A DNA stretch of 64,000 nt from Amycolatopsis nigrescens CSC17Ta-90 (lineage in GTDB: Bacteria; Actinomycetota; Actinomycetes; Mycobacteriales; Pseudonocardiaceae), in contig NZ_ARVW01000001.1 in assembly GCF_000384315.1 (NCBI RefSeq), forward strand, positions 6,927,001 to 6,991,000, in the 5' to 3' direction. The notes beneath the pieces are model-generated. The model made no database searches, was not told the DNA's origin, and was given only the letters and a program-made list of their open reading frames with translations. This document shows positions 1 to 64,000 of the stretch, piece by piece. Both the position numbers and the translations under genes were made by a program. Position 1 is the first letter of the stretch. The number at the start of each line of letters is the position of its first letter.

Positions 1-224
1 TCGAGCTTTCGGTGCTGGACGCGGCCGGAGCGGTCTCGTTCACCGCCCACTACGACCTGACGCTCAGCACGGCCCCCGGCGGCACCCGGCTGCGGCTCGG
101 CCTGAGCATCACCGAAACGGCCGTCGAGGCCGTGCCCTACATCGCCGGTATCGAAACCGGCTGGGGTCAGGTGCTCGACAACCTCGCCAAGACGATCGCC
201 AAGGGAAAGGAAACAAGATCATGA
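1..224 (+). CDS. SRPBCC-family protein, C-terminal fragment
   Basis: The window opens inside this gene; about 73 C-terminal codons remain (frame from base 3). The visible part has alternating beta strands and a long terminal helix of the form GWGQVLDNLAKTI, the usual end of the START/AHSA1-like (SRPBCC) fold, a hydrophobic-ligand pocket domain. The stop overlaps the next ATG (ATGA at 221-224), so it is translationally coupled to the RibD/DHFR-like reductase. The N-terminus is outside the window, so ligand and role cannot be judged. The family call rests on the C-terminal pattern only. Confidence 0.6.
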   Translation, partial: ELSVLDAAGAVSFTAHYDLTLSTAPGGTRLRLGLSITETAVEAVPYIAGIETGWGQVLDNLAKTIAKGKETRS

Positions 225-820
225 CCAACTCCGCGAACCGCAGGGTGACCGCGAACCTGGGCCTCACCCTCGACGGGCGGTACAACGGTCCCGGCGGTCC
301 CGGCGACTTCAGCGCGTTCGCCCCGTATGTCACCACCGAAGTCGCGCGCGACCAGCTGACCCACATCTGGGAAGGCGCGACGACCGCGCTGCTCGGCCGG
401 CTCAACGCCGAGGGATTCATGGGGTACTGGCCATCGGTCGCCGCGGACGAGAACGCCGATCCGCGTGATCGCGGCTACGCGAAGTGGTTGGTGGACACGG
501 AAAAGGTGGTCCTGTCGAGCACCATGACCGAGCCGCCGTGGGAGCGCACCCGAGTGCTGAACGCCCCCGCCGCGGACGTGGTCACCGACCTCAAGGCCAC
601 CGGCGAGGGCGACATCCTCGTCAACAGCAGCGCCAGTGTGATCAAGGCGCTGCTCTCGGCGGACCTGCTCGACCGGCTGTACCTGATGATCTTCCCCGAG
701 ATCGCCGGGGGAGGGCAGCGGCTGTTCGACGACGGCCTGCCGGCTACGAAGTGGACGCTCACCCGCCAGGAGACCGGCGAACTGGGCGAGCTGGCCATGA
801 TCTACGACCGCGCCCGGTGA
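221..820 (+). CDS. Dihydrofolate reductase family protein (RibD C-terminal fold)
   Basis: A 199-aa cytoplasmic protein with the RibD_C/DHFR-like Rossmann core: N-terminal strand VTANLGLTLDGRY, a central ISxxxxP-like region, and the C-terminal DRLYLMIFPEIAGGGQRLFDDG segment typical of the family. Members bind NADPH; most actinobacterial copies are uncharacterised reductases and are not folate enzymes. The ATG overlaps the stop of the preceding SRPBCC gene, a pairing common in actinomycetes. The 3' end overlaps the convergent PTS gene by 19 bp. Family assignment is secure; the substrate is unknown. Confidence 0.88.
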   Translation: MTNSANRRVTANLGLTLDGRYNGPGGPGDFSAFAPYVTTEVARDQLTHIWEGATTALLGRLNAEGFMGYWPSVAADENADPRDRGYAKWLVDTEKVVLSSTMTEPPWERTRVLNAPAADVVTDLKATGEGDILVNSSASVIKALLSADLLDRLYLMIFPEIAGGGQRLFDDGLPATKWTLTRQETGELGELAMIYDRAR

Positions 821-2046
821 CGGTTGCCGCTTTCCGTGGCAGGGGCGCCGTCGAGCAGGTCGTCTTCGCGGCCGAGGGTCCGCAGGTTCCACTTGATGAT
901 CACAAAGCGGAAGAGGAAGTAGTAGATCAGTGCGTAGACCAGCCCGATCGGGATGAGTAGCCAGGCCCGGCTGGCTGCTTCGTGGGTGGAGTTGAGTGCG
1001 AAGTCGATGGCGCCTGCGGAGAAGGAGAAGCCGAGGTGGATGTCGAGTGCGTTGACCAGTGCCATCGAGATACCCGTCAGCACCGCGTGGATGAGATACA
1101 ACGGCCATGCGACGAACATGAACGCGAATTCGATGGGTTCGGTGATGCCGGTGAGGAAGGAGGTGAACGCGGCGGCGATCATCACACCGCCGACGACCTT
1201 CTTTTGGCTGGGTTTGGCGGTTTGCCAGATGGCGAGTGCGGCGGCGGGTAGGGCGAACATGAAGATGGGGAAGAACCCGGTCATGAATGCGCCGCGGGTG
1301 GGGTCGCCCTCGAAGAATTGGGTGAGGTCGCCGCCGTCGAAGATGAACCAGACCGGGACGTTGAGCAGTTGGTGCAGGCCGATCGGGATGAGCAGCCGGT
1401 TGAGCATGCCGTAGATTCCGCCGCCGACGACGGCGTTGCCGGTGACTGCTTCACCGAGGGCGTGGATGCCGTCGTTGACTACGGGGAAGATCAGGCCGAA
1501 GACCACACCGATCAGGAGTAGTGCGAAGGAGTTGATGATTGGCACGAATCGGCGGCCGCCGAAGAACGCCAGGTAGGGCGGCAGTTTGATGCGGTGGAAC
1601 TTCTGCCAGAGGATCGCGGTGACCAGGCCGACAATGACGCCGCCGAGTACGCTGAAGGGCCACTTGATCGGCTGGAGCCACCACTTATCGTCGAACCCTT
1701 CGAGCTCGTCGATCGGTGCGAAGACCTGGACCACGCTGTTGAACACGACGAAGCCGACTACGGCGGCGACACCGGTGGAGCCGTCGCCTTTACGTGCGAA
1801 ACCGACCGCGATGCCGACGGCGAAGAGCAGGGGCAGCCAGTTGAACAGCCCAACGCCCGCGGCGCCGAGCACGGCGGCGACCTTGTCCCAGCCGAGTCCG
1901 TCCTTGCCCAGCAGGTCGTCCTGGCCGAGACGGTTGAGCAGACCGGCCGCGGGCAGTGCGGCGATCGGGAGCATCAGGCTGCGGCCGAAGCGCTGAAGGC
2001 CGGGCAGCCCTTTTCCCTTCGCCCCTCCTGTGGTGGTGGCGCTCAT
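802..2046 (-). CDS. PTS sugar transporter subunit EIIC (glucose/N-acetylglucosamine type)
   Basis: A 414-aa membrane permease of the glucose superfamily of PTS EIIC proteins. Hallmarks are the N-terminal LPAAGLLNRLGQ segment, about ten membrane helices, the GITEPIEFAFMF substrate loop and the LGFSFSAGAIDF segment. It resembles the stand-alone NagE-type EIIC of Streptomyces, which imports N-acetylglucosamine while EIIB is encoded separately. No EIIA or EIIB lies nearby, so the phosphotransfer partners must be elsewhere. The ATG at 2046 is chosen because AGGAAGG lies just upstream; the open frame continues further but without permease-like sequence. Sugar specificity is inferred. Confidence 0.92.
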   Translation of the reverse strand: MSATTTGGAKGKGLPGLQRFGRSLMLPIAALPAAGLLNRLGQDDLLGKDGLGWDKVAAVLGAAGVGLFNWLPLLFAVGIAVGFARKGDGSTGVAAVVGFVVFNSVVQVFAPIDELEGFDDKWWLQPIKWPFSVLGGVIVGLVTAILWQKFHRIKLPPYLAFFGGRRFVPIINSFALLLIGVVFGLIFPVVNDGIHALGEAVTGNAVVGGGIYGMLNRLLIPIGLHQLLNVPVWFIFDGGDLTQFFEGDPTRGAFMTGFFPIFMFALPAAALAIWQTAKPSQKKVVGGVMIAAAFTSFLTGITEPIEFAFMFVAWPLYLIHAVLTGISMALVNALDIHLGFSFSAGAIDFALNSTHEAASRAWLLIPIGLVYALIYYFLFRFVIIKWNLRTLGREDDLLDGAPATESGNRHRARS

Positions 2047-2159
2047 GAGAAACCTTCCTGGTGCCGGAGGAAGCTCGGTGGTCGACGCCGGACCGTAGCC
2101 CGGTGGTCGGGGACCGGTCCCGCGCGACGCCGAGGTGCGGACGGGGCAGGATGGTCGCC

Positions 2160-2927
2160 GTGACCGAGGATGTGTGGGCGAACCTGACGGACCGCTTCGT
2201 CGAAGGCGCGTACGCGACGGTGAAGGGCCGGGTGCGCACCTATGTCCTGCACCGCCAGCTGATGGACCACCTGCCGCCGCCACCGGCGGCCGTGCTGGAC
2301 CTTGGCGGTGGCGCCGGACACCAGTCGCTTCCGTTGGCACGCCTGGGTTATGACGTCGTCCTGCTCGACTCGTCGGACGCGATGCTTTCCGCCGCGGAGC
2401 AGCGCCTGGCGGCCGAGCCCGCCGAGGTTCGCGACCGCGTCCGGTTGGTGCCGGGACGCGGTGAGGACGCGCCCGCACTGACCCGGGACCGGCGATTCGC
2501 CGCCGTGCTCTGCCACGGCGTGCTGATGTACCTGCCCGACCCGGCCCCGATGATCGAGTCGCTGTCCGCGTGCGCCGCCGCCGACGGCATCGTGTCGGTG
2601 ATGGCGCTCAACGCGGAGACCCTGGCGGTCCGTCCCGCGCTGGAGCACCGGTGGGACGACGCGAAGGCAGCCTTCCACGCTCGCGGGGAGCGCGGAGTGC
2701 TGGGCCTGGACACGCGGGCCGACACCGTCGAGGAACTCTCCGGCATGTTCGCCGAGCACGGAGTGCGCCCGGTGGCCTGGTACGGCGTGTGGCTGTTCAC
2801 CGACTGGATGACCCTCGACGCCGGTGAGGACGAGCTGAACGGGATCGCCGAGGTGGAGCTGGAAGCCAGCCGTCGTGACCCTTACCGGCGCCTCAGTCGG
2901 GTGTTCCACCTCGTGGGGCGCAGGTAG
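2160..2927 (+). CDS. Class I SAM-dependent methyltransferase
   Basis: About 255 aa with the class I methyltransferase fold: motif I VLDLGGGAGHQSLPLA, the acidic loop after strand 2 (VVLLDSSDAML), the strand 3 VRLVPGRGED segment, and a motif IV-like VLCHGVLMYLPD. The C-terminal half resembles SmtA/CmoM-type tRNA or small-molecule methyltransferases; the substrate cannot be told. The GTG at 2160 is chosen because GGGGCAGG ends 9 nt before it. An ATG at 2151 sits directly on that Shine-Dalgarno and is the alternative start. Divergent from the PTS gene and convergent with the LysR gene. Confidence 0.85.
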   Translation: MTEDVWANLTDRFVEGAYATVKGRVRTYVLHRQLMDHLPPPPAAVLDLGGGAGHQSLPLARLGYDVVLLDSSDAMLSAAEQRLAAEPAEVRDRVRLVPGRGEDAPALTRDRRFAAVLCHGVLMYLPDPAPMIESLSACAAADGIVSVMALNAETLAVRPALEHRWDDAKAAFHARGERGVLGLDTRADTVEELSGMFAEHGVRPVAWYGVWLFTDWMTLDAGEDELNGIAEVELEASRRDPYRRLSRVFHLVGRR

Positions 2928-2946
2928 CTTTCCTGCTCAGGCACGG

Positions 2947-3813
2947 TCAGCGCACGGCCAGCGCCGTCCGGACGAACCGGGCGATCGCCGGCGAGCGGCC
3001 GCCCGCCTGCCAGAGCGCCAGCGTCCGGTACGGCGCCGCGTCGGGGACCGGCCGGTACGTCACATCGGGCCGGACGTTCATCGCGGCCAGCGACGCGGGC
3101 ACCAGGGCCACGGCCTGGCCGAGGGCGACCACGTCCAGCAGCTGGGCGCTGTCCCGCACGACCGGGCCGTCGGCGGGGCGATCCGGATTGCCCAGCCAGT
3201 AGGCCCGGTCGACCACCCTCGGGTCGCTCCACCGGGGCGCCGGCTCGTTGCGCAGGTCGGCCGTGCTGAGGACTTCGCGCCCGGCCAGCTCGTGTCCCGC
3301 GGCGAGCGCGGCGACGCGTGGTTCGGTCGCCAGTAGTTCGACTTCGAGGCCGCGGGCGTCGACGCAGGCCGCGATGGCCAGGTCCGCGCGCCCGTCCCGG
3401 ACCAGGTCGGCCTGCTCACCGAATCCGCTCAGCACCACCCGGATCTCCGGCGCGTCCCGATCCGCCCGGAACCGTTCGCAGATCCGGAGCAGCAACCGCG
3501 TGGCCACCCCCGGTTTGGCGGTGACCACGAGGCCGCGGCCGGGAAGGGCGGCTTGCCGCGTCCGGCGTACCGCGGAGTCGAGGGCGCCGAGCACGTCGGC
3601 CGACTCCTTGAGCAGGGTTTCACCGGCCGGGGTCAGCGCCAGCCGGTGTCCGGTGCGGTCGAAGAGGTCGACACCGAGCCGGCGTTCCAGCTGCCGGATG
3701 GCCCTGGACAGCGGCGGCTGCGCGATGCCGAGCCGCTCGGCCGCGCGGGTGATGTTCAGGTCCTCGGCGACCGCGCGGAAGTAGCGCAGTTCGCGGATCT
3801 CCGGCTCCGGCAT
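2947..3813 (-). CDS. LysR-family transcriptional regulator
   Basis: A 288-aa regulator with an N-terminal winged helix (residues about 4-63; ITRAAERLGIAQPPLSRAIRQLE is the recognition helix region) and a type 2 periplasmic-binding-like effector domain. It is divergent from the SDR reductase gene 69 bp away, the usual arrangement for a LysR protein controlling its neighbour. The inverted repeat TACCGCC-N9-GGCGGTA at 3813-3835 overlaps this start codon and fits an autoregulatory operator. Effector unknown; control of the SDR gene is inferred. Confidence 0.92.
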   Translation of the reverse strand: MPEPEIRELRYFRAVAEDLNITRAAERLGIAQPPLSRAIRQLERRLGVDLFDRTGHRLALTPAGETLLKESADVLGALDSAVRRTRQAALPGRGLVVTAKPGVATRLLLRICERFRADRDAPEIRVVLSGFGEQADLVRDGRADLAIAACVDARGLEVELLATEPRVAALAAGHELAGREVLSTADLRNEPAPRWSDPRVVDRAYWLGNPDRPADGPVVRDSAQLLDVVALGQAVALVPASLAAMNVRPDVTYRPVPDAAPYRTLALWQAGGRSPAIARFVRTALAVR

Positions 3814-3835
3814 ACCGCCAGGGTATGGGGCGGTA
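3813..3835. promoter_or_regulatory. Probable LysR operator (inverted repeat TACCGCC-N9-GGCGGTA)
   Basis: Perfect 7-bp arms separated by 9 bp, lying in the 69-bp divergent spacer and touching the LysR start codon. Placement suits repression of the regulator and control of the SDR gene. The operator role is inferred. Confidence 0.45.
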
Positions 3836-3882
3836 CCGGATCGGTCTTTCCCTTCCGGCGCCGCGGCGGCTGGAGTGGTGGC

Positions 3883-4641
3883 ATGAACGCGAACGAAGTA
3901 GCACTCGTCACCGGCGCCAACAAGGGCATCGGCCGGGAGATCGTCCGACGGCTGGCCGAGCGGGGCTGCACCGTCTACCTCGGCGCCCGCGATCCGGAGC
4001 GCGGCCACTCGGCCGTCGAGGAGCTGACGAGCGGGCCGGGCAGCGGACTGGACATCCGGTTCGTGCGGCTGGACGTCGGCGACGTGGCCTCCGTCGAAGC
4101 GGCCGTCGAAACGATCGAGACCTCGACCGGACGGCTGGACGTGCTGGTGAACAACGCCGGGATCATGGTCGAGTGGGGTGTCCGGCCCGCCGACCTCACG
4201 GCCGCGCAGCTTCGAGAAGTGTTCGAGGTCAACGTTTTCGGCGTGGTCACGGTGACTTCGGCCTGTGTGCCGCTGCTCCGCCGCTCCGGCAACCCGCGGA
4301 TCGTCAACCTGTCCAGCGGGCTCGGGTCGCTCACCCTGCTGAGCGATCCGGAGAGCAAGCTCCCGGCTCAGGGCTTCCTCGCATACAGCTCGTCCAAGGC
4401 CGCGCTCAACGCCTTGACGCTGATCTACGCCAATGCTCTCCGCGAGGACGGCATCAAGGTCAACGCCGTCAGCCCCGGCCTGGTGCCGACCGACCAGAAC
4501 GCGGCGGCGACCTTTCCCCGCGGCGACCGCAGCACGGCCGATGGCGCGGTCGTCCCGGTCCTGCTCGCGACGATCTCCGCCGACGGCCCCACCGGCGTCT
4601 TCCGCGGGCCGGACGCCCTGGACGAAGTCATTCCGTGGTGA
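3883..4641 (+). CDS. Short-chain dehydrogenase/reductase
   Basis: A 252-aa classical SDR with a cofactor-binding TGANKGIG (residues 10-17), NNAG (90-93), a catalytic Ser near 144, and Tyr168-x3-Lys172 (YSSSK). The glycine motif and the Arg-rich early strand fit NADP(H) use. It resembles carbonyl-reductase-type SDRs of actinomycetes. It is divergent from a LysR regulator that probably controls it. The substrate is unknown; the ATG at 3883 is the natural family start. Confidence 0.92.
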   Translation: MNANEVALVTGANKGIGREIVRRLAERGCTVYLGARDPERGHSAVEELTSGPGSGLDIRFVRLDVGDVASVEAAVETIETSTGRLDVLVNNAGIMVEWGVRPADLTAAQLREVFEVNVFGVVTVTSACVPLLRRSGNPRIVNLSSGLGSLTLLSDPESKLPAQGFLAYSSSKAALNALTLIYANALREDGIKVNAVSPGLVPTDQNAAATFPRGDRSTADGAVVPVLLATISADGPTGVFRGPDALDEVIPW

Positions 4642-4645
4642 GGCT

Positions 4646-5143
4646 TCAGATCGCGGCCACGATCGCTGCGGCGACCGCGAGGAGCAGGGCGGCGATGATG
4701 AGGGTGGTGGCGAGCCGGAGCAGCTTGAACTTCTTGGCGCCGAGCCTGGCCACGACGAGCAACCGTTCGCAGTGCCATTGCCGGGGATCATCCGCGATGG
4801 CCGCGAAGTGCCGGGTCAGCTCGGTGCCGGTCATCGACACGTAGGTGGTGAAGCCGCTCCCGCGCAGCCGCGGCCGCACGTTCCACAGCAGCAGGAGCAG
4901 GGCGAGGACGAGGAGGACGAGCGCGGCCCAGAACGTGAGCCGGGCCGCCGCCGGCACCGACGCCCGGGGCAGCACGGCCAGGCCGGCGGTCACGATCGGG
5001 CTGAACACCGCCAGCAGGATGCTGGTCTTGGTCTCCGTGCGCCCCAGCGCCGCGTCTCCCCGGCTCAGCTCGTCCTTGAGCAACTCGTCCAGCGACCAGC
5101 CTTCACGGTCGGCCGCGATCGCCTCGTTTCCGGTTCCTGCCAT
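4646..5143 (-). CDS. Pycsar-type two-helix membrane effector (DUF5706-like)
   Basis: A 165-aa protein with the DUF5706/Pycsar effector layout. An N-terminal amphipathic region contains the ETKTSILLAVFSPIV signature that leads into membrane helix 1. A second helix follows (LTFWAALVLLVLALLLLLW). Then comes a soluble stretch with a conserved HCERLLVVARLGAKKFKLLR segment and a C-terminal membrane helix. In Pycsar anti-phage defence such proteins respond to cCMP or cUMP and disrupt the membrane. No cyclase gene is adjacent, so this copy is an orphan or has another role. Start at ATG 5143. The family call is from pattern recognition; the defence role is inferred. Confidence 0.7.
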   Translation of the reverse strand: MAGTGNEAIAADREGWSLDELLKDELSRGDAALGRTETKTSILLAVFSPIVTAGLAVLPRASVPAAARLTFWAALVLLVLALLLLLWNVRPRLRGSGFTTYVSMTGTELTRHFAAIADDPRQWHCERLLVVARLGAKKFKLLRLATTLIIAALLLAVAAAIVAAI

Positions 5144-5192
5144 GCCAGCATGATGACCCAGGCCGTCCCCGCGCGGAGTGGAATCGGCCGAG

Positions 5193-6095
5193 TCACCTTG
5201 CCGGGTCCGCTCCGCCGAGGTCGGCGGTGATGGTGTCGGCGAACGTTCGGGCCTGAGGGCTGAGCGCGTCCCAGCGCCGATACGCCCAGCCGGCGGCCAG
5301 CGGTCGCAGGGCGGGGATCGGGACCAGCCGCAGGTCGGGGTGCCGGGCCGGGTTCCAGCCCGGCATGGTGGGCACGACGGCGCGGCCGACGCCGAGTTCG
5401 ACCAGCAGGACCACGGTGTCCCAGTCGGCGGCGCTCGCGGCGGTGGGCGCGGTGATCCCGTGTTCGGCGAGCCGGGTGTCGAGCTGCTTGCGGGCGGTGG
5501 AGTTCTCCGGCAGCCGGATGTGCGGGATGCCCTCCAGACCGGCGAGTTCGAGGTGCGTGGCGCCGGCGAGCGGATCGTCGGCAGGGACGGCGAGCGACCA
5601 CGGCAGTTCGACGACCTGGCGCACCTCGACCCCGGGGACCGGTGCGCCGATGGTGACGAACGCCAGGTCGGCTTCGTCGGCGGTGATCGCCGCGAGGCAG
5701 TCACGGCTGGAGACCCTGGTGCGGAACTCCAGCCGCACCCGCGGATAGCGCTGCCGGAAGGTGTGGATACCGCCGGTCATGAAGTGCCGGACCGTGGTGG
5801 CCCCGGTGGTGACCCGGACCTCGCCCGCGCTGCCCTCGGCGAGATCACGTGTCTGCCGGACGGCGGTGTCGATCTGGCCGAGGCCGGCACGCACCGCGTC
5901 CCGCAGCAGGCGACCGGCGTCGGTGAGGATGACCCCACGCGGTCGTCGCTCCACCAGGCTCAGGCCGATCTCCGCCTCCAGCCGCTTGACGTGCTGGCTC
6001 ACCGCCGACTGGCTGCACGACAGGTCTCGCGCCACGGCGCTGAGGTTGCCCAGTTTGCACACGGCCAGAAAGACGCGAAGGTCCTCCAGAGTCAC
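5193..6095 (-). CDS. LysR-family transcriptional regulator
   Basis: A 300-aa LysR protein: winged helix MTLEDLRVFLAVCKLGNLSAVAR at the N-terminus, recognition helix with CSQSAVSQHVKRLE, then the substrate-binding-like domain. The GTG at 6095 is preferred because family members begin at exactly this residue; the open frame continues 32 codons upstream without similarity. The inverted repeat CCCAAG-N6-CTTGGG at 6100-6117 is directly upstream and suggests autoregulation. It is divergent from the DUF6817-like gene, its likeliest target. Confidence 0.9.
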   Translation of the reverse strand: MTLEDLRVFLAVCKLGNLSAVARDLSCSQSAVSQHVKRLEAEIGLSLVERRPRGVILTDAGRLLRDAVRAGLGQIDTAVRQTRDLAEGSAGEVRVTTGATTVRHFMTGGIHTFRQRYPRVRLEFRTRVSSRDCLAAITADEADLAFVTIGAPVPGVEVRQVVELPWSLAVPADDPLAGATHLELAGLEGIPHIRLPENSTARKQLDTRLAEHGITAPTAASAADWDTVVLLVELGVGRAVVPTMPGWNPARHPDLRLVPIPALRPLAAGWAYRRWDALSPQARTFADTITADLGGADPAR

Positions 6096-6099
6096 GATG

Positions 6100-6117
6100 C
6101 CCAAGCTAAACCTTGGG
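6100..6117. promoter_or_regulatory. Probable LysR operator (CCCAAG-N6-CTTGGG)
   Basis: A perfect 6+6 inverted repeat starting 5 bp upstream of the LysR GTG, inside the divergent spacer to the gene at 6244. A related CCAAG half-site follows at about 6123. Position and symmetry suggest repression or autoregulation; not tested. Confidence 0.45.
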
Positions 6118-6243
6118 TCTTTCCAAGTAAACCCGAGAATTGACTGGGGTCTAAGGGATTGCGAAGCTGGCTGGCAGGGGGAGGGCGGCAACCTTGTCCG
6201 GCGCCGGGCAAGGTGCCGACCCGCCCGGAGAAAGGGGACCGTG

Positions 6244-6786
6244 ATGGAACCGGACGCTTCGGTGGCCGTGGCGACCGAATTGCTGGCGGAACTCGGTGCC
6301 GGTGGCGTGGCGCATCCCGGCGGTACCTTGCTGGCGCACCTGTGCCGGGTACAGGCGCGGTTGAGCGATTGGGAGGCCAGGCCGGCGTTGCGGCTCGCGG
6401 GTCTGTGCCATGCCGCCTACGGAACGGACGGTTTCCCCACCGGGCTGCTGCCGCTGGCCGAACGTGACCGGCTCCGAGGAGTCATCGGCGACGAAGCCGA
6501 AGAGATCGTCTACGTCTATGCGGGCTGTGACCGGTCGAAGTCCTATCCGGCACTGGCCGGCGGCGGACCGCTCGTGGACCGGTTCTCCGGCAACGCGGTC
6601 CAGCCCGCCGGCCGGTTGCGCCGCGACTTCGCCGAGCTGACCGCGGCCAACGAACTCGACCTCGTCCGGGTGAGCACCGAGTTCCGCGAGCGGTGGGGTG
6701 CCGCGATTCGTGAGCTACTGCAAGGGTTCCGCCCCTTGCTCAGTGAACTCGCCCGGCGTGACCTCGACGATCTGCTGCCGGCCTGA
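6244..6786 (+). CDS. DUF6817-like (HD-like) domain protein
   Basis: A 180-aa cytoplasmic protein with HPGGTLLAHLCRVQARLSDW, LRLAGLCHAAYGTDGFPTG and DEAEEIVYVYAGCDR blocks. The spaced His residues (HPGGTLLAHL and LCHAAYGT) resemble HD-domain metal ligands and match the DUF6817 pattern. Function is unknown; some neighbours in other genomes are regulators or monooxygenases. Start ATG 6244 follows GGAGAAAGGGG; the GTG one codon upstream is possible. Divergent from a LysR gene that may regulate it. Confidence 0.65.
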   Translation: MEPDASVAVATELLAELGAGGVAHPGGTLLAHLCRVQARLSDWEARPALRLAGLCHAAYGTDGFPTGLLPLAERDRLRGVIGDEAEEIVYVYAGCDRSKSYPALAGGGPLVDRFSGNAVQPAGRLRRDFAELTAANELDLVRVSTEFRERWGAAIRELLQGFRPLLSELARRDLDDLLPA

Positions 6787-6800
6787 ACATCCGTCCGTCC

Positions 6801-8840
6801 TCATCGGGTGCGGGTGCCGAGGACGGGTTCGGACTCGACCAGGCCGACGTCGCTGGGTTCCTGGCGTTCGGCGAAGACGCGTTTGTGCTGTTTCGCACGC
6901 AGTTCCGGGTGGGCTTGGGCGGGTTTGGGGTAGCCGTAGCGCGCCCGGCCTTCGGCGGGGGTGAGCGTCTCGGGAGTGGTGGCCGGGATGCCGAGCAGGA
7001 TCGGGGCCACCACGGGCATGGTCGAGGGGGACAGCACGTGCAGTGCGCCCAGTTGGAGCCAGCCGCTGATCCGGCTCAGCCGGAAGGAAATCCGCATGAC
7101 CGGCACGATCAGCGCGTCCAGCAGGCGGCTCTGTCGGATGCCGGACATTTCGCGCATCCAGCGCGGCATGGACGCGTTGGTGGCGATGCGCAGGGCGGTG
7201 GTGATGATCAGTGTCGCCGGCCAGTACACCGGCGGCATCGGGGGCAGCATCACCTCGGCGTGCAGCAGGTGGTCCATGGTGGAGCGGGCGATCGGGGTGC
7301 CGGCCAGCTGGGGGCGCATCCGCTCGAAGTACGCGCGGACACCTTCGCGGTCGCGGGGGATGTCGGCGGGGTCGCAGGTCTGCAGTTCGGCCGCCGTGGC
7401 GCAGTCCGCCCAGTAACGGGCCTCCTCCTGCGGGCTGAGCTTGCCGGGGCCGTACTTCTCATAGGCGTACAGGATCGAGTGCCATGCGGTCAGGTGGATC
7501 CACAGCTGCGACTGGGGATCGTTGGCGTCGTAGCGGGCACCGCTGTTCGGCTCGATACCGATCCCGGTCGAATGGATCTTGACCAGGATGTCGGCGGCTT
7601 TCATGGTGTCGCGGCTGCCGGCGAACGCGACCATCGAGAAGTACCGCAGCGTGCGGTCGTAGCGGGCGCGCGGGCGGGTGCGGATCGCCTTGGTCGCGTC
7701 CACGGAGGCGATCAGTGCGGGGTCGAGCTCCTCGACGACGACCGCGCGCTGGAAGCCCACGGTGAGCGAAGTCGGGTAGGACCAGACCTTCCAGGTCACC
7801 GAGCCGGGGCCGAAGAAGCCGTTGTCGGTGTGCGGCTTGATCTTCAGGCGGACGTCCCGCGCGAGTTCCCGCAGGCGGGCCAAGGACTGCGGCACGTCGG
7901 CCTCGGCGCCGGTCGCCGAGGTCAGTACCGGCAGCAGCACCCGCAGCAGACCGAGCAGCAGCAGGCCGATCGCGCCGGTGCCGAGCAGGACCACCACGAC
8001 CGACAGGAAGATCCACGCCGAGGGCGAGTCCCAGTTCAGGTCACCGGGGTAGCGGAGCACGCCGATGAGGGCGAGCACCCCGAACGGGACCAGCGCGGCC
8101 AGGCCGATCGCCCCGCGCCGCAGGTCGCCGTCCACCGTGGCGTGCAGGATCAGCAGACCGATCGTGACCATCCACACGCACAGCTCGCGCAGGTCCAGCA
8201 CGCTCACCGGCCACGGCCACCAGGAGACGCCCTGCTCGGGGTCGGCGAAGAAGATCACCCCGGCGACGACCAGCCCGATGCCCTGGATACCGGAGATGAC
8301 GCGTGCCCACCCCGGCATCGGCGTGCCCAGCGCTTCGGCGTCGTTGTCGAGCCGGCGGTTGAACTGCATCGGCAGCGTCACCACCGTGAGCAGCAGCGTG
8401 AGCCCGAGGCCCACCAGCCACACGCCTTCCACCGGCACCGTGATCGACACGCCGGCGATGTCGAGCTGACGCGACGGATTCAGGTCCCCGTCGTACAGGT
8501 TGGTGACGAGCAGGCTGCCACCGGCCAGCATGAGCGGGGCGAAGGCGGCGATCCGCGCGTTCACCCAGCCCGGCTCCAGCACGGCAAGTACGAACAACAC
8601 CACAGCCGCGCCGAAACCCGCGCCCATCGTGGTGGCCGTGAGCGGGTTCGCCACGGTCCACGCGAACCAGACATCGGTCGCGCCGCTGCCCACGTACAGC
8701 ACGAGGAACAGTGCCCCGGACAGCGGTATCAGCGGCCCGAACAAGCCGTCGCGTACGGCCGGATGCAGCGATTTGCCCGGCGGCTGCGGCACCTGCAACC
8801 GGTGCCCGGATACCTCTTCCGCCGATTCCGGTATGTTCAT
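6801..8840 (-). CDS. Membrane-fused DUF2236 (MpaB/latex-clearing-type) oxygenase
   Basis: A 679-aa two-part protein. Residues about 35-340 hold eight or nine hydrophobic segments with no recognised enzyme motif. From about 345 the DUF2236 domain begins, with FGPGSVTWKVWSYPT and the nearby helix VVVEELDPALIASVD, followed by RTLRYFSM, WIHLTAWHSILYAYEKYG and the C-terminal helices. Family members bind b-type haem and oxygenate hydrophobic substrates (rubber oxygenase Lcp, mycophenolic acid MpaB'). Most bacterial homologues lack such a long membrane region, so this fusion is unusual. The ATG at 8840 has GGGGAGG upstream. The substrate is unknown, perhaps a membrane lipid or terpenoid. Confidence 0.8.
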   Translation of the reverse strand: MNIPESAEEVSGHRLQVPQPPGKSLHPAVRDGLFGPLIPLSGALFLVLYVGSGATDVWFAWTVANPLTATTMGAGFGAAVVLFVLAVLEPGWVNARIAAFAPLMLAGGSLLVTNLYDGDLNPSRQLDIAGVSITVPVEGVWLVGLGLTLLLTVVTLPMQFNRRLDNDAEALGTPMPGWARVISGIQGIGLVVAGVIFFADPEQGVSWWPWPVSVLDLRELCVWMVTIGLLILHATVDGDLRRGAIGLAALVPFGVLALIGVLRYPGDLNWDSPSAWIFLSVVVVLLGTGAIGLLLLGLLRVLLPVLTSATGAEADVPQSLARLRELARDVRLKIKPHTDNGFFGPGSVTWKVWSYPTSLTVGFQRAVVVEELDPALIASVDATKAIRTRPRARYDRTLRYFSMVAFAGSRDTMKAADILVKIHSTGIGIEPNSGARYDANDPQSQLWIHLTAWHSILYAYEKYGPGKLSPQEEARYWADCATAAELQTCDPADIPRDREGVRAYFERMRPQLAGTPIARSTMDHLLHAEVMLPPMPPVYWPATLIITTALRIATNASMPRWMREMSGIRQSRLLDALIVPVMRISFRLSRISGWLQLGALHVLSPSTMPVVAPILLGIPATTPETLTPAEGRARYGYPKPAQAHPELRAKQHKRVFAERQEPSDVGLVESEPVLGTRTR

Positions 8841-9165
8841 GGCACCTCCCCGAAGTTGACCGCAGTCTTCCATTCGGCCACGCGCTCCGGAAGTGGATCG
8901 GGAAAATTCCTACTCTAGGGTAGAATCGGCCGGTGTCGAGTGTCATCGCTGTGACAAGTGTGGCGCGAGCAGGTGCATCTTCCCAACGCGCGCTCGGCTG
9001 GAAACTGACATTTCAGCCGGGCATTCGGACGATTTCCGGTGGTAATACGGGTAATACGTAGTTCTTACGTATTTCTACCGACGCCGGATGTCGAGCGGAT
9101 CTTCGCGGCATGACGTATTTTCGCAGGGTATCCGTTTGCGGCAGCCGAAGACCGGAAAGGACGCC
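8841..9165. other. Gene-free divergent spacer, 325 bp
   Basis: Spacer between the DUF2236 gene (minus) and the GNAT gene (plus). It holds a near-palindrome at 8910-8923 (CTACTCTAGGGTAG, one mismatched pair) and the repeat-rich operator-like segment at 9041-9073. It is locally AT-richer than its surroundings. No coding potential was recognised. Confidence 0.6.
9041..9073. promoter_or_regulatory. Operator-like repeat cluster upstream of the GNAT gene
   Basis: A tandem direct repeat GGTAATACG GGTAATACG (9041-9058) runs into a perfect inverted repeat AATACGTA-N5-TACGTATT (9053-9073). A further half-site GACGTATTTT follows at about 9112. The density of one TACGTATT-type word in a promoter-sized gap implies a dedicated DNA-binding regulator, which is not identifiable here. 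Confidence 0.5.
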
Positions 9166-9504
9166 ATGGAAATCGCGGTTTCCGACGCACCCGAGCAGAG
9201 CCGGTACGAGGCAAGGGACGGCTCGGCACTGGCCGGCCTTGCCGCCTACCGGCTCACCACCCGCGGCCTGATCGTGTTCACCCACACGGAGGTGGACCCG
9301 GCCTACGAAGGCAGCGGCGTCGGTTCCAAGCTGGCCAGGGCCGCGCTGGACGACGCCCGCGAACGAGCGCTGCGGATCGTGCCGCGGTGCCCGTTCATCG
9401 CCAACTGGGTGACCCGCCACCCGGAGTACCAGGACCTCGTCTACCACCCACCGGCCACCGAGAACACCGATGCCGCCGATGCCACCGACCAGAAGCCGAT
9501 CTGA
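9166..9504 (+). CDS. GNAT N-acetyltransferase, YjdJ type
   Basis: A 112-aa compact GNAT protein with the YjdJ/NATD1 pattern: DGSALAGLAAYRL, FTHTEVDPAYEGSGVGSKLARAALDDAR (acetyl-CoA pyrophosphate loop EGSGVGSKL), and CPFIANWVTRHPEYQDLV at the C-terminus. Substrates of this family are poorly known. Start ATG 9166 follows GGAAAGGA. The DUF5996 gene lies 18 bp downstream in the same direction, so the two probably share a transcript. Confidence 0.88.
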   Translation: MEIAVSDAPEQSRYEARDGSALAGLAAYRLTTRGLIVFTHTEVDPAYEGSGVGSKLARAALDDARERALRIVPRCPFIANWVTRHPEYQDLVYHPPATENTDAADATDQKPI

Positions 9505-9522
9505 CCTCAGAAAGTTGGTTCC

Positions 9523-10458
9523 ATGGAGCTGTTTCCGGCCATCCCCTTCGACCAGTGGCGCGACACCAAGACGACCGTGCACCTGTTCTGCCAGGTGGTG
9601 GGCAAGATCCGGCTGGCGGCGAGCCCGCGCCGCAACCACTGGTGGAACGTTCCCTTCCACGTCACCGGGCGCGGCATCACCTCCCGCCCGACGGGCCTTG
9701 CCGACGGCAACCCGATCTTCACCGTGGACTTCGACTTCGTCGACCACCGGCTGATCGCGTCCACAGTGGATGGACGTGCGGTGTCGTTCCCGCTGCCCGG
9801 CCACTCGGTGGCCTCGTTCTACCGCGACGTGCTCGAAGCGCTGGAAGCACTCGGCGTGCAGGTGGACATCGCCGACCCCACGCCGTTCGGGTTGCCGGAG
9901 AAACATCCGCCGTTCGCCGAGGACACCGGGCACGCCAGCTACGATCCGGTCTGGATGAACCGAGCCTGGCAGGTGCTCTCGCAGGTGAACCTGGTGCTCG
10001 AAGAGTTCGCGGCCGGCTTCTCCGGCAAGGCCAGCCCGGTGCACCTGTTCTGGCACAGCTTCGATCTCGCGCACACCCGCTTCTCCGACCGCCGCATCCA
10101 CCAGCCCGCTGCCGACCCCGTCACCCGCGAGGCCTACTCACGAGAGGTGGTCAGCTTCGGCTTCTGGTTCGGTGACGACACCGGCGGTGACGCCGCCTTC
10201 TACTCCTACACCGCCCCCGAACCCGCCGGCCTTGCCGAGGAACCGCTGCACCCCACGGCAGCCGCGTGGACCACCAGCGGCGGCGGTCACCTGGCCCTGC
10301 TGCGCTACCAGGACGCCCGCACCGACCCCGACCCGCGGTCCGCCGTGCTCGCCTTCCTCGACAGCGCCTACCACGCCGGCGCCCGCCGGGCAGGCTGGAA
10401 CGTGGACGACCTGGCCTGCCCCGGCGGCGTCACCGCCGCCGGGAGTCCGGGCCGCTGA
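9523..10458 (+). CDS. DUF5996 family protein
   Basis: A 311-aa soluble protein with the DUF5996 hallmarks: N-terminal W(R)DTKTTVHLFCQVVGKIRLA, HWWNVPFHVTGRG, and the later LFWHSFDLAHTRFSDRR and YSREVVSFGFWFGDD blocks. Function is unknown in the family. It probably forms an operon with the YjdJ-type acetyltransferase just upstream. Length is normal and no catalytic motif is evident. Confidence 0.85.
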   Translation: MELFPAIPFDQWRDTKTTVHLFCQVVGKIRLAASPRRNHWWNVPFHVTGRGITSRPTGLADGNPIFTVDFDFVDHRLIASTVDGRAVSFPLPGHSVASFYRDVLEALEALGVQVDIADPTPFGLPEKHPPFAEDTGHASYDPVWMNRAWQVLSQVNLVLEEFAAGFSGKASPVHLFWHSFDLAHTRFSDRRIHQPAADPVTREAYSREVVSFGFWFGDDTGGDAAFYSYTAPEPAGLAEEPLHPTAAAWTTSGGGHLALLRYQDARTDPDPRSAVLAFLDSAYHAGARRAGWNVDDLACPGGVTAAGSPGR

Positions 10459-10522
10459 CCGTCTACTTCGGATGGTCGCGCCGGTGCCGCTGGGTCCAAT
10501 TAGGACTCTCCGGTGACCGGGC

Positions 10523-10891
10523 TCAGCCGCCGGACAGCGGGGACACGTTGAAGCTGTAGTAGTCCTTGTGGGACTCCGAACCGCTGCCCTGGCCCGGCGG
10601 GAAGATGGCGTCGATGAACAGGCCGCCGCCGCAGTCGGGCTCGGCGAACAGGTTGAGCACCGAGTTGCCGGTGCGGTTCGCCAGGTAGTTGGCCTGCTCG
10701 CCGAGCAGGCCCTGGACGTTGTAGCACTTGCGCGGTTCCAGATCGTTGATCGGGACCGGGAACGGCACCGTCGGGGCCGACCAGATGGCGCTGTCGGCGG
10801 CCGGCGTCGCGCTCGCGTTCCCGGCCGTCCCGGTCAGCAACGCGGCGGACGCGGCCAGCACCACGGCGCCGGGCAGAACACGGTGGACCAT
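10523..10891 (-). CDS. Secreted small hypothetical protein
   Basis: A 122-aa protein with a clear Sec signal peptide (hydrophobic VLPGAVVLAASAALLTG, then ASA-type cleavage near residue 29) and a mature domain of about 90 aa with two cysteines (CYNVQG and EPDCGGG), probably one disulfide. No family is recognised. GGGGAGG lies upstream of ATG 10891; a GTG one codon earlier (10894) is equally possible. Divergent from another secreted protein at 11069. Confidence 0.7.
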   Translation of the reverse strand: MVHRVLPGAVVLAASAALLTGTAGNASATPAADSAIWSAPTVPFPVPINDLEPRKCYNVQGLLGEQANYLANRTGNSVLNLFAEPDCGGGLFIDAIFPPGQGSGSESHKDYYSFNVSPLSGG

Positions 10892-11068
10892 CACGAAGTA
10901 CCTCCCCTTTCAGGCTGAACCCGCTCCGGATCTTGCCAGAGGAGTGGACGGGACATGACCGGAACACTCAAACCGGGTCTGATCAGCGAGGGTTTGCGGT
11001 AACGCCCGCCGTCCTGGGCTCGATATCCCACTCGACACCATGGGGTGACGCACAGTGGGGGACTGCAC

Positions 11069-12076
11069 ATGCGAATCCGGGTCGTTCTGCTCGCCGCGGC
11101 GAGTGCCCTGCTGACCGTCATGCCGCTGGCTTCAGCGCAGACCAGCGAGGCCGGCTGCGTCTGGTCGGAAACGCCGATCCCTCCCGCGGATATCGTGGGG
11201 CTGCCGTATGTCGCGGGTGGCACTGGGCAGGGCGACTTCGCCGGCTTCGTGCAATGGGTGAGCCCAGGGGGCGAGTTCTTCAAGGACATGGTGCTGTGGA
11301 ACCGCGACGGCTCGTTCGGCCGCAAGCAACAGCCCCCGGCCGGCTTCACGCTGACGAGTGCGGTGGACGAGAACAGTTCCGGCACCGTGTTGCTCTACGC
11401 GACAAGGCCCGACGAGCCCGGCTCCGAGATCTTCCGCTACCACGGTGGGCACCAGGGCCTGGGTGTCTACGAGCGGCTGCCCAGGCCCGAGGGTTTCGGG
11501 GCGGTGACGCCGGTGGCGATCAACGATCGTGGCGATGTGCTGGGCGAAGCCGACGACAAGAACGGACACTCGGCACCCTGGCTGTGGCCCGGTGACGGCG
11601 GTTCCCCGGTCACGATCACGCTGCCCGCGGACAACTCCTTCATCGCCGCCGACGACCTCGACAACGACGGAACCGCCCTGCTCTACCTCGCCAAGGGTTC
11701 GCACCTGTGGCGCGCCGGCCAGGTGATTCCCCTCGCCACTCCGGAGGGCTACCGGTTGACCTCCGCTCGCTCGATCCGCGGTGGAATCGTCGTCGGCTCC
11801 GCCCGCGCCCTCGACGATGTGGCCACGTACCAAGGTTTCCTCTGGATCGACCCCGCCAAGCCCCAGCCGATCAAGGACAGCGCCTTCGGCGACTTCGTCA
11901 CCAGCGGCGGCATGGTCGTCGGCCGAGATCCCGGCTTCGCCCCGGCGGTCTGGCAGCACACGACCTTCGTGGACACCTTCCCGGCCAACGGTTCGCCGAC
12001 CGCGGTCTTCGACGACGGCAGCATCCTCGGTGCACGTTCCGGCGGCTACTCGGTCTGGCGCGGCGCCTGCCCCTGA
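11069..12076 (+). CDS. Secreted beta-propeller-like hypothetical protein
   Basis: A 335-aa exported protein: signal peptide in residues 1-24 (LLAAASALLTVMPLASA), then repeats of about 45-55 aa with alternating strands, such as VAINDRGDVLGEA, ADDLDNDGTALLYLA, SIRGGIVVGSA and VTSGGMVVGRD. These resemble HAF-type or other blades of a beta-propeller. One Cys sits at each end of the mature chain (GCVWSE and RGACP), suggesting disulfide closure of the propeller. Function unknown. Start ATG 11069 follows GTGGGGG. Confidence 0.72.
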   Translation: MRIRVVLLAAASALLTVMPLASAQTSEAGCVWSETPIPPADIVGLPYVAGGTGQGDFAGFVQWVSPGGEFFKDMVLWNRDGSFGRKQQPPAGFTLTSAVDENSSGTVLLYATRPDEPGSEIFRYHGGHQGLGVYERLPRPEGFGAVTPVAINDRGDVLGEADDKNGHSAPWLWPGDGGSPVTITLPADNSFIAADDLDNDGTALLYLAKGSHLWRAGQVIPLATPEGYRLTSARSIRGGIVVGSARALDDVATYQGFLWIDPAKPQPIKDSAFGDFVTSGGMVVGRDPGFAPAVWQHTTFVDTFPANGSPTAVFDDGSILGARSGGYSVWRGACP

Positions 12077-12080
12077 CCGG

Positions 12081-12596
12081 TCAATGCTCGATCGGGGTGA
12101 GCATGCGGTGCGGCCGGTCGAGTGCGCTGGCGACGCGGTCGTCGCGGCGCATGGCGTTCCGTCCGGTGCCGGGGCGCACGATCAGATCGGCGGGCGGGGG
12201 AGTGTGGCCGCAGGCCGGGCAGTGGCCGTGGTCGTCGAGGTCGGTGCCGCAGGCGGCGTGGCTGAAGACGCGGGTGGGATGCGGTCCGGTGGTGTACTGC
12301 TCGCCCCACTTGGACAGGGTGAAGATGGTGGGCCACAAGGCATGGCCGGCGTCGGTGAGCAGGTACTCCGGATGTCCGTCGCGGTCTTCCCTGGTGAGCA
12401 CGCCCGCGTCGAGGAGGGTTTCCAGGCGGGCGGTGAGCACGGCCCGGGAGATGTCGAGGTGCTCGCGGAGGTCGGTGAAGCGGCGCACCCCGTAGAAGCA
12501 ATCGCGCAGGATCAGCAGGGTCCAGCGTTCCCCGACCACTTCGAGTGCGCGGGCGAGGTAACAGCCTTGCTGGTCGTATCCGGTTCCCAGTGCCAC
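12081..12596 (-). CDS. HxlR-family transcriptional regulator
   Basis: A 171-aa HxlR winged-helix protein: CYLARALEVVGERWTLLILRDCFYGVRRFTDLREHLDISRAVLTARLETLLDAG spans the family domain. The single N-terminal Cys (C12) typical of redox- or electrophile-sensing members is present. A C-terminal CxxC (GHCPACGH) plus an upstream Cys and His could form a small zinc site. Divergent from an MFS exporter across 61 bp that contains two palindromic operators, so it very likely represses the exporter. GTG start at 12596. Confidence 0.92.
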   Translation of the reverse strand: MALGTGYDQQGCYLARALEVVGERWTLLILRDCFYGVRRFTDLREHLDISRAVLTARLETLLDAGVLTREDRDGHPEYLLTDAGHALWPTIFTLSKWGEQYTTGPHPTRVFSHAACGTDLDDHGHCPACGHTPPPADLIVRPGTGRNAMRRDDRVASALDRPHRMLTPIEH

Positions 12597-12618
12597 GGGT
12601 CCAGCCTACCCGGCATAT

Positions 12619-12668
12619 GGTCTGTTCACCAGACCGATAGTGTGCAATGGTGGTCTGGTGAACAGACT
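12619..12668. promoter_or_regulatory. Twin HxlR operators between regulator and MFS gene
   Basis: Site 1 (12619-12635) is GGTCTG-N5-CAGACC. Site 2 (12652-12668) is its reverse complement with one mismatch (GGTCTG-N5-CAGACT). Centres lie 33 bp apart, about three helical turns, so bound dimers would sit on the same DNA face. Site 2 covers the assigned GTG start of the MFS gene. The most likely ligand is the adjacent HxlR protein (inferred). Confidence 0.65.
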
Positions 12669-14076
12669 GAGCATCGCATCCGGCGCCGGCCGGACCGTGC
12701 GGGAGCAGGGCACGCGCTTCGTGCCGGCGCTCGCGCTGACCTCGATCAGCACGTTCGTGGCCATGGTGGCCTACGCGGGTCCGCTGGGAAACGCGACGAC
12801 GCTCGCGGGGGCGCTGCACGCCTCGCCGGGGGCGGCGACGTGGATCTTGAGCTCGATGAGCGTCGGACTGGCGGTCAGCTTGCTGACCGCGGGAACGCTG
12901 GCCGACCAGGCCGGTCGCCGGCGCGTCTTCGTGCTGGGGTCGGGCGTGTTCGCGGCCGGCTCGGTGCTGTGCGCGCTGGCGAGCGAGCCGGTGCTGTTCG
13001 TGACCGGCAGGCTCGTCGCAGGGGTGGGTGCCGCCGGCATGATCGCGACCGGGCTGGGACTGGTGGCTGCGGTGGTCTCTGCGGCCACTGAGACCACCCA
13101 GCGGACCAGGTCGGCCGCCTGGTGGGGAGCCAGCATGGGGCTGGGCATCGCGGCCGGCCCCTTGGTGACCGGCTTGTTCGACCTGACGACGTGGTGGCAG
13201 GCGACGTACTGGCTGCTCGCGGCGGCCGGCGTCGTCGTCGCGGTGGTCGCGCGATGGTGCTTCACCGAGACGGCGGCGCACCCGGAACGGCGACTCGACC
13301 TGCTCGGCGCCGCGCTGATGACCGCGGGGTTCGCCACCATGCTGATCGCCATGATCGAGGCGCGGCAGGGCGACGCCGTGGTCGCGCTGGTGTGCGGCGG
13401 GGTCGCGGTGGTCGCGTTGGCGGCGTTCGTGGTCAGCCAGAAACGCGGCCGCTCGCCGATGGTGCGGCCCGAGCTGTTCCGACGCGAGGGTTTCGCGGTG
13501 GCCACGGTGGCGGCGGCGAGCACCGGTGCCGGGGTGATCGCGCTGATGTCCTTCGCCTGCACCTTCCTCACCGCGGGCATGGGGCTGACCAGCCTGCAGG
13601 CCGCCCTCGCGCTCGGGCTCTGGTCGTTCACCAGCGCGGTGCCCGCCGTGCTCAGCCGCCACCTGGCGCCGCGACTGAGCGGCACCGCCCAGCTGACCAT
13701 CGGGTTGGCCGCCACCGGGGCCGGACTGCTGCTGCTCACCGGTCTCGGCTCGGCCTCGACCGTGGGGCGGCTGCTGCCCGGCCTGCTGATCGCCGGCCTC
13801 GCCACCGGTGTCCTCAACAGCGGCCTCGGCCGGCAGGCGGTCGCCACCGTGCCCGCGGAGCACGCGGCCATGGGCACCGGGGTGAACAACACGGCCCGCT
13901 ACCTCGGCGCCTCCATCGGGGTCACCGTCGTCACCATCCTCGCCGCCGGTCGCAGTGCCGACACCGCCGCCCAGTTCACCGGATGGAACCAGGTCACCGT
14001 GCTGACCGGGATCATCTCGCTCGCCGGGGCGCTGTCCGTGCTGGTGTTGTCCCGGCTGCCTAGCCGGTCGAACTGA
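12658..14076 (+). CDS. MFS drug exporter (DHA2/QacA-like)
   Basis: A membrane transporter of about 472 aa with 12-14 helices. The motif A-like loop is GTLADQAGRRRVFVLGSG, and motif C-like glycine-rich helix 5 is WWGASMGLGIAAGPLVTGLF. Such proton-driven exporters remove drugs or toxic metabolites. It is probably repressed by the divergent HxlR regulator and induced by its ligand. The GTG at 12658 lies within operator site 2 and has no clear Shine-Dalgarno, so the message may be leaderless or the true start slightly downstream. Its 3' end overlaps the convergent gene by 17 bp. Confidence 0.88.
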   Translation: MNRLSIASGAGRTVREQGTRFVPALALTSISTFVAMVAYAGPLGNATTLAGALHASPGAATWILSSMSVGLAVSLLTAGTLADQAGRRRVFVLGSGVFAAGSVLCALASEPVLFVTGRLVAGVGAAGMIATGLGLVAAVVSAATETTQRTRSAAWWGASMGLGIAAGPLVTGLFDLTTWWQATYWLLAAAGVVVAVVARWCFTETAAHPERRLDLLGAALMTAGFATMLIAMIEARQGDAVVALVCGGVAVVALAAFVVSQKRGRSPMVRPELFRREGFAVATVAAASTGAGVIALMSFACTFLTAGMGLTSLQAALALGLWSFTSAVPAVLSRHLAPRLSGTAQLTIGLAATGAGLLLLTGLGSASTVGRLLPGLLIAGLATGVLNSGLGRQAVATVPAEHAAMGTGVNNTARYLGASIGVTVVTILAAGRSADTAAQFTGWNQVTVLTGIISLAGALSVLVLSRLPSRSN

Positions 14077-14959
14077 GCATGCCGTTGCGCTTGAGGATCG
14101 AAAGGGCGCTCACCGTGGCGTAACCGCGCCATTCCAGGGTGGCCGCGGCGGAATAGTTGGCGAAGTCGACGAGCCAGCCTCCGTCGCGCTGCTGCCGGTC
14201 CGCGAGACGGTTTAGCTCGGCGTCGATCACGTCCGGCGCGAACAGGCTCCGCGCCGGACGGTCGGGCAGGGCCGCGAAATCCAGCGGACGCATCATTTCG
14301 TCCTCGGCGCCGCCGTCGACGTGCACGAGCCCGTTCTCGGGGAGGTAGTCGCGGAGATGGTCCAGCAGCTCGGTTGCCTCGGGATGGGTGTCGTGCGCGG
14401 CGTCGAGGAACTGCACGGCGAAGGCGAGCACGAGGGCGTGCGGCCGGTCATCGAGCTTGCGGATCGCGGACAGGCAGTACTCGGTGGCGCGGGCGAGCCA
14501 GGGGTGGGCGGCCACGTCCGGATCGTGCGCGGCGACGCGGTGGGCGGTCGCCGTGACGATCGCGGAGATCTGCAGCGAAGACACGTTCGGGTCGGCGTTC
14601 GCCCAGAACGGCGCGCAGCCGGCCGGATTGGTCACGGGCAGCGCGAAGGGCAACCCGCCGTCGGGCAGGGTCACCGAGGCAAGCCAGTCGCAGAGCTCGG
14701 TGGCCTGCGGGCTCCGAGCCGGGGTGATCTCCGCGAACACCTCGAACGCGTGCAGCGCCGGTCCGGTCTGGCTCTCCGCGGACCGCAGGTCGGGCTCGAG
14801 GCCCCAGCCGAAACCGCCGTCGGGGTTGCGATAGGCCGCGAGGGCGGCGAGGGTCGCCGCTGGATCGCCTTCGCCGAGCAGATGCCGGTAGCGGTGACGG
14901 TCGAGGAGCCGGGCGTGCGTGGCAAGGAAATCCGAAGCCAGGGAAAGGTCGACGTGCAT
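14060..14959 (-). CDS. Prenyltransferase/squalene-cyclase-like toroid protein
   Basis: About 299 aa built from alpha-alpha repeats with QW-like turns: AAYRNPDGGFGWGLEPD, ASVTLPDGGLPFALP and ADRQQRDGGWLVDFANYSAAATLEWRGYATV. This matches the terpenoid-cyclase/protein-prenyltransferase alpha-alpha toroid, but no DxDD or zinc-ligand motif is seen, so catalysis is doubtful. ATG 14959 is chosen; ATGs at 14968 and 14971 are alternatives. Convergent with the MFS exporter. Confidence 0.72.
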   Translation of the reverse strand: MHVDLSLASDFLATHARLLDRHRYRHLLGEGDPAATLAALAAYRNPDGGFGWGLEPDLRSAESQTGPALHAFEVFAEITPARSPQATELCDWLASVTLPDGGLPFALPVTNPAGCAPFWANADPNVSSLQISAIVTATAHRVAAHDPDVAAHPWLARATEYCLSAIRKLDDRPHALVLAFAVQFLDAAHDTHPEATELLDHLRDYLPENGLVHVDGGAEDEMMRPLDFAALPDRPARSLFAPDVIDAELNRLADRQQRDGGWLVDFANYSAAATLEWRGYATVSALSILKRNGMLSSTG

Positions 14960-15021
14960 GTGCCCCATCATGCGCGGGCGGTCACGGCCCGTCTTGCATG
15001 ATTCGGACGTCCTGACCGGTT

Positions 15022-17985
15022 TCAGAGCCGTTCGATCCAGACGTCGCGGAACCTCGGATTGGCCCCGGGATCGCCGTGGTCCTGCAACCGGATCGAGCCC
15101 GGCGACGGGTCCTCCGGCCGCCCCGCTCCGGTGCTGCCGTCGATTGCCACATCGTCGTGTACCAGCCGGCCGTTCCACCACACGGTCACCCGTGCGTCGG
15201 CCACCTTGGTGCCGTCGCTGCCGAAGCGTGCCGCCCGGAACTCGATGTCGTAGGTCTGCCACGTGCGCGGCGCGGTTGCCGCGTTCACGTCCGGCGCCTT
15301 CTTGGTGTAGACCGCGCCGGCGTCGTTCGTCTTCGGCGCGGTGACGCCGAAGGACTCCAGCACTTGGATTTCGTAGCGTTCCTGGATGTACACCCCGCTG
15401 TTGCCGCGGGCCTGTCCGGTCACGTCCGGCGGGTAGTCCGGCTGGTACCACTCGGCGTGCAGCCGGAAGTCGCCGAACTTCTCCTTCGTGCGGATGTCCC
15501 CGCCGAGCGACTCCATCGAGCCGTCCGCCACCGGCCACGCCGCCGGGCCGCCGGCCGTCGCCTCCCAGGCGTCCAGATCCGTCCCGTCGAACAGGGGGAT
15601 CCGCTCGGTGGGCGTTACGGTGATCTTGTCGAGGTTCACGTGGCCGTCGTCCTCGGGTTCGTAGACGAAGGCGATCGTGTTCGCGCCGGCGCGCAACGGC
15701 ACCGATTCGACGTGGGTGGCCCACTGGTCCCAGGTGCCCGTGCTGGCGAGCCAGATCTGCTTCTGCTTCACGCCGTTGACGTACAGGCTCATTGATTTGG
15801 TCACCGGCGCCGGATCGGGGTTCGGCCCGTTCGCGTACCGCAGGGCAATGTCGTACCGGCCGTCCTGGCCTGCCCGGACGGCGAACGTGGTGCTGGTGCC
15901 CGGTTCCCAGTTGCGGTCGACGAATCCGGCGCCCGAATAGCCGGCGTGGTTGGTGTTGAAGCCGGTGCCGCCGGCCAGCGCGGCGGACTCCGCCTCGTAC
16001 TCCGGCGGCGGCACCGAACCGTCCGGCAGCGTGTTGAGGGTGTACCACGCCTCCGTGCTCCACAGCTCGTCGCCGGACTCCGCGGCGAACGGGCGCGGGG
16101 AGTGCACGTACACCACGCGGCCCGGCCGCAGGCCGTCCACCATCAGCGTCACCGTCTTCCGGTCCGCCGACAGCGCCGCCGAGGTCACGTCGAGGGTCTC
16201 TTCGTCCACCTTGGGGCCGCCGTACTGCGGTGTCGGCACGTACCGCCACTGCGCGGCCTGGTACTTCGACGCCAGGTCCCGCGCGGTCTCCTCGGACAGC
16301 GGCTGGGTGTACTCGATCTCGAACCCGCCGTCGACCGCGCGCATGGCGAGCATGTCGAACGCGTCACTACCGCTGAGGGAAAGCTTCTGCAGGCCGTGCT
16401 TGAGCTTGCCGGCCTGTCCCCAGTTGCCGCCCGCGCCGATACCACCGGTGTAGATCGCGCCGTCCGGGCCGAGGCTGATCCGGCTGACACCGGACTCCAG
16501 GCCCTGCGTCATCCGGAACACCGCGCCCTGGTACTCGCCGCCGACCTTCTCCAGGTAGGCCCGTTGCAGCCCGCCGTAGGTCACGTCGCCGAAGACCAGC
16601 TGCCCGGCGAACACGCCGTTGGGCAGTACCACCGGGTTGCTCGGCGAGTTCGAGATCTCGCCGTGCGGCAACCAGAGCACCGGCTCGGTCACCGGCTTGC
16701 CGTCGAACGGGCCGTCGGGGTTCATGTGGTGGTTGAAGAAGCGGTCCTGCTCGATGCGCACCAGCTTCGACGTCGGCAGGTACGCGCCCTGGTTGTCGGT
16801 GACGAAGATGTCGCCGTCCTGGCCCCAGCCGATGCCGTTCGGCGTGCGCAGCCCACCGGCCACATAGGACACTTCACCGGTGTTCTTGTCGATCTTGAGG
16901 GTGCTGCCGCGGTTGGGCGCGGGCTGCGGGTCGGCGGTGGCGCCGCCGTGGTTCATCGCGATGCCGAGGCTGACGTAGAAGTACCCGTCCCGGTACAGCA
17001 GGCCGAACGCGAACTCGTGGTAATTGCCGCCGAACGGCCAGGTCGCGATCCGGCGGTACTCGTCGGTGACCTCGTCACCATCGGTGTCGACGAGCGCGGT
17101 CAGCCCCTTCTTCTCGGACACGTAGAGCGTGCCGTCGACGTACTTGATGCCCATCGGCTCCTGGAGGTCGCCGGCGATCTTCTTGGTCGTCACCTTCGAC
17201 GGGTCGGTCGTGCCGGTGACGCCGTCGATCAGGTAGACCTCGCCGAGCACGGTCTCCTGCGCGCCGCCCCAGGTGGAGATGGCCATCCTGCCGTCCGGCA
17301 ACCAGTCCATGCCGGTGACCTGCGGCTCGAAGCCCGCGGGGCGCAGATCGGTCAGCGTGTAGCCGGGGTGCACCCCGGTCAGCGGCAGCCCGTCGCCAGG
17401 GGACTCCGTGACGCCCTCGCACTGCTTGCGCCCGGGGGAGGTGACCCGCGTGACGTCGGCGTCAGTGCTCAGCGCCGAGTTGGGTACGACGGAGAAACCG
17501 CTCGCGCCGGGCGGTTTCCATTCGAGCCTGAGCCGCTGGTCGAAGTCCGCGTCGAAGTGATCGATGCGCAGCGGCTGGTAGCCCTCGGCAAGCTCGATCG
17601 AACCGTCCTTCGGGGTCGCCCCGTGCCGGCCGCCGTGGTCGATGACCTGTGCGCCGCCGACGAGCAGCCGGGCACCGTCGTCGCTGGTGAGCCGGAAGTC
17701 GTACTTGCCGGCGGTGTCGATGTCGAGGTAACCGGTGACCTCGGTGACGAACCGGTCGGTGATCCCGAAGTGCTCCGCGGAGGACCAGTCGATCGTCGGC
17801 ATGAGCTTGTCGATGTTGGGCGTCTGACTGGGTTTGAGCGTGCAGTAGTGCTCCAGCGGGACCTGCACGTCGAACACCCGCAGCGTCACTCCCGGTTCCT
17901 GCGGCGGGATGTCGGGCTGCGCGAGGGCCGGGGCGGGAAGACCGATGGCCAGAACTACGGCGAGCAGGGCGACGAACGGCCGCAT
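15022..17985 (-). CDS. Secreted multidomain protein: PA14, sorbosone-dehydrogenase-like propeller, CBM, DUF1080
   Basis: A 987-aa exported protein. Order: signal peptide (1-22, APALAQ cleavage); PA14-like domain (about 35-170; YDFRLTSDDGARLLVGG); a six- or seven-bladed propeller related to soluble glucose/sorbosone dehydrogenases (about 205-560; FEPQVTGMDWLPDGRMAISTWGG, GIGWGQDGDIFVTDNQG, RISLGPDGAIYTGG); a linker; a CBM6/35-like domain (about 665-795; YEAESAALAGG); and DUF1080, the 3-keto-disaccharide hydrolase/LamG-like fold (about 800-987). It probably acts on extracellular glycans or 3-keto-sugars (inferred). GAGGAGGAAGG precedes ATG 17985. Similar long proteins occur in Planctomycetes and some actinomycetes. 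Confidence 0.85.
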   Translation of the reverse strand: MRPFVALLAVVLAIGLPAPALAQPDIPPQEPGVTLRVFDVQVPLEHYCTLKPSQTPNIDKLMPTIDWSSAEHFGITDRFVTEVTGYLDIDTAGKYDFRLTSDDGARLLVGGAQVIDHGGRHGATPKDGSIELAEGYQPLRIDHFDADFDQRLRLEWKPPGASGFSVVPNSALSTDADVTRVTSPGRKQCEGVTESPGDGLPLTGVHPGYTLTDLRPAGFEPQVTGMDWLPDGRMAISTWGGAQETVLGEVYLIDGVTGTTDPSKVTTKKIAGDLQEPMGIKYVDGTLYVSEKKGLTALVDTDGDEVTDEYRRIATWPFGGNYHEFAFGLLYRDGYFYVSLGIAMNHGGATADPQPAPNRGSTLKIDKNTGEVSYVAGGLRTPNGIGWGQDGDIFVTDNQGAYLPTSKLVRIEQDRFFNHHMNPDGPFDGKPVTEPVLWLPHGEISNSPSNPVVLPNGVFAGQLVFGDVTYGGLQRAYLEKVGGEYQGAVFRMTQGLESGVSRISLGPDGAIYTGGIGAGGNWGQAGKLKHGLQKLSLSGSDAFDMLAMRAVDGGFEIEYTQPLSEETARDLASKYQAAQWRYVPTPQYGGPKVDEETLDVTSAALSADRKTVTLMVDGLRPGRVVYVHSPRPFAAESGDELWSTEAWYTLNTLPDGSVPPPEYEAESAALAGGTGFNTNHAGYSGAGFVDRNWEPGTSTTFAVRAGQDGRYDIALRYANGPNPDPAPVTKSMSLYVNGVKQKQIWLASTGTWDQWATHVESVPLRAGANTIAFVYEPEDDGHVNLDKITVTPTERIPLFDGTDLDAWEATAGGPAAWPVADGSMESLGGDIRTKEKFGDFRLHAEWYQPDYPPDVTGQARGNSGVYIQERYEIQVLESFGVTAPKTNDAGAVYTKKAPDVNAATAPRTWQTYDIEFRAARFGSDGTKVADARVTVWWNGRLVHDDVAIDGSTGAGRPEDPSPGSIRLQDHGDPGANPRFRDVWIERL

Positions 17986-18105
17986 CGGCCTTCCTCCTCG
18001 GGCAGGGACGCGGCCCGCGCTCCGCTGCGCGAAAACCGCCTGCTCACAGCTAACGGCGACTTTTGCGCAGAGTCAACAAAAGAGGAAAGGAAGCTGGGGA
18101 AAGTG

Positions 18106-18555
18106 TCAGAAATCTGGCGAGACCTGGGGTGAGCCCGCCAGCGGTGTGGTGTCGAGGTACTTGACCTCGTAGACGCGCTCGGTGAACTTCCAGCCGTCCG
18201 CGGTGCGCTGGTAGCGGTCGTGGAACAGGGCATAGTTGACAATGCACCTGCCGTCGCGCTGGCGCCCGATCTCGTAGATGTAGTCGCGGCCGGACGCGGT
18301 GTCGCCCTCGAGCTGGATCACGCCCGGATGGCTGTTCTGCACGAAGTACTCCCAGTGGTCGCCCAGCCGCTGGAACCCGGCGCGGATCTCCTCGCGGCCG
18401 GTGAACTCGACGTTGACGTCGGGCATCCGCCACACCGCGTCCTGCGTGAACAGCGACGCGAGGCGGTCGTAGTCGCCCATGTTGGCCGCGTCGGCGTGTT
18501 CGCCGTGCAGTGCCCCGATTTCGACGCGGTCGGCGATGGCCTGCAGATCGCTCAT
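18106..18555 (-). CDS. SnoaL-like NTF2-fold protein
   Basis: A 149-aa protein of the nuclear-transport-factor-2-like (SnoaL_4) family: helix IADRVEIGALHGEHADAANMGDYDRLASLFTQDAVWRMPD, then EFTGREEIRAGFQRLG, HPGVIQLEGDTASGRDYIYEIGR and a C-terminal YQRTADGWKFTERVYEVKYLDT. Members include cyclases, isomerases and dehydratases, with an active site formed inside the cone. It lies 120 bp upstream of the secreted multidomain gene on the same strand. AGAAGGG precedes ATG 18555. Reaction unknown. Confidence 0.85.
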   Translation of the reverse strand: MSDLQAIADRVEIGALHGEHADAANMGDYDRLASLFTQDAVWRMPDVNVEFTGREEIRAGFQRLGDHWEYFVQNSHPGVIQLEGDTASGRDYIYEIGRQRDGRCIVNYALFHDRYQRTADGWKFTERVYEVKYLDTTPLAGSPQVSPDF

Positions 18556-18735
18556 CGGCTTTCCCTTCTGCCACGCGAACCCCGGTGGGTTCGTCTCAGC
18601 AGTACGACGGCGCAGCCGCTGGGAATGTCAGGTGTCGACGACCTCGCCGGTACTGGCACCCATCCGTGGCCGCGGTCACACCGAATGCCGGGGGATGAGT
18701 TCACCTGGCATTTCGCGAACGAAGAGGAGCACACA

Positions 18736-19359
18736 GTGTTCGGCAAGAACTTTGCGGCGAAGATGATCAATCGGAGTGCGGAGAACGAGTCCGACCGCCG
18801 TGGCCGCGGTGGAGGTGAGTGACGGTGCGGTTCGTGACGAAGACGGCCCGCCAGTACGCCCAGGAGATCGCCTCCGACGAGCGTCAGCACGTGGAGTTCC
18901 TGCGCACCGCGCTGGGCTCGGCCGCGGTCAGCCAGCCCGCGATCGATCTGCGGGCCAGTTTCACCGCGGCCGCGCAGGCCGCCGGTCTGGTGAAACCCGG
19001 GCACACCTTCGACGCCTTCGGTGGAGGCGTATCACGCCGCCAATATCCGCAGCGCGATCTTCGAACGGCAGACCGGGCTGCTGGGCACCGGGCTGCTCGG
19101 CCGCGACCTGAAGGAGGCCACCGTCAAGCTGTCCAAGGCGCGCGACAGCCTGGACGGCTCCACCGATCTGGACCAGGGCGTGGTCGACAGCAGGCGCCAG
19201 GCCAACATCGTGCCCACCGACGGCAACGGCATCGCCTACAGCCGCAGCACCGGCCAGGTCCTCAACATCGTCTACCTGACCGGCAAACAGGCCACGTCGG
19301 GCGGCTTCTTCCCCAAGGGCGTCAACGGCGAGATCAACACCAGCGCCGCCAACGCCTGA
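18736..19359 (+). pseudogene. Ferritin-like desiccation-related protein (PCC13-62 type), decayed
   Basis: Three recognisable pieces of one gene lie in different frames. Piece 1 (from GTG 18736, after GAAGAGGAG) is the N-terminal FGKNFAAKMINRSAEN...DRR signature. Piece 2 (about 18827-19020) carries the ferritin-like helix ARQYAQEIASDERQHVEFLRTALGSAAV. Piece 3 (19021-19359) is the C-terminal VEAYHAANIRSAIF...DSLDGSTDLDQG...ANIVPTDGNGIAYSRSTGQVLNIVYL. The signal/early-helix part and the central helix are missing between the pieces, and piece 3 is in another frame. The word GGTGGAGG occurs near both junctions (18808-18815 and 19020-19027). Intact homologues are secreted ferritin-like proteins of about 300 aa. 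Confidence 0.75.
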
Positions 19360-19387
19360 GCGGGAACCGCGCTAGGGCAGACACGCG

Positions 19388-20644
19388 CTAGAAGGGTGGT
19401 GGGTCGTCGGCGGTTTTCGGTGGTGGTGGGTCGAGAAGTGGCTCCGGTCTGGTGGTGTAGGTGCGGCCGGTGGGGGTGGTGACCGTTAAATCGGCCGTGT
19501 CGGGATCGAACTCGAATTGCCAGCCCGGCTCATCCTTCAACCGGTGGTGGTGACGGCACAGGCAACACAGGTTGTGCTCACAGGTGGCCCCGTTTTCCGA
19601 CCACGCCGTGCAATGGTCCGCGTCGCAGCGTTGCGCGGGCCGATTGCAGCCCGGTGCGCGGCAGGTGCGATCACGGACCCGGACCAACTCGGCCAGATCG
19701 GCTGGTGGCCGGTACCGCTTGCGGCCGAGATCCCGGACAGTGCCCGATACCGGATCGGTCAACACCTTCCGCCACACCGAACCCGGCTGGTTCATGAGCT
19801 GACGACCCACCTCCCCCGGAATCGGACCATGACCGACCAGCTCGCAGCCGTCATCACGGATACCCAACGCGGTGTCGAGCGGGATATGGATGAACACCTG
19901 AGCGGCCAAGCCCTCCCAGCCCTTGCCGAGCAGCAACTCCGCCAACACATCAGCCCGCAACTGATCCATCGTGCGAACCTCATCGCCACCGCGAAGCTTG
20001 CGGGCCAGCATGTCGATCCGGGCATAGACGGCGGTCGCGATCTCAGCCGGGAGATACGCCCACAACGACGCCATCGCATCCGGCTCATGATGCAACTCGA
20101 CACGGCGCTGCTTGCGCCGAGCCTCCGCCCGCGCCCGCTGCCCTTCCGGATCGAGACTCGCCACCACGCGAGTGACCGTTTTCCGCCAGTTGCTCGGATT
20201 CTTCTCGCCGATCCGATCGGCCAGGATTTCATCGGCCTGACGGGCCAGTTCGTCCGACAATACCGCTACGCCATCAAAGGCTTGACGGGCTTTCTCGATA
20301 TCCAGCTCGCCTTCGACCATCGCCGCCAAGAGGCACGGCATCCGCGACACCAGCGCATCGGCCAACGCGACCCGGGTCGCGGTCGTGTCACGGGACAACC
20401 GCAACTCCGGCGCCAACTCATCGGCCACCCACCGCGCCCCACCGCGGGCCCGGCTGACCTGCGCGATCGCCCGTGCCTGGATCGCCTGCGCACGGCAGAT
20501 CACCCGCCGCGCGGAGATCACCACGCCCACCGCCTGGGACGGGTCGAGGTGCTCGATCGTCGACTCACGCAAACCGAACAACCACTCCGGCGAAAGCGCA
20601 CCAAAATCAACCTTCGGGGCCATCCGCAAAAGAACACAGGACAC
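19388..20644 (-). CDS. DUF222 / HNH endonuclease (13E12-repeat family)
   Basis: A 418-aa protein typical of the large actinobacterial 13E12 family: N-terminal DUF222 (VGVVISARRVICRAQAIQARAIAQV... through the central helical region) and a C-terminal HNH nuclease with CRAPGCNRPAQRCDADHCTAW and CCLCRHHHRLKDE, containing paired zinc cysteines and the catalytic His. These genes are multicopy and move within genomes, but no mobile partner is seen here. The GTG at 20644 is chosen because GGAGG ends 6 nt before it; the frame is open further upstream without similarity. Confidence 0.92.
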   Translation of the reverse strand: MSCVLLRMAPKVDFGALSPEWLFGLRESTIEHLDPSQAVGVVISARRVICRAQAIQARAIAQVSRARGGARWVADELAPELRLSRDTTATRVALADALVSRMPCLLAAMVEGELDIEKARQAFDGVAVLSDELARQADEILADRIGEKNPSNWRKTVTRVVASLDPEGQRARAEARRKQRRVELHHEPDAMASLWAYLPAEIATAVYARIDMLARKLRGGDEVRTMDQLRADVLAELLLGKGWEGLAAQVFIHIPLDTALGIRDDGCELVGHGPIPGEVGRQLMNQPGSVWRKVLTDPVSGTVRDLGRKRYRPPADLAELVRVRDRTCRAPGCNRPAQRCDADHCTAWSENGATCEHNLCCLCRHHHRLKDEPGWQFEFDPDTADLTVTTPTGRTYTTRPEPLLDPPPPKTADDPPPF

Positions 20645-20944
20645 CAGAACCTCCTCAGTTCTGAATACCCCTCCACAATACCGCCGCCCCCCGACAGAAA
20701 ACGCCAGATGCCAAACACGAAAGAGGGAACAAATCATACCCGCCAAGAGCGACAGGATCCGCCAGACAGGGACTAGGCTGCGTTTTCATCACGAGGCGAG
20801 CCATTTCGTCACGCGTCCCGCGAGCGGAGGCCGACTGCGCGGCGGCGACGAGACCCGGTGCCGCGACGAGCCCACGCGGCGTGTGGTTGATCAGTTCCTG
20901 ATCGGTCCGGGCATTGCAACAGGTGCAGTAGATACTCGTGCGCG

Positions 20945-21040
20945 CTAGTGCAGCCGGCTGATCTTCTCCTCGATCAGAACGGCGTTGCGCCGCACAGTCG
21001 CGGCCGCCGCCTGGCCGATCGAGACGCCGAGTGGATCCAT
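20945..21040 (-). CDS. Possible 31-aa small ORF
   Basis: ATG 21040 to TAG 20945 encodes 31 residues with an Ala-rich helix and an amphipathic end (VRRNAVLIEEKISRLH). It could be the remnant N-terminus of a lost gene or chance. No Shine-Dalgarno is convincing. Listed because the C-terminal helix is protein-like; function unknown. Confidence 0.2.
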   Translation of the reverse strand: MDPLGVSIGQAAAATVRRNAVLIEEKISRLH

Positions 21041-21077
21041 TTGACCTCAAGTCGCCTTGAAGAACCAGGATCTGAGC

Positions 21078-21096
21078 TGAGGTTAGGCACGCCTTG
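21078..21096. promoter_or_regulatory. Iron-box-like site (IdeR/DmdR family)
   Basis: TGAGGTTAGGCACGCCTTG matches 13 of 19 positions of the actinobacterial iron-box consensus TTAGGTTAGGCTAACCTAA, including the core AGGTTAGGC. It ends 21 bp before the start codon of the ABC exporter operon, the expected position for iron-dependent repression. The match count was made by eye and the regulator is inferred. Confidence 0.5.
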
Positions 21097-21117
21097 GCAT
21101 CAGGAGGGGTCAGACAC

Positions 21118-22905
21118 ATGAGCACCACAACAGGCACACCCGCGGACGCTGATCAGGCGGCCGGACTCGCGAAGGCCGGGGCACTGGCGCGCCTGCTCGC
21201 TCCGATCCGGACCCACCTGGTGGTCTGCGCGATCCTCTCGACCCTGAGCGCGGCGGCGGGGATCGTGCCCTACATCGCCGTCGCCGAGATCGCGCGGGCC
21301 CTGCTCGACGCCCCCGGCAACGCCGCGGCGGCGTCCGCGACCGTCTGGACCTGGGTCGGCATCGGTGCCGCGGGCGCCGGCGGGTGGCTGCTGCTGTTCG
21401 TGCAGTCCTCTCGAATAGGGCACTACGCGGACGCGGCGATCCTGCACGATCTGCGCACGCGGATCGTGCGCCACCTCGGTGCGCTGCCGCTGGGCTGGTT
21501 TCGCGCCGCGGGCTCTGGCCGGGTCAAGAGGGCGATGACGGGCGACCTGGAGGAGATGCACGAGGTCATCGCGCACGCACTGGGGCAGCTGACCGGGGCG
21601 GTCACGGTGATGGTCGTCGGGGCGGGCTATCTGGTCTTCGTCGACGTCCCGATGGCGCTGATCGCGCTGGGCGTACTGGGCCTGATGGGGGTCTTCTACC
21701 GCGTCTCGATGCGGTCCATGACGACCCACATGAACCGGCTGGTCGCCGCCGACGCGCGGATCAGCGCCGCCAGCGTGGAGTACGCCGACGGAATCCAGGT
21801 GGTCAAGACGTTCGGCACCGGCGGCCGCGTGCTGCGCCGCTTCGACGACGCCGTGGACGAGCACACCCGGGCGTTCGCGGCGTGGGTCGCCGAGGTGCGC
21901 TACAGCTCGGCGGCGTCGCGGCTGCTCGGTTCGGAGATGGCCGTGCTCGCCGTGGTGACGGCCGCGGGGCTGGCCTTCGTCGCCCGCGGGTCGCTCGCCG
22001 TCGCCGATCTTGTCGCGTTCCTGGTCGTGGCGATCGGGCTGCCGAACTCGATCCTCCCGGCCGTGACCGCATCCCAGGGGGTGCGCAAGGGCCGGATGGG
22101 CGCGGCCAACATCGAGCGGCTGCTGTCCCGTTCGCCGCTGCCCGAGCCCGAAAGCCCGCAGACACCGGGTGGTCACGGCGTCGAGTTCGACCACGTCTCG
22201 TTCTCCTACCACGGCTCGAACAACGCGGTCGATGGGGTCAGCGCGGTCTGTCCACCTGGGACGGTGACCGCGATCGTCGGGCCGTCGGGTGCCGGCAAGA
22301 CGACGCTCGCGAGCTTGCTGCCGCGCTTCTACGACGTGTCGGGCGGCGCGATCCGGATCGGCGGTGCCGACGTGCGCTCGATCGGCTCGTCGCGGCTGCT
22401 TGCGTTGATGTCGTTGGTGTTTCAGGATGTCGCGCTGCTGCGGGACAGCGTGGCGGAGAACATCCGCATCGGCAGGCCCGAAGCCACCGACGAGGAGGTC
22501 CGCCAGGCGGCAGCGGCCGCGCACATCCACGACGTGATCGAGCGGCTGCCCGATGGGTACGAAACGCTGCTCGACGCGGGCGGCGGCAGCCTGTCCGGCG
22601 GTGAGCGCCAGCGGCTGACCATCGCGCGGGCGATCCTGTCCGGGGCGCCGATCGTGGTACTGGACGAGGCGACGGCCGCGCTGGATGCCGACAGCGAGGC
22701 GGCGGTTCAGGACGCGCTGGCCACCCTGGCGGTCGGCAAGACGGTGCTGGTGATCGCGCACCGGCTGCACACCATCGCCGGCGCCGACCAGATCCTCGTG
22801 CTCGACAACGGACGACTGGTCGAGCGAGGCGGCCACGACGAACTGCTCGCGCGAAACGGGCTCTACGCCCGGATGTGGGCCGCACAGGAAGGGGTGCTGG
22901 CATGA
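21118..22905 (+). CDS. ABC transporter, fused permease-ATPase (IrtA/YbtP-like half)
   Basis: A 595-aa type IV ABC half-transporter. Six membrane helices occupy about residues 30-320 and are followed by the nucleotide-binding domain with Walker A GPSGAGKTT, Q-loop VFQDVALL, signature LSGGERQR, Walker B IVVLDEA and H-loop IAHR. With the next gene, which overlaps by ATGA, it forms a heterodimer like the siderophore transporters IrtAB and YbtPQ. An iron-box-like site upstream supports an iron role. AGGAGGGG precedes ATG 21118. No siderophore synthesis genes are in the window. Confidence 0.85.
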   Translation: MSTTTGTPADADQAAGLAKAGALARLLAPIRTHLVVCAILSTLSAAAGIVPYIAVAEIARALLDAPGNAAAASATVWTWVGIGAAGAGGWLLLFVQSSRIGHYADAAILHDLRTRIVRHLGALPLGWFRAAGSGRVKRAMTGDLEEMHEVIAHALGQLTGAVTVMVVGAGYLVFVDVPMALIALGVLGLMGVFYRVSMRSMTTHMNRLVAADARISAASVEYADGIQVVKTFGTGGRVLRRFDDAVDEHTRAFAAWVAEVRYSSAASRLLGSEMAVLAVVTAAGLAFVARGSLAVADLVAFLVVAIGLPNSILPAVTASQGVRKGRMGAANIERLLSRSPLPEPESPQTPGGHGVEFDHVSFSYHGSNNAVDGVSAVCPPGTVTAIVGPSGAGKTTLASLLPRFYDVSGGAIRIGGADVRSIGSSRLLALMSLVFQDVALLRDSVAENIRIGRPEATDEEVRQAAAAAHIHDVIERLPDGYETLLDAGGGSLSGGERQRLTIARAILSGAPIVVLDEATAALDADSEAAVQDALATLAVGKTVLVIAHRLHTIAGADQILVLDNGRLVERGGHDELLARNGLYARMWAAQEGVLA

Positions 22906-24650
22906 TCCGCCGGATGTACCGGCTGTGGCCGGAACCGAGGCTGCTGGCCCGTTTGTGGTTGCTCACCGCGGCGCAGGCCGTCCTGCAAGGGCTGCTGCTC
23001 GGCCTGCTCGTCCCGATCCTGCACGCCGTCGTGCGACCCGAGCCCGACGTCGCCGCGGCCACGCCGTGGCTCGTGCTCGGCGCGGCCGGCGCGCTCGGGT
23101 ACGCGGTGCTGAGCATCGTCTCCACCCCGGTGGGCTTCAAGGCGGCGGGCGCACTCGCGGCGCAGCTGCGGCGGCGGTTGATGCGCCATGTGAGCACGCT
23201 GCCGCTGGGGTGGTTCACCGCCGAGCACAAGGCGCGGCTCGCGCGGGGAGTGACCGCGGACGTTGGCGACGCTGCGCAACTTGCCGTGACGGTCGCCGGG
23301 CCCGCGATCACCTCGACGCTGCTGCCCGCGACGGTCGTCGCCGTGACGTTCGCGGTGGACTGGCGGATGGCGCTGCTGTTGTGCGCGATCGCGCTGGTCG
23401 CGCTGTGGGCGCTGCGGCGGGCCGCGCGGATCGCCGAGCTCGCCGAGATCGAGCTGGAGCGGGCGTCGGCAGGGGTCGCCGGCAGGGCGATCGAGCTCGG
23501 CCAGGCCCAGCCGGTCCTGCGTGCCGCCGGTCATGCCGACGGCACGCCTCGGATGCGTGCCGCGCTCGTGGACCACCGCGAGACCTACCGCGACGGCATG
23601 CGCCGCGCGCGGCGGCCGTTCTTCGGCTACACCGCCGTGATCGTGGGCGGATTCGTCGCGGTGCTCACGCTGGCCGCCGGCCTCGCGCTCAGCGAGCGCA
23701 TCGGGGTCGCCGAGGTGATCGCGCTGCTCGTGCTGGCCGCCCGTTTCCTGGAGCCGCTCGGCAACCTCATCGACCTCATCGGCGCCCTGCGCGCGATGAC
23801 GAACAAGATCGCGCGCATCGAAGGGCTGCTGGCCACTCCCGCGCTGCCGGTGCCGGCCGACCCGGTGCGCGAGATCGGCGAGGCCGACGTCGAGTTCTCG
23901 AACGTCAGCTTCACCTACCCGGGCGGTGACGCTCCCGCGCTGAGCGGTGTGTCGCTGCACTGCCGTCCGGGCACCACCACCGCGCTGGTCGGCCCGTCGG
24001 GCTCCGGGAAGACGACGGTGACTCGGCTGATCGCACGGTTCTTCGACGTGGACTCGGGAGGGGTGCGCGTCGGCGGCGTCGACGTTCGCGAACTCGAGCT
24101 GGGCATCCTGCTCGACGAGATCGCCATCGTCTTCCAGGACGTCTACCTGTTCGACGACACTATCGAGAACAACCTGCGCCTGGCGCACCCGGAGGCGACC
24201 TGGGACGAGCTCGGGGAAGCGGCCGGCGCGGCGCGGCTGGACGAGGTGATCGAGCGCCTGCCCGACGGTTGGCGCACCCACGTGGGCGAGGCCGGCGCCC
24301 AGTTGTCGGGCGGTGAGCGCCAGCGCGTCGCGATCGCACGGGCCATCCTCAAGCGGGCCCGCATCGTGCTCGTCGACGAGGCAAGCTCCGCGCTCGATCC
24401 CGAGAACGAAGCCGCGGTCACGCAGGCCATCGCCAACCTCGGCGACGACCCCGGCCGCACGGTGATCGTGATCGCGCACCGGCCCGCCACCCTGGCCGCG
24501 GCGGATCACGTGATCTCGCTCGACGGCGGCCAAGTCGTCGAGTCCGGCACGCCCGCGGAACTGCTGCAAACGGGTGGGACTTTTGCTCGCCTCAACCGTC
24601 AGTACGAACGGGCACGACACTGGCGCATTGCCAACTCCGCTCGCGGGTGA
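22902..24650 (+). CDS. ABC transporter, fused permease-ATPase (IrtB/YbtQ-like half)
   Basis: A 582-aa partner half-transporter. It has a six-helix membrane domain (LTAAQAVLQGLLLGLLVPIL onward) and an ATPase domain with GPSGSGKTT, VFQDVYLFDDTIENN, LSGGERQRVAIAR, IVLVDEASSALD and IAHRPATL. Start ATG overlaps the stop of the first half (22902-22905), which indicates co-translation and a heterodimer. By analogy with IrtB/YbtQ it would help import a ferric siderophore or release its iron; the substrate is inferred. Confidence 0.85.
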   Translation: MIRRMYRLWPEPRLLARLWLLTAAQAVLQGLLLGLLVPILHAVVRPEPDVAAATPWLVLGAAGALGYAVLSIVSTPVGFKAAGALAAQLRRRLMRHVSTLPLGWFTAEHKARLARGVTADVGDAAQLAVTVAGPAITSTLLPATVVAVTFAVDWRMALLLCAIALVALWALRRAARIAELAEIELERASAGVAGRAIELGQAQPVLRAAGHADGTPRMRAALVDHRETYRDGMRRARRPFFGYTAVIVGGFVAVLTLAAGLALSERIGVAEVIALLVLAARFLEPLGNLIDLIGALRAMTNKIARIEGLLATPALPVPADPVREIGEADVEFSNVSFTYPGGDAPALSGVSLHCRPGTTTALVGPSGSGKTTVTRLIARFFDVDSGGVRVGGVDVRELELGILLDEIAIVFQDVYLFDDTIENNLRLAHPEATWDELGEAAGAARLDEVIERLPDGWRTHVGEAGAQLSGGERQRVAIARAILKRARIVLVDEASSALDPENEAAVTQAIANLGDDPGRTVIVIAHRPATLAAADHVISLDGGQVVESGTPAELLQTGGTFARLNRQYERARHWRIANSARG

Positions 24651-24737
24651 AAATTTGTTTCGACGCTTCTCAAAGACTCGCTCATGGGGTAGGAAAGACA
24701 ACTTCCGGCAGACCCCGAGCGAGCACGAGGAGCGGAT

Positions 24738-25799
24738 TTGTCCGCCGACGATCCTGTGGAAGACGTTTCCAGACAGCGAAAACCCGCACGAAAATTTCCC
24801 TGGACGTGGACAAGATTCACCGCCTTGATCGCGGTCGTGGTGCTGGCCATCGCGGTGATCTTCATCAGTTTGTGGTGGCAGCAGAAGCCGTCGGTGGACG
24901 ATCTCATGGAACAGGCCCACCTCAAGGGAAAATCCGAACTCGTCATCGGCGTGATGGACGATGTCCCCGGCGCCGCGGTTCGCGATCCGACCGATCGGTA
25001 TGTCGGGTTCGAAATCGAAATCGGCTATCTCGTCGCCGCGGACCTCGGTTTCCGCCCGCACGAGACCCGGTTCCTAACCGTGGAGAACGAGGACCGCAAT
25101 CGGATGCAGGCCAGGGATGGAGACCGGCACACGATCGTCGATCTGGTCATCGCCGTGTACAGCATCACCGAAGAGCGGGAACGCGACGACAGGGTGAGTT
25201 TCTCCGCCTCGTACCTGGACACCGAACAAAGCGTGCTCACGCTGCGGGAACATCCGCCGGTCCAGGACCTCACCGAGCTCAGGGACAAGCCGGTGTGCAC
25301 GCTGAACACGTCGACGTCCAAGAATCCGCTGCAAGAAGCACGCGCCGAGGTGATCAACAAGAGCAAGATCAGCGACTGCCTACCCGGCCTGCACAGCGGG
25401 GAATACGAAGCGGTCAGCACCGATGCCGCCATTCTGGCCGGCTTCGTCGCCAAGGAGCCGGACCGGCTCCGCCTGCACGACATCGGGCTGTCGGCGGTCG
25501 AGTCGTACGGGATCAACACCGGCGGCAATGAGCCGTTGCTTCAACTGGTCAACCATTCCCTATACGGGTCCCGCAACGATCCGGAGGACAAACGCTGGGA
25601 AGACGCCTACGACAAGCACCTTCGCCCGCTGGAGGCGGCCGGTCTACCGCAGCCGGTGGCCATTGACAGACAGCCCGACGTGGATGAGGTGGAGGTTCGC
25701 CAATGGCCGTGGGAGAGGCTGCCCGGCATGATCCTGATGCTGGCCGCGATGGACGGACGGTGCCGGGTGCGGAGGCGCGTGGTTTCCAATGGGCCTTAG
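24738..25799 (+). CDS. Membrane-tethered substrate-binding protein (SBP_bac_3-like)
   Basis: A 353-aa protein starting at TTG 24738 after GAGGAGC. A basic cytoplasmic tail (about 1-26) and one membrane helix (27-47) are followed by an extracellular type 2 periplasmic-binding domain: KSELVIGVMDDVPGAAVR, YVGFEIEIGYLVAADLGF, VDLVIAVYSITEERERDDRVSFSASY, and GLSAVESYGINT near the end of the fold. There is no lipobox; anchoring is by the helix. No permease or ATPase lies beside it, so it may sense amino acids and not transport them. Its 3' end overlaps the next membrane gene by 97 bp. Confidence 0.75.
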   Translation: MSADDPVEDVSRQRKPARKFPWTWTRFTALIAVVVLAIAVIFISLWWQQKPSVDDLMEQAHLKGKSELVIGVMDDVPGAAVRDPTDRYVGFEIEIGYLVAADLGFRPHETRFLTVENEDRNRMQARDGDRHTIVDLVIAVYSITEERERDDRVSFSASYLDTEQSVLTLREHPPVQDLTELRDKPVCTLNTSTSKNPLQEARAEVINKSKISDCLPGLHSGEYEAVSTDAAILAGFVAKEPDRLRLHDIGLSAVESYGINTGGNEPLLQLVNHSLYGSRNDPEDKRWEDAYDKHLRPLEAAGLPQPVAIDRQPDVDEVEVRQWPWERLPGMILMLAAMDGRCRVRRRVVSNGP

Positions 25800-26770
25800 C
25801 GCTCCTGCCCGCGTTCCCGATCGTGCTGCTGGTCCTGCGGCTGTGGCATCTCAGCCGGCAAGACCTGCACACCATGCTGCTGCTGGTGCAGAACGTGGGC
25901 CCGCTCGATCTGGTCAGCTCGCTGGTGATCACCCTGATGTGGGTGCCGCCGGCGTTCCTGCTCGCCGGGCAGATGCTGGGCCTGCTCTACATCGTGAGCG
26001 CCGCCGACCGGCGGGACTCGTGGCTATCGAAGACCACCGACCGGACCCGGGACTGGGTGCTCGCGGTGACCGCGATGTGGGCGGCGATCGCCTGGGAACT
26101 GCGGTTCCTGCCGGCACTGCTGATGTTGACCCTGGCGATCGTGGGGCTGACCGTGCGGCGGCGCCATCCAGGGCGGCCACGGCTGATCCGGGCGGTGTGC
26201 GTCGTGCTCCCGCTGGTGGCCGCGGCCGCCGAATACGCCTGGTTCGGCCCGGCGATCGTGCAGGCCGTGTCCGACGGGGAAACCGTGCTGGTCCTGCTCC
26301 TGCTGCTGCCACCGATCCTGGCACCGCTGCTCACCGGCCCGATTCCGGCGAGGGTGGCCAGGGCGGCCACCCACGCGCCTGCCGCGGGCGCCGCACTGCT
26401 GGCGCCGTTTCTGCTGCTCGCGCTCTTCCTTCGGGCGCCGGTGCTGCCCTCGGTGGCACTCGAACTCACCACCGAACCAGGCAGGCCCGCGCAGATCGTG
26501 CTCGGGAACGTGGTCAGCGTGGACGACACGATGACCACGCTGCTGGATGACCACGGCGCGGTCCGGTTCGTGGCGAATCGGGATGTGGCGTCGAAGGCCC
26601 TGTGCCAGGGCAGCGAACGGGTGCCCAGCAGCGCGGTGTCGGCGCACCGGTGGCAGGTGGAGGAGTCGGCGCTGGAATGGCTGCTGCCCTCGGCGGAGCC
26701 GGCGAGCGGGAATGACTCCCGCTGCGCCGGCCGTCCACTGCTACCGTCCGCCCGGTTGGGTGACTCCTAA
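25703..26770 (+). CDS. Polytopic membrane protein of unknown function
   Basis: A 355-aa protein with about six to eight hydrophobic helices (for example LALLPAFPIVLLVLRLW, LVLLLLLPPILAPLLTG, LLAPFLLLALFLRAPVLP) and a C-terminal soluble domain of about 110 aa containing DDHGAVRFVANRDVASKALC. ATG 25703 has GGAGG at good spacing but lies inside the 3' end of the binding-protein gene, an unusually long overlap; GTG 25760 is the alternative. The coupling suggests that the two proteins work together. No family recognised. Confidence 0.6.
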   Translation: MAVGEAARHDPDAGRDGRTVPGAEARGFQWALALLPAFPIVLLVLRLWHLSRQDLHTMLLLVQNVGPLDLVSSLVITLMWVPPAFLLAGQMLGLLYIVSAADRRDSWLSKTTDRTRDWVLAVTAMWAAIAWELRFLPALLMLTLAIVGLTVRRRHPGRPRLIRAVCVVLPLVAAAAEYAWFGPAIVQAVSDGETVLVLLLLLPPILAPLLTGPIPARVARAATHAPAAGAALLAPFLLLALFLRAPVLPSVALELTTEPGRPAQIVLGNVVSVDDTMTTLLDDHGAVRFVANRDVASKALCQGSERVPSSAVSAHRWQVEESALEWLLPSAEPASGNDSRCAGRPLLPSARLGDS

Positions 26771-27852
26771 CGGGTGGAGTCGTGGGAGAGGGTTTTCATG
26801 AGCAGGGACACGAAGTGCTTCATGTCGGCCACCAGGCAGGGCAGCTGGCCGTGTTTGCCGGTGCAGCCTTCCGCCCAGCCGCCGCCGTCGCCGTAGTCGA
26901 CGAACGTGTGCGGGATGCCCGCCGCGACGAGGTGGTCCCGTGCGACGAGGTTGGTCGCCCGCGCCCGGTTCTCGACGATGGCCCCGACCGGGTCGACGGT
27001 GAGGTTGCCGCCGTCGCCGGTGTACATCGCGACGCCGGTGCCGCGCAGCGAGCCGACGTGCTGGGCCGGGCTTTCCGCGTTCCACACGCCGTCCAGCGGC
27101 CACACCGGCGGACCGAAGATCGCGTCCATCGGAACCGTCGGCGCGCCGCTGCCGGGCAGCTGCGTGGTGGCCACGACCGCCGCCCGCTGTTCCTGGTTCA
27201 GCAGATCGAGCCCGCCGGAGAAACTGCCGACATAGCCGAACAGGTCCGGCCGGTGTTCGGCGTAGTGGAACGCGCCGAAGCCGCCCATCGAGTGCCCGGA
27301 GATCGCCCGGCCGTCCCGCGCCGGGATGGTCCGCAGGTTCGCGTCGATGAACGGGATCACCTGGTCCAGGTGGAAGGTCTCCCAGTTCTGCGGCGCGAGC
27401 GCGGCGGGCGGGTTCACCCAGTTCGAGTACCAGCCCCGGCCGGAACCGTTGGGCGCCACCGTGATCAGCGGCACCCCGCCGGCCGTCGACTCCTCGAACA
27501 TCCGCTGGTTCGCCACCGTGTTCGGCCGGTCCGGGTGGCCGTGCAGGTGGTACTGCACCGGATAGCGGGTGCCGGCGGACTGGTCGTAGCCCTCCGGCAG
27601 GGTCGCCATCATCGTGTGCTCGCCGGAGACCTGGTCGTCCAGCACCGAGTACGCCGGCACCTGGCCGGTCCGCACGGTGAACACGAACGTGCGCTCGCCT
27701 TCGTCCACCCACTTCGGCTGGCTGACCACGGTCAGCCCCTGCCCGTCGGCGAACACCGGCGGCGCGCTCGCGGCCAGCGCGGTCGGTGCCGCACCGACCA
27801 GGCCGAGCACGGCGGCGAGCGCGACACCGCAGGCGGTCAGCCGCCGGATCAC
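26767..27852 (-). CDS. Secreted alpha/beta-hydrolase esterase
   Basis: A 361-aa exported esterase: signal peptide 1-28 (AAVLGLVGAAPTALA), then an esterase-D/antigen-85-like alpha/beta-hydrolase. It has the YPVQYHLHGHPD oxyanion region, nucleophile elbow GHSMGGFGAFHYAEH, an acidic residue downstream and the C-terminal His in DMKHFVSLL. GTG 27852 overlaps the stop of the serine hydrolase upstream (GTGA), making it the last gene of the ESX-associated operon. Its stop overlaps the convergent membrane-protein stop. A cell-envelope or mycolate-type ester substrate is plausible but inferred. Confidence 0.85.
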   Translation of the reverse strand: MIRRLTACGVALAAVLGLVGAAPTALAASAPPVFADGQGLTVVSQPKWVDEGERTFVFTVRTGQVPAYSVLDDQVSGEHTMMATLPEGYDQSAGTRYPVQYHLHGHPDRPNTVANQRMFEESTAGGVPLITVAPNGSGRGWYSNWVNPPAALAPQNWETFHLDQVIPFIDANLRTIPARDGRAISGHSMGGFGAFHYAEHRPDLFGYVGSFSGGLDLLNQEQRAAVVATTQLPGSGAPTVPMDAIFGPPVWPLDGVWNAESPAQHVGSLRGTGVAMYTGDGGNLTVDPVGAIVENRARATNLVARDHLVAAGIPHTFVDYGDGGGWAEGCTGKHGQLPCLVADMKHFVSLLMKTLSHDSTR

Positions 27853-28970
27853 GACTTTCCCTCGCACAGCGCGGAGTTCGCCACGTCGATCGCGGACGGT
27901 TTCGAGTCGAACCGGTTCGTGTTGGTGACCACCGACGCGAACCGGCCGTCGTCGGTGACCAGCGTGATCGAGTAGTGCCCGGTCGGCAGGGAGCCGTTGT
28001 GCCCCCATGCCACGCCACCGCAGGACAGGGGCAGCTTGGACAGCGCGAGCCCGTACGCGTCACTCGGCGGGAAGGTCCGGCGCATCTCGGCCAGTGCGGC
28101 CGCCGAGAACACCCTGCCGCCGAGCAGCGCCCGGTAGAACTCCGCCAGATCGTCCAATGTGGACGCCATCGCGCCGGCGGTGCTCCAGAAGGACAGCTCG
28201 GTCGCGGTGGTGGCGTCGACCCAGAAGAAGAACGGGCCGACCCTGGTGCCGAGGTAGCCGGGCAGGTACGGGTCGGCCAGTGCCCGCACCTTCGGCGCCG
28301 GGAACGACGTTTCGGCCAGCCCGAGCGGCTTGATGATCCGGTCGGTGATCGCGTCGCCGGCCGACTGGCCGGTGATCCGCTCGATCAGCATGCCCAGCAC
28401 CAGGTAGCCGACGTTGGAGTATTCCTGTTTCGTGCCGGGCGGGAACAGCGCCGGCTCGTCCATCGCCGAGCGGACCAGTTCGGCCAGCGGGTAGGTGCCG
28501 TCCGGGTTCGCCGCCGCGTCGCGGATGTCACGGACGATCCCGCTGGTGTGCTGGAGGAGCTGGCGCACCGTGATGACGTTGCCGTCGTAGGCCCCGGTGA
28601 CCACGCCGGGCAGGTACCGCCCGATCGGCGCGTCCAGCTCGACGAGCTTGGCGTCGACGAGCTGGAGCACCACCGCGGCGGTGAACGTCTTGGTCTGGCT
28701 GCCGATCCGGAAGTGGTCGTCCTGGGTGAGCGGCCGGTTCTCGTTGATCCTGGCGGTTCCGGTGGTCAGCGTCCACGCGTCGGCGGCGTTGCCGGCGTGC
28801 ACGGCCGCCCCCGGCCCGGCCTGCGCCAGGTACTGGTCGAGCACGGCCTTGGTCGCGGCGTGGTCGGCCTGTTCGGCGGCCGTCGCCACGGGTGTGCTGA
28901 CGCCGGCGGCCAAGACGAGCGCGACCCCGCCGGCGACCCCGCTGAGCCACCGGCGGGTCTTCCCGGTCAT
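27849..28970 (-). CDS. Secreted serine hydrolase (class C beta-lactamase / DD-peptidase fold)
   Basis: A 373-aa exported penicillin-binding-fold protein. A signal peptide covers 1-32; the catalytic Ser91-Gln-Thr-Lys94 (SxxK), Tyr184-Ser-Asn186 (YxN) and late HNG triad follow. Homologues are D-alanyl-D-alanine carboxypeptidases, esterases or class C beta-lactamases; the actual substrate cannot be told. ATG 28970 overlaps the stop of the WXG-like gene by ATGA, placing it firmly in the ESX-associated operon. A cell-wall task during secretion is a reasonable inference. Confidence 0.88.
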   Translation of the reverse strand: MTGKTRRWLSGVAGGVALVLAAGVSTPVATAAEQADHAATKAVLDQYLAQAGPGAAVHAGNAADAWTLTTGTARINENRPLTQDDHFRIGSQTKTFTAAVVLQLVDAKLVELDAPIGRYLPGVVTGAYDGNVITVRQLLQHTSGIVRDIRDAAANPDGTYPLAELVRSAMDEPALFPPGTKQEYSNVGYLVLGMLIERITGQSAGDAITDRIIKPLGLAETSFPAPKVRALADPYLPGYLGTRVGPFFFWVDATTATELSFWSTAGAMASTLDDLAEFYRALLGGRVFSAAALAEMRRTFPPSDAYGLALSKLPLSCGGVAWGHNGSLPTGHYSITLVTDDGRFASVVTNTNRFDSKPSAIDVANSALCEGKS

Positions 28971-29938
28971 CCGAAGTCCTCCATGGCGGCCGAGTCGTTC
29001 TTCGGCGCGCTCGCCTGGCTCTGTTCACCGGAAGAGGTGCTGGAAGAGGCGCTCGACGAGTCGCCCTGGCCCTGGCCGCTGGACGAACCAGGGGAACCGC
29101 CCTGGCCCTGGCCCTGCCCTTGCCCTTGGCCGCCGGATGAGCCGCCCTGGCTTTGCTTGCCGATGACCGTCATGACCTGCTTGACGATCTTGAGCACGCC
29201 GAGCGCGCCGTCGATGAGCTTGATCAGGTTCTGGCCGCTGGACAGCAGCGCGCCCAGCTTCGCGGCGATCTGCGCGCCGTACTCGGTGGCGATCTGCACG
29301 CACTGCGGGATCGCCACGGCCAGGCTCTGCCCGAAGGTGGCCGGTGCGGCGGCGATCGCCTGGGTGATGATCGGCACGATCTTGGCCATCGCCTCGCCGA
29401 TCAGCCGGGTGACGATGTCGACGACCTGGGCCACCACCTCACCGGCGCCGATCATCGACTTCGCCGAGGTGAGCGAGGTTTCGGCGATGGAGAGAATCCC
29501 GTCGGCCAGCTCGGTGCCGGTCTTCGCGTAGTTCTCCGCGGCCCCGCCCGACCACTTGCTGGTCTCGCCGGCGGCCGTGGACTTGTACTCCTCGGCCACC
29601 GAGGTCGCGCCCTTCGCGGCCCCGTCGAACTCGCCCGCGCCGGAGGAAACCGATTCCGGGTTGCCGCGCAACTGGTTGAGCGGCTCTTCCAGGAACGAGA
29701 TCATCGGGGTGAGGAAGCCGGCTCCAGCACTGTCCAAAGCGGACAGAGGCTTGGTGTTCGAACCGAGCGCGTCGAGCGAGGCGGGGGGCTCGCCGGCCAG
29801 CTCGCCGGACAGCCACTCCTTGTTGGCCACGGAGTTGCCGGTGGCCCGCAGCTCGTCGAGCAGTGCGCTGATCCGCCCCGCGTCCGGCGCCTGCTCGGCA
29901 GCTCCGGTCTGAGGCAGCGTGGTAGTCGTCGTGGTCAT
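28967..29938 (-). CDS. ESX-associated WXG-like protein with low-complexity tail
   Basis: A 323-aa protein. Residues about 100-160 are helical with a W-x-G turn (SKWSGGAAENYAKTG), as in WXG100/PPE-type secreted partners. A long amphipathic region (about 165-260) rich in Ala/Ile/Val could insert in or lie along a membrane. The C-terminus is a Gly/Gln/Ser repeat (GQGQGQGQGGSPGSSSGQGQ) with DNA-level repetition. No signal peptide. It overlaps both neighbours by 4 bp. Probably a type VII secretion substrate or effector carrier; toxin activity is not evident. Confidence 0.7.
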   Translation of the reverse strand: MTTTTTTLPQTGAAEQAPDAGRISALLDELRATGNSVANKEWLSGELAGEPPASLDALGSNTKPLSALDSAGAGFLTPMISFLEEPLNQLRGNPESVSSGAGEFDGAAKGATSVAEEYKSTAAGETSKWSGGAAENYAKTGTELADGILSIAETSLTSAKSMIGAGEVVAQVVDIVTRLIGEAMAKIVPIITQAIAAAPATFGQSLAVAIPQCVQIATEYGAQIAAKLGALLSSGQNLIKLIDGALGVLKIVKQVMTVIGKQSQGGSSGGQGQGQGQGQGGSPGSSSGQGQGDSSSASSSTSSGEQSQASAPKNDSAAMEDFG

Positions 29939-30267
29939 AGAATGTCTTCCTCCATGGTCGCTCCGATGCCGGTGACCCCGGAGGCGGTGCCGTCTTCGGT
30001 GCGCTGGTAGTCGTCGGCCGCCCGCCGCATGCCGTCGCTGACCTGGTCCACTGTGGACGCTGCGTGCGCGAAGGCGCCCAGTGCCTCGGTCATCGCGCCG
30101 CCGAGCCCGGTGGTGATGAACTGGGCGAACGAGCCGAGCGACTGCTCGCCCATGGTGTCCGGCAGTCCGGTGCCGATCGCGCCGAGCTGGTCGGCGTAAC
30201 CGGCGAGCCTGCCGGCGTGCTCGCGCAGCTGCTCGGGGTCGACGGTGTAGGAGTTCGGCATGGTCAT
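29935..30267 (-). CDS. EspC-like type VII secretion target (DUF2580)
   Basis: A 110-aa helical protein. The N-terminal YTVDPEQLREHAGRLAGYADQLGAI is the DUF2580/EspC hallmark, followed by a second helix ending DDYQRTEDGTASGVTGIG; it thus resembles a WXG100 hairpin. Secreted partners of this kind are exported by ESX systems as dimers. It overlaps both adjacent genes by 4 bp. ATG 30267 is preferred (GGAGG upstream); ATG 30261 is possible. Confidence 0.8.
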   Translation of the reverse strand: MTMPNSYTVDPEQLREHAGRLAGYADQLGAIGTGLPDTMGEQSLGSFAQFITTGLGGAMTEALGAFAHAASTVDQVSDGMRRAADDYQRTEDGTASGVTGIGATMEEDIL

Positions 30268-30611
30268 CGCGCGACCTCCGCGGGCAGGTGCTGGGTGATC
30301 TCCGCCAGCGCCTGGCCATCACCGAGGTAGTCCGCCATCACCTCGGCCATCCGCGAGCCCGCCAGCTGCTGAGCCTCGCGCGTGGTGGCCACGATGAGCG
30401 AAGCGAGGGCGTCCGCTTCGAGCTTGCGGGCGGCCGGCGTCAGCTTGAGCTGATCGAGCAGGCCACCGGCGTTCACCGTAACGCTGACCTCACCCCGCGG
30501 CGACGTGGCGCTCGCGCCGACCTGGCTCAGGGTGGCGCTCGCGGTGCGCGCGCCGTCCGCCGCGCGTTCGAGGCGCTCCTGGTAGTCCGCCAGCCACTTT
30601 GCTGAATCCAT
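30264..30611 (-). CDS. YbaB/EbfC-family protein of the ESX-associated operon
   Basis: About 115 aa with the YbaB/EbfC layout: N-terminal helix WLADYQERLERAADGARTASATLSQV, a short beta sheet (GEVSVTVNAGGLLDQLKLTPAA), then a C-terminal helix. YbaB proteins bind DNA, but copies in actinobacterial ESX loci are common and of unknown role, perhaps as chaperones or regulators. AAAGGGGAGG is immediately upstream; the start is ATG 30611 or 30614. Confidence 0.8.
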   Translation of the reverse strand: MDSAKWLADYQERLERAADGARTASATLSQVGASATSPRGEVSVTVNAGGLLDQLKLTPAARKLEADALASLIVATTREAQQLAGSRMAEVMADYLGDGQALAEITQHLPAEVAR

Positions 30612-30669
30612 CATCCTCCCCTTTCTCTTTCGTTCTCTGCCTGTGTTTTTCCTTGAACCGGACGTTCGG

Positions 30670-31467
30670 CTAGGCGCGGGCTTCCGCTGCCACTTCGCCG
30701 AGGACGCGGCGGAGTTCGCTGTGCCGCAACGGGTTGACGCTCACCCAGCCGGCACCGTCCTCGTTCACCCTGAACCTCCCTCGTGGACTGTCCAACCAGG
30801 ACACTTCACGAGGTCTGCTGACGGTGCTGCCGCGCCGGTGGACCACGCCGAACTGGCCTCGGCCCACTAGCACCGGGAACAGGTCGACCAGCTGGTCGAC
30901 CACGGTTTCGTCGCCGCCGCTGCTCCGGACCAGGTCGCGCACGCGCTGCCGCGTGTCCGGCGTGTCCGCTGTCTTTTCGAGCAACCGCAACGTGTCACCG
31001 ACCACGCCGGGCGGCAGGGTGATCGGCATGGTCGACGCCGGCGGGGTACTGGGGATCAGCCCGGCCAGCTCGTCGCTCAGCGTGGCCGCCGGGGCCCTGG
31101 TCACGCCGACCGTGCCCGCCTGCTCGCCGGACAGCGACTGGCGGCACACCAGCGCCCAGTCCCCGTGCACCACGGCCACCGCGCCGGTCACCGCGCGAGC
31201 GCCGATCACCACCAGATCGACCGCGCTCCGGTACTCCCGCAGCGCATCGACCAGGTCGTCCGCGATGCCGGCCGGTCCGTGCTCGGTGGCGAGGCCGCGG
31301 GCGTGCAGCGCGTGCCCGGCCGAGGCGAGCAGCGCGTCCCGTTCGTCGGCGAGGCGGCCGAACGACGGCACCCGCAGCGGGAACGGAAAGGGCACTCCGG
31401 CGTGGGTGGCGAGCAGGTCCAGCTCGACGAGTTCGAAAGCGGCCTCGCGCTCGATCGTGGCGGTCAC
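30670..31467 (-). CDS. EspG-family ESX secretion-associated chaperone
   Basis: A 265-aa protein with the EspG fold pattern: FELVELDLLATHAGVPFPFPLRVPSFGRLADER at the N-terminus, central DLVVIGARAVTGAVAVVHGDWALVCRQ strands and C-terminal GRGQFGVVHRRG, WLDSPRGRFRV. EspG proteins hold PE/PPE heterodimers in soluble form before ESX export. This fits the PPE-like gene two positions upstream. GTG 31467 overlaps the preceding stop. The 55-bp gap downstream is the only spacing within the operon. Confidence 0.85.
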   Translation of the reverse strand: MTATIEREAAFELVELDLLATHAGVPFPFPLRVPSFGRLADERDALLASAGHALHARGLATEHGPAGIADDLVDALREYRSAVDLVVIGARAVTGAVAVVHGDWALVCRQSLSGEQAGTVGVTRAPAATLSDELAGLIPSTPPASTMPITLPPGVVGDTLRLLEKTADTPDTRQRVRDLVRSSGGDETVVDQLVDLFPVLVGRGQFGVVHRRGSTVSRPREVSWLDSPRGRFRVNEDGAGWVSVNPLRHSELRRVLGEVAAEARA

Positions 31468-31808
31468 GACGACGCCTCGTGCGGTGCCCGCTCAGTGCCG
31501 CGCACCGCCGACTCGGCATCGGCATCCTGCTCCGCGTAGGCAGACTTGGCTTCGGAGAGCATTTGCTGGAACTCCTGCACCTCGCGCTCCGCCGCACGCA
31601 CCTCGCCGGCCAGGCCGGACTGCCCGGCCGCTTCGCGAAGCCGCTTCGCGAGTTCCACGGCGGGCGGCGCGGTGCCGAGCATCGGCTGGCGCTCGGCCAG
31701 CCGGCTCGCGGTCGCCACCAGGTCGCCGGTCAGCTCGCCCAGCCTGGTCAGCGTCGTGATCCGCGCCTCGAGCAGATCCGGCTCGACGTGGTAACCCTGC
31801 TCGCTCAC
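31464..31808 (-). CDS. Small helical ESX-associated protein (PE/WXG-partner-like)
   Basis: A 114-aa, almost entirely helical protein (YHVEPDLLEARITTLTRLGELTGDLVATASRLAERQ, then EVRAAEREVQEFQQMLSEAKSAYAEQDADAE). Size, helical hairpin prediction and position between a PPE-like protein and EspG suggest the PE-like partner of the PPE protein, although no PE or W-x-G motif is present. GTG 31808 overlaps the PPE-like stop. Role inferred from context. Confidence 0.65.
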   Translation of the reverse strand: MSEQGYHVEPDLLEARITTLTRLGELTGDLVATASRLAERQPMLGTAPPAVELAKRLREAAGQSGLAGEVRAAEREVQEFQQMLSEAKSAYAEQDADAESAVRGTERAPHEASS

Positions 31809-33025
31809 GACTGCGCTCCCGTCGTCTCGCCGATGACCGGCTGACTGGCCGGTACCTCCACGGCGAACAGCCTGTGGTCGATCGTCGGCATCTGGTTCTC
31901 GTGCCGCTCGTCATCGGTGCCGCGCTGGCCGCCGATCGGTGGCGCCATCCCGCCATGCCCGGCCGCGCGCGCCGCGGCCGACTCGACCCCGCGCGGTCCG
32001 GCCTGCGCGCCGGGTCCGCCGGCCCCACCGGGCAGCGAGCCGACCCGCGCGCCTTCCGCGAGCGGCATGCCGAAGCCGGCGCCCGGTGCGCCAGGGCCCC
32101 CGATGACCGAGCCGAGGCCGACGCCGACGACGGACCCCGCCGCCATCGCCGGGCCGGCCCCGACGAGACCGGCCCAGGGCACCCCGCCGCTGCCCGGCCC
32201 CGAGACGGCTCCGGCGGCCCGGGTCGCGGCGGTCGTCTGGGCCAGTTGCGCCGTCGTCGCCGAGGCCGCCGGCGGGATCGCCCCGCGCGCCTGGTCGAGC
32301 CGCTGGCTGCCGCCGGTCAGGCCGGATTCGTAGGTCTGCATCGCGCGCACGGCCTGTGCCTTCTGCTGGTCCGCCGACGCCGCGCCGAAGTAGAAGCTGA
32401 ACCCGCCGCTGCCGACCGCGCCGAACGCGTTGTTCATGTCCGGAGCCGGGGCGGGCGCCGGAGTAGGGGCAGGAGCCGGCGCGGGGGCGAACATCTCGCC
32501 GAAGTCCGGCACGGACGAGAAGGACGTCGGCATTTCCGGCACCGAGGGCATTTCCGGCATCGAGGGCATCGAGGGTGCTGACGGCACCGGTGGCACCGAC
32601 GACATGGCTGGCGCCGGGGGCATGGCGGGCATCGGCGGGGGAGCGCCGAACGCCGCCGCCGGATCACCGGCCGGTGGTGGCATCATCGCTCTGGCCATGG
32701 CCAGAGCGTCGGCAGCGTCCTGCGCGGCCTGCTGGCCCGCGTGCGCCAGTTCGCTGATCTTCTCCACCCTGGTGGCCAGCGCGTCGAGCCGGTTGGCCGC
32801 TTCCTCGGCTGCCGGGCCGCGCCAGCTCTCCTGCAACGCGGCCCGCTGCTCCCGCAGCACCTCGGCGTGCGTGTCCAGTGCGGCCCGATGCTGCGTCCAC
32901 TCGGTGGCGACCGTGCTGACGTCGGCGACGTCGGCGTCCTGCCACAGCATCTGGTACAGCTCCTCGTGGCTGTAGGCCTCCCAGTTCACCCCAACCGCCC
33001 CCGGCGCCGGTTCCTTGATTGACAC
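31805..33025 (-). CDS. PPE/WXG-like ESX substrate with Pro/Met-rich linker
   Basis: A 406-aa protein. Residues 1-110 form a PPE-type helical domain with a W-x-G turn (ALQESWRGPAAEEAANRL). Residues about 115-215 are Pro/Ala/Met-rich (repeats such as APSMPSMPEMPSVPEMP and PAPAPAPTPAPAPAP). The C-terminal half is Gly/Ala-rich and ends in a conserved-looking HRLFAVEVPASQPVIGETT. GTG 33025 follows GGAAGGGG. It is the first gene of the eight-gene operon and has a 50-bp element upstream that also precedes the NACHT gene. Confidence 0.78.
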   Translation of the reverse strand: MSIKEPAPGAVGVNWEAYSHEELYQMLWQDADVADVSTVATEWTQHRAALDTHAEVLREQRAALQESWRGPAAEEAANRLDALATRVEKISELAHAGQQAAQDAADALAMARAMMPPPAGDPAAAFGAPPPMPAMPPAPAMSSVPPVPSAPSMPSMPEMPSVPEMPTSFSSVPDFGEMFAPAPAPAPTPAPAPAPDMNNAFGAVGSGGFSFYFGAASADQQKAQAVRAMQTYESGLTGGSQRLDQARGAIPPAASATTAQLAQTTAATRAAGAVSGPGSGGVPWAGLVGAGPAMAAGSVVGVGLGSVIGGPGAPGAGFGMPLAEGARVGSLPGGAGGPGAQAGPRGVESAAARAAGHGGMAPPIGGQRGTDDERHENQMPTIDHRLFAVEVPASQPVIGETTGAQS

Positions 33026-33098
33026 CCCGCAGTCCCCTTCCAGTAGCCGACCGTCGTCGGCACGGCCCATGCTCGCGGCCGTGCGGGATATCAGGACA

Positions 33099-33148
33099 GG
33101 CCAGCGCGGCGGCCATATCTGGCCGGTCGCTCTGAGCAGGGAAAACGG
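33099..33148. repeat. 50-bp conserved element, copy A (upstream of ESX-associated operon)
   Basis: By eye, 39 of 50 bases match copy B at 35511-35560 without gaps. Both contain the inverted repeat GGCCA-N4-TGGCC (here 33111-33125 region) and end with the identical block CAGGGAAAACGG. Copy A starts 74 bp upstream of the PPE-like start codon. Equal orientation and similar distance to minus-strand starts suggest a shared regulatory site. Confidence 0.65.
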
Positions 33149-33149
33149 T

Positions 33150-35417
33150 TCAGCGGCTGGTGCGGTACGCGTGCGTCAGATGATCTTGGAGGCGGGCGTG
33201 CCGGAACTGGTAGACCGCACCGGACCGGCGCAGTACGCCGCGGCGGTAGGCGTCCTCCAGGAACTCCGGGAGCGACCATGGCAGCCGTCCGTGCAGCGGC
33301 AGCCAGACCCGCGCGAACACCGTCCAGGTGCCCCACGCGGTCAGGCTGGCGGCGCAGAGGCAGACCCCGAGTCCGAGCACCAGCCCGTAGGAGAGGCCGT
33401 ACACCAAGCCGGACCGGAGCCCGTGCAGCGCGCCGACCATGATCGTGTAGCCGACCCAGGTCACCAGCCCGAAGATCAGCGACTGGATGGCGACGATCCG
33501 GCGGTTCGCGCTCAGCAGGTTCATCGGGCTGACCGCGGAACTGATGTCCACCGGTGCCTCGAAACCGGCCAGCACGCCCCAGGCGAGCCCGAACACCAGG
33601 CCGAACGTCACCCCGAACAGCATGGCGGCGCCGGTGGTCGCCTCCATCTGACCGACGATCCGGAAGGTCGCGCCGAGCTCGCGCGCGATGGCGAGCCCGG
33701 CGCCGAGCCCTATCCCGACCGCGAGCCCGACCACCACCCGTCGCAGGAAGGTCGCGCCGAACCGGCCGGCGCCGCGCAGCTGGATCCGGACCCGCGACGG
33801 TTCGAACATCGTGCCGCCGAACGCGAGCACGGCACCGTGCGCCAGTCCGATGGTCAGGCCCATCGCCAGCCCTTCCACCGGCCCGGCGGTGAGCGCGGCG
33901 GACAGCCCGTTGCCGAGCCCGGCCCCGCCCGTGCCGAGCCCGACGAACTCGATCAGCCCGATCACGATCGCCGCCGGGAAGCCGGCCGCGATGCCGAGCA
34001 CCAGCCCGCTCACCACCATCCGCAGCCAGCCCGGCATCCGGCTGCCGAGCTGCCACCAGGCGAGGTCGTGCGTGCCGAGCCGATCGAGGTGGTGGGCGAG
34101 GAAGCCGAGCCAGTGCTCGACGCGGTCGACGTCGTGGCCGTGGCTGCCCGGCTGGTTCCGGTACACGGTCGGCACGACGCTGCCGAGCAGGTGCCGCTCG
34201 ATCGCCTCCCTGCTGCCGTACCGGTCGGTGTCCAGCAGTTCGGCCGGATCGTGGTCCGGGGTGTCGCTGTAGATCGTCCTGGCCAGGTTGACCATCAGCG
34301 GGCTGGTCAGCACGGCGGCGAGGTCACCGTCCGGGCGCTCGCGCAGTTCGGTCAGCACCGGCTCCCACACGGTGCCGACGTCGCCGCGCTTGCGCGTGGT
34401 GCGCGGGAGGTAGTCGTCGAGGTCGGTCACCGTGAGGCCGGCGAGCACGACCGCGCCGGCCGAGGTGAGCACGTCGGTCGCCGCGACGGCGGCGCGGTAC
34501 TCGTCGACCCGGCTGGTCACCAGCAGCGGCAGGGTGGTGGCGTTCAACGCGGCCAGCGCCGCCCGGTGCAGGCCACTGGCGATCTCGTCGAACCCGTCCA
34601 GCACCGGCAGGATCCGGCCGGTCTCGACCAGCGCCGCGGCCAGGGTCGACCCGTCGGGGCCCGGCGCGGCGAGCCCGGGGTGGTCGCGCAGGAGCTGCTC
34701 GATCAGCCAGTCCCGCAACTGGGTCGTGCCGGGATGCCAAGAGCCGACGCTGAAGATCACCGGTACCGGGTCGGCCGGGGTGCTGACGTCGAGCAACCCG
34801 AGCACGAAGCGGCTGGTCAGGATCGTCTTGCCGGATCCGGCGCAGCCGAGCACGACCAGCCGGCCGGACGGAATCCGCTGGTAGACCGAGACGATCTCGT
34901 CCAGCTCGCCGTCGAGGCGAAGCGGGCCGGCCGGCTCGCCGGGCCCGGTCATCCGGATGTTGTTCCAGGAGTCGATCAGCGCAGCCGGCGCCGACTGCCA
35001 GCGGACCGGCAGCGGCACCGGGTCGTGGATCTGCCGCTGCTCCTCTTCCCGCCGCAGCCTGGCGCGAAGCTCGTAGGCGAGCTGGCTCGCGGCTTCGGCC
35101 AGCCGGTCATCACCGGGCCGCGCGCCGGGATCGCTCAGGGTGCCGACGCCCCCGACGCCGCCACTGCTGGGGCTGCCGTGCGCCGGTTCCGGGACCTGGT
35201 TGCCGGCGGCGGCGAGCAGTTCGACCCGTTCGGCGGGGGTGAGCCCGAGCGCGTCCGCCAATGCCTCTACGGTGCCCACCCGAGGGTCGGCGCGCTCGCC
35301 GGTCTCCAGTCTGCGGACGGTGCGCACCCCCAGTTCCGCCCGTTCCGCCAGGCCCTCCTGGGTCAGCCCGGTCCGAAATCGCAATTGCCGCAACAGCGGA
35401 CCAAACTGGCTCGCCAC
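33150..35417 (-). CDS. XRE-NACHT NTPase with C-terminal membrane domain
   Basis: A 755-aa protein. Residues 5-62 are an XRE helix-turn-helix (LRQLRFRTGLTQEGLAERAELGVRTVRRLETG). About 165-480 is a NACHT/STAND NTPase with Walker A GCAGSGKT (191-198), Walker B ILPVLDGFDE (269-278) and the sensor-like LLVTSRVDEY. About 455-690 has six or more membrane helices with glycine-rich repeats; a soluble tail follows. NACHT proteins act as nucleotide-gated switches, including in bacterial anti-phage immunity. GTG 35417 follows GGAGGGGG. It is divergent from a ThiF-like gene; an immune or stress-sensing role is inferred. Confidence 0.85.
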   Translation of the reverse strand: MASQFGPLLRQLRFRTGLTQEGLAERAELGVRTVRRLETGERADPRVGTVEALADALGLTPAERVELLAAAGNQVPEPAHGSPSSGGVGGVGTLSDPGARPGDDRLAEAASQLAYELRARLRREEEQRQIHDPVPLPVRWQSAPAALIDSWNNIRMTGPGEPAGPLRLDGELDEIVSVYQRIPSGRLVVLGCAGSGKTILTSRFVLGLLDVSTPADPVPVIFSVGSWHPGTTQLRDWLIEQLLRDHPGLAAPGPDGSTLAAALVETGRILPVLDGFDEIASGLHRAALAALNATTLPLLVTSRVDEYRAAVAATDVLTSAGAVVLAGLTVTDLDDYLPRTTRKRGDVGTVWEPVLTELRERPDGDLAAVLTSPLMVNLARTIYSDTPDHDPAELLDTDRYGSREAIERHLLGSVVPTVYRNQPGSHGHDVDRVEHWLGFLAHHLDRLGTHDLAWWQLGSRMPGWLRMVVSGLVLGIAAGFPAAIVIGLIEFVGLGTGGAGLGNGLSAALTAGPVEGLAMGLTIGLAHGAVLAFGGTMFEPSRVRIQLRGAGRFGATFLRRVVVGLAVGIGLGAGLAIARELGATFRIVGQMEATTGAAMLFGVTFGLVFGLAWGVLAGFEAPVDISSAVSPMNLLSANRRIVAIQSLIFGLVTWVGYTIMVGALHGLRSGLVYGLSYGLVLGLGVCLCAASLTAWGTWTVFARVWLPLHGRLPWSLPEFLEDAYRRGVLRRSGAVYQFRHARLQDHLTHAYRTSR

Positions 35418-35510
35418 CTGGCCCCCTCCGGTCGACCCACCGAGGTCCAACTCTAGGGGGTGGCCCGGCGCCAGCAATCGCCCGACCGGGCCGTTGCTCG
35501 CCGATGGCAA

Positions 35511-35560
35511 GGCCAAGCGGGCGGCCACTTTTGGCCCGTGGCCCTGAACAGGGAAAACGG
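35511..35560. repeat. 50-bp conserved element, copy B (upstream of NACHT gene)
   Basis: Matches copy A (33099-33148) at 39 of 50 positions by eye. It includes GGCCA-N4-TGGCC (35523-35536) and the identical CAGGGAAAACGG end. It starts 94 bp upstream of the NACHT start, inside the 239-bp divergent spacer with the ThiF-like gene. Likely a binding site or extended promoter shared with the ESX-associated operon. Confidence 0.65.
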
Positions 35561-35597
35561 CGGCAAGTCTCGGCAGCGCCGCCCGACCGCCATATAC

Positions 35598-35637
35598 TTG
35601 ACTCAGTCAACGAGTTTGCTGAGTTTGTCTGAGTTTG
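35598..35637. promoter_or_regulatory. Palindrome plus three iterons upstream of ThiF-like gene
   Basis: A perfect odd palindrome TTGACT-C-AGTCAA (35598-35610) is followed by three GAGTTTG words at 35612, 35621 and 35631, spaced 9-10 bp, about one helical turn. It lies 20 bp before the ThiF-like start. The XRE domain of the divergent NACHT protein is a natural candidate ligand; this is inferred. Confidence 0.55.
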
Positions 35638-35656
35638 CGGACGGGGGGCGAGCGGT

Positions 35657-36778
35657 ATGGCCGAGCCGATCGATCTGGACGAGTTCTGTGGGGTGCTCCG
35701 CGGCGCCACGCTATCGGGCTGGCAGCCGGTCATCGTCCGGCTGGCCCCCGGGGAACACGATGTCCTCACGGAGCTGTGCCGTCAGCATGGCATCACCGTG
35801 CTGGACACGATCGACCTCCAGCTGACCGAACTCGCCGCCGTCCGCTTTCCCTCGCCCGACCAAGTGGAGGCTCGCGACAGGTTCATCGCCGACGAACTGG
35901 CGTCGGCCGGCGATCGGGCCGCATACGGCGTCTGGGTCTACCTTTCCTGGGCCGGCACGATCGGGCACCTGCTCGCCGAGGACGACTACTTCGACGTGCT
36001 CACCGACCGCAACCGCGACAAGATCACCCGCGAGGAGCAGCGCGCGTTGCGCGGTAAGTGCGTCGGCGTGCTCGGCCTGTCGGTCGGTGGCGAGGCCGCG
36101 GTCACGGTGGCACAGGAGAATCTCTGCGGCCACCTCAAACTGGCCGACTTCGACCGGCTGGACCTGTCCAACCTCAACCGCCTCAACGCCGGCTTCACCG
36201 ATCTCGACGTGCCCAAGGCGCGGATCGTCGCGCGCCGTGTCGCGGCCATCAACCCGTTCCTCCGCATCACGGTGTTCGAGCAGGCCGTGACCCCGGAGAA
36301 CGCCACGGACCTGCTCGACGGTCTCGACCTACTGGTGGAGGAGTGCGACAGCCTGCCGACCAAGCACGCCCTCCGGCTGCTGGCCATGGCACGAGGAGTC
36401 GACGTCGTCTACGCGGCGGATGAACGCGGCTTTCTCAGCATCGAGCCCTACCGGTCGTACCCCGACCTCCAGCCCTTCCACGGCCGCGCCGGCGACCAGC
36501 CCCTCCCTCGTGCGGCGTACCCGTCCCCTTCGGCCTTTCTCCGGGCCTTGACGCACTGGATCGGCGGGTGGGACAACCTGTCCGAACGATCGCGGCGCTC
36601 GGTCGCCGAAGTGGGCATTTCCCTTGGCGGCTACCCGCAACTGGCCGGCGAGGCACGCTACGCCGCCGCGCAGATCGCGCACGTCGCGCGACGCCTGCTG
36701 CTCGGCGAGCGGATACCCCCGTTCTGCCGCCAGCTCGACCTGCACGACCTCATCCCGGGAGACGGTCAGAGTCCCTGA
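35657..36778 (+). CDS. ThiF/E1-like adenylyltransferase
   Basis: A 373-aa protein. After an N-terminal domain of about 130 aa of unknown type comes a ThiF/MoeB/E1 Rossmann domain: GVLGLSVGGEAA nucleotide loop (137-147), LADFDRLDLSNLNR (162-175; the Asp and the SNLNR adenylation motif), KARIVARRVAAINPFLRI, and LLVEECDSLPTKHAL. E1-like enzymes adenylate the C-terminus of a ubiquitin-like protein or peptide. No CxxC zinc pair, JAB or ubiquitin-like gene is nearby. It is divergent from the XRE-NACHT gene; a functional pair is possible but inferred. A strong hairpin follows the stop. Confidence 0.82.
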   Translation: MAEPIDLDEFCGVLRGATLSGWQPVIVRLAPGEHDVLTELCRQHGITVLDTIDLQLTELAAVRFPSPDQVEARDRFIADELASAGDRAAYGVWVYLSWAGTIGHLLAEDDYFDVLTDRNRDKITREEQRALRGKCVGVLGLSVGGEAAVTVAQENLCGHLKLADFDRLDLSNLNRLNAGFTDLDVPKARIVARRVAAINPFLRITVFEQAVTPENATDLLDGLDLLVEECDSLPTKHALRLLAMARGVDVVYAADERGFLSIEPYRSYPDLQPFHGRAGDQPLPRAAYPSPSAFLRALTHWIGGWDNLSERSRRSVAEVGISLGGYPQLAGEARYAAAQIAHVARRLLLGERIPPFCRQLDLHDLIPGDGQSP

Positions 36779-36816
36779 GATGGGGGCATGCGAGGCTTTT
36801 TGCGCATGCCCCCATC
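36779..36816 (+). terminator. Strong hairpin terminator after ThiF-like gene
   Basis: Begins at the base after the ThiF-like stop codon. A perfect 14-bp stem (GATGGGGGCATGCG with its complement) encloses the 10-nt loop AGGCTTTTTG. There is no T-tract beyond the stem, as is common in actinomycetes. It could also end transcription of the convergent PPOX gene. Confidence 0.8.
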
Positions 36817-36857
36817 GATCGGGTGCGGGTGTCCCGCAAGATTCTGAAGGGAGCCGG

Positions 36858-37280
36858 TCAGGAGGCCCAGGGACCGATGCCGCCGACCTTGTCGATCCGG
36901 ATCCGGGTGAGCAGGCCCGGCGGCGCGTCCGCCGGCGGGAACTCGACCCCCGGGCTGGCCAGCGTCTTGGCCAGCTCCTCGAGCAGTTCCGGCGCACCGC
37001 CCTCGACGATCCTGGCGGTCCCGGTGACCGCCAGGTACGGCCGCATGATCTCGCCGCGCTCGGCGGACAGGATCGTCAGTGCCACCCGGCCGTCACGGCG
37101 GACATTGCGCACCTTCTTGTACTCACCGAGGTGTGCGGTCACGAGCTCGTCGCCGTCCGGGGTCGATTGCAGCGCCACCCACACCACGGTGACCTGCGGG
37201 CTGCCGTCGGGGTTCAGCGTGACCAGCGTGGCGTCGGCACCGGAGCCGATCAGTGCGCGAGCGTCGTCGTCGAGTCTCAT
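36858..37280 (-). CDS. PPOX-class (F420/flavin-dependent) oxidoreductase
   Basis: A 140-aa split-barrel protein of the pyridoxamine-5'-phosphate-oxidase-like class: RALIGSGADATLVTLNPDGSPQVTVVWV, DELVTAHLGEYKKVRNVRRDGRVALTI, and RPYLAVTGTARIVEGGA. Many actinobacterial members bind F420 (F420-dependent biliverdin or unknown reductases); cofactor choice is not certain here. The ATG at 37280 is chosen from family alignment, with weak Shine-Dalgarno. The kinase gene lies 41 bp upstream on the same strand. Confidence 0.85.
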   Translation of the reverse strand: MRLDDDARALIGSGADATLVTLNPDGSPQVTVVWVALQSTPDGDELVTAHLGEYKKVRNVRRDGRVALTILSAERGEIMRPYLAVTGTARIVEGGAPELLEELAKTLASPGVEFPPADAPPGLLTRIRIDKVGGIGPWAS

Positions 37281-37321
37281 ATGGTGTTCTACCGTCCGGG
37301 CCGTGCCTTCATTCCCGGCCT

Positions 37322-38449
37322 TCATTCCCCACGTCCGCGCGGGAGCGTCGCGGCCGTCAGGAAGCGCCCGTCCTTCTGCTCCACGGTCAGTTCGCCTCCG
37401 TCGCCCGCGATTCGTTCCCTGAGCGCGGAGAGCCCGCTGAGTTCGGGCAGCGGCGCCTCCTGCGCGCCGTCGTTGACAACGGTGATGCTGGACGCCGACA
37501 GGGTGATCCGCACCCGGGTCGCCTGTGCGTGCCGCAGGATGTTGGTCGTGGTCTCGCGCAGGACCTGGCCGAGCAGTTCACCCGCGCCGGGGTCGACGTC
37601 CGCTTCGCGGTTGACGCGCACGTGGATGCCCGCGGCCTCGAACAGGTTCCTCGCGTTCTCCAGCTCGGCGGAGAGGTTGAGCCGCCGCTGCGCGTAGGCG
37701 AGCTCCTTTGTCTGGGTGATGGTGTCGCTGACCAGCGCGTGGATCTCCCGCAGTTCCTGTTTGGCCCGTTCGGCGTCGTTGTCCACCAGTTTCTGGGCGA
37801 GCGCGGTCTTCAGTTTCACCACGTGCAGGGTGTGGCCCTGGATGTCGTGCAGGTCGCCGGCGAACCGGACGCGCTCGCGGATCACGGCCAGCTCCGCTTC
37901 CCGCTCCCTCGCCTCCTCCAGCTCCGTGACGACGTCGTAGAACCGCTTGTTGGGGAACATCAGCCCGATCACCACCACGGTGATGCCGGTGGGCACGAGG
38001 ACGTACTGGAACAGCACGCCGGGAATGTCCTCATGCGACACCAGCAGCCTCGCCGCTCCCACCGCCGCGACGTAGGCGGCCAGCCCGACGGCTGCCGCGG
38101 CCCGGTGGCGCGGCAGCCGGGCGACGACGAGAGAACCCACGTAGGAGATGCCGGAGAAGGCCGCACTGCTGTCGGCCATCAGTACCGCGAAGGGCCACAC
38201 GGCCGCGGTGACGATCAGGCAGGGGAGCGCGACGCGCAGGACTTCGCCCGCCGTCCACCGTACGAAGGCCACCAGGGTGGCCACCACGCCCGCGCCAAGA
38301 ATGACGGCTTCCCACCAGGACCGGGCGTCCTTCGCCACCACCAGCACGCCGGCGACGGCGAGCAGCGGGAGGAACATGGTGAGGTTGAGCTTGCGTAGCT
38401 GCCCCTGCGCCGGCTCGTCGTCCTCGGGGATCGCGTGTGTCGGGCTCAC
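37322..38449 (-). CDS. Sensor histidine kinase (DesK/NarL-type)
   Basis: A 375-aa membrane kinase with about five helices (22-165), a linker coil (YDVVTELEEAREREAELAVI), then a HisKA_3 dimerisation domain with phospho-acceptor His201 in FAGDLHDIQGHTLHVV and an HATPase domain (RETTTNILRHAQATRV, SGLSALRERIAGDGGELTV). This class pairs with LuxR/NarL response regulators, but none is adjacent. It is divergent from an ABC-2 exporter, its probable regulatory target. GTG 38449 follows GAGGAGC. Confidence 0.88.
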   Translation of the reverse strand: MSPTHAIPEDDEPAQGQLRKLNLTMFLPLLAVAGVLVVAKDARSWWEAVILGAGVVATLVAFVRWTAGEVLRVALPCLIVTAAVWPFAVLMADSSAAFSGISYVGSLVVARLPRHRAAAAVGLAAYVAAVGAARLLVSHEDIPGVLFQYVLVPTGITVVVIGLMFPNKRFYDVVTELEEAREREAELAVIRERVRFAGDLHDIQGHTLHVVKLKTALAQKLVDNDAERAKQELREIHALVSDTITQTKELAYAQRRLNLSAELENARNLFEAAGIHVRVNREADVDPGAGELLGQVLRETTTNILRHAQATRVRITLSASSITVVNDGAQEAPLPELSGLSALRERIAGDGGELTVEQKDGRFLTAATLPRGRGE

Positions 38450-38544
38450 TGCTCCTCAGTATCACCGTGGTCCGGTGACGGGCACCAGTGACACCGCGTC
38501 ATATGTTCCGCCAAGGAATGTCATGGGGAAGTGGTGACGTGATA

Positions 38545-38560
38545 GCACTGGCAGCAGTGC
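38545..38560. promoter_or_regulatory. Inverted repeat GCACTG-N4-CAGTGC
   Basis: A perfect 6+6 inverted repeat 25 bp before the ABC ATPase start in the 135-bp divergent spacer with the kinase gene. It may bind the missing cognate response regulator or form a short hairpin in the leader. Confidence 0.35.
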
Positions 38561-38584
38561 GCGCCGGCCGCTGAAATTCAGGGC

Positions 38585-39469
38585 ATGACCTCGACACCAG
38601 TGATCGACGTTGACCGGCTGAACGTCAAGTACGGCGATTTCCACGCCGTGCGGGATTTGTCCTTCTCTGTGGGCCGGGGCGAGTTCTACGCCCTGCTCGG
38701 CACGAACGGCGCGGGCAAGACCTCCACCCTGGAGACCATCGAAGGCCACCGCGCGCCCACGTCCGGCACCGTGCGGGTGCTCGGCCGGAGCCCGCGGGAC
38801 CGGGGTGCCGTGCGCCCCAAGATGGGCATCATGTTGCAGGAAAGCGGGTTCTCGCCGGATTTGACGGTCAAGGAGTCGGTGCGGCTGATCGGTGAGCTGA
38901 CCCAGCGCACGGACCGGGTCGAGCGGGTGCTCGGCATCGTGGATCTGACGCGCAAGGCGGGCACGAAGGTGTCCCAGCTCTCCGGCGGGGAGAAGCGGCG
39001 GCTGGACTTCGCCACAGCGGTGTACGGCACGCCGGAGCTGGTGTTCCTGGACGAGCCGACGACCGGTCTGGACATCCAGTCCCGGGACGCGCTGTGGGAC
39101 GCGGTGGACAGGCTGCGGGAGGACGGTTCGACCATCGTGCTCACCACGCACTACCTGGAGGAGGCGCAGCAGCGCGCCGACCGCATCGGCTTGATGCACA
39201 AGGGAACCTTCCACCAGGAGGGGACCGTCGCCGAGCTGACGCGGACGCTGCCCGCCGTGATCCGGTTCGCCATGCCGCCGTCGGCTCCGGCGCTGCCGCT
39301 GCAGGTCAGCAGGGAGGGGGACGGGAAGTTCCGCATCGAGACCTTCGGCCTGCAGAAGGACCTGTACACGCTGCTGGGGTGGGCGCAGGACCACGCGGTG
39401 GAGCTGCGGGAGCTCGAGGCGGGCCCGACCCGGCTCGATGACGTGTTCCGCGCCATCGACAACGACTAG
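38585..39469 (+). CDS. ABC-2 transporter ATP-binding protein
   Basis: A 294-aa ATPase of the drug-resistance/DrrA-like type: Walker A GTNGAGKTS, Q-loop MLQESGFSPDLTV, signature QLSGGEKRR, Walker B LVFLDEPTTGLD and H-loop TTHYLEEA. The C-terminal DrrA-like region ends with TRLDDVFRAI. It energises the permease encoded next (28 bp downstream). Substrate unknown. Divergent from a histidine kinase, as in antibiotic-sensing export modules. Confidence 0.9.
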   Translation: MTSTPVIDVDRLNVKYGDFHAVRDLSFSVGRGEFYALLGTNGAGKTSTLETIEGHRAPTSGTVRVLGRSPRDRGAVRPKMGIMLQESGFSPDLTVKESVRLIGELTQRTDRVERVLGIVDLTRKAGTKVSQLSGGEKRRLDFATAVYGTPELVFLDEPTTGLDIQSRDALWDAVDRLREDGSTIVLTTHYLEEAQQRADRIGLMHKGTFHQEGTVAELTRTLPAVIRFAMPPSAPALPLQVSREGDGKFRIETFGLQKDLYTLLGWAQDHAVELRELEAGPTRLDDVFRAIDND

Positions 39470-39497
39470 ACCACTCTTCCTCAAAGGAGCTTCAGTC

Positions 39498-40217
39498 ATG
39501 CTTTCGATCGCTCTCAGCGAGCTGATCCAGATCTTCCGGAACCGCTCGGTGCTGATCACCAGTTTCGTGATGCCGGTCGCGATCAGCGCGTTCTTCATCT
39601 ACCAGCACGAGCTCTTCGCCTCGGTGGGCAGCCTCGGCTACATCGCGGCGATCGTGATGTTCACCGTCTGCGCGTTCGGGCTATACGCCAGCTCGGTGAC
39701 CACCCTGGCGTCGCGCCGGCAGAACCTGTTCCTCAAGCGGCTGCGCTCCACCGCGGCCGGTGACGCCGGCATCCTGACCGGGCTGGTGCTGCCGGTCACG
39801 GTCATCGCGCTGGTTCAGGTTGCCGTGATCATGGCCGTGCTGGGCGTGGTCACCGGCACGCCGGCCAATCTCGGCCTGCTGGTGCTGGCCGTCGCCGCCA
39901 CCGTCGCCATGATGATCGGCCTCGGCCTCGCCACCGCGGGCCTGACCAACTCCCCGGAGCACGCCCAGGTCACCACCCTGCCCGTCAGCCTCGGCGTGAT
40001 CGCGGTGGCCAGCTGGGTCGGCATCGCCGGCACCGAGGACCTCACCCTGCTCAAGCGGCTGCTCCCCGGCGGCTCGGCGACCGAGCTGGTCGTCAACGCC
40101 TGGAACGGCGGCGTCGCGGTCACCGATTCGCTGCTCCTGCTCGCGCCCACGCTGGCCTGGGTCGTCGTCGCCGTCGTACTGGCTTCCCGGCTCTTCCGCT
40201 GGGAACCCCGCCGGTGA
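39498..40217 (+). CDS. ABC-2 type permease
   Basis: A 239-aa permease with six membrane helices (SVLITSFVMPVAISAFFIY, GYIAAIVMFTVCAFGLYA, GLVLPVTVIALVQVAVIMAVLGV, and the last LLLLAPTLAWVVVAVVLASRLF). It works with the ATPase just upstream. ATG 39498 follows AAAGGAGC at good spacing. The size is that of compact DrrB-like permeases. Confidence 0.9.
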   Translation: MLSIALSELIQIFRNRSVLITSFVMPVAISAFFIYQHELFASVGSLGYIAAIVMFTVCAFGLYASSVTTLASRRQNLFLKRLRSTAAGDAGILTGLVLPVTVIALVQVAVIMAVLGVVTGTPANLGLLVLAVAATVAMMIGLGLATAGLTNSPEHAQVTTLPVSLGVIAVASWVGIAGTEDLTLLKRLLPGGSATELVVNAWNGGVAVTDSLLLLAPTLAWVVVAVVLASRLFRWEPRR

Positions 40218-40255
40218 AACTGTCCGATGTGGACTGACGAGTGAAGGAGTCGTAC

Positions 40256-41716
40256 ATGCGTAAGGCCGTCCTACCGGTGCTCGCCGCTGCCTTGGTGGCC
40301 GTTTCGACCCCCGCGCTGGCGTCCGCGGATTCGCTGAAGTGGGGACCATGCCCGGCCGACGCGGCCAAACCCGGGCTGGAGTGCACCACCCTCGACGTTC
40401 CACTGGACTATCGCGACCCCGACGGGCAGACGATCGAGATCGCGGTCTCGCGCCTGGCGAGCACCGATCCGGAGAAGCGCCGTGGCGTGCTGCTGACCAA
40501 CACCGGCGGACCGGGCGGTGCCGGGCTCGACTTCCCGGCCGCCCTCCGGGACCTCGGGATGCCGCAGGAGGTGCTGGACAGCTACGACGTGATCGGGATC
40601 GATCCGCGCGGGGTCGGCCACAGCACGCCGGTGACCTGCGACCTGACGCCCCTGGAACACCCGACCAACATCCCGATGTTCGCGCGGAACGCGGCCGACG
40701 TCGAGGACGAGGCCAAGCGGGTGGCCGGCGTCGCGGAGAAGTGCGGATCGTCGGCCACGGCGCCGCTGCTGCCGCACATCACCACGGCCAACACCGCGCG
40801 CGACCTGGACCGGGTCCGCGAGGCGCTGGGCGAGTCGAAGGTGTCCTACTTCGGCATCTCCTACGGCACCTACCTCGGTTCGGTGTACACCACGATGTTC
40901 CCGCACCGGAGCGATCGGTTCCTGATCGACAGCGCGACCGGCCCCGGCGGCTGGGATGCCGCGTTCTCGCGGATGTTCGGGCAAGGTGTCGAAGACAGGT
41001 TCCCGGACTTCGCGGAGTTCGCCGCCACCCATCCCGAGTACGGCCTCGGCAGCACACCTGGCCAGGTGCGGGCGAAGTACTTCGAGCTCGCCGCGCGGCT
41101 GGACGCGAAACCGAGCACGGACGGCTACAACGGCCAGGCGTTCCGCTTCGTCACCTTCGCCAACTTCTACTACGACAAGAACCTGCCGTACCTGGCCGAG
41201 GTCTGGCGCGCGCTCGACACCGGCAACCCGGTGCCGCCGCCCACCGCCGCCGAGCAGCCGCCCGGTGCGGCCGGCCTCCCGTCGGACAACTACCTGGCCA
41301 GTCAGCTGCACGTGATCTGCAACGACTCCGACTGGCCCGAGTCGGTCGGGACCTACCAGCGCAACGTCGCGGTCGACCGGGTCCGCTACCCGATGTTCGG
41401 CGCGGCCGGGGCCAACATCACCCCGTGCGCGTTCTGGCCGGCCGAGCCGGCCGAGCCGCCGGTTCAGATCACCGACCGCGGCCCGTCCAACCTGCTCATC
41501 CTGCAGAACCTCCGCGACCCGGCCACGCCGCTCGCCGGTGCCCGTGAGCTGCGGAAAGCCTTCGGCGACCGGGCCAGGATGGTCACCGCCGACCAGGGCG
41601 GGCACCTGGCCTACCTGTTCAAGGACAACCGCTGCGCCAACGACCTCGCGACGAACTTCCTGATCACCGGCCTGCGTCCGCCGCACGACCTCGCCTGCGG
41701 GGCCGAACAGTCCTGA
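40256..41716 (+). CDS. Secreted alpha/beta-hydrolase, tripeptidyl-aminopeptidase-like
   Basis: A 486-aa exported hydrolase: signal peptide 1-24 (VLAAALVAVSTPALASA), oxyanion-type TNTGGPGGAGL, nucleophile elbow SYFGISYGTYLGSVY, acidic residue in LQNLRDPATPLAGA and catalytic His in DQGGHLAYLF, plus the cap domain. This is the Streptomyces SlpD/SlpE or Tap-like family, which removes tripeptides from secreted proteins. GAAGGAG precedes ATG 40256. It may form one transcript with the ABC genes (38-bp gap). It ends before a strong terminator. Confidence 0.9.
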   Translation: MRKAVLPVLAAALVAVSTPALASADSLKWGPCPADAAKPGLECTTLDVPLDYRDPDGQTIEIAVSRLASTDPEKRRGVLLTNTGGPGGAGLDFPAALRDLGMPQEVLDSYDVIGIDPRGVGHSTPVTCDLTPLEHPTNIPMFARNAADVEDEAKRVAGVAEKCGSSATAPLLPHITTANTARDLDRVREALGESKVSYFGISYGTYLGSVYTTMFPHRSDRFLIDSATGPGGWDAAFSRMFGQGVEDRFPDFAEFAATHPEYGLGSTPGQVRAKYFELAARLDAKPSTDGYNGQAFRFVTFANFYYDKNLPYLAEVWRALDTGNPVPPPTAAEQPPGAAGLPSDNYLASQLHVICNDSDWPESVGTYQRNVAVDRVRYPMFGAAGANITPCAFWPAEPAEPPVQITDRGPSNLLILQNLRDPATPLAGARELRKAFGDRARMVTADQGGHLAYLFKDNRCANDLATNFLITGLRPPHDLACGAEQS

Positions 41717-41741
41717 TCCCGCCGCCGCACAGCGGTAAAGC

Positions 41742-41781
41742 CTGCTCCGGGAACCCGCGTCTCAGCGGATTCCCGGAGCAG
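41742..41781. terminator. Hairpin terminator after the secreted hydrolase
   Basis: Perfect 12-bp arms CTGCTCCGGGAA and TTCCCGGAGCAG with a 16-nt loop that can itself pair partly (CCGC with GCGG). It lies 26 bp after the hydrolase stop and insulates the nitroimidazole-type cluster that follows. Confidence 0.75.
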
Positions 41782-42260
41782 TTCCGTTGCCGCGGATAAA
41801 CCCGTAGTTTCGTAAAGCAATTAGTGACTCTGAGCGATACGCTGTGTGCGGTTCGGCGGTTCTGCGCTCATAAAACATTGCCGTTTCGGTTGCGGTGGAC
41901 CTTCCCCGAATCTTGCAGAAAACTGCCCCATGGGGCATGTTGAAAAACTCTGCGTGGTTGATCTGGTGCTGAGTGTGGTGTCGGACCATTTTTGTGCGGA
42001 CGTCAATGTTCTTTCGTGCAGAGTGGTCTGGGCGGGGTCAGCATAAATGCCCTTGCAAAGTTCCCCATTTCGGCGGATGGTCGCGGGTGGTGGCGATTCC
42101 TAAGATCAGTGTGGCCGGTCGCGAGGCCGGTTGACGTGCGTCGTGGGGGGCGTCCGTTCAATCTGGGGTCTGCGGGATTAGCACGGTGCCGCCCACGGCG
42201 TTCTGTGTCCAGAGTTGTCGGTCGGAAACGACGACATCCAACGAGGGGGATTACCTAGTC
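41782..42260. promoter_or_regulatory. Leader/promoter region of the azomycin-like cluster
   Basis: A gene-free 479-bp stretch, noticeably richer in A+T than its surroundings up to about 42060. It holds a perfect 14-bp palindrome TGCCCCATGGGGCA (41924-41937) and a GC-rich second half with a TTGACG word (42131). No ORF of protein-like composition. It probably contains the promoter of the rohP-like operon; exact boxes cannot be fixed by eye. Confidence 0.5.
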
Positions 42261-43460
42261 ATGCACAATGATCTCGAAGTCATGCCCGGTCACGAAGAAC
42301 TGCCGGACGTGGCGCAGTTCGTGGATCTGACGCAGCACGAGATTCTGGCTCTCAGAACAAAATACAACCTGGCCGATGCGCATACCCACCAAAGACAGTC
42401 GGCGTCCCAGGATGCGATAGTCGCGAACCTGCCGCAGGTGTGGCACGAGTCCGAGGACAATCTCCAGGCCTTCTACGAAAAGCGGTTCCTCGACTCGTTC
42501 TTCAAGTTGCACAAGCAGCCGACGGCGGCCGCGATGTCCAAAACCCTGCTCTCCTACTCGGCCAGTGTGTCCACCATGGTGGCTGCCATGTACCTGCGGC
42601 GGCACGACATGTCGGTGTCGCTGGTCGAGCCGTGCTTCGACAACCTCGTGGACCTGCTGAAGTACATGGGCCTTGCCGTGGAAGCGCTCCCCGAGGAGTC
42701 CTTGCACGAGGTTGAGCAAATATACTCCGGGCTGACCTCGGTGACCACCGACGCGTTGTATCTGGTGGACCCGAACAACCCGACCGGTTTCACCCTGCTC
42801 AAGGACGGCCGACGGGGATTCGATGAAGTCCTTCGTTACTGCAAGAACCACGAAAAGCTACTGATCATCGATTTCTGCTTCGCTTCCTTCGCGTTGTGCG
42901 CGGACAACCTCGATCGGGTCGACATCTACCGGATGCTCGAAGAGTCCGGGGTGACGTATATGGCGATCGAGGACACCGGTAAGACCTGGCCGGTCCAGGA
43001 CGCCAAGTGCGCGATGATCACGGTCAGCGAGGACATCAGGGAAGAGGTGTACTCATTGCACACCGCGGTGCTGCTCAATGTGTCACCTTTTGTTTTGAAC
43101 TTTCTGGCCCAGTACGTCGATGATTCCATCGCGGATGAGCTGGCTTCGGTCAAGGACGTGATCACCGAGAATCGTGCCGCGGCCGTGCAAGCGCTGGACG
43201 GGACCGTCCTGGAATACCTGCGGCCGGTGGTGGAGACCAGTGTGGCCTGGTTCCGCATCCGCCGGGACGACCTCACCGCCTCGCAGCTGCAGCGCATGCT
43301 CTTCGAGGACGAGATCTACGTTCTGCCCGGCACGTTCTTCTACTGGAACGAGCCGAGCCGGGGCGAGCGGTACGTGCGGATCGCGCTGGCCCGCCGGCCT
43401 GAGGAGTTCGCCGACGCGATGGTCGCGATGCGGAAGGCACTGGCGAACCATGGCGGCTGA
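42261..43460 (+). CDS. rohP: MppP/RohP-type PLP-dependent L-arginine oxidase/hydroxylase
   Basis: A 399-aa fold-type I PLP enzyme. The N-terminal pattern ([24 protein letters not shown]...[12 protein letters not shown]) is specific to the MppP/RohP branch of arginine oxidases, not ordinary aminotransferases. DPNNPTG (170-176), IIDFCF with Asp204 (pyridine-nitrogen contact) and Lys241 in EDTGKTWP (Schiff-base lysine) are present. MppP and RohP use O2 to turn L-arginine into 4-hydroxy-2-ketoarginine. GAGGGG precedes ATG 42261. It heads the operon and the next gene overlaps it by 11 bp. Regiochemistry in this copy is inferred from the neighbours. Confidence 0.85.
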
Positions 43461-43941
43461 GCGGTATATCGACGCGTCGCTGTTCATGGGCATGCACAGC
43501 GTCAACGAGGCCGTCCGCCTCGCGTGCAAGACGTTCTTCGCCGAGCGGATGGGGCAGACGTTGGTGATGAGCCTCGAACACGTCGGCCGCTGCGACGACC
43601 TGGTGTGGCGGTATCCGAGGGCGATCCAGGACGAGTACTACCCGTTCATGGACAACCTGCACACCGACGCGGCGATCCGCCGGATCGGCTACGACGAGAA
43701 GAGTGTCCGGACCGCCCAGTCCACGCCGGAACTGGCCGGGCTCGACCTCGGAGACCGGCTGCTGCTCGGCATGGTGCTCAACGGCGGCGGCGAGCTGCAC
43801 ACGGTCAACCCGCGGCTGACCGGCCGTCCGGAGCTGCCGGTCCGCCACGTCGCGAGCCCCGGGACGGCTCGTTTTCCCGCCCTGTTGGAGACGTTGTACG
43901 AGCGGTCCCGCGTCCTTCGCGTCGCAGGTCAGGATTGGTGA
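43450..43941 (+). CDS. rohQ: RohQ-position small protein (DUF6190-like), probable cyclodehydratase
   Basis: A 163-aa soluble protein with [54 protein letters not shown] and [19 protein letters not shown]; this matches the DUF6190 pattern and loosely recalls a PIN-like fold. In the azomycin pathway RohQ closes guanidinoacetaldehyde to 2-aminoimidazole. This is the only gene here that could fill that step, and the order P-Q-R-S agrees. Equivalence to RohQ is therefore by position and elimination. ATG 43450 lies inside the end of rohP; the stop overlaps the next start (GTGA). Confidence 0.6.
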
Positions 43942-44744
43942 AGCCGATGTACTCAGGAACGATCGTGCCGCTGGTGACCCCGCTGGACGTGGACGGCGCT
44001 GTCTCCGCGCGGAGCGTGGACCGGCTGGTGGAGTCGGTGCACCAGGACGTCACAGCACTCATGCCCGCGCTCAGCACCGGCGAAGGCTGGCAGCTGTCCG
44101 ACCGGCAGTGGGCCGACATGGTGGCGTTGACCAGGCGGCACAGCAGGGGACTGCCGGTGCTCGCCGGCGTCCAGGCACCCACCACCGAAGCGGTGCTGGC
44201 GCGGGCGAAGCTGGGGGAGGAGCTGGGGGTCGCGGCAGTGGTGGTCGGCACGCCGTACGGGCGCGCTGTCACGCAGGACGAGATCTACCGGCACTACCGC
44301 GCCCTGGCGGCCGAGCTGGCCACGCCGATGTTCATCTACAACGAGTCCGCGGTGTCGGGGAACAGCGCGGAACTGGAGACCCTGCTCGGGGTGCTGGCGC
44401 TGCCCGGGGTCGTGGGGGTGAAGGAGTCCAGCGGTTCACCCGAGTTCACCGGGCGGGTGCTGCGAGCGAATCCGCCGGTACCGGTGTTCCAGGGGTGGGA
44501 GAACCTGCTGGCCGACACCCCCGGGGTCGCGGGGTTCATCGGCCCGCTGGCCAATCTGGAACCGGATCTGTGCAACGGAATGCTCAATGATCCGGTTCCG
44601 GACGGGCAGGCCAGGGTGGACGAGGCGTGTGCCAGGTTCGAGCTGTTCGCCGACGACTGGTACCTCCGGGTCAAGCGCGAACTCGTCCGGCGCGGCGTGA
44701 TCACCACCGATCGAGTGGTGGACGAGCCCAAGGTGCGGACATGA
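43938..44744 (+). CDS. rohR: RohR-like DapA-fold aldolase
   Basis: A 268-aa TIM barrel of the dihydrodipicolinate synthase/N-acetylneuraminate lyase family: GTIVPLVTPLDVDG, STGEGWQLS (46-54), Tyr134 in FIYNES and Schiff-base Lys162 in VGVKESSG. The usual YNxP is YNES here, so it is not a housekeeping DapA. RohR splits 4-hydroxy-2-ketoarginine into pyruvate and guanidinoacetaldehyde. GTG 43938 overlaps the previous stop; ATG 43947 is an alternative start. Assignment rests on fold plus cluster context. Confidence 0.75.
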   Translation: MKPMYSGTIVPLVTPLDVDGAVSARSVDRLVESVHQDVTALMPALSTGEGWQLSDRQWADMVALTRRHSRGLPVLAGVQAPTTEAVLARAKLGEELGVAAVVVGTPYGRAVTQDEIYRHYRALAAELATPMFIYNESAVSGNSAELETLLGVLALPGVVGVKESSGSPEFTGRVLRANPPVPVFQGWENLLADTPGVAGFIGPLANLEPDLCNGMLNDPVPDGQARVDEACARFELFADDWYLRVKRELVRRGVITTDRVVDEPKVRT

Positions 44745-44809
44745 GCAGTCCTATGTCAAGCCGCGGCACCCAGGATGACCACAGCGCGCGCACTGGCGGA
44801 GGAGGAGGC

Positions 44810-45655
44810 ATGAGCGCACCGGACACCGCGGATATCCAGCGTGCGCTCTACCGGTACAACCGTTCGGTTCCGGACGCGGCAGGCTACGCCGAGCTGCTCG
44901 ATCTGGAGCGGCGCTGGGTGGTGCGCCGCGTCGCGGAGTACGAGGCCGCCGCACCCCGGTTCGGCACCCTGACCGAGGTGCTGGCTGCCCTGGGGGACCG
45001 GCTCACCGAGGAGGAGCGGTCCGGGCCGACCGAGGACGAGGTCTTCCTGGCCGAGCGGGCCACTCTCGACCAGTTCAAGGTGGTGGTCGCCGAGTTCGCG
45101 GTGGACGGGCTGGTCGAGTCGCAGTCGCACCTTGCGATCGTGCCGCGGCTTCCGGCGAAGGTCCGCACGTGCGTGCTGCGCGTGCTGATCGACGAGTTCG
45201 GCTGCGGCAACGACGCGCAGGAACACGCCCAGCTGTACACGGCACTGGTCGAGGAACTGGGGATGCCGACCGATCCAGAGACCTATGTGGACAGTGTCTC
45301 GGCGCAGTGCCTGGCGTTCGTCAACCAGTTCCACTGGCTGGCCGGCAGGGCGCCGTCGCCGGAGTACTTCCTCGGCGCCTACGCGTACTTCGAGGCGAGT
45401 GTGCTCTACGCGTTCCGGTGCTATGCCGCGGCCTGCGAACGGCTCGGCATCCGGAACGGCCGCTACTACAGCGAGCACCTGCACATCGACAGCTTCCACA
45501 GCAAGCAGATGCGGGGTGCGATCCGGGCGCTGGAGCAGTACCGGCCGGTTGACCTCCGCAAGGTCTGGGCCGGGATCGAGTTGAGCAGTGCGATAGCCGC
45601 GGAGGCCACCGCCGCGGCCATCGGCAGGGCACGGCAACTGGTGAGTGTCCGGTGA
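44810..45655 (+). CDS. rohS: RohS-like heme-oxygenase-like diiron N-oxygenase
   Basis: A 281-aa all-helical protein of the HDO superfamily. Candidate metal ligands are Glu103 and His107 (VESQSHLA), Glu138/His139 (NDAQEHAQLY), a Glu in YFEASVLYAF, and the H-x3-D-x2-H block in EHLHIDSFHSKQM, as in SznF. RohS oxidises the amine of 2-aminoimidazole to the nitro group of azomycin. GGAGGAGGAGG precedes ATG 44810. An in-frame ATG at 44741 overlaps the rohR stop (ATGA) but would add a disordered Ser/Gly-rich extension. The next gene encodes a Rieske ferredoxin, a probable electron donor. Confidence 0.8.
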   Translation: MSAPDTADIQRALYRYNRSVPDAAGYAELLDLERRWVVRRVAEYEAAAPRFGTLTEVLAALGDRLTEEERSGPTEDEVFLAERATLDQFKVVVAEFAVDGLVESQSHLAIVPRLPAKVRTCVLRVLIDEFGCGNDAQEHAQLYTALVEELGMPTDPETYVDSVSAQCLAFVNQFHWLAGRAPSPEYFLGAYAYFEASVLYAFRCYAAACERLGIRNGRYYSEHLHIDSFHSKQMRGAIRALEQYRPVDLRKVWAGIELSSAIAAEATAAAIGRARQLVSVR

Positions 45656-45909
45656 GGAGCGCGGCAGTGCGCCAGGTGACGGAGACCGAGATCGAGGTCG
45701 AGGTCGACGGCAGGCGGATCGTCGTGCAGAGCGAGTGCCCGCACCGCAAGGGCCGCTTGCGGTTCGGGTTCGTCAACGAACGCAGGCTGAGCATCACCTG
45801 CCCGTTGCACTACTCCACCTTCGACCTGCTCACCGGCCGCCAGCTGAGCGGTCCGGCGTGCGGGCCGCTCCGAGTACGCCCCCGTCCCGCCGGGGCGGAG
45901 TCGTGCTGA
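45652..45909 (+). CDS. Small Rieske [2Fe-2S] ferredoxin
   Basis: An 85-aa Rieske protein with ligands Cys29-x-His31 (SECPHRKG) and Cys50-x2-His53 (TCPLHYSTF), the minimal 2Fe-2S set. GTG 45652 overlaps the rohS stop (GTGA), so it is co-translated with the diiron oxygenase. The likely job is to reduce the oxygenase diiron centre during N-oxygenation; no ferredoxin reductase is in the cluster, so a general reductase would be needed. Electron transfer to RohS is inferred. Confidence 0.85.
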   Translation: MRSAAVRQVTETEIEVEVDGRRIVVQSECPHRKGRLRFGFVNERRLSITCPLHYSTFDLLTGRQLSGPACGPLRVRPRPAGAESC

Positions 45910-45976
45910 GGCCCGGCGTCGGGCGGTGCTGGCGGCGGTACTGGTGATCGCGTGCCGTGGCCGCACCGCCTTCGGC

Positions 45977-46648
45977 TCAGCCACGCGGCCGCGGCAACAG
46001 GCGCCGGGCGAGCAGTTGCAGCGCGTCGGTGATCTGCTCCCTGGTCTGCCCGCGCTCGTCGCGCTGGTAGCGGTAGACCTCGGGGGAGAGCGGTGCGAGC
46101 AGACTGTCCACAAGGGACTCGGCGCCCTCGATCCCGGCCTGGCGGAGCAGTTCGAGCACGTGCAGCCGCCAGAACCGGTAGGCCCCGGTCGCCAGCCTGG
46201 AGGCGCCGGACTCCGCGCCCAGTGCGAGTTGCAGATGCTGGTCGAGCAAGTTGATCATCGACTCGTAGAAGGCGGCGAGGCGCTCGGCGGGGGCGGCTCC
46301 GGGGCCGAGCGGCGGTGCGCCCCGGATCAGCTCGTGCTGCAGCTGGCGCTCGTGCTCGTCGAGCAGGGCCACCGCGACCGAGCTGGGACTGGGGTATCGC
46401 CGGTACAAGGTCGCCCGTCCGACCCCGGCCGCGCTGGCGATGTCCTCCATCGTGACGCTGCGCGGATCGACCGTGGCGAACAGCCGCTCCGCGGCCTCCA
46501 GGACCTTCACCCGGTTGCGGGTGGCGTCCGCGCGCTCCTTGCGGCCGGTCCCTTCCTGGCCGACGAGGTCGAGCGAGATCCGTCCCGGGGCTGTTGCCGG
46601 GGCGTCGGCACTGGGCCTGTCGGCAGGCCGGTGGCCGTTGTTGACCAT
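45977..46648 (-). CDS. TetR-family regulator of the cluster
   Basis: A 223-aa TetR protein. An Ala/Pro-rich tail of about 38 aa precedes the HTH (RNRVKVLEAAERLFATVDPRSVTMEDIASAAGVGRATLYRRYPS), and a helical ligand-binding domain follows. It is divergent from the DUF606 exporter, with two matching palindromes in the 136-bp spacer, the usual design for self-repression and product-induced export. The ligand may be the cluster's nitroimidazole-type product (inferred). Confidence 0.9.
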   Translation of the reverse strand: MVNNGHRPADRPSADAPATAPGRISLDLVGQEGTGRKERADATRNRVKVLEAAERLFATVDPRSVTMEDIASAAGVGRATLYRRYPSPSSVAVALLDEHERQLQHELIRGAPPLGPGAAPAERLAAFYESMINLLDQHLQLALGAESGASRLATGAYRFWRLHVLELLRQAGIEGAESLVDSLLAPLSPEVYRYQRDERGQTREQITDALQLLARRLLPRPRG

Positions 46649-46682
46649 GCACTCAGCCTAGCCCCAGGCGGAATCCGGAGAC

Positions 46683-46748
46683 AAGTGGACACCGCGTCCA
46701 CATATCGGTAGAGTGCCGAATCGGAACAAGTGGACACTGTGTTCACTT
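46683..46748. promoter_or_regulatory. Two TetR operators
   Basis: Site 1 contains GTGGAC-N5-GTCCAC (46685-46701). Site 2 is AAGTGGACA-N3-TGTTCACTT (46728-46748), with arms matching except one pair. Both begin AAGTGGACAC, so they are copies of one site, 45 bp apart. Located between the TetR gene and the exporter, 37 bp before the exporter start. Confidence 0.7.
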
Positions 46749-46784
46749 AATTCGCTCATCGGACTCAACTCGGCGGGACGACTC

Positions 46785-47756
46785 ATGGATGTGGTGGCGT
46801 TACTGGCGGCCGGTCTGTTCATCGGCTGCCTGCTCGCGGTTCAGGCCTCGGTCAACCTCCAACTGAGCAATGCGGTCAAGACTCCGTACGGCGCATCCAC
46901 CCTGCAGCTGACGGTCGCCACCGTCCTGCTCGCGGTGCTGGCCGTCGCGGTCGGGACGATCGGCGCGGTTCAGCTGATCGGGGACGTCGAGTGGTGGCAT
47001 CTGCTCGGCGGGCTCGCCAGCCCGCTCTACATCACCAGCGGAATCCTGCTGTTCCCCCGGCTCGGCGCACTCACCGCCGTCGGGCTGTTCGTCACCGGGC
47101 AGATGTTCGCCTCGCTTGCCCTGGACCTGTTCGGGCTGATCGGGGTCGCCAGGCAGCCGCTCACCATCGGCATGGTGCTGGGCGCGCTGGCCGTGCTCGC
47201 CGGGATCACCGTGATCATCCGTGGTCAGCAGGCGGCCGCCGCCAAGCCGAAGCCGGCCCCGCAGTCGGTGGGGGCCATGCACAAACCCGCCGTCCCGGTC
47301 GGGCACGTCGGCTGGATCCTGCTCGGCCTGATCGCCGGTGCCGTGCTGCCCATCCAGGGCGCGGTCAACGCCAAGCTGCGCCAGGATCTTCAGGCGCCGA
47401 TCACGGTGGCGATGATCAGCTTCATTGTCGCCACCCTGACCATCGTCGTGGTGCTCGCGCTGATGCGCGCCTCGCGGCGCACCCCGGCGCCGCAGCTGCG
47501 ACCGCTCAAGCGGATGCCGTGGTGGGGCTGGCTCGGCGGTGCCTGCGCGGCCACCTACGTGACCGGCACCTTCTTGCTCATCCCGGAAATCGGCGCCGCG
47601 ACGACCGTGGCGCTGGCCGTCACCGGGCAGCAGGCCGCCTCGGCGCTGATCGACGGCTTCGGCTGGTTCCGGATGCCGAAACGCACGCTCACCCCGCCGC
47701 GCCTGATCGGCCTCAGCCTGCTCATCGTCGGCTCGATCCTGGTGCAACTGGCGTGA
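46785..47756 (+). CDS. Duplicated DUF606 (YdcZ-like) DMT exporter
   Basis: A 323-aa membrane protein with ten helices made of two DUF606 halves: residues 1-145 (LLAAGLFIGCLLAVQASVNLQLSNAV) and about 168-323 (LLGLIAGAVLPIQGAVNAKLRQDL). The shared Q-x-x-V/N-N-x-x-L pattern after the first helix of each half shows an internal duplication. DUF606 proteins belong to the drug/metabolite transporter superfamily. Twin TetR operators upstream suggest export of the cluster product. ATG 46785 is chosen by family length. Confidence 0.82.
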   Translation: MDVVALLAAGLFIGCLLAVQASVNLQLSNAVKTPYGASTLQLTVATVLLAVLAVAVGTIGAVQLIGDVEWWHLLGGLASPLYITSGILLFPRLGALTAVGLFVTGQMFASLALDLFGLIGVARQPLTIGMVLGALAVLAGITVIIRGQQAAAAKPKPAPQSVGAMHKPAVPVGHVGWILLGLIAGAVLPIQGAVNAKLRQDLQAPITVAMISFIVATLTIVVVLALMRASRRTPAPQLRPLKRMPWWGWLGGACAATYVTGTFLLIPEIGAATTVALAVTGQQAASALIDGFGWFRMPKRTLTPPRLIGLSLLIVGSILVQLA

Positions 47757-47783
47757 CCGGCACCAGCGAGATCGGAGGATCCC

Positions 47784-48599
47784 GTGTTGTCCAACCTGCG
47801 TAGCCCCTACCTCGCCCTGCCGGGCGTGCACGCACTGCCGTCCCACCTCCCGCTCGGCGAGCTCGGGCTGCTCCCGGTCAACGCCTACCTCGTGCAGGGC
47901 TCGGAACCCGTGCTGGTGGACACCGGCATGGCGATCGACCGGGGCGCCTTCGAGGAGGCGCTGTGGTCACTGGTCGACCCGCGGGACCTCCGCTGGATCG
48001 TGCTCACCCACGACGACCGCGACCACGCCGGGAATCTCAAGGAGGTGCTGATGGCCGCGCCGAACGCGACCGTGATCGCGAACGGCCTCGCCGTCTCCCG
48101 GCTCGGCGAGGAATGGGATGTGCCAGCGCATCGCGTGCGCACGGTCAACCCCGGCCGCACCCTGCACCTCGGCGACCGGAGTTTCACCGTGATCCGGCCG
48201 CCGTCCTACGACTCGCCGTCCACCATCGCGGTCTACGAACACGGCAACCGCGCGCTGTTCTCGGCGGACAGCTTCGGCACCGTGCTCGAGGACATGGCGG
48301 ACAACGCCAACGAGGTCAACGAGCAGGACTACCTCACCGGGATGTCGCTGTTCACCAGGGCGAACGCGCCATGGACGGCGCTGGCCGATCAGTCCAAATG
48401 GGACAGTGCGCTGGCGGAGGTTCGCGGACTCGGGCCCAGCACGGTGCTCAGCTCGCACGGCCCCACCGCGACCGGCCGGACTCAGCACCTGCTCGAAACC
48501 GTCCGCGGCGTGCCCTCCGCGGATCCTTGGCTGCCCGAAGAGGACATCGAGGTCGAGGCCGTGCTCGACCGCTACGAAACCCAGCCGCTGCCCGACTGA
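47784..48599 (+). CDS. Metallo-beta-lactamase-fold protein with altered metal motif
   Basis: A 271-aa MBL-fold protein. The metal-binding block reads His76-Asp-Asp78-Arg-Asp80-His81 (THDDRDHAGN), where the usual second His is Asp. This resembles the HxExDH iron site of flavodiiron ODP domains more than the zinc HxHxDH. Later ligand candidates are FSADSFG and SSHGPTATG. GGAGG precedes GTG 47784, 27 bp after the exporter. A redox, hydrolytic or self-resistance role on the nitroimidazole product is possible but not shown. Confidence 0.8.
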   Translation: MLSNLRSPYLALPGVHALPSHLPLGELGLLPVNAYLVQGSEPVLVDTGMAIDRGAFEEALWSLVDPRDLRWIVLTHDDRDHAGNLKEVLMAAPNATVIANGLAVSRLGEEWDVPAHRVRTVNPGRTLHLGDRSFTVIRPPSYDSPSTIAVYEHGNRALFSADSFGTVLEDMADNANEVNEQDYLTGMSLFTRANAPWTALADQSKWDSALAEVRGLGPSTVLSSHGPTATGRTQHLLETVRGVPSADPWLPEEDIEVEAVLDRYETQPLPD

Positions 48600-48623
48600 T
48601 CCACCCACACCGAGGAGAGCACA

Positions 48624-49328
48624 GTGCCCGCGAAAGCCCTTGCCGACACCGACCTGACCCCGCCGCCGGGTGTGATCACCATCTTTTCCGATATCTGGTG
48701 CTCGTTCGCCCATATCGCGGTGTACCGCTTGCACGTCACCCGGAAGCGGCTCGGACTGGAGAGACGGGTGTTGTTCGACCACCGGGCCTTCCCGCTCGAA
48801 CTGCTCAACGACGCACCCAGCCCGCGGTCGGGCACCGACAGCGAAGTCGGCCGGATGGGCCAGCAGGAGCCCGCGGCCGGCTGGCAGCTGTGGCAGGCGA
48901 AGGAGTACCTGTACCCGTCCACGACGCTCCCGGCGCTGGAGGCGGTGCAGGCCGCCAAAGACCAGGGGCTGGCCGCCGCCGAGCAGCTCGACCTCGCGCT
49001 GCGCCGCGCGTTCTGGGCGGAGTCGCGGTGCATCAGCAACCGCAAGGTGATCCTGGATGCCGCCGATTCCACCGGGGTGGTGGACATCCGCGCGCTCACC
49101 GAGGCACTCGACCACGGCACGGCTCGAAGGGCCCTCTCCGAGGACGCCGCGATCTCGGCGACCGAGCGGGTCGACTGCAGCCCCCACCTGTTCCTGCCGG
49201 ACGGTTCGGACCACGCGAACCCGGGCATCGAGGTCCGCTGGGAAGGCGACTACGGCGTTGGCTGGCCGGTGGTCACCCAGGACGATCCGGCCGCCTTCGA
49301 GGAACTGCTGAAGAAAGCGGCCGTTTGA
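48624..49328 (+). CDS. DsbA-fold (FrnE/HCCA-isomerase-like) protein
   Basis: A 234-aa thioredoxin-superfamily protein of the DsbA/2-hydroxychromene-2-carboxylate isomerase type: FSDIWCSFAHIAVYRLHVTRKRLG, with CSFA in place of CxxC so only Cys26 remains, and a helical insertion. No signal peptide, so cytoplasmic. Single-cysteine members act as glutathione- or mycothiol-linked isomerases/transferases and not disulfide oxidases. GAGGAGA precedes GTG 48624, 24 bp after the MBL gene. It may process or detoxify the cluster product (inferred). Confidence 0.82.
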   Translation: MPAKALADTDLTPPPGVITIFSDIWCSFAHIAVYRLHVTRKRLGLERRVLFDHRAFPLELLNDAPSPRSGTDSEVGRMGQQEPAAGWQLWQAKEYLYPSTTLPALEAVQAAKDQGLAAAEQLDLALRRAFWAESRCISNRKVILDAADSTGVVDIRALTEALDHGTARRALSEDAAISATERVDCSPHLFLPDGSDHANPGIEVRWEGDYGVGWPVVTQDDPAAFEELLKKAAV

Positions 49329-49365
49329 CCGGGGCACCGGGAAGTTCGACCAATCGGGTACAACG

Positions 49366-50034
49366 ATGTGCGACGAGTTCGATGCCCTGAACGACCGCGG
49401 ACGTACCGTCCGCATCCTGCTGCTCGACAGCAACTGGATGTTCCGCACGGCCCTGCGGACCGCGATCGCCACCTGCGTCAGCCTGGACGTCATGGCGGAG
49501 GCGACCACCTGCGACGACGCGCTGACCGAGATGCGCACCGATCGTCCCGACGTGGTCGTGTGCACCGACACCAGCGACCCCGAGGTGGTGATCGCGAAGT
49601 TCACCGCCGCATTACCCGACTGGCCGATCCGCATCCTGCTGCTCAGTGATCAGGACGTCCCGATTCCGCGGCTGGCCGGCTGCGACACCGTCGGCCTGCT
49701 GCGCCGCTCCACCGGCCCCACCGAAATCATGTCCGCGGTTCGCCTCGTGGCCGCGGGCTACTCGGTCATGCCGCCCGCGACCGGTGCCGACGTGCACCTC
49801 CCGACGCCGGCCGACCGGATCGGCCTCACGCCAAGGGAACGGGACGTGCTGCGCCTGGTCGCCAAGGGCCAGACCAACGCGGAAATCTCGGCCCTGCTCC
49901 GGCTCGGGCAGAGCACGGTGAAGTCCCACGTGCAGAACCTGCTGAACAAGCTGGGCGCCCGGAACCGGGTGACCGCCGCGATCTACGCCTACGAAACCGG
50001 CCTCGTCCAGCTCGCCAACCCGCACGAAGAATAG
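49366..50034 (+). CDS. LuxR-type regulator with pseudo-receiver domain
   Basis: A 222-aa NarL-like protein. The receiver-like part (15-125) keeps RILLLDSNWMF but only one of the two acidic residues. The phospho-acceptor Asp position is occupied by Thr/Cys (DVVVCTDTSDP), and the conserved Lys is Arg (GLLRRST). So it is probably not phosphorylated. The C-terminal HTH is intact (LTPRERDVLRLVAKGQTNAEISALLRLGQSTVKSHVQNLLNKLG). It ends the cluster and may be its pathway regulator, perhaps ligand-responsive. Confidence 0.85.
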   Translation: MCDEFDALNDRGRTVRILLLDSNWMFRTALRTAIATCVSLDVMAEATTCDDALTEMRTDRPDVVVCTDTSDPEVVIAKFTAALPDWPIRILLLSDQDVPIPRLAGCDTVGLLRRSTGPTEIMSAVRLVAAGYSVMPPATGADVHLPTPADRIGLTPRERDVLRLVAKGQTNAEISALLRLGQSTVKSHVQNLLNKLGARNRVTAAIYAYETGLVQLANPHEE

Positions 50035-50844
50035 ACCGCCGGTCCGGCAAGGTGCGGATGTTCTCGGTCCGCGTTCGGATGCGGCAGTGACCGGCAGGTG
50101 TAGGCGGCCGCTGTTTTCGCCGGCGCAGAGCGGCGATTAATCGTTGGTTGCCGCGGTGAGTCTGGCGTGTCTGATTTGCGGGCATCCGGGCGTCGCCTGA
50201 ACGGAGCAAGGGGTTTAACTTTTGCCTGTGCGGTAAGGAATTCGTGTTATCGGGGATGGTTGCTGTGGCATGGTGCCGTGGTTGCCGAATGAGGAGCTGA
50301 ATTCCTCGGTGCGGGCTGTGCGGGATTATCGGGAATTGACCGGGGGCGGCCGGTGTAGCTTTGTCGGCGGTTGCTGGCATGCTCTGTGCGCGGGGGCGGC
50401 GCGGCAGGCGGGTGTGCGGGCTTGATCGGCAGGCGGGGCGGGATGGTTCGATTTTCGGTGCTGTACGTGGTTTCGGGGACCGCCGATGGGGGTTCGGCGC
50501 GCCTGGTCAGTGAGGGCGCCGCGGGTGCTGCTCACCTGGTCCGGTCGCTGGTCTCACTCTTTGCGGTGAAGTTCCGGGATTGTTGTACGCATTGCGGAGC
50601 GGCCGGGTTCTTGTCTGCGGTCGGTCGCGGTGGCAACGCCGATGATGGTTCGGACGTGCATTTTCGGTGAAAGGTGGTGGTCGAACTGGTGCGGTGCCCC
50701 GCCGTGCAGTACGAGCCGCTGATAGCCCGGCGCCGGAGTGCGTCGGCGCGAGAGCCCCTGAGCTGCCCACCCCTGAGAAGATGATCTTGTATTGCCACTT
50801 TTCACCGTTTGCTGTCATTAGGTAACTTCGGGATTCTCTGCGGC
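50035..50844. other. Gene-free stretch, 810 bp
   Basis: No ORF with protein-like composition on either strand. The plus strand is T/G-rich and oddly poor in recognisable codon pattern, unlike its neighbours. It holds TTGACC near 50336, an odd palindrome AAGATGATCTT (50778-50788) and scattered G-runs. It may be a decayed gene, a long regulatory leader for the Fic gene or a region encoding an RNA; I see no decisive sign of any of these. Confidence 0.45.
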
Positions 50845-52071
50845 ATGAACGATAAGAACCCCGTGACCGGGGTGTGGGATCGCACTGGGGACCTGTCCGG
50901 GTTTCCGGTGGCGATTCAGCGTGAAGGGGCCTGGGTCCCGCGGCCCCTGCCCTCGGACCTGCCGTTGCGGTCGGAGACGCATCGGGCGCTGGCCGCCGCG
51001 GAACAGGCGTTGGGGCGGTTGGACGAGGCAGCGCAGCGGCTGCCGGACCGGGCCGCCCTGGAGCGGCACACGATGTTGCGGGAGGCGCAGAGTTCGGCCG
51101 CCTGGGAGAACATGCCGCTGGCCCTGATGGAGGTGCTGCTCGCCGAGTTGCCCGGAGCGAAGGCGCCCAGGGCCGAGGTGGCGCCGGTGCTGCGGTATCT
51201 GGAGGCCAGCACCCAGGCGTTCGACGCGGTCCGGGCCGGACGGCGGGTCGATATGGATCTGCTGGGCAAGACCAGCCGGCTTCTCCTCGCCCCGACGGCG
51301 GACGACGCCGACGGGGAGGCTGGGAAGACAGCAGACGGCGGTTTCTGGCGGACGACCCAGAGCTGGGTCGGCGGGCGCACCAGGGACACCGCGGCGCTGC
51401 TGCACACCTCGCCCGGCCCGCATCTGCGCGCGGTGATGGCGCAGTGGGAGGAATGGGTGGCCGACCACTGCGTGCTGCCGCTGGTCGGCAAGATCGCGAT
51501 CGGCCATCACCAGCTCGAGGTGATCCATCCGTTCGGCGGTGGCAACGGCTATGTCTCCCGCCTGTATGCCAGCCTCGAACTCGTGCGCGCCGGGGCGCTG
51601 CGGGATCAGGTGCTGCCGTTGTCGGTGTGGCTGGACCGCAACCGGGACGTCTACCACGCGCAGCTGCGGCACGCCATCGACACCGAGAGCTTCGAGGAGT
51701 TCATCAGGTTCTTCGCCGGCGGAGTCCGGGAAGCCTGCCTCGGCCAGATCGAGCTGATCCGGCGGATGGACGCGGTGCGCGCCAAGCACAAGGAGCTGAT
51801 CAGCCGGGCCGGGAACGCGTCCCGCGTCGCCGAGGGGTTGATCGCGATGCCGGTGACCAACCACCGCGACATCGCCAAACGCTTCGGGATGTCGGTGAAG
51901 AACGCCACCGAGGTCGCCCGGCAGCTGCAGCACGCCGGGCTGCTCACCGTGCACGGTGGCAAGAACTACAACAAGGTGTTCGTCTGCCAGGACGTGCTCG
52001 ATCTGTTCACCCTCAACGATCCCATCCCGCCTCGCGGTGACCGCGAGGTCTTCCGCGGCCGCACCTCGTAG
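50845..52071 (+). CDS. Fic-domain protein with degenerate catalytic motif
   Basis: A 408-aa Fic/DOC protein. The N-terminal helix carries the inhibitory-type S-x3-E-N motif (AQSSAAWEN, 82-89). The central Fic core has HPFGGGNGYVSR (228-239). The canonical HxFx(D/E)GNGRxxR keeps the catalytic His and final Arg, but the acidic residue is Gly and the phosphate-binding Arg is Tyr. A C-terminal winged helix follows (NHRDIAKRFGMSVKNATEVARQLQHAGLLTVHGG). AMPylation is therefore doubtful; it may use another substrate or act as a regulator. ATG 50845 is chosen from family alignment. Confidence 0.85.
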   Translation: MNDKNPVTGVWDRTGDLSGFPVAIQREGAWVPRPLPSDLPLRSETHRALAAAEQALGRLDEAAQRLPDRAALERHTMLREAQSSAAWENMPLALMEVLLAELPGAKAPRAEVAPVLRYLEASTQAFDAVRAGRRVDMDLLGKTSRLLLAPTADDADGEAGKTADGGFWRTTQSWVGGRTRDTAALLHTSPGPHLRAVMAQWEEWVADHCVLPLVGKIAIGHHQLEVIHPFGGGNGYVSRLYASLELVRAGALRDQVLPLSVWLDRNRDVYHAQLRHAIDTESFEEFIRFFAGGVREACLGQIELIRRMDAVRAKHKELISRAGNASRVAEGLIAMPVTNHRDIAKRFGMSVKNATEVARQLQHAGLLTVHGGKNYNKVFVCQDVLDLFTLNDPIPPRGDREVFRGRTS

Positions 52072-52089
52072 TCCGAAAGGGTCCCCGCC

Positions 52090-52254
52090 ATGACATCACA
52101 TTCGAGGTCCGAGACCGGTGCTGTGCCCGGGTACACGTACGTCCGGCGTGGACGTCACCGGCGTCCGCGCCGGGACCGCCGGCCGCGGTGGCGGCGGGCG
52201 GTGCTGCTCATCCAGGTGATCTTGGCGGTGCTGCACCTGTTCCGCGATCGATGA
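52090..52254 (+). CDS. Possible 54-aa basic, single-helix membrane protein
   Basis: A small ORF 18 bp after the Fic gene. The N-terminal part is very basic (RRGRHRRPRRDRRPRWRR) and is followed by one hydrophobic helix (AVLLIQVILAVLHLF). AAAGGG lies 9 nt before ATG 52090. Its end overlaps the convergent TPR gene by 47 bp. It could be a membrane-active peptide or a Fic partner. High Arg content may simply reflect GC-rich DNA, so support is modest. Confidence 0.35.
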   Translation: MTSHSRSETGAVPGYTYVRRGRHRRPRRDRRPRWRRAVLLIQVILAVLHLFRDR

Positions 52255-53335
52255 TCCGCGCGGCCGGGAGCGGCGCGTTCTCGGGCAGTCCCAGCAGGAC
52301 GCGGACTTCCTCGGCGCGCAGCTCGTCGACGTCGACCAGCACCGCCAGCGCCCGGCTGAAACTGCTCCGCGCGGATCCATACCGGCCGGCGAGCCACTGC
52401 GCCCGTCCCAGTGCGACCGCCACGTCGGCGTAAGCGCCACCGGCCTCGGCGGCGCGGGGCCGGAGGGTTTTCTCGGCGCGGTGCAGGTAGTCCACGGCCG
52501 CCTCGACCCGGCCGGCTTCGAGAGTCACCGTCCCGATCGCCCACACCGTGTGCGCCACCATGAGCTCGTCGCCGGCTCGCTCGCGCAGCGACAGCAGTTC
52601 GAACAACGCGTCCAGCGCCCGGTGCAGCCGAGCCCACCCGCGGTACAGGGCGGTCAGCGACTCCAGGACGCGGACACACCCCGCCAGATCGTCGGCTTCA
52701 CGCCAGATCGCCAAGGCGCGCACCCAGCGGGCTTCGGCGGCAAGGTGATCCCCTTGGCGCGCGGCGTGCCGGGCGCTGCGTTCGAGAACCTCGCTCAGCA
52801 CGGCGGGAATCTCGCTGGTGATCGCGGCGTCCTCACCGGCGTCGGCCAGCGCGCGATGCCACCGCGGGTCGTCGACGCGATCGGCGATGTCCCACCACGC
52901 CGCCGCGGTCAGCGCGGCCTGCTCGGCCGCGCCCGCGGCGGTGGCGCCCTCGAGCACGGTGATCAGCAGGAACCGGTGCCGCAGCAGCCATCCGGTCGTG
53001 CCGGCAGTGTCTTCGGCGGCTTCGGTGTCTTCGGCGGTGCGCAACGCCAGGCACACCCGCGCGTAGTCGTCACGGGAGCGGTCCGGCGTCTGCGCGCGCA
53101 CCGCCGCGCGCACGACCGGCACCACCTCGGGTGCGATCCGGAGCAGGCCGGCTTCGGATCGCAGTAAGCCGTCTCGAACCAAAGCCGCGATCTCACGGTC
53201 CGTGTCCCCGGATTCGGCGGCGATCGCCAGCAGCGGCGCCGTCAGCTCGTCCGATCCTGTGTTCACGAAGACCCGGAGGACCGCGGCTGCGGTCTCAGAC
53301 AATGCGTCGTACGACTGTGCCCACCCATCGCTCAC
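52208..53335 (-). CDS. Winged-helix plus TPR protein resembling an NB-ARC protein without its NTPase
   Basis: A 375-aa protein. Residues about 10-75 (LSETAAAVLRVFVNTGSDELTAPLLAIAAESGDTDREIAALVRDGLL) match the winged helix that follows NB-ARC domains in AfsR/SARP-like proteins. From about 150 come TPR-like helices (AAEARWVRALAIWREADDLAGCVRVLESLTALYRGWARLHRALDALFELLSL, VEAAVDYLHRAEKTL, YGSARSSFSRALAVL). No P-loop is present. The GTG at 53335 follows GGAGAGG; the frame is open far upstream without similarity. A regulatory or scaffold role is inferred. Confidence 0.65.
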   Translation of the reverse strand: MSDGWAQSYDALSETAAAVLRVFVNTGSDELTAPLLAIAAESGDTDREIAALVRDGLLRSEAGLLRIAPEVVPVVRAAVRAQTPDRSRDDYARVCLALRTAEDTEAAEDTAGTTGWLLRHRFLLITVLEGATAAGAAEQAALTAAAWWDIADRVDDPRWHRALADAGEDAAITSEIPAVLSEVLERSARHAARQGDHLAAEARWVRALAIWREADDLAGCVRVLESLTALYRGWARLHRALDALFELLSLRERAGDELMVAHTVWAIGTVTLEAGRVEAAVDYLHRAEKTLRPRAAEAGGAYADVAVALGRAQWLAGRYGSARSSFSRALAVLVDVDELRAEEVRVLLGLPENAPLPAARIIDRGTGAAPPRSPG

Positions 53336-53849
53336 CAGCAACCTCTCCGCAGCCGGGCCCCGCCCCCTGCTGTCCTGTCGTGGTTCGTGGCTCGTGACTC
53401 CTGTGATCGCCTGCCGTGACTCGCCCGCCGGCGGCCAGGTGCCGAGCGCCAGGTCGCCAGCTTCGAGCGAACCACTCACAGCGCCGCGGCGCGACCACTC
53501 GACGGGCACAGTTCGTTCACCACGGCAGTACGTGCCGGCACGCGCAGGCACACCTCGACGCTGTTTCTTCCATGGATTGATCTTGACTGTCAACCGATCC
53601 GGTGAACCCCACCTCAAACCTGTCACCGCCGTACAGGCAAGTTCGTGAAAGCTTTGCGTCACCGGCGCTCCTGTCCATGGAGACAGCACCCTAGACCAAC
53701 CCCTTGCGCATGCAAGTGCACGCGCATTGAACGGTGTACAGGAACCCTCGGCCAGGTAGACCCCTGCGGTCGTGCCGCGCGGTGCCGGCAGGTCGGCCCG
53801 ATATTCGTCCTTTGTGGACGAAGAAGCGGGCCGTGACCGGCCGCGTCGA
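53336..53849. other. Gene-free spacer, 514 bp
   Basis: Between two minus-strand regulatory genes. Contains an inverted repeat CTGTC-N6-GACAG (53671-53686) and a hairpin TTCGTCC-N5-GGACGAA (53804-53822) just beyond the pentapeptide gene stop. Frames crossing it read Arg/Pro-rich noise. The left half probably holds the promoter of the WHD-TPR gene. Confidence 0.45.
53804..53822 (-). terminator. Hairpin after the XRE-pentapeptide gene
   Basis: A perfect 7-bp stem with 5-nt loop, 28 bp beyond the stop of the minus-strand gene ending at 53850. No T-tract; a plausible factor-assisted terminator. Confidence 0.4.
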
Positions 53850-55298
53850 TCAATGCCGCGGGGAGACGGGCTCGGTGCGTTCGCTTCGGTCCGGTGTGCA
53901 GCGGGTCAGTTCTTCCCACGGCTGGCCGTGGTCGGGGACGGTCGTCCAGCCTGCCGGCCACCGCCGCCCTCGCAGTGGCGTTGACGGGCGCGCTGCCGCG
54001 GCGTCGCTGAGTTCGACGTCGGCGTCGTCGTCGAAGAACACCTCGTTGCGGAAAAGTGCGCCGGAAAAGGTCGCTCCGGCGTAGAACACGACCGTGGTGA
54101 ACCTCGCGGCCTTGTTGATGATGACGTGTTGGAAGGACGGGGCGCGGGGGAAGGTGGCGCCGGTGAACTCGGCGTCGCCGAGGAAGGTGGCGCCGTCGAA
54201 CCGGGTGTCACCGGCGAAGTAGGCCTGCCGGAACCGGGCGGCTTCCGGCACGGTGCAGCCATGCCAGTCCAGGTCGATGAGGGTGGCACCGCTGAGATCG
54301 ACTTCGATCTCCGGCGAGAGCCTGCCGCCGGACGGCAGGGAGTTCAGGTGGGCGCCGAGCAGGCGTTGCGCCTCCAGGCGCACTTCGTGCTCGTCCTGCA
54401 GATACGGCCGGCGCAGGTACTGGCACAGGACACGGGCCACTTCGGCGCCCAGCAAGGGGTTGGCCCTGGCGAGCGCCACCATCCCGCGGAAGGCTTCGCC
54501 CTGTTCGGCGGGGGCGTTGGCGCGGGTCTTGGCCAGCAGCTTGTGGAAGTCGCTCAGGACGGTGCGGGCAGCGCGGATTCCCTCGAGGGCACCGCAGGAG
54601 GTCCGGTCTTCCCAGAGCGCACTCGGGATCTGGGGTGGATCGGCGATGCGCCAGTCGGGCGGGCGGAACAGGGCGAGCACTTCCTTGGAGCGCCGCCGAG
54701 CCCGATGCCGGGTCCCCGGCGGCTGAGCGCCGACGCCCTGGAACATCGTTTCCACCTTGGCGCGGGTGAAGCTCCGCGCTTCGGCGTCCTCGGGCGTGCG
54801 GAACCAGAGATCAGGATTCATCAGTGCGAATTCCCGGGAGCCCTGTACCGCGTAGGTCTTCCCCGCATTGACGGCTTTGACCGCATATCCCGGGACTCGT
54901 TGACTCGACCCGGAGTCATCCGAGCCCTGCAGCACGAGGCGCTCCGGCTCGGCGGCTGGGGGAGCGGGTTCGGGGGAGCGGGTTTTCTCGTCCCATGCCG
55001 CCTGCCACAGGGCGTCGACCTCGTCCAGGACGGCGTCCGGATCGCGCTGGCGCGGCACGGCGGCGAGCATCGCCTCGGCGACCCGCAGGGTGCGGGTGAT
55101 GTCGGGCAGCTCGGTCCCGGACAGCACCGCGCGGACATGGGTGTGGGAAGGGCCTTTGGTGCCGAAGCGGTGCTGGATCCAGGCCGCGACCCGGCGGCTG
55201 CTCAGGTGCCCGGACCGGGCGTGCAGCAGGTGCAGCCTGACGTTGAGCTCCCGGTGCGCACCGTCCGGCAGGTCCGGACGGCTCCACGCTCTGCCCAC
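53850..55298 (-). CDS. XRE-like helix-turn-helix plus pentapeptide-repeat protein
   Basis: A 482-aa protein. The N-terminal 100 aa is an HTH-like module common to actinobacterial signalling proteins (LHLLHARSGHLSSRRVAAWIQHRFGTKGPSHTHVRAVLSG). The middle region is helical. Residues about 345-440 form pentapeptide-type repeats (VDLSGATLIDLDWHGCTVPEAARFRQAYFAGDTRFDGATFLGDAEFTGATF), a beta-solenoid with A(D/N)LxX spacing. GGGGAGG precedes GTG 55298. Similar proteins are membrane-associated regulators or scaffolds; function unknown. Confidence 0.78.
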   Translation of the reverse strand: MGRAWSRPDLPDGAHRELNVRLHLLHARSGHLSSRRVAAWIQHRFGTKGPSHTHVRAVLSGTELPDITRTLRVAEAMLAAVPRQRDPDAVLDEVDALWQAAWDEKTRSPEPAPPAAEPERLVLQGSDDSGSSQRVPGYAVKAVNAGKTYAVQGSREFALMNPDLWFRTPEDAEARSFTRAKVETMFQGVGAQPPGTRHRARRRSKEVLALFRPPDWRIADPPQIPSALWEDRTSCGALEGIRAARTVLSDFHKLLAKTRANAPAEQGEAFRGMVALARANPLLGAEVARVLCQYLRRPYLQDEHEVRLEAQRLLGAHLNSLPSGGRLSPEIEVDLSGATLIDLDWHGCTVPEAARFRQAYFAGDTRFDGATFLGDAEFTGATFPRAPSFQHVIINKAARFTTVVFYAGATFSGALFRNEVFFDDDADVELSDAAAARPSTPLRGRRWPAGWTTVPDHGQPWEELTRCTPDRSERTEPVSPRH

Positions 55299-55561
55299 GA
55301 GGTCCTCCCCAGGCTCGTAGTGAAGAAAGCATTGTAAGGAACTGGAAACCGGTGTAAAAACTGCCGCCCTGAACGCGTCCGGCCCTCATCGAGCCGGCCC
55401 GTGGAAACGGCCCCGTGGACGGTCGAAAAAGTCATACCAAAGCGTTGGCCTGGCATGGACGATTTTGTAAAAACGGGCTGCGGCCTGGTGCTTTCCTAGC
55501 TCTCATCGCGCGGCGCGAGTCGGTGCCCGTGCGCCGGGAACGGGAGAAAGGGCATCAACTG

Positions 55562-55750
55562 ATGCGGGACTGGATGATCGGCGTCTACGCGGTCGTACTG
55601 CTCACGCTGATCGCGGCCGCGGGTTTCGTCGGCCTGTTCGGCAAGGACGACCTCCGCGGCGAACGGGCGCTGAAGATCCTCAAGATCGTGCTGGCCGCAC
55701 TCGCCGGCGCCGGCGGGCTGCTCGCCGCCGTTATGGCCGGTGGAAGGTGA
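55562..55750 (+). CDS. Small two-helix membrane protein
   Basis: A 62-aa protein with two membrane helices (WMIGVYAVVLLTLIAAAGFVGLFG and LKILKIVLAALAGAGGLLAAVMAG) joined by a charged KDDLRGERA loop. GGGAGAAAGGG lies upstream of ATG 55562. Divergent from the XRE-pentapeptide gene across 263 bp that holds two copies of TGTAAAAAC (55353 and 55466). The end overlaps the convergent hydrolase by 20 bp. Function unknown. Confidence 0.6.
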   Translation: MRDWMIGVYAVVLLTLIAAAGFVGLFGKDDLRGERALKILKIVLAALAGAGGLLAAVMAGGR

Positions 55751-56834
55751 TCTCCGGGAACTCGGGGGCCGGGCCGGTGAGCAGTCGCTGCGGGATGCCG
55801 CGCAGGTGCTGGTCCACGAACGCGGCGACGTAGGTGCGGGTCAGATGGAGGCCGCGGGCGGGGTCGAGCGGCATCGTCAGGTCGACATCGGCCTGCTGGA
55901 CGAGCAGTTCCAGGTCGGTGCAGAAGTAATGGCCGGCGTCGGCGACGGCGAGCCAGCGCTTCCAGCCGGACATGCGGGGCCACACCGCGTCCCAGGACGG
56001 ATCGACGTCGCCGCCGGGGTGATGCTGAAGTTCGGGACTGCCGGCCAGGAGGAACGGGCGGTTGAGCGGATCGGGCGGCGACATCGCTCCATCGAGGTTC
56101 ACTCCGGCGTCGACGCGACGGTCGGCGCGCATCGTGGTGGCCGCGGCACTCCCGCCCATGGAGTGCCCCACGACCGCGACGCGGTGCTGGTCGACCAGCG
56201 GGTGGTGGCGGAGCTCGTCGAGCACGAACGACAGGTCGACGCCCCGGTTGAGCGCGATCGGGGCGATACCGATCTGGTCGGGTAGCCGGCAGGCCGCGCA
56301 GGGAAGGACCCCGCTGGGGAACTTCGCGGCGACGGACTCGAAGGCGTGGTCGACCGCGGCGGCGACGTAGCCGCGGGACGCGAGATCTTCGGCCATGGCG
56401 GTGAGGGTGTGGCGGGGAACGGTGAAGCCGGGCGAAAGCAGGACGAGCGGGCGACGGCCGGGCAGCGGATGGGCGTCGGTACGCGACCAGGTACGGGTGC
56501 CGGCCAGTCGTTCGGCGGTGAGCTGCGGAGCGACCTCGGCGTACTTGGCCGCGAGCGCGGTGGCCTCGGCCAGGTCCAGATAGGGAGCGCGGCCGCCGGT
56601 GCCCCGCACGGCCGGGTAGTACAGGGTGACCATGAGCTGTCGTGGCCCGGCTTCGGGCACCCAGGGATCGACACGATCGTGGTCGGTGAGGGCGAGCGTG
56701 GCACGCCCGACTGCGTCACGTCCGGTGGGTGCGGGCAGCGACAGTCCCGTAGTGGCCGCGGCGGCGGGGATGGACAAGGAAAGCAGGCAGAGCGCGGCGA
56801 CCGCCGCGGCTGTTTTGACGCGAAGCTTTCGCAT
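55731..56834 (-). CDS. Secreted alpha/beta-hydrolase (PAF-acetylhydrolase/chlorophyllase-like)
   Basis: A 367-aa exported hydrolase: signal peptide 1-27, HPLPGRRPLVLLSPGF oxyanion strand, nucleophile elbow VVGHSMGGSAAAT, an Asp after the following strand, and the late His in VADAGHYFCTDLELL. It resembles platelet-activating-factor acetylhydrolase-like and polyester-hydrolase-like serine hydrolases. Two cysteines (LPCAACRLP) may form a local bridge. ATG 56834 is chosen because the signal peptide starts there. Substrate unknown. Confidence 0.85.
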   Translation of the reverse strand: MRKLRVKTAAAVAALCLLSLSIPAAAATTGLSLPAPTGRDAVGRATLALTDHDRVDPWVPEAGPRQLMVTLYYPAVRGTGGRAPYLDLAEATALAAKYAEVAPQLTAERLAGTRTWSRTDAHPLPGRRPLVLLSPGFTVPRHTLTAMAEDLASRGYVAAAVDHAFESVAAKFPSGVLPCAACRLPDQIGIAPIALNRGVDLSFVLDELRHHPLVDQHRVAVVGHSMGGSAAATTMRADRRVDAGVNLDGAMSPPDPLNRPFLLAGSPELQHHPGGDVDPSWDAVWPRMSGWKRWLAVADAGHYFCTDLELLVQQADVDLTMPLDPARGLHLTRTYVAAFVDQHLRGIPQRLLTGPAPEFPEITFHRP

Positions 56835-56933
56835 GCCTCGACTGTGCCCCGGCCGGCTGGGCCGAAACATCGGGAAACCCCCGGAGACAAGCCCTGAGAT
56901 CCGCTGGGCCATTCACCTGAAGGGGGTTTCCGG

Positions 56934-57914
56934 TCACGGCGTGATGACGACTTTCAGGCCGGTGCGGCGCTGGGCGGCGGCGAAGGCGGCAGGCGCGTCG
57001 GCCAGCGGGACCTGGGACGACACCAGGGAGTCGAGCTCCACCACGCCGCGTGCGGCCAGGTCGATGGCGCGCGGGTAGACCTCGTTCATCCGGCGCACCA
57101 TCGAGATCGTCAGCTCCTTGCGGCGCGCGAGCGACGCGGGGAACGTCGTCGTGCCCGAGCTCGGGATGCCGCAGAGCACCACCCGCCCGCCCGGTCGCAC
57201 GGATTCCATGGCGATTCGCACCGCGTCGTCGTTCCCGGCCATTTCGAACGCGACATCGACGCCGCACGAGGAAAAGTCGGGAGCCGGATCGAGGGCCTCG
57301 TCGGCGCCCCATTTGGCGGCTGCTTCGCGGCGGTGCGGCAGCGGCTCGACCGCGATCAGCCGGGACACCCCGGCGGCACGCAGCAGCTGGATCAGCAGCA
57401 GGCCGACCGGGCCGCAGCCGACGACCGCCACCGTGCCACCGAACGGCACCTGTGCCAGATCCAGGGTCCACAGCGCGACGCCGAGGGGTTCCAGCATCGC
57501 GCCGCCCGCGTCGGAAACCGTGTCCGGCAGCGGCTCCAGCCGGTGCGACGGCCACGGCATGACCTCGCGCATCATCCCGTCCGTCGCACCGTTCCCGGCG
57601 AACAGGATGCGGTAGCACAGGTTCCGCTGCCCGTCCCGGCACGCCCGGCAGGTCTCGCACGGGATCGCCGGGTCGATCGCGACCCGTTCCCCGCGTCGCG
57701 GCCCGGCCACGATCTCGCCGGCGCCCTCGTGCCCTGGCACCAGCGGCCGCTCCAGCTTCGCGTCGCCGATCGCGCCGTTTTCGTACCAGTGCAGGTCCGA
57801 TCCGCAGATCCCGACCGCGGTCACCCGCACCAGGGTTTCACCCGCGCCAGCTTCCGGCGCGGGCTCGTCCCCGACCCGCAGGTCCGCGCTTCCGTGCAGC
57901 CTCGCTGTCCGCAT
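56934..57914 (-). CDS. Zinc-dependent medium-chain alcohol dehydrogenase
   Basis: A 326-aa MDR protein. Catalytic-zinc region GICGSDLHWYENG...GHEGAGEIV, structural-zinc cysteines CETCRACRDGQRNLC, and Rossmann motif AVVGCGPVGLLLIQLLRAAG with an acidic Glu after strand 2 (IAVEPLPHRR), which favours NAD. Closest to sorbitol/threonine dehydrogenase-like enzymes. Only weak ribosome binding is seen at ATG 57914. Substrate unknown. Confidence 0.9.
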   Translation of the reverse strand: MRTARLHGSADLRVGDEPAPEAGAGETLVRVTAVGICGSDLHWYENGAIGDAKLERPLVPGHEGAGEIVAGPRRGERVAIDPAIPCETCRACRDGQRNLCYRILFAGNGATDGMMREVMPWPSHRLEPLPDTVSDAGGAMLEPLGVALWTLDLAQVPFGGTVAVVGCGPVGLLLIQLLRAAGVSRLIAVEPLPHRREAAAKWGADEALDPAPDFSSCGVDVAFEMAGNDDAVRIAMESVRPGGRVVLCGIPSSGTTTFPASLARRKELTISMVRRMNEVYPRAIDLAARGVVELDSLVSSQVPLADAPAAFAAAQRRTGLKVVITP

Positions 57915-58067
57915 TTTTCGTACTGTATCGGCTTTTTCTTGAACCGCGGAGGTGGCCGAGCGCGGCCCAACTCGTGCGCAGGGGTGACCTGACGGCATCG
58001 CGGGCCTAAGAACCTGGCTGGCCGGTACCTGCCGGAAGCGGGACCCCTCCCGGCGGGCTGGTGCAGG

Positions 58068-59372
58068 ATGAGCGCCGTGCGAGATCTTTGGCGAAGGCGG
58101 CGCGGGCGGACGCGGACCGGAGAGGGTCACGCGGACGCCCTGCGGACCGCCACTGAGCAGGCGGTCGGGCTGCGTGAAGCGGGTGAGTACGGTCGGGCGC
58201 GTGCGCTGGAGGAGGACACGCTGGCGCAGCGGCGCCGGAGCCTTGGCGACGATCATCCCGACACGCTTCAGTCGGCCCTCGGGCTGATGCTGAGCCTGGA
58301 CGGGCTCGGTGCGCGCGAACAGGCCCGCGCGCTCGGCGAGGACACCTTGCGCCGCTGCCGCCGGGTGCTGGGCGCGGCCGATCGCCTGACGCTCACCGTG
58401 GCGATCAACCTGGTCCGCACGTTGGCGAGCCTCGGCGAGCAGCAGCGGGTCCGCGAACTGGCCGAAGACAACTTCAACCGTGCCCGCGACGCTCTCGGTG
58501 CGGACGCCCCGGCCACCTTGGTCGCGGCCGCCAACTTCGTCATGGTGCTGAGCGAGTCGGGGGAGCACCGGCGGGCGTGCGAACTCGGCGAGGACACCCT
58601 GGCCCGTCGTCGCCGGCTGCTGGGCCCCGATCACTACCGCACCCTCATCACGGCCAACGCGCTCGCCCTCGACCTTGGCACGCTCGGCGAGCACGCCCTC
58701 GCGCGGAGCCTGTGCGAGGACACCCTGGCCCGCGCGGAGCGGAGCCTCGGTGCGGACGACCCCGACACGCTGGTCACGGCGTACAACCTCGCCAGCGAAC
58801 TGGCCGCGCTCGGTGAGCACGAGCAGGCCCGCGCACGGTTCGAGGACACGCTGGCCCGTCGCCGCCGGGTCCTCGGCGAGGACCACCCCGGCACCCTGGA
58901 CACGGCCGTCAACCTCGCCCGCGTCCTCGCGTCCCTGGAGCAGCACCAGCGGGCCAGGGACACCTTGGAGGACGCGCTGGCCCGCTACCGCCGGACCAAG
59001 GGCGACGACCACTCCGACACCCTGAACGCGGCCGCCAACCTCGCCGACGTGACGCGCAAACTGGGGGACTACGCGGCGGCGCGGGACCTGGACGAGGACA
59101 CCCTGGCCCGTCGCCGCCGGGTCCTCGGCGAGGATCATCTCCACACCCTGAACACCGCCTCCGGCCTCGTGGTCAGCCTGATCCGGCTGGGTGACCACGA
59201 ACGCGCCCGGCACCTCGGCGAAGACACCCTCGCCCGTCAGCGCCGGGTCCTTGGCGATGGCCACCATCGGACCCTGGACAGCGCCAACAACCTCGCGGTC
59301 GTCCTGCGAGCGCTCGGCGAGGAGCAGCAAGCCGACCAGTGGGTCGAGTGGATCAAGGCGCAGCACCGATGA
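58068..59372 (+). CDS. Tetratricopeptide protein with nine near-identical 42-aa repeats
   Basis: A 434-aa protein made almost wholly of TPR_10/12-type repeats: nine copies of the pattern (R/A)xxxEDTLARRRRxLGxDHxxTLxxA spaced 42 residues apart, then VVLRALGEEQQADQWVEWI. At DNA level the block GAGGACACCCTGGCCCG recurs about every 126 bp, showing recent tandem duplication. Such arrays usually form the sensor end of NB-ARC/NACHT proteins; here there is no NTPase or HTH, so it is a stand-alone scaffold. Partner unknown. Confidence 0.85.
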   Translation: MSAVRDLWRRRRGRTRTGEGHADALRTATEQAVGLREAGEYGRARALEEDTLAQRRRSLGDDHPDTLQSALGLMLSLDGLGAREQARALGEDTLRRCRRVLGAADRLTLTVAINLVRTLASLGEQQRVRELAEDNFNRARDALGADAPATLVAAANFVMVLSESGEHRRACELGEDTLARRRRLLGPDHYRTLITANALALDLGTLGEHALARSLCEDTLARAERSLGADDPDTLVTAYNLASELAALGEHEQARARFEDTLARRRRVLGEDHPGTLDTAVNLARVLASLEQHQRARDTLEDALARYRRTKGDDHSDTLNAAANLADVTRKLGDYAAARDLDEDTLARRRRVLGEDHLHTLNTASGLVVSLIRLGDHERARHLGEDTLARQRRVLGDGHHRTLDSANNLAVVLRALGEEQQADQWVEWIKAQHR

Positions 59373-59384
59373 CACCCCGGCGGC

Positions 59385-61991
59385 TCAGCCGAGAATCTCG
59401 ATGTACCCGTCGGTTCCGTGCACGCGGATCCGCTGCCCGTCCCGGATCAGCCGGGTGGCCCGCTCCACGCCGACCACGGCCGGCAGGCCGTACTCCCTGG
59501 CGACCACCGCGCCGTGCGTCATCAGGCCGCCGACCTCGGTCACCAGGCCGGCGATCGCAACGAACAGAGGGGTCCAGCTCGGGTCGGTGTAGGCGGTGAT
59601 CAGGATGTCGCCCGCCTCGAGCTCGGCCTGCGCCATGTCCACGACGACCCGGGCCCTGCCCTCGACGGTGCCGGCCGAGACCGGCAGGCCGGCCAGCGCG
59701 CCGGGTGGCAGGTCGTCGCGCCGGTACTCGCCGATGACGGCCTCACCCTCCGAGGTGAGGACCCGGGGCGGCCTGAGCGCCTCGTACGACCGGAACGCTT
59801 CCCGCCTCTCCCGGATGAGTTCGTCGTCCACGTCGTTGGTGCGCACGACTTCGTGGAACTCCTGGAGCCGGAGGTAGAAGATGTCCTCCTTCGCGCGCAG
59901 GGTGCCGGACCGGACCAGGCGTTCGGCTTCGGCCAGCAACGCCTGCTTGTAGACGAAGTAGCGGCTGACCATGCCGTACTTGGGGTACTCGCGGTACCCG
60001 GCGAAGGTGCGGACGCGGTCGATCATCCGCTTGGTCTCCTCGGCCTTGCGCTCTCCGTCGGGCAGTGCGCGCAACCGCGTCAGCAGCTCCTGTTCTTTCC
60101 GTTGCGACTCCTGGAGCCCCTGTTCGAAGCGTCGCTTGCCGGCGCCCGGCTCGAAGTTCTTGATGTTGCCGAGAAGGGTGGGCACGAGGGTGGCGGGACG
60201 CTCGCTCCAGCGCGTTCTGGTGATGTCGATCTCGCCCGCGCAGCGCATGCCGTACTCGTCGAGGTAGCCCCGGATGGCGTCACGGGCCCCTCGGCCGCCG
60301 GTCAGCCCGGCCAGTTCGTCCAGAAAGCCGTCGTCCTCGCGACCGTCGTCCACCACCTGCTGCAGGAACGCCACGACGTCCGCGTGCGGGCGGATCGTGT
60401 CCGCGACGTCGAGCAGCGCCAGCCCCATCTCCGACGTGACGTTGTGCGGCACGGACTGGGTGAGTACGTCGGCCGCGTTCTTCTCGCCAAGCCACTCCTC
60501 GAGGTGGTCGTTGAGCCACCAGGTCGTCTCCATCGACGCCATGATCGCCTCGTGGCTCCGCGGGTCGAACAGGATCCGCTTCAGCTCCGCGATGTCGGCC
60601 ATGACGAAGTCGAGCAGCGCCGGCCCGGACAGGGCCTGGATCTCGCGCCGCAGGATGGCCACGGACGCCCGGCTGTGCGCGATCAGGTCGGTGACGACGG
60701 CCGGATCGGTCTCGATGGTGGTGGGCGTGCTACCGGGAAGTCCGGTGCCCTCGGCCCTGTCCGGAAGCGGGCGGATGAAATCGCCGCGGTCCAGGATGGT
60801 CTGCAGGGCGTCGCGGATCAGCGGGTCGGACTTCCCCAGGGTCCCCAGCAGGCCCGCGCGGCCCGCGGGCGTCGCGATGACGGGGGCGACATCGACGAAC
60901 AACCGCCCGCCCGCCTCGTGCATCGGCCGCGGGGTCGTCAGCTGCCACAGGGACAGGCCCAGCGGCTTCATCGCGTCGGTCATCATCTGCTGGTGACCGA
61001 CCGAGACGTAGACGTGGTTGTCCTGGTCGTCGGTCACCGGGACGGGGAACAGGGTGGTGATCGGCCGGCTCTGCACGATGTGGAAGTCGTCGCCGGCCAG
61101 GCACCATTCGATGTCCTGCGGCCGGCCGAAGTGCGCTTCGATCCGCCGTCCCAGCCGCACCAGGCGCACGATCTTGGCATCCGTCAGCGCCTGCCGCGCC
61201 TGCTGCTCCGGTTCGATCGGCGTGTCCTCGGTACCGCCTCCCGGCAGCGCGCGGATCGCGCGCTGCTTGGCGCCGACCGTCGTGGTGACGACCTGGTCAT
61301 CGCGCACCGTGTGGACGTCCGGGTTCACCAGACCGGAGACCAGTGCCTCGCCGAGCCCCCACCCGGCCTCCACGGTGGCGGTCTTCCGGTCCGACGTCAC
61401 CGGGTCCGCGGTAAACAGGATGCCGGCCACCTCGGGGAACACCATCCGCTGCACGACCACGGCCATCCGCACGCTCCGGTGGTCAAAGCCGTTGCGCAGC
61501 CGGTAGGTCACCGCCCGCTCGGTGAACAGCGAGGCCCAGCACCGGCGGATGTGCTCCAGTACCGCCGCCGTGCCCACGACGTTCAGGTACGAGTCCTGCT
61601 GGCCGGCGAAGGACGCGGTCGGCAGGTCCTCGGCCGTCGCACTGGACCGCACCGCGTAGGCGGCCCGCTCGCCGAGCCGGGCGAGCGATTCGCTGATCGC
61701 CGCCACCAGATCGTCGGGCATCGCGACGCCTTCGACGACGGCGCGGACCTCCGCGCTCAGCTTGCGGATCGCCGCGTGGTCGTCCGGCTCCACGCGCGCC
61801 AGCAGGTCGAGCCGGTCGTCGATCGACGGCACCGCGGCCACGATCTGCCGGTAGGCCTCCGTCGTCACGCAGAAGCCGTCCGGCACCTGGACGCCCTCGA
61901 TCCGCGAGAGCTCACCCAGGTGCACCCCCTTCCCGCCGACGTCCGCGACGTTCGTCCGGTCGATCTGCTCGAAACCCATCACGTAGCCCAA
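59385..61991 (-). CDS. rph: Rifamycin-inactivating phosphotransferase RPH
   Basis: 868 aa, close in length and co-linear pattern to Listeria RPH. ATP-grasp domain first (VGGKGVHLGELSRIEGVQVPDGFCVTTEAY, AVRSSATAEDLPTASFAGQQDSYLN, PQDIEWCL, VQSRPITTLFPVP); rifamycin-binding helical domain next (HQQMMTDAMKPLGLS, EYGMRCAGEIDITRTRW, YREYPKYGMVSRYF); PEP-synthase-type swivelling His domain last, with His826 in GGLMTHGAVVAREYGLPAVVGV. It phosphorylates rifamycins at the 21-hydroxyl using ATP. TTG 61991 is chosen: GGAG lies 8 nt before it, and the resulting GYV-x-GF start fits the family; ATG 61979 would lose it. Confidence 0.92.
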   Translation of the reverse strand: MGYVMGFEQIDRTNVADVGGKGVHLGELSRIEGVQVPDGFCVTTEAYRQIVAAVPSIDDRLDLLARVEPDDHAAIRKLSAEVRAVVEGVAMPDDLVAAISESLARLGERAAYAVRSSATAEDLPTASFAGQQDSYLNVVGTAAVLEHIRRCWASLFTERAVTYRLRNGFDHRSVRMAVVVQRMVFPEVAGILFTADPVTSDRKTATVEAGWGLGEALVSGLVNPDVHTVRDDQVVTTTVGAKQRAIRALPGGGTEDTPIEPEQQARQALTDAKIVRLVRLGRRIEAHFGRPQDIEWCLAGDDFHIVQSRPITTLFPVPVTDDQDNHVYVSVGHQQMMTDAMKPLGLSLWQLTTPRPMHEAGGRLFVDVAPVIATPAGRAGLLGTLGKSDPLIRDALQTILDRGDFIRPLPDRAEGTGLPGSTPTTIETDPAVVTDLIAHSRASVAILRREIQALSGPALLDFVMADIAELKRILFDPRSHEAIMASMETTWWLNDHLEEWLGEKNAADVLTQSVPHNVTSEMGLALLDVADTIRPHADVVAFLQQVVDDGREDDGFLDELAGLTGGRGARDAIRGYLDEYGMRCAGEIDITRTRWSERPATLVPTLLGNIKNFEPGAGKRRFEQGLQESQRKEQELLTRLRALPDGERKAEETKRMIDRVRTFAGYREYPKYGMVSRYFVYKQALLAEAERLVRSGTLRAKEDIFYLRLQEFHEVVRTNDVDDELIRERREAFRSYEALRPPRVLTSEGEAVIGEYRRDDLPPGALAGLPVSAGTVEGRARVVVDMAQAELEAGDILITAYTDPSWTPLFVAIAGLVTEVGGLMTHGAVVAREYGLPAVVGVERATRLIRDGQRIRVHGTDGYIEILG

Positions 61992-62531
61992 TTCCGCTGC
62001 TCCATCGTCCGTCGGGTTGGTTCGCGACGGGCAGTATGGAACAGATTTCGGCGCCGCATGAGGCGCGCGAATCTGATATAAAGTGAAAGGGGCAGGGGAA
62101 CAGCGCGTGCAGCGACCGCGGACCGCCCCAGCCCCAGCCCCGTACAGCTCAGTCCCGTTCAGCTCGGTCCAGGGCAGGGTCGTGCGCCCAACGGTCCAGC
62201 TGGTCGGTGATGGGTGCGTCCCTTGCCGCTCGGAGCCCTGAGGTCGGCGGGCGCGCCGTGGTCTCAGGTCACCAGGGTTCACGCGAACGTGTTGGGTGTC
62301 GATGTATCTGCCCGAATTGTGGACTCGCCGTATCTTCGCCGGCTGGTATGAAACGGTGATAAAAGCCTCGATGTAGTGATTATTGCTGCGATATCAGAAC
62401 CCGGTATTGCCGGATGTGGGGTGGGTGACCGTCTACCGCACCACAGCAGTCATTGGTCGATAGCGCCCGATGACCACCTGGTCCGCCTGGTTGTCTTTGT
62501 CATGAGCAGTGACGAAGCAGAGGGGGAAGCG
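61992..62531. promoter_or_regulatory. Divergent spacer between rph and a membrane protein, 540 bp
   Basis: Holds an AT-rich patch (about 62070-62085; TGATATAAAGTG), likely part of the rph promoter, and imperfect direct repeats AGCTCAGTCC and AGCTCGGTCC (about 62146 and 62161). On the minus strand at 62238-62221 lies GGGCT-N4-GCGGCAAGG, a loose relative of the rifamycin-associated element GGGGCTTGCGGCAAGGCCC with extra bases in the spacer. No gene recognised. Confidence 0.45.
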
Positions 62532-63206
62532 ATGGAGGACCAGAAAGCCGAGAGCGAGACCAGCAGGGCGGATATCCCGCGCAAGGTGGAAACGGGGAAC
62601 CACCTGTCCGGGACGGCGACGACAGCGATGCAGATAGGGATGGTCAGGGGCGATATCGTCCACCACGGTGCCGCCACACCGCAGAGACAGCCGAAACGCT
62701 GGGGGCAGGCGATTTGGGCGATGGTGGCCATCGTTGCGCTGGCCGTAGGTGTGACGGGAGGCATGCTCCTGGACGAGCGACAGGGTTCCGTGCAGGAGGC
62801 TGAGCAGGGCTACCCGGCGTCCATACCGACACCACACGGCGCGAACGGGGAAGACGCCTGCAAAGGCGGTACCCGGACCGTCCCCAACGGGAAATATCCA
62901 GGCTGCGAAATTGCCACCCTGGCTCGTCCGCACGAGAGGGTTCAGTGGCCCACCGGCGCCAGCACGTTAGTGGTGGTCGGCGAGGGTTATAAAATGGAAG
63001 TATCGGACAACTACGGTCATTTTCGTGGCCTGAGCGGCGGTGTCGCAAGCTCCGCCGGTACCGGTGTCTACTTTCATCCAACCGGGGATTACACCGGCTA
63101 TTTCAGGGTCTACGGCTTGCACTCGACGAACTACTGCATCAATTTCACGGCCGATCGCGACCCGAAGCAGTCAGCTTCGCATGGGCGTTGGTACTCGTGC
63201 AATTGA
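62532..63206 (+). CDS. Single-pass membrane protein with conflict-system-like N-terminus
   Basis: A 224-aa protein. The N-terminal cytoplasmic part contains SGTATTAMQIGMVRGDIVHHG (residues 26-46), similar to the QAG-x-(I/V)-x-G-D/G-(V/I)-x-x-H peptide that precedes effector or sensor domains in actinobacterial NTPase-linked systems. One membrane helix follows (about 58-80), then an extracellular domain of about 140 aa with four cysteines and beta-rich sequence (STLVVVGEGYKMEVSDNYG, GDYTGYFRVYGLHSTNYCINFTA). GAGGGGGAAG precedes ATG 62532. No function is recognised. Confidence 0.65.
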   Translation: MEDQKAESETSRADIPRKVETGNHLSGTATTAMQIGMVRGDIVHHGAATPQRQPKRWGQAIWAMVAIVALAVGVTGGMLLDERQGSVQEAEQGYPASIPTPHGANGEDACKGGTRTVPNGKYPGCEIATLARPHERVQWPTGASTLVVVGEGYKMEVSDNYGHFRGLSGGVASSAGTGVYFHPTGDYTGYFRVYGLHSTNYCINFTADRDPKQSASHGRWYSCN

Positions 63207-63224
63207 GAAATGACGGCAGGCTGG

Positions 63225-63902
63225 TCATTCCTCCGCGTCGCGGACCACGAGTGCGATCTGCACCCGGTTCTCGACCGCCAGCTTGGCGAACAGGTTGCCG
63301 GTGTGCGCCTTGACGGTCGCGACGCTGATGTGCAGCCGCTCGGCGATCTCCGGGTTGCCCAGCCCGTCGGCGATGGCCCGTGCGGTATCGAGTTCTCGTT
63401 CGGTCAGTGCGGACAGCCGTTTCCGCGCGGCTTCGCGGGACGAGCTGCGAGCGTCCGAGGACTGCGGCCCGGTGGCCGCGGCGATCACCCGTGCCGTGGC
63501 CACCGGCGACAGCACTGGGTTCCCGTCCGCGACCGTCCGCACCGCGTCCACGATCCGCGGCGGCGGGGTGTCCTTGAGGACAAACCCGAGCGCTCCGGCG
63601 CGCAGCGCGCCGAGCACCAGATCGTCGGAGTCGAAGGTGGTCAGCATGAGCACCCGCGGCGGCGCCGGCCGGGTGAGGAGCTCACGGGTCGTGCTGAGAC
63701 CGTCACGGCCGGGCATCCGCACGTCCATCAGGACGACGTCCGGACGCTGCTCGTCCACCACGGTGATCGCGGCGTCCCCGTCGGCTGCCTCCGCGACCAC
63801 GGTCAGGTCCGGTTCGCCGTCGATGATGAGCCGCAGCGCCATCCGCACCAGCTGGTCGTCGTCGACGATGAGCACGCGCACCGGTCCCCGCTCGCTGTCC
63901 AC
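63225..63902 (-). CDS. LuxR/NarL-family response regulator
   Basis: A 225-aa canonical response regulator: acidic pocket VDDDQLV, phospho-Asp in DVVLMDVRMPGRDG, Thr in MLTTFDSDD, Lys in GFVLKDT, and C-terminal HTH LTERELDTARAIADGLGNPEIAERLHISVATVKAHTGNLFAKL. GTG 63902 follows AGGAGAGC and directly abuts the stop of the upstream histidine kinase, forming a two-component operon. Target genes unknown. Confidence 0.93.
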   Translation of the reverse strand: MDSERGPVRVLIVDDDQLVRMALRLIIDGEPDLTVVAEAADGDAAITVVDEQRPDVVLMDVRMPGRDGLSTTRELLTRPAPPRVLMLTTFDSDDLVLGALRAGALGFVLKDTPPPRIVDAVRTVADGNPVLSPVATARVIAAATGPQSSDARSSSREAARKRLSALTERELDTARAIADGLGNPEIAERLHISVATVKAHTGNLFAKLAVENRVQIALVVRDAEE

Positions 63903-64000
63903 TCATGCTCTCCTGTCGTCGTGGTTCGGCCAGGGTAGTTGCGCGGTGAGGAGATATCCGTTGTCGGGTGTCGGGTGGTGGTCGAGTTTTCCGCCGGCGA
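63903..64000 (-). CDS. Sensor histidine kinase, C-terminal fragment
   Basis: The last 31 codons of a gene that runs off the window: a GGKLDHHPTPDNGYLLTAQLPWP ending, typical of the final G-box strand of HATPase domains in NarL-type kinases. The TGA at 63905-63903 directly precedes the response-regulator GTG and overlaps its Shine-Dalgarno region, so the pair is co-translated. Confidence 0.8.
   Translation of the reverse strand, partial: AGGKLDHHPTPDNGYLLTAQLPWPNHDDRRA

What the first reader, a model, noticed from the sequence alone, without database searches (positions are those of the whole stretch)
42261..45909. Azomycin (2-nitroimidazole)-type biosynthetic operon with a built-in Rieske ferredoxin
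Seen: four overlapping genes encode a PLP enzyme with MppP/RohP-specific N-terminal blocks and Lys241, a small DUF6190-like protein, a DapA-fold aldolase with Lys162 and a non-canonical YNES, and a heme-oxygenase-like diiron protein with H-x3-D-x2-H. Known: RohP, RohR, RohQ and RohS convert L-arginine to azomycin in Streptomyces cattleya. Inferred: this operon makes 2-aminoimidazole and a nitroimidazole. The co-translated 85-aa Rieske protein is a candidate electron donor for the N-oxygenase, which would be a useful new detail of the pathway.
Basis: partly seen in the sequence, partly recalled or inferred. Interest (0 to 1): 0.8.

Follow-up and report, generated by a model that had tools for sequence, protein, structure and literature searches.

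The report
Azomycin operon with conserved Rieske partner
This actinobacterium carries the already known five-gene set for the natural antibiotic azomycin, and comparison with relatives suggests that the small iron-sulphur protein at its end is the dedicated electron supplier of the enzyme that makes the nitro group.

Summary
Confirmed: window 42261-45909 encodes RohP, RohQ (DUF6190), RohR (DapA fold), RohS (heme-oxygenase-like diiron N-oxygenase, HDO) and an 85-aa Rieske ferredoxin. The operon is a new member of a known kind: a five-gene rohPQRST cluster is published, and by position the Rieske gene is rohT, so it is not a new component.

What comparison adds is its role. A Rieske gene directly follows rohS (79) or is fused to it (1) in 80 of 80 related loci. 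HDO-Rieske fusions occur in cyanobacteria, a Blastocatellia MAG and Archangium. Five Streptomyces NRPS clusters carry rohS-rohT with no P, Q or R found nearby. RohT is thus a likely dedicated redox partner of RohS, whose published assays used PMS/NADH. This is not shown biochemically: tree covariation ties RohT equally to RohP, a fusion model leaves docking open, and although none of 25 distant HDO loci has a Rieske gene directly downstream, 9 have another Rieske protein nearby.

The cluster probably extends to 50034 (TetR, YdcZ exporter, metallo-beta-lactamase-fold, DsbA-like and LuxR-type genes). Azomycin production by this strain is untested, and the 2019 pathway paper could not be read.

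The parts
42261..43460 (+). rohP: PLP-dependent arginine oxidase (399 aa), Lys241 PLP lysine
   Evidence: 546 bits to 6c3a versus 182 to MppP 5dj1; K241 in 73 of 73 related RohP
43450..43941 (+). rohQ: DUF6190 cyclodehydratase (163 aa)
   Evidence: PF19689 219 bits; 9c5w_E 'Cyclodehydratase RohQ' E 7e-24
43938..44744 (+). rohR: DapA-fold retro-aldolase; GTG 43938 (overlaps rohQ stop) or ATG 43947
   Evidence: PF00701 100.6 bits; Schiff-base Lys and Tyr in 73 of 73
44810..45655 (+). rohS: heme-oxygenase-like diiron N-oxygenase (281 aa from ATG 44810; an in-frame ATG also at 44741)
   Evidence: PF14518 118 bits; 9pfx PbrRohS 177 bits; ligand positions E103 E129 H139 E195 H223 D227 H230
45652..45909 (+). 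rohT: Rieske [2Fe-2S] ferredoxin (85 aa; GTG 45652, alternative GTG 45667), stop-start overlap with rohS
   Evidence: PF00355 39.4 bits; CPH/CPLH; Rieske gene adjacent or fused to rohS in 80 of 80 loci
45977..46648 (-). TetR-type regulator, probable cluster gene
   Evidence: PF00440; a homologue (E up to 1e-8; a large family) within 9 kb of rohS in 47 of 80 loci
46684..46747 (.). two inverted-repeat sites (46684-46702, 46729-46747) between tetR and ydcZ; possible TetR operators
   Evidence: the only matches in the window at up to 3 mismatches, none before rohP (the pattern was read off these sites, so its chance figure is no test); a promoter-like match overlaps
46785..47756 (+). YdcZ-type DMT exporter, probable self-protection/export
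   Evidence: PF04657 227 bits; homologue within 9 kb of rohS in 37 of 80 loci
47784..48599 (+). metallo-beta-lactamase-fold protein
   Evidence: PF00753; same position in Kibdelosporangium L003
48624..49328 (+). DsbA-like protein
   Evidence: PF01323 28 bits; homologue of the L003 protein within 9 kb of rohS in 62 of 80 loci; same position in L003
49366..50034 (+). LuxR-type response regulator
   Evidence: PF00196; same position in L003

Best explanation
An azomycin (2-nitroimidazole) biosynthetic operon, rohPQRST, in an actinobacterium (family Pseudonocardiaceae, inferred from a contig-length match of a same-family genome). RohP oxidises L-arginine with O2/PLP, RohR cleaves the product, RohQ cyclises the fragment to 2-aminoimidazole, and RohS oxygenates its amine to the nitro group at a diiron site (steps from published work on relatives, inferred here by homology). 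The co-translated Rieske ferredoxin RohT most likely re-reduces the RohS diiron centre between O2 activations, taking electrons from a ferredoxin reductase encoded elsewhere; this step is inferred from comparative genomics, not shown. A divergent TetR/YdcZ pair and three further genes downstream probably give export, protection and regulation (inferred from position and family).
For: Order and identity of P, Q, R, S with conserved catalytic positions. A published five-gene rohPQRST operon needed for azomycin in Pseudomonas DF41 (PMC12713392). For RohT-RohS: the Rieske domain starts within -27 to +99 nt of the rohS end in 79 of 80 loci and is fused in the other (one of the 79, L025, is frameshifted); 20 of the 120 listed relatives of that fusion (of 218; the query itself and one partial protein included) carry both domains, from Calothrix, Desmonostoc, Nostoc, a Blastocatellia MAG, Archangium and unnamed sources, with all metal and cluster ligands invariant in the 17 of 20 that I aligned; in a cyanobacterial genome with separate genes they are still adjacent; five Streptomyces NRPS clusters carry S+T with no P, Q or R in the stretch held (up to 10 kb; only 2.5 kb upstream in L042), their genomes show no DUF6190 gene (positive control 4 of 4), and their RohS form one group inside the rohPQRST tree (support 93). 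Published RohS assays used PMS and NADH.
Against: No biochemistry. RohS works in vitro with PMS/NADH, so RohT need not be specific. Partial distance correlations tie RohT equally to RohS (0.39) and RohP (0.39). On the RohS tree the fused state needs at least 2 changes (3 by parsimony), but gains and losses are not told apart and an unfused cyanobacterial row lies among the fused ones, so repeated fusion is not shown; some fused branches are long and may be misplaced. AlphaFold of the Calothrix fusion is confident per residue (pLDDT 94) but the linker is low and pTM 0.76 leaves docking undecided. Of 25 distant HDO loci 9 also have some Rieske protein in the stretch, though none directly downstream. 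A review says HDOs studied to date need no protein effector (PMC13108848, passage). I identified no reductase gene beside rohT. One S+T-only genome does hold a PLP protein 33% identical to RohP. The 80 loci are the best-scoring of 105 and are related to each other.
Confidence: 0.75

Rival explanations
1. The operon makes azomycin, but RohT is a generic or accessory iron-sulphur protein (protection against nitroso/NO by-products, redox sensing, or help to RohP) and RohS is reduced by housekeeping electron carriers.
For: RohS works with PMS/NADH; RohT tree distances follow RohP as well as RohS; no reductase gene identified beside it.
Against: The fusions found are to the RohS-like domain, and S+T pairs stand in loci without P, Q, R.
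Confidence: 0.2
2. The operon makes 2-aminoimidazole but a different final product, such as a modified or partly oxidised nitroimidazole, because of the accessory genes.
For: MBL, DsbA-like and exporter genes follow; other loci add a methyltransferase-like gene.
Against: S groups with actinobacterial rohPQRST enzymes including a Saccharothrix locus (17 rows, support 95); a Saccharothrix RohS forms azomycin (PMC10724926).
Confidence: 0.15
3. It is an enduracididine- or indolmycin-type arginine pathway.
For: P also matches TIGR04462 MppP (172 bits).
Against: 172 bits against a cut-off of 450; 546 bits to 6c3a; Q, R, S and T follow as in rohPQRST.
Confidence: 0.01

Closest known systems
rohPQRST azomycin operon (S. 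eurocidicus, Pseudomonas sp. DF41/CMR5c; PMC12713392, section 5 read)
   Same: Five genes in the same order; here 44-60% identity to the S. eurocidicus L053 P, Q, R, S proteins and 42-55% to the L074 ones.
   Different: Different neighbours: TetR/YdcZ/MBL/DsbA/LuxR here; luxRI beside the Pseudomonas operons; a methyltransferase-like gene near 22 of 80 loci.
RohS crystal structures 9pfx/9pfw (Pseudomonas)
   Same: HDO relatives; 177/161 bits to the window's RohS.
   Different: Only RohS is named in the entry titles seen; the report on them was not read.
MboA/MboB of mangotoxin: HDO with a dedicated redox partner (PMC13185094, passages)
   Same: Would work alike: an HDO with an operon-encoded [2Fe-2S] electron donor.
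   Different: MboB is a flavin/[2Fe-2S] reductase needed for alkyne formation; RohT is an 85-aa Rieske ferredoxin without a flavin domain and RohS an N-oxygenase.
SznF, N-hydroxylating HDO
   Same: Seven ligand positions match in the alignment at a constant shift of 17 to the published numbers; six are listed in PMC11705231 (passage), E189 is recalled.
   Different: SznF carries a C-terminal cupin domain (same passage).
Rieske ferredoxins of aromatic dioxygenases (2qpz, 3dqy, 3gce)
   Same: Same domain.
   Different: Here next to an HDO, not a Rieske oxygenase.

Membership tests
rohPQRST azomycin operon | P, Q, R, S, T in this order on one strand | tested here: met
   same order in related loci
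rohPQRST azomycin operon | PLP enzyme closer to RohP than to MppP, with the PLP lysine | tested here: met
   546 versus 182 bits; K241 73 of 73; that 6c3a is RohP is recalled
rohPQRST azomycin operon | DUF6190 cyclodehydratase related to solved RohQ | tested here: met
rohPQRST azomycin operon | DapA-fold aldolase with Schiff-base Lys and Tyr | tested here: met
rohPQRST azomycin operon | HDO N-oxygenase with diiron ligands | tested here: met
rohPQRST azomycin operon | makes 2-aminoimidazole and 2-nitroimidazole | not testable with these tools
   needs LC-MS
Rieske ferredoxin | CxH...CxxH motif, small protein without oxygenase domain | tested here: met
   85 aa, PF00355 only
dedicated HDO-redox partner pair (MboAB-like) | partner gene constantly linked to the HDO | tested here: met
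   80 of 80 loci, fusions
dedicated HDO-redox partner pair (MboAB-like) | partner is a flavin plus [2Fe-2S] reductase | tested here: not met
   RohT has a Rieske domain only
dedicated HDO-redox partner pair (MboAB-like) | HDO turnover requires the partner | not testable with these tools
   RohS works with PMS/NADH in vitro
enduracididine MppP | TIGR04462 above its cut-off | tested here: not met
   172 bits, cut-off 450

The most novel reading that the evidence does not exclude
RohT is the dedicated, physiological electron donor of RohS, making RohS-RohT a second kind of HDO-redox partner pair, built on a Rieske ferredoxin. The pair is a portable N-oxygenation module: fused into one self-sufficient polypeptide in cyanobacteria, a Blastocatellia bacterium and Archangium, used with RohQ but without RohP or a RohR-like neighbour in a cyanobacterial cluster, and recruited alone into a Streptomyces NRPS cluster that would make an undescribed N-oxygenated product.
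Probability: 0.5. Interest if true: 0.65.

Novelty: new member of a known kind. Interest (0 to 1): 0.5.

Why it matters
How HDO enzymes get electrons is an open point: PMC13185094 (2026, passages read) calls MboAB possibly the first characterised dedicated HDO-redox partner pair. The comparative evidence here names a second candidate pair, in a nitro-forming enzyme that is slow with artificial reductants (a passage of PMC10724926 puts KaRohS at 5% of the rate of AurF and PrnD), and supplies natural fusions with which to test it. It also points to rohS-rohT in clusters not known to make azomycin.

Tried and rejected
Enduracididine/indolmycin reading: rejected by bit scores and synteny. A single-sequence scan of genome contigs with RohS confirmed nothing; an alignment confirmed 105, of which 80 were returned. 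S. cattleya was not among the 80, so its operon was not compared directly except through 6c3a, whose organism is recalled. Plasmid collection: no match at E up to 1e-20. Distance-matrix covariation (70 loci; L025 dropped for its frameshift) does not separate RohS from RohP as partner of RohT. My distant-HDO control was not clean: 0 of 25 have a Rieske gene directly downstream, but 9 have a Rieske protein in the stretch, so 'Rieske near an HDO' is not unique to RohS; detection there was by the RohT profile and a motif, so more divergent Rieske proteins could be missed, and for 5 of the 25 only about 1.5 kb on each side was read. PHROGs and tRNA scans gave nothing. Hedges and Ryan 2019 is not held, so I could not see what it says of RohT; PMC13274452 (passages) also names an azomycin HDO 'AznD' from a report I did not see. 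Searches listed no held paper that I could see describing RohT as a Rieske protein or testing it; only six papers were opened, by passages or one section, and of these only PMC13108848 holds the word Rieske, not about RohT.

Full report
What is there. P, 42261-43460, is a class I/II PLP enzyme; Q, 43450-43941, is DUF6190; R, from 43938 or 43947 to 44744, has the DapA fold; S, most likely 44810-45655, is a heme-oxygenase-like iron enzyme; the last, 45652-45909, is a Rieske ferredoxin. By sequence against solved structures P scores 546 bits to 6c3a (labelled uncharacterised; recalled as S. cattleya RohP) and 182 to MppP; Q matches 9c5w 'Cyclodehydratase RohQ'; S matches 9pfx PbrRohS. The curated MppP model is far below its cut-off (172 of 450 bits).

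Catalytic positions. In the related loci the P lysine is conserved in 73 of 73, the R tyrosine and lysine in 73 of 73, and the seven S ligand positions in 80 of 80. All seven fall on SznF numbers at a constant shift of 17 in the alignment; six of these are listed as essential in PMC11705231 (passage), the seventh (E189) is recalled.

The related loci. A scan of one genome per species with an alignment of RohS confirmed 105 relatives and returned the best 80 with up to 10 kb on each side. In these, P was found in 73, Q in 71, R in 73, S in 80 and a Rieske frame in 80. In 79 the Rieske domain starts between 27 nt before and 99 nt after the rohS end; in Calothrix L049 it is fused to RohS. L025 is counted although its Rieske frame is shifted (32 bits), so the full motif is present in 79 of 80. 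L063 and L064 have P, R, S and T but no Q was found. L075 starts inside rohS, so its upstream genes are unknown.

The Rieske gene is the known rohT. PMC12713392 (section 5 read) describes a five-gene rohPQRST operon in S. eurocidicus and Pseudomonas; deleting it in DF41 abolished azomycin. In both S. eurocidicus loci I hold (L053, L074) the frame after rohS encodes a Rieske protein, so rohT is the Rieske gene by position; the text seen does not state its product.

Evidence on its role. (1) Constant adjacency, above. (2) Fusions: among the 120 listed of 218 relatives of the Calothrix fusion, 20 have both domains, the query itself and one partial protein included; the 17 of these 20 that I aligned keep all metal and cluster ligands. 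On a tree of 103 RohS rows (12 fused; L081, L084 and the distant L086-L090 left out) the fused state needs at least 2 changes, 3 by parsimony; these may be gains or losses, an unfused cyanobacterial row lies among the fused ones, and the non-cyanobacterial fusions sit on long branches, so repeated fusion is possible but not shown. (3) In the family of Calothrix 6 of 217 genomes, itself included, have the protein; 5 are fused, and in the sixth two adjacent genes encode the parts. A sample of its order gave 1 of 195, Calothrix itself. (4) Five Streptomyces loci (L027, L028, L030, L031, L042) carry S and T near an NRPS, and genes around them are shared among them; P, Q and R were not found in the stretches held, which in L042 reach only 2.5 kb upstream. 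None of the 6 genomes with S+T only, Calothrix included, has a DUF6190 match, while 4 of 4 rohPQRST genomes ring; one of the six has a PLP protein 33% identical to RohP on another contig. These five RohS form one group nested among rohPQRST sequences (support 93). The pair thus appears to move together without the rest.

Evidence that does not help or goes against. Distance correlations tie T to S and P alike (partial 0.39 each). The AlphaFold model of the fusion has pLDDT 94.3 but a low-confidence linker (284-293) and pTM 0.76; Foldseek places it with RohS, SznF and HrmI, and a Rieske ferredoxin appears at rank 50. In 25 distant HDO loci of related genomes none has a Rieske gene directly downstream, but 9 have another Rieske protein: 7 upstream on the same strand at a similar distance (in L112, by Pfam, a FAD-Rieske protein, a GCS2 ligase, then the HDO), 2 as a convergent DUF2231-Rieske gene. 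With 10 Rieske matches in the 9.1-Mb window genome that is above chance, though the 7 look like one orthologous locus. It may mean that Rieske proteins serve HDOs more widely, or that the association is loose.

Literature. RohS assays used PMS, NADH and iron (PMC10724926, passages). PMC13108848 (passages) says HDOs studied to date need no protein effector; PMC13185094 (passages) says MboAB may be the first dedicated HDO-redox partner pair. RohT would be a second, of another type. Hedges and Ryan 2019 is not held and may say more on RohT.

Extent of the cluster. Downstream lie TetR (-), a YdcZ exporter, a metallo-beta-lactamase-fold protein, a DsbA-like protein and a LuxR-type regulator, to 50034, in the same order as in Kibdelosporangium L003. 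Homologues within 9 kb of rohS: TetR 47 (a large family, E up to 1e-8), YdcZ 37, DsbA-like 62 of 80 loci. Two inverted repeats lie between tetR and ydcZ and nowhere else in the window at up to 3 mismatches (pattern read off these sites), so TetR more likely controls the exporter than rohP. In the relatives sample of 199 genomes 139 have some HDO match, but only 5, the window's included, have a RohS-grade one (E under 1e-100), and none of the 79 other genomes of the same genus does, which suggests acquisition by transfer.

Verdict. The operon is an ordinary new member of the azomycin family; the comparative case for RohS-RohT as a dedicated pair is the part worth testing.

Noticed in passing
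L099-L103 (cyanobacterial genomes): A variant cluster: methyltransferase-like protein, RohQ-like DUF6190, RohS-RohT fusion (two genes in L103), cysteine desulfurase-like PLP enzyme, DUF6014 protein and, in 4 of 5, a GST gene (Pfam run on L103 and two L100 genes only). No RohP-grade match in these 5 genomes (one at 20 bits) and no DHDPS gene among the seven L103 genes scanned; RohR was not sought genome-wide. 2-Aminoimidazole may be made by another route or the substrate differs.
   Followed up: partly
L027, L028, L030, L031, L042: Conserved Streptomyces cluster with an NRPS (A-T-C in L031), and in L031 an amidohydrolase, Zn-alcohol dehydrogenase, glycosyltransferase and NTP transferase, with rohS-rohT but no rohPQR found; the A domain of L031 and L030 has FSVAAEE where FDxS is usual (recalled).
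   Followed up: partly
L105, L107, L112, L114, L117, L122, L123: A separate HDO locus in related actinobacteria with a Rieske protein upstream; in L112 it is a FAD-Rieske oxidoreductase followed by a GCS2-type ligase and the HDO.
   Followed up: partly
L053, L072 and 20 other loci: A methyltransferase-like protein (PRMT5-like domain in L053) lies near rohS in 22 of 80 loci: 19 actinobacterial ones of one RohS branch and 3 gammaproteobacterial ones; in L053 a large MnxG-like multicopper oxidase comes next.
   Followed up: no
L063, L064: rohP, R, S, T without a rohQ found between P and R; S. griseocarneus (L063) has a second operon with rohQ (L069).
   Followed up: no
L053/L074, L054/L070, L055/L073, L001/L003: Several species carry two diverged roh operons.
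   Followed up: no
window 46684-46747: Twin inverted repeats in the tetR-ydcZ gap, overlapping a promoter-like match.
   Followed up: partly
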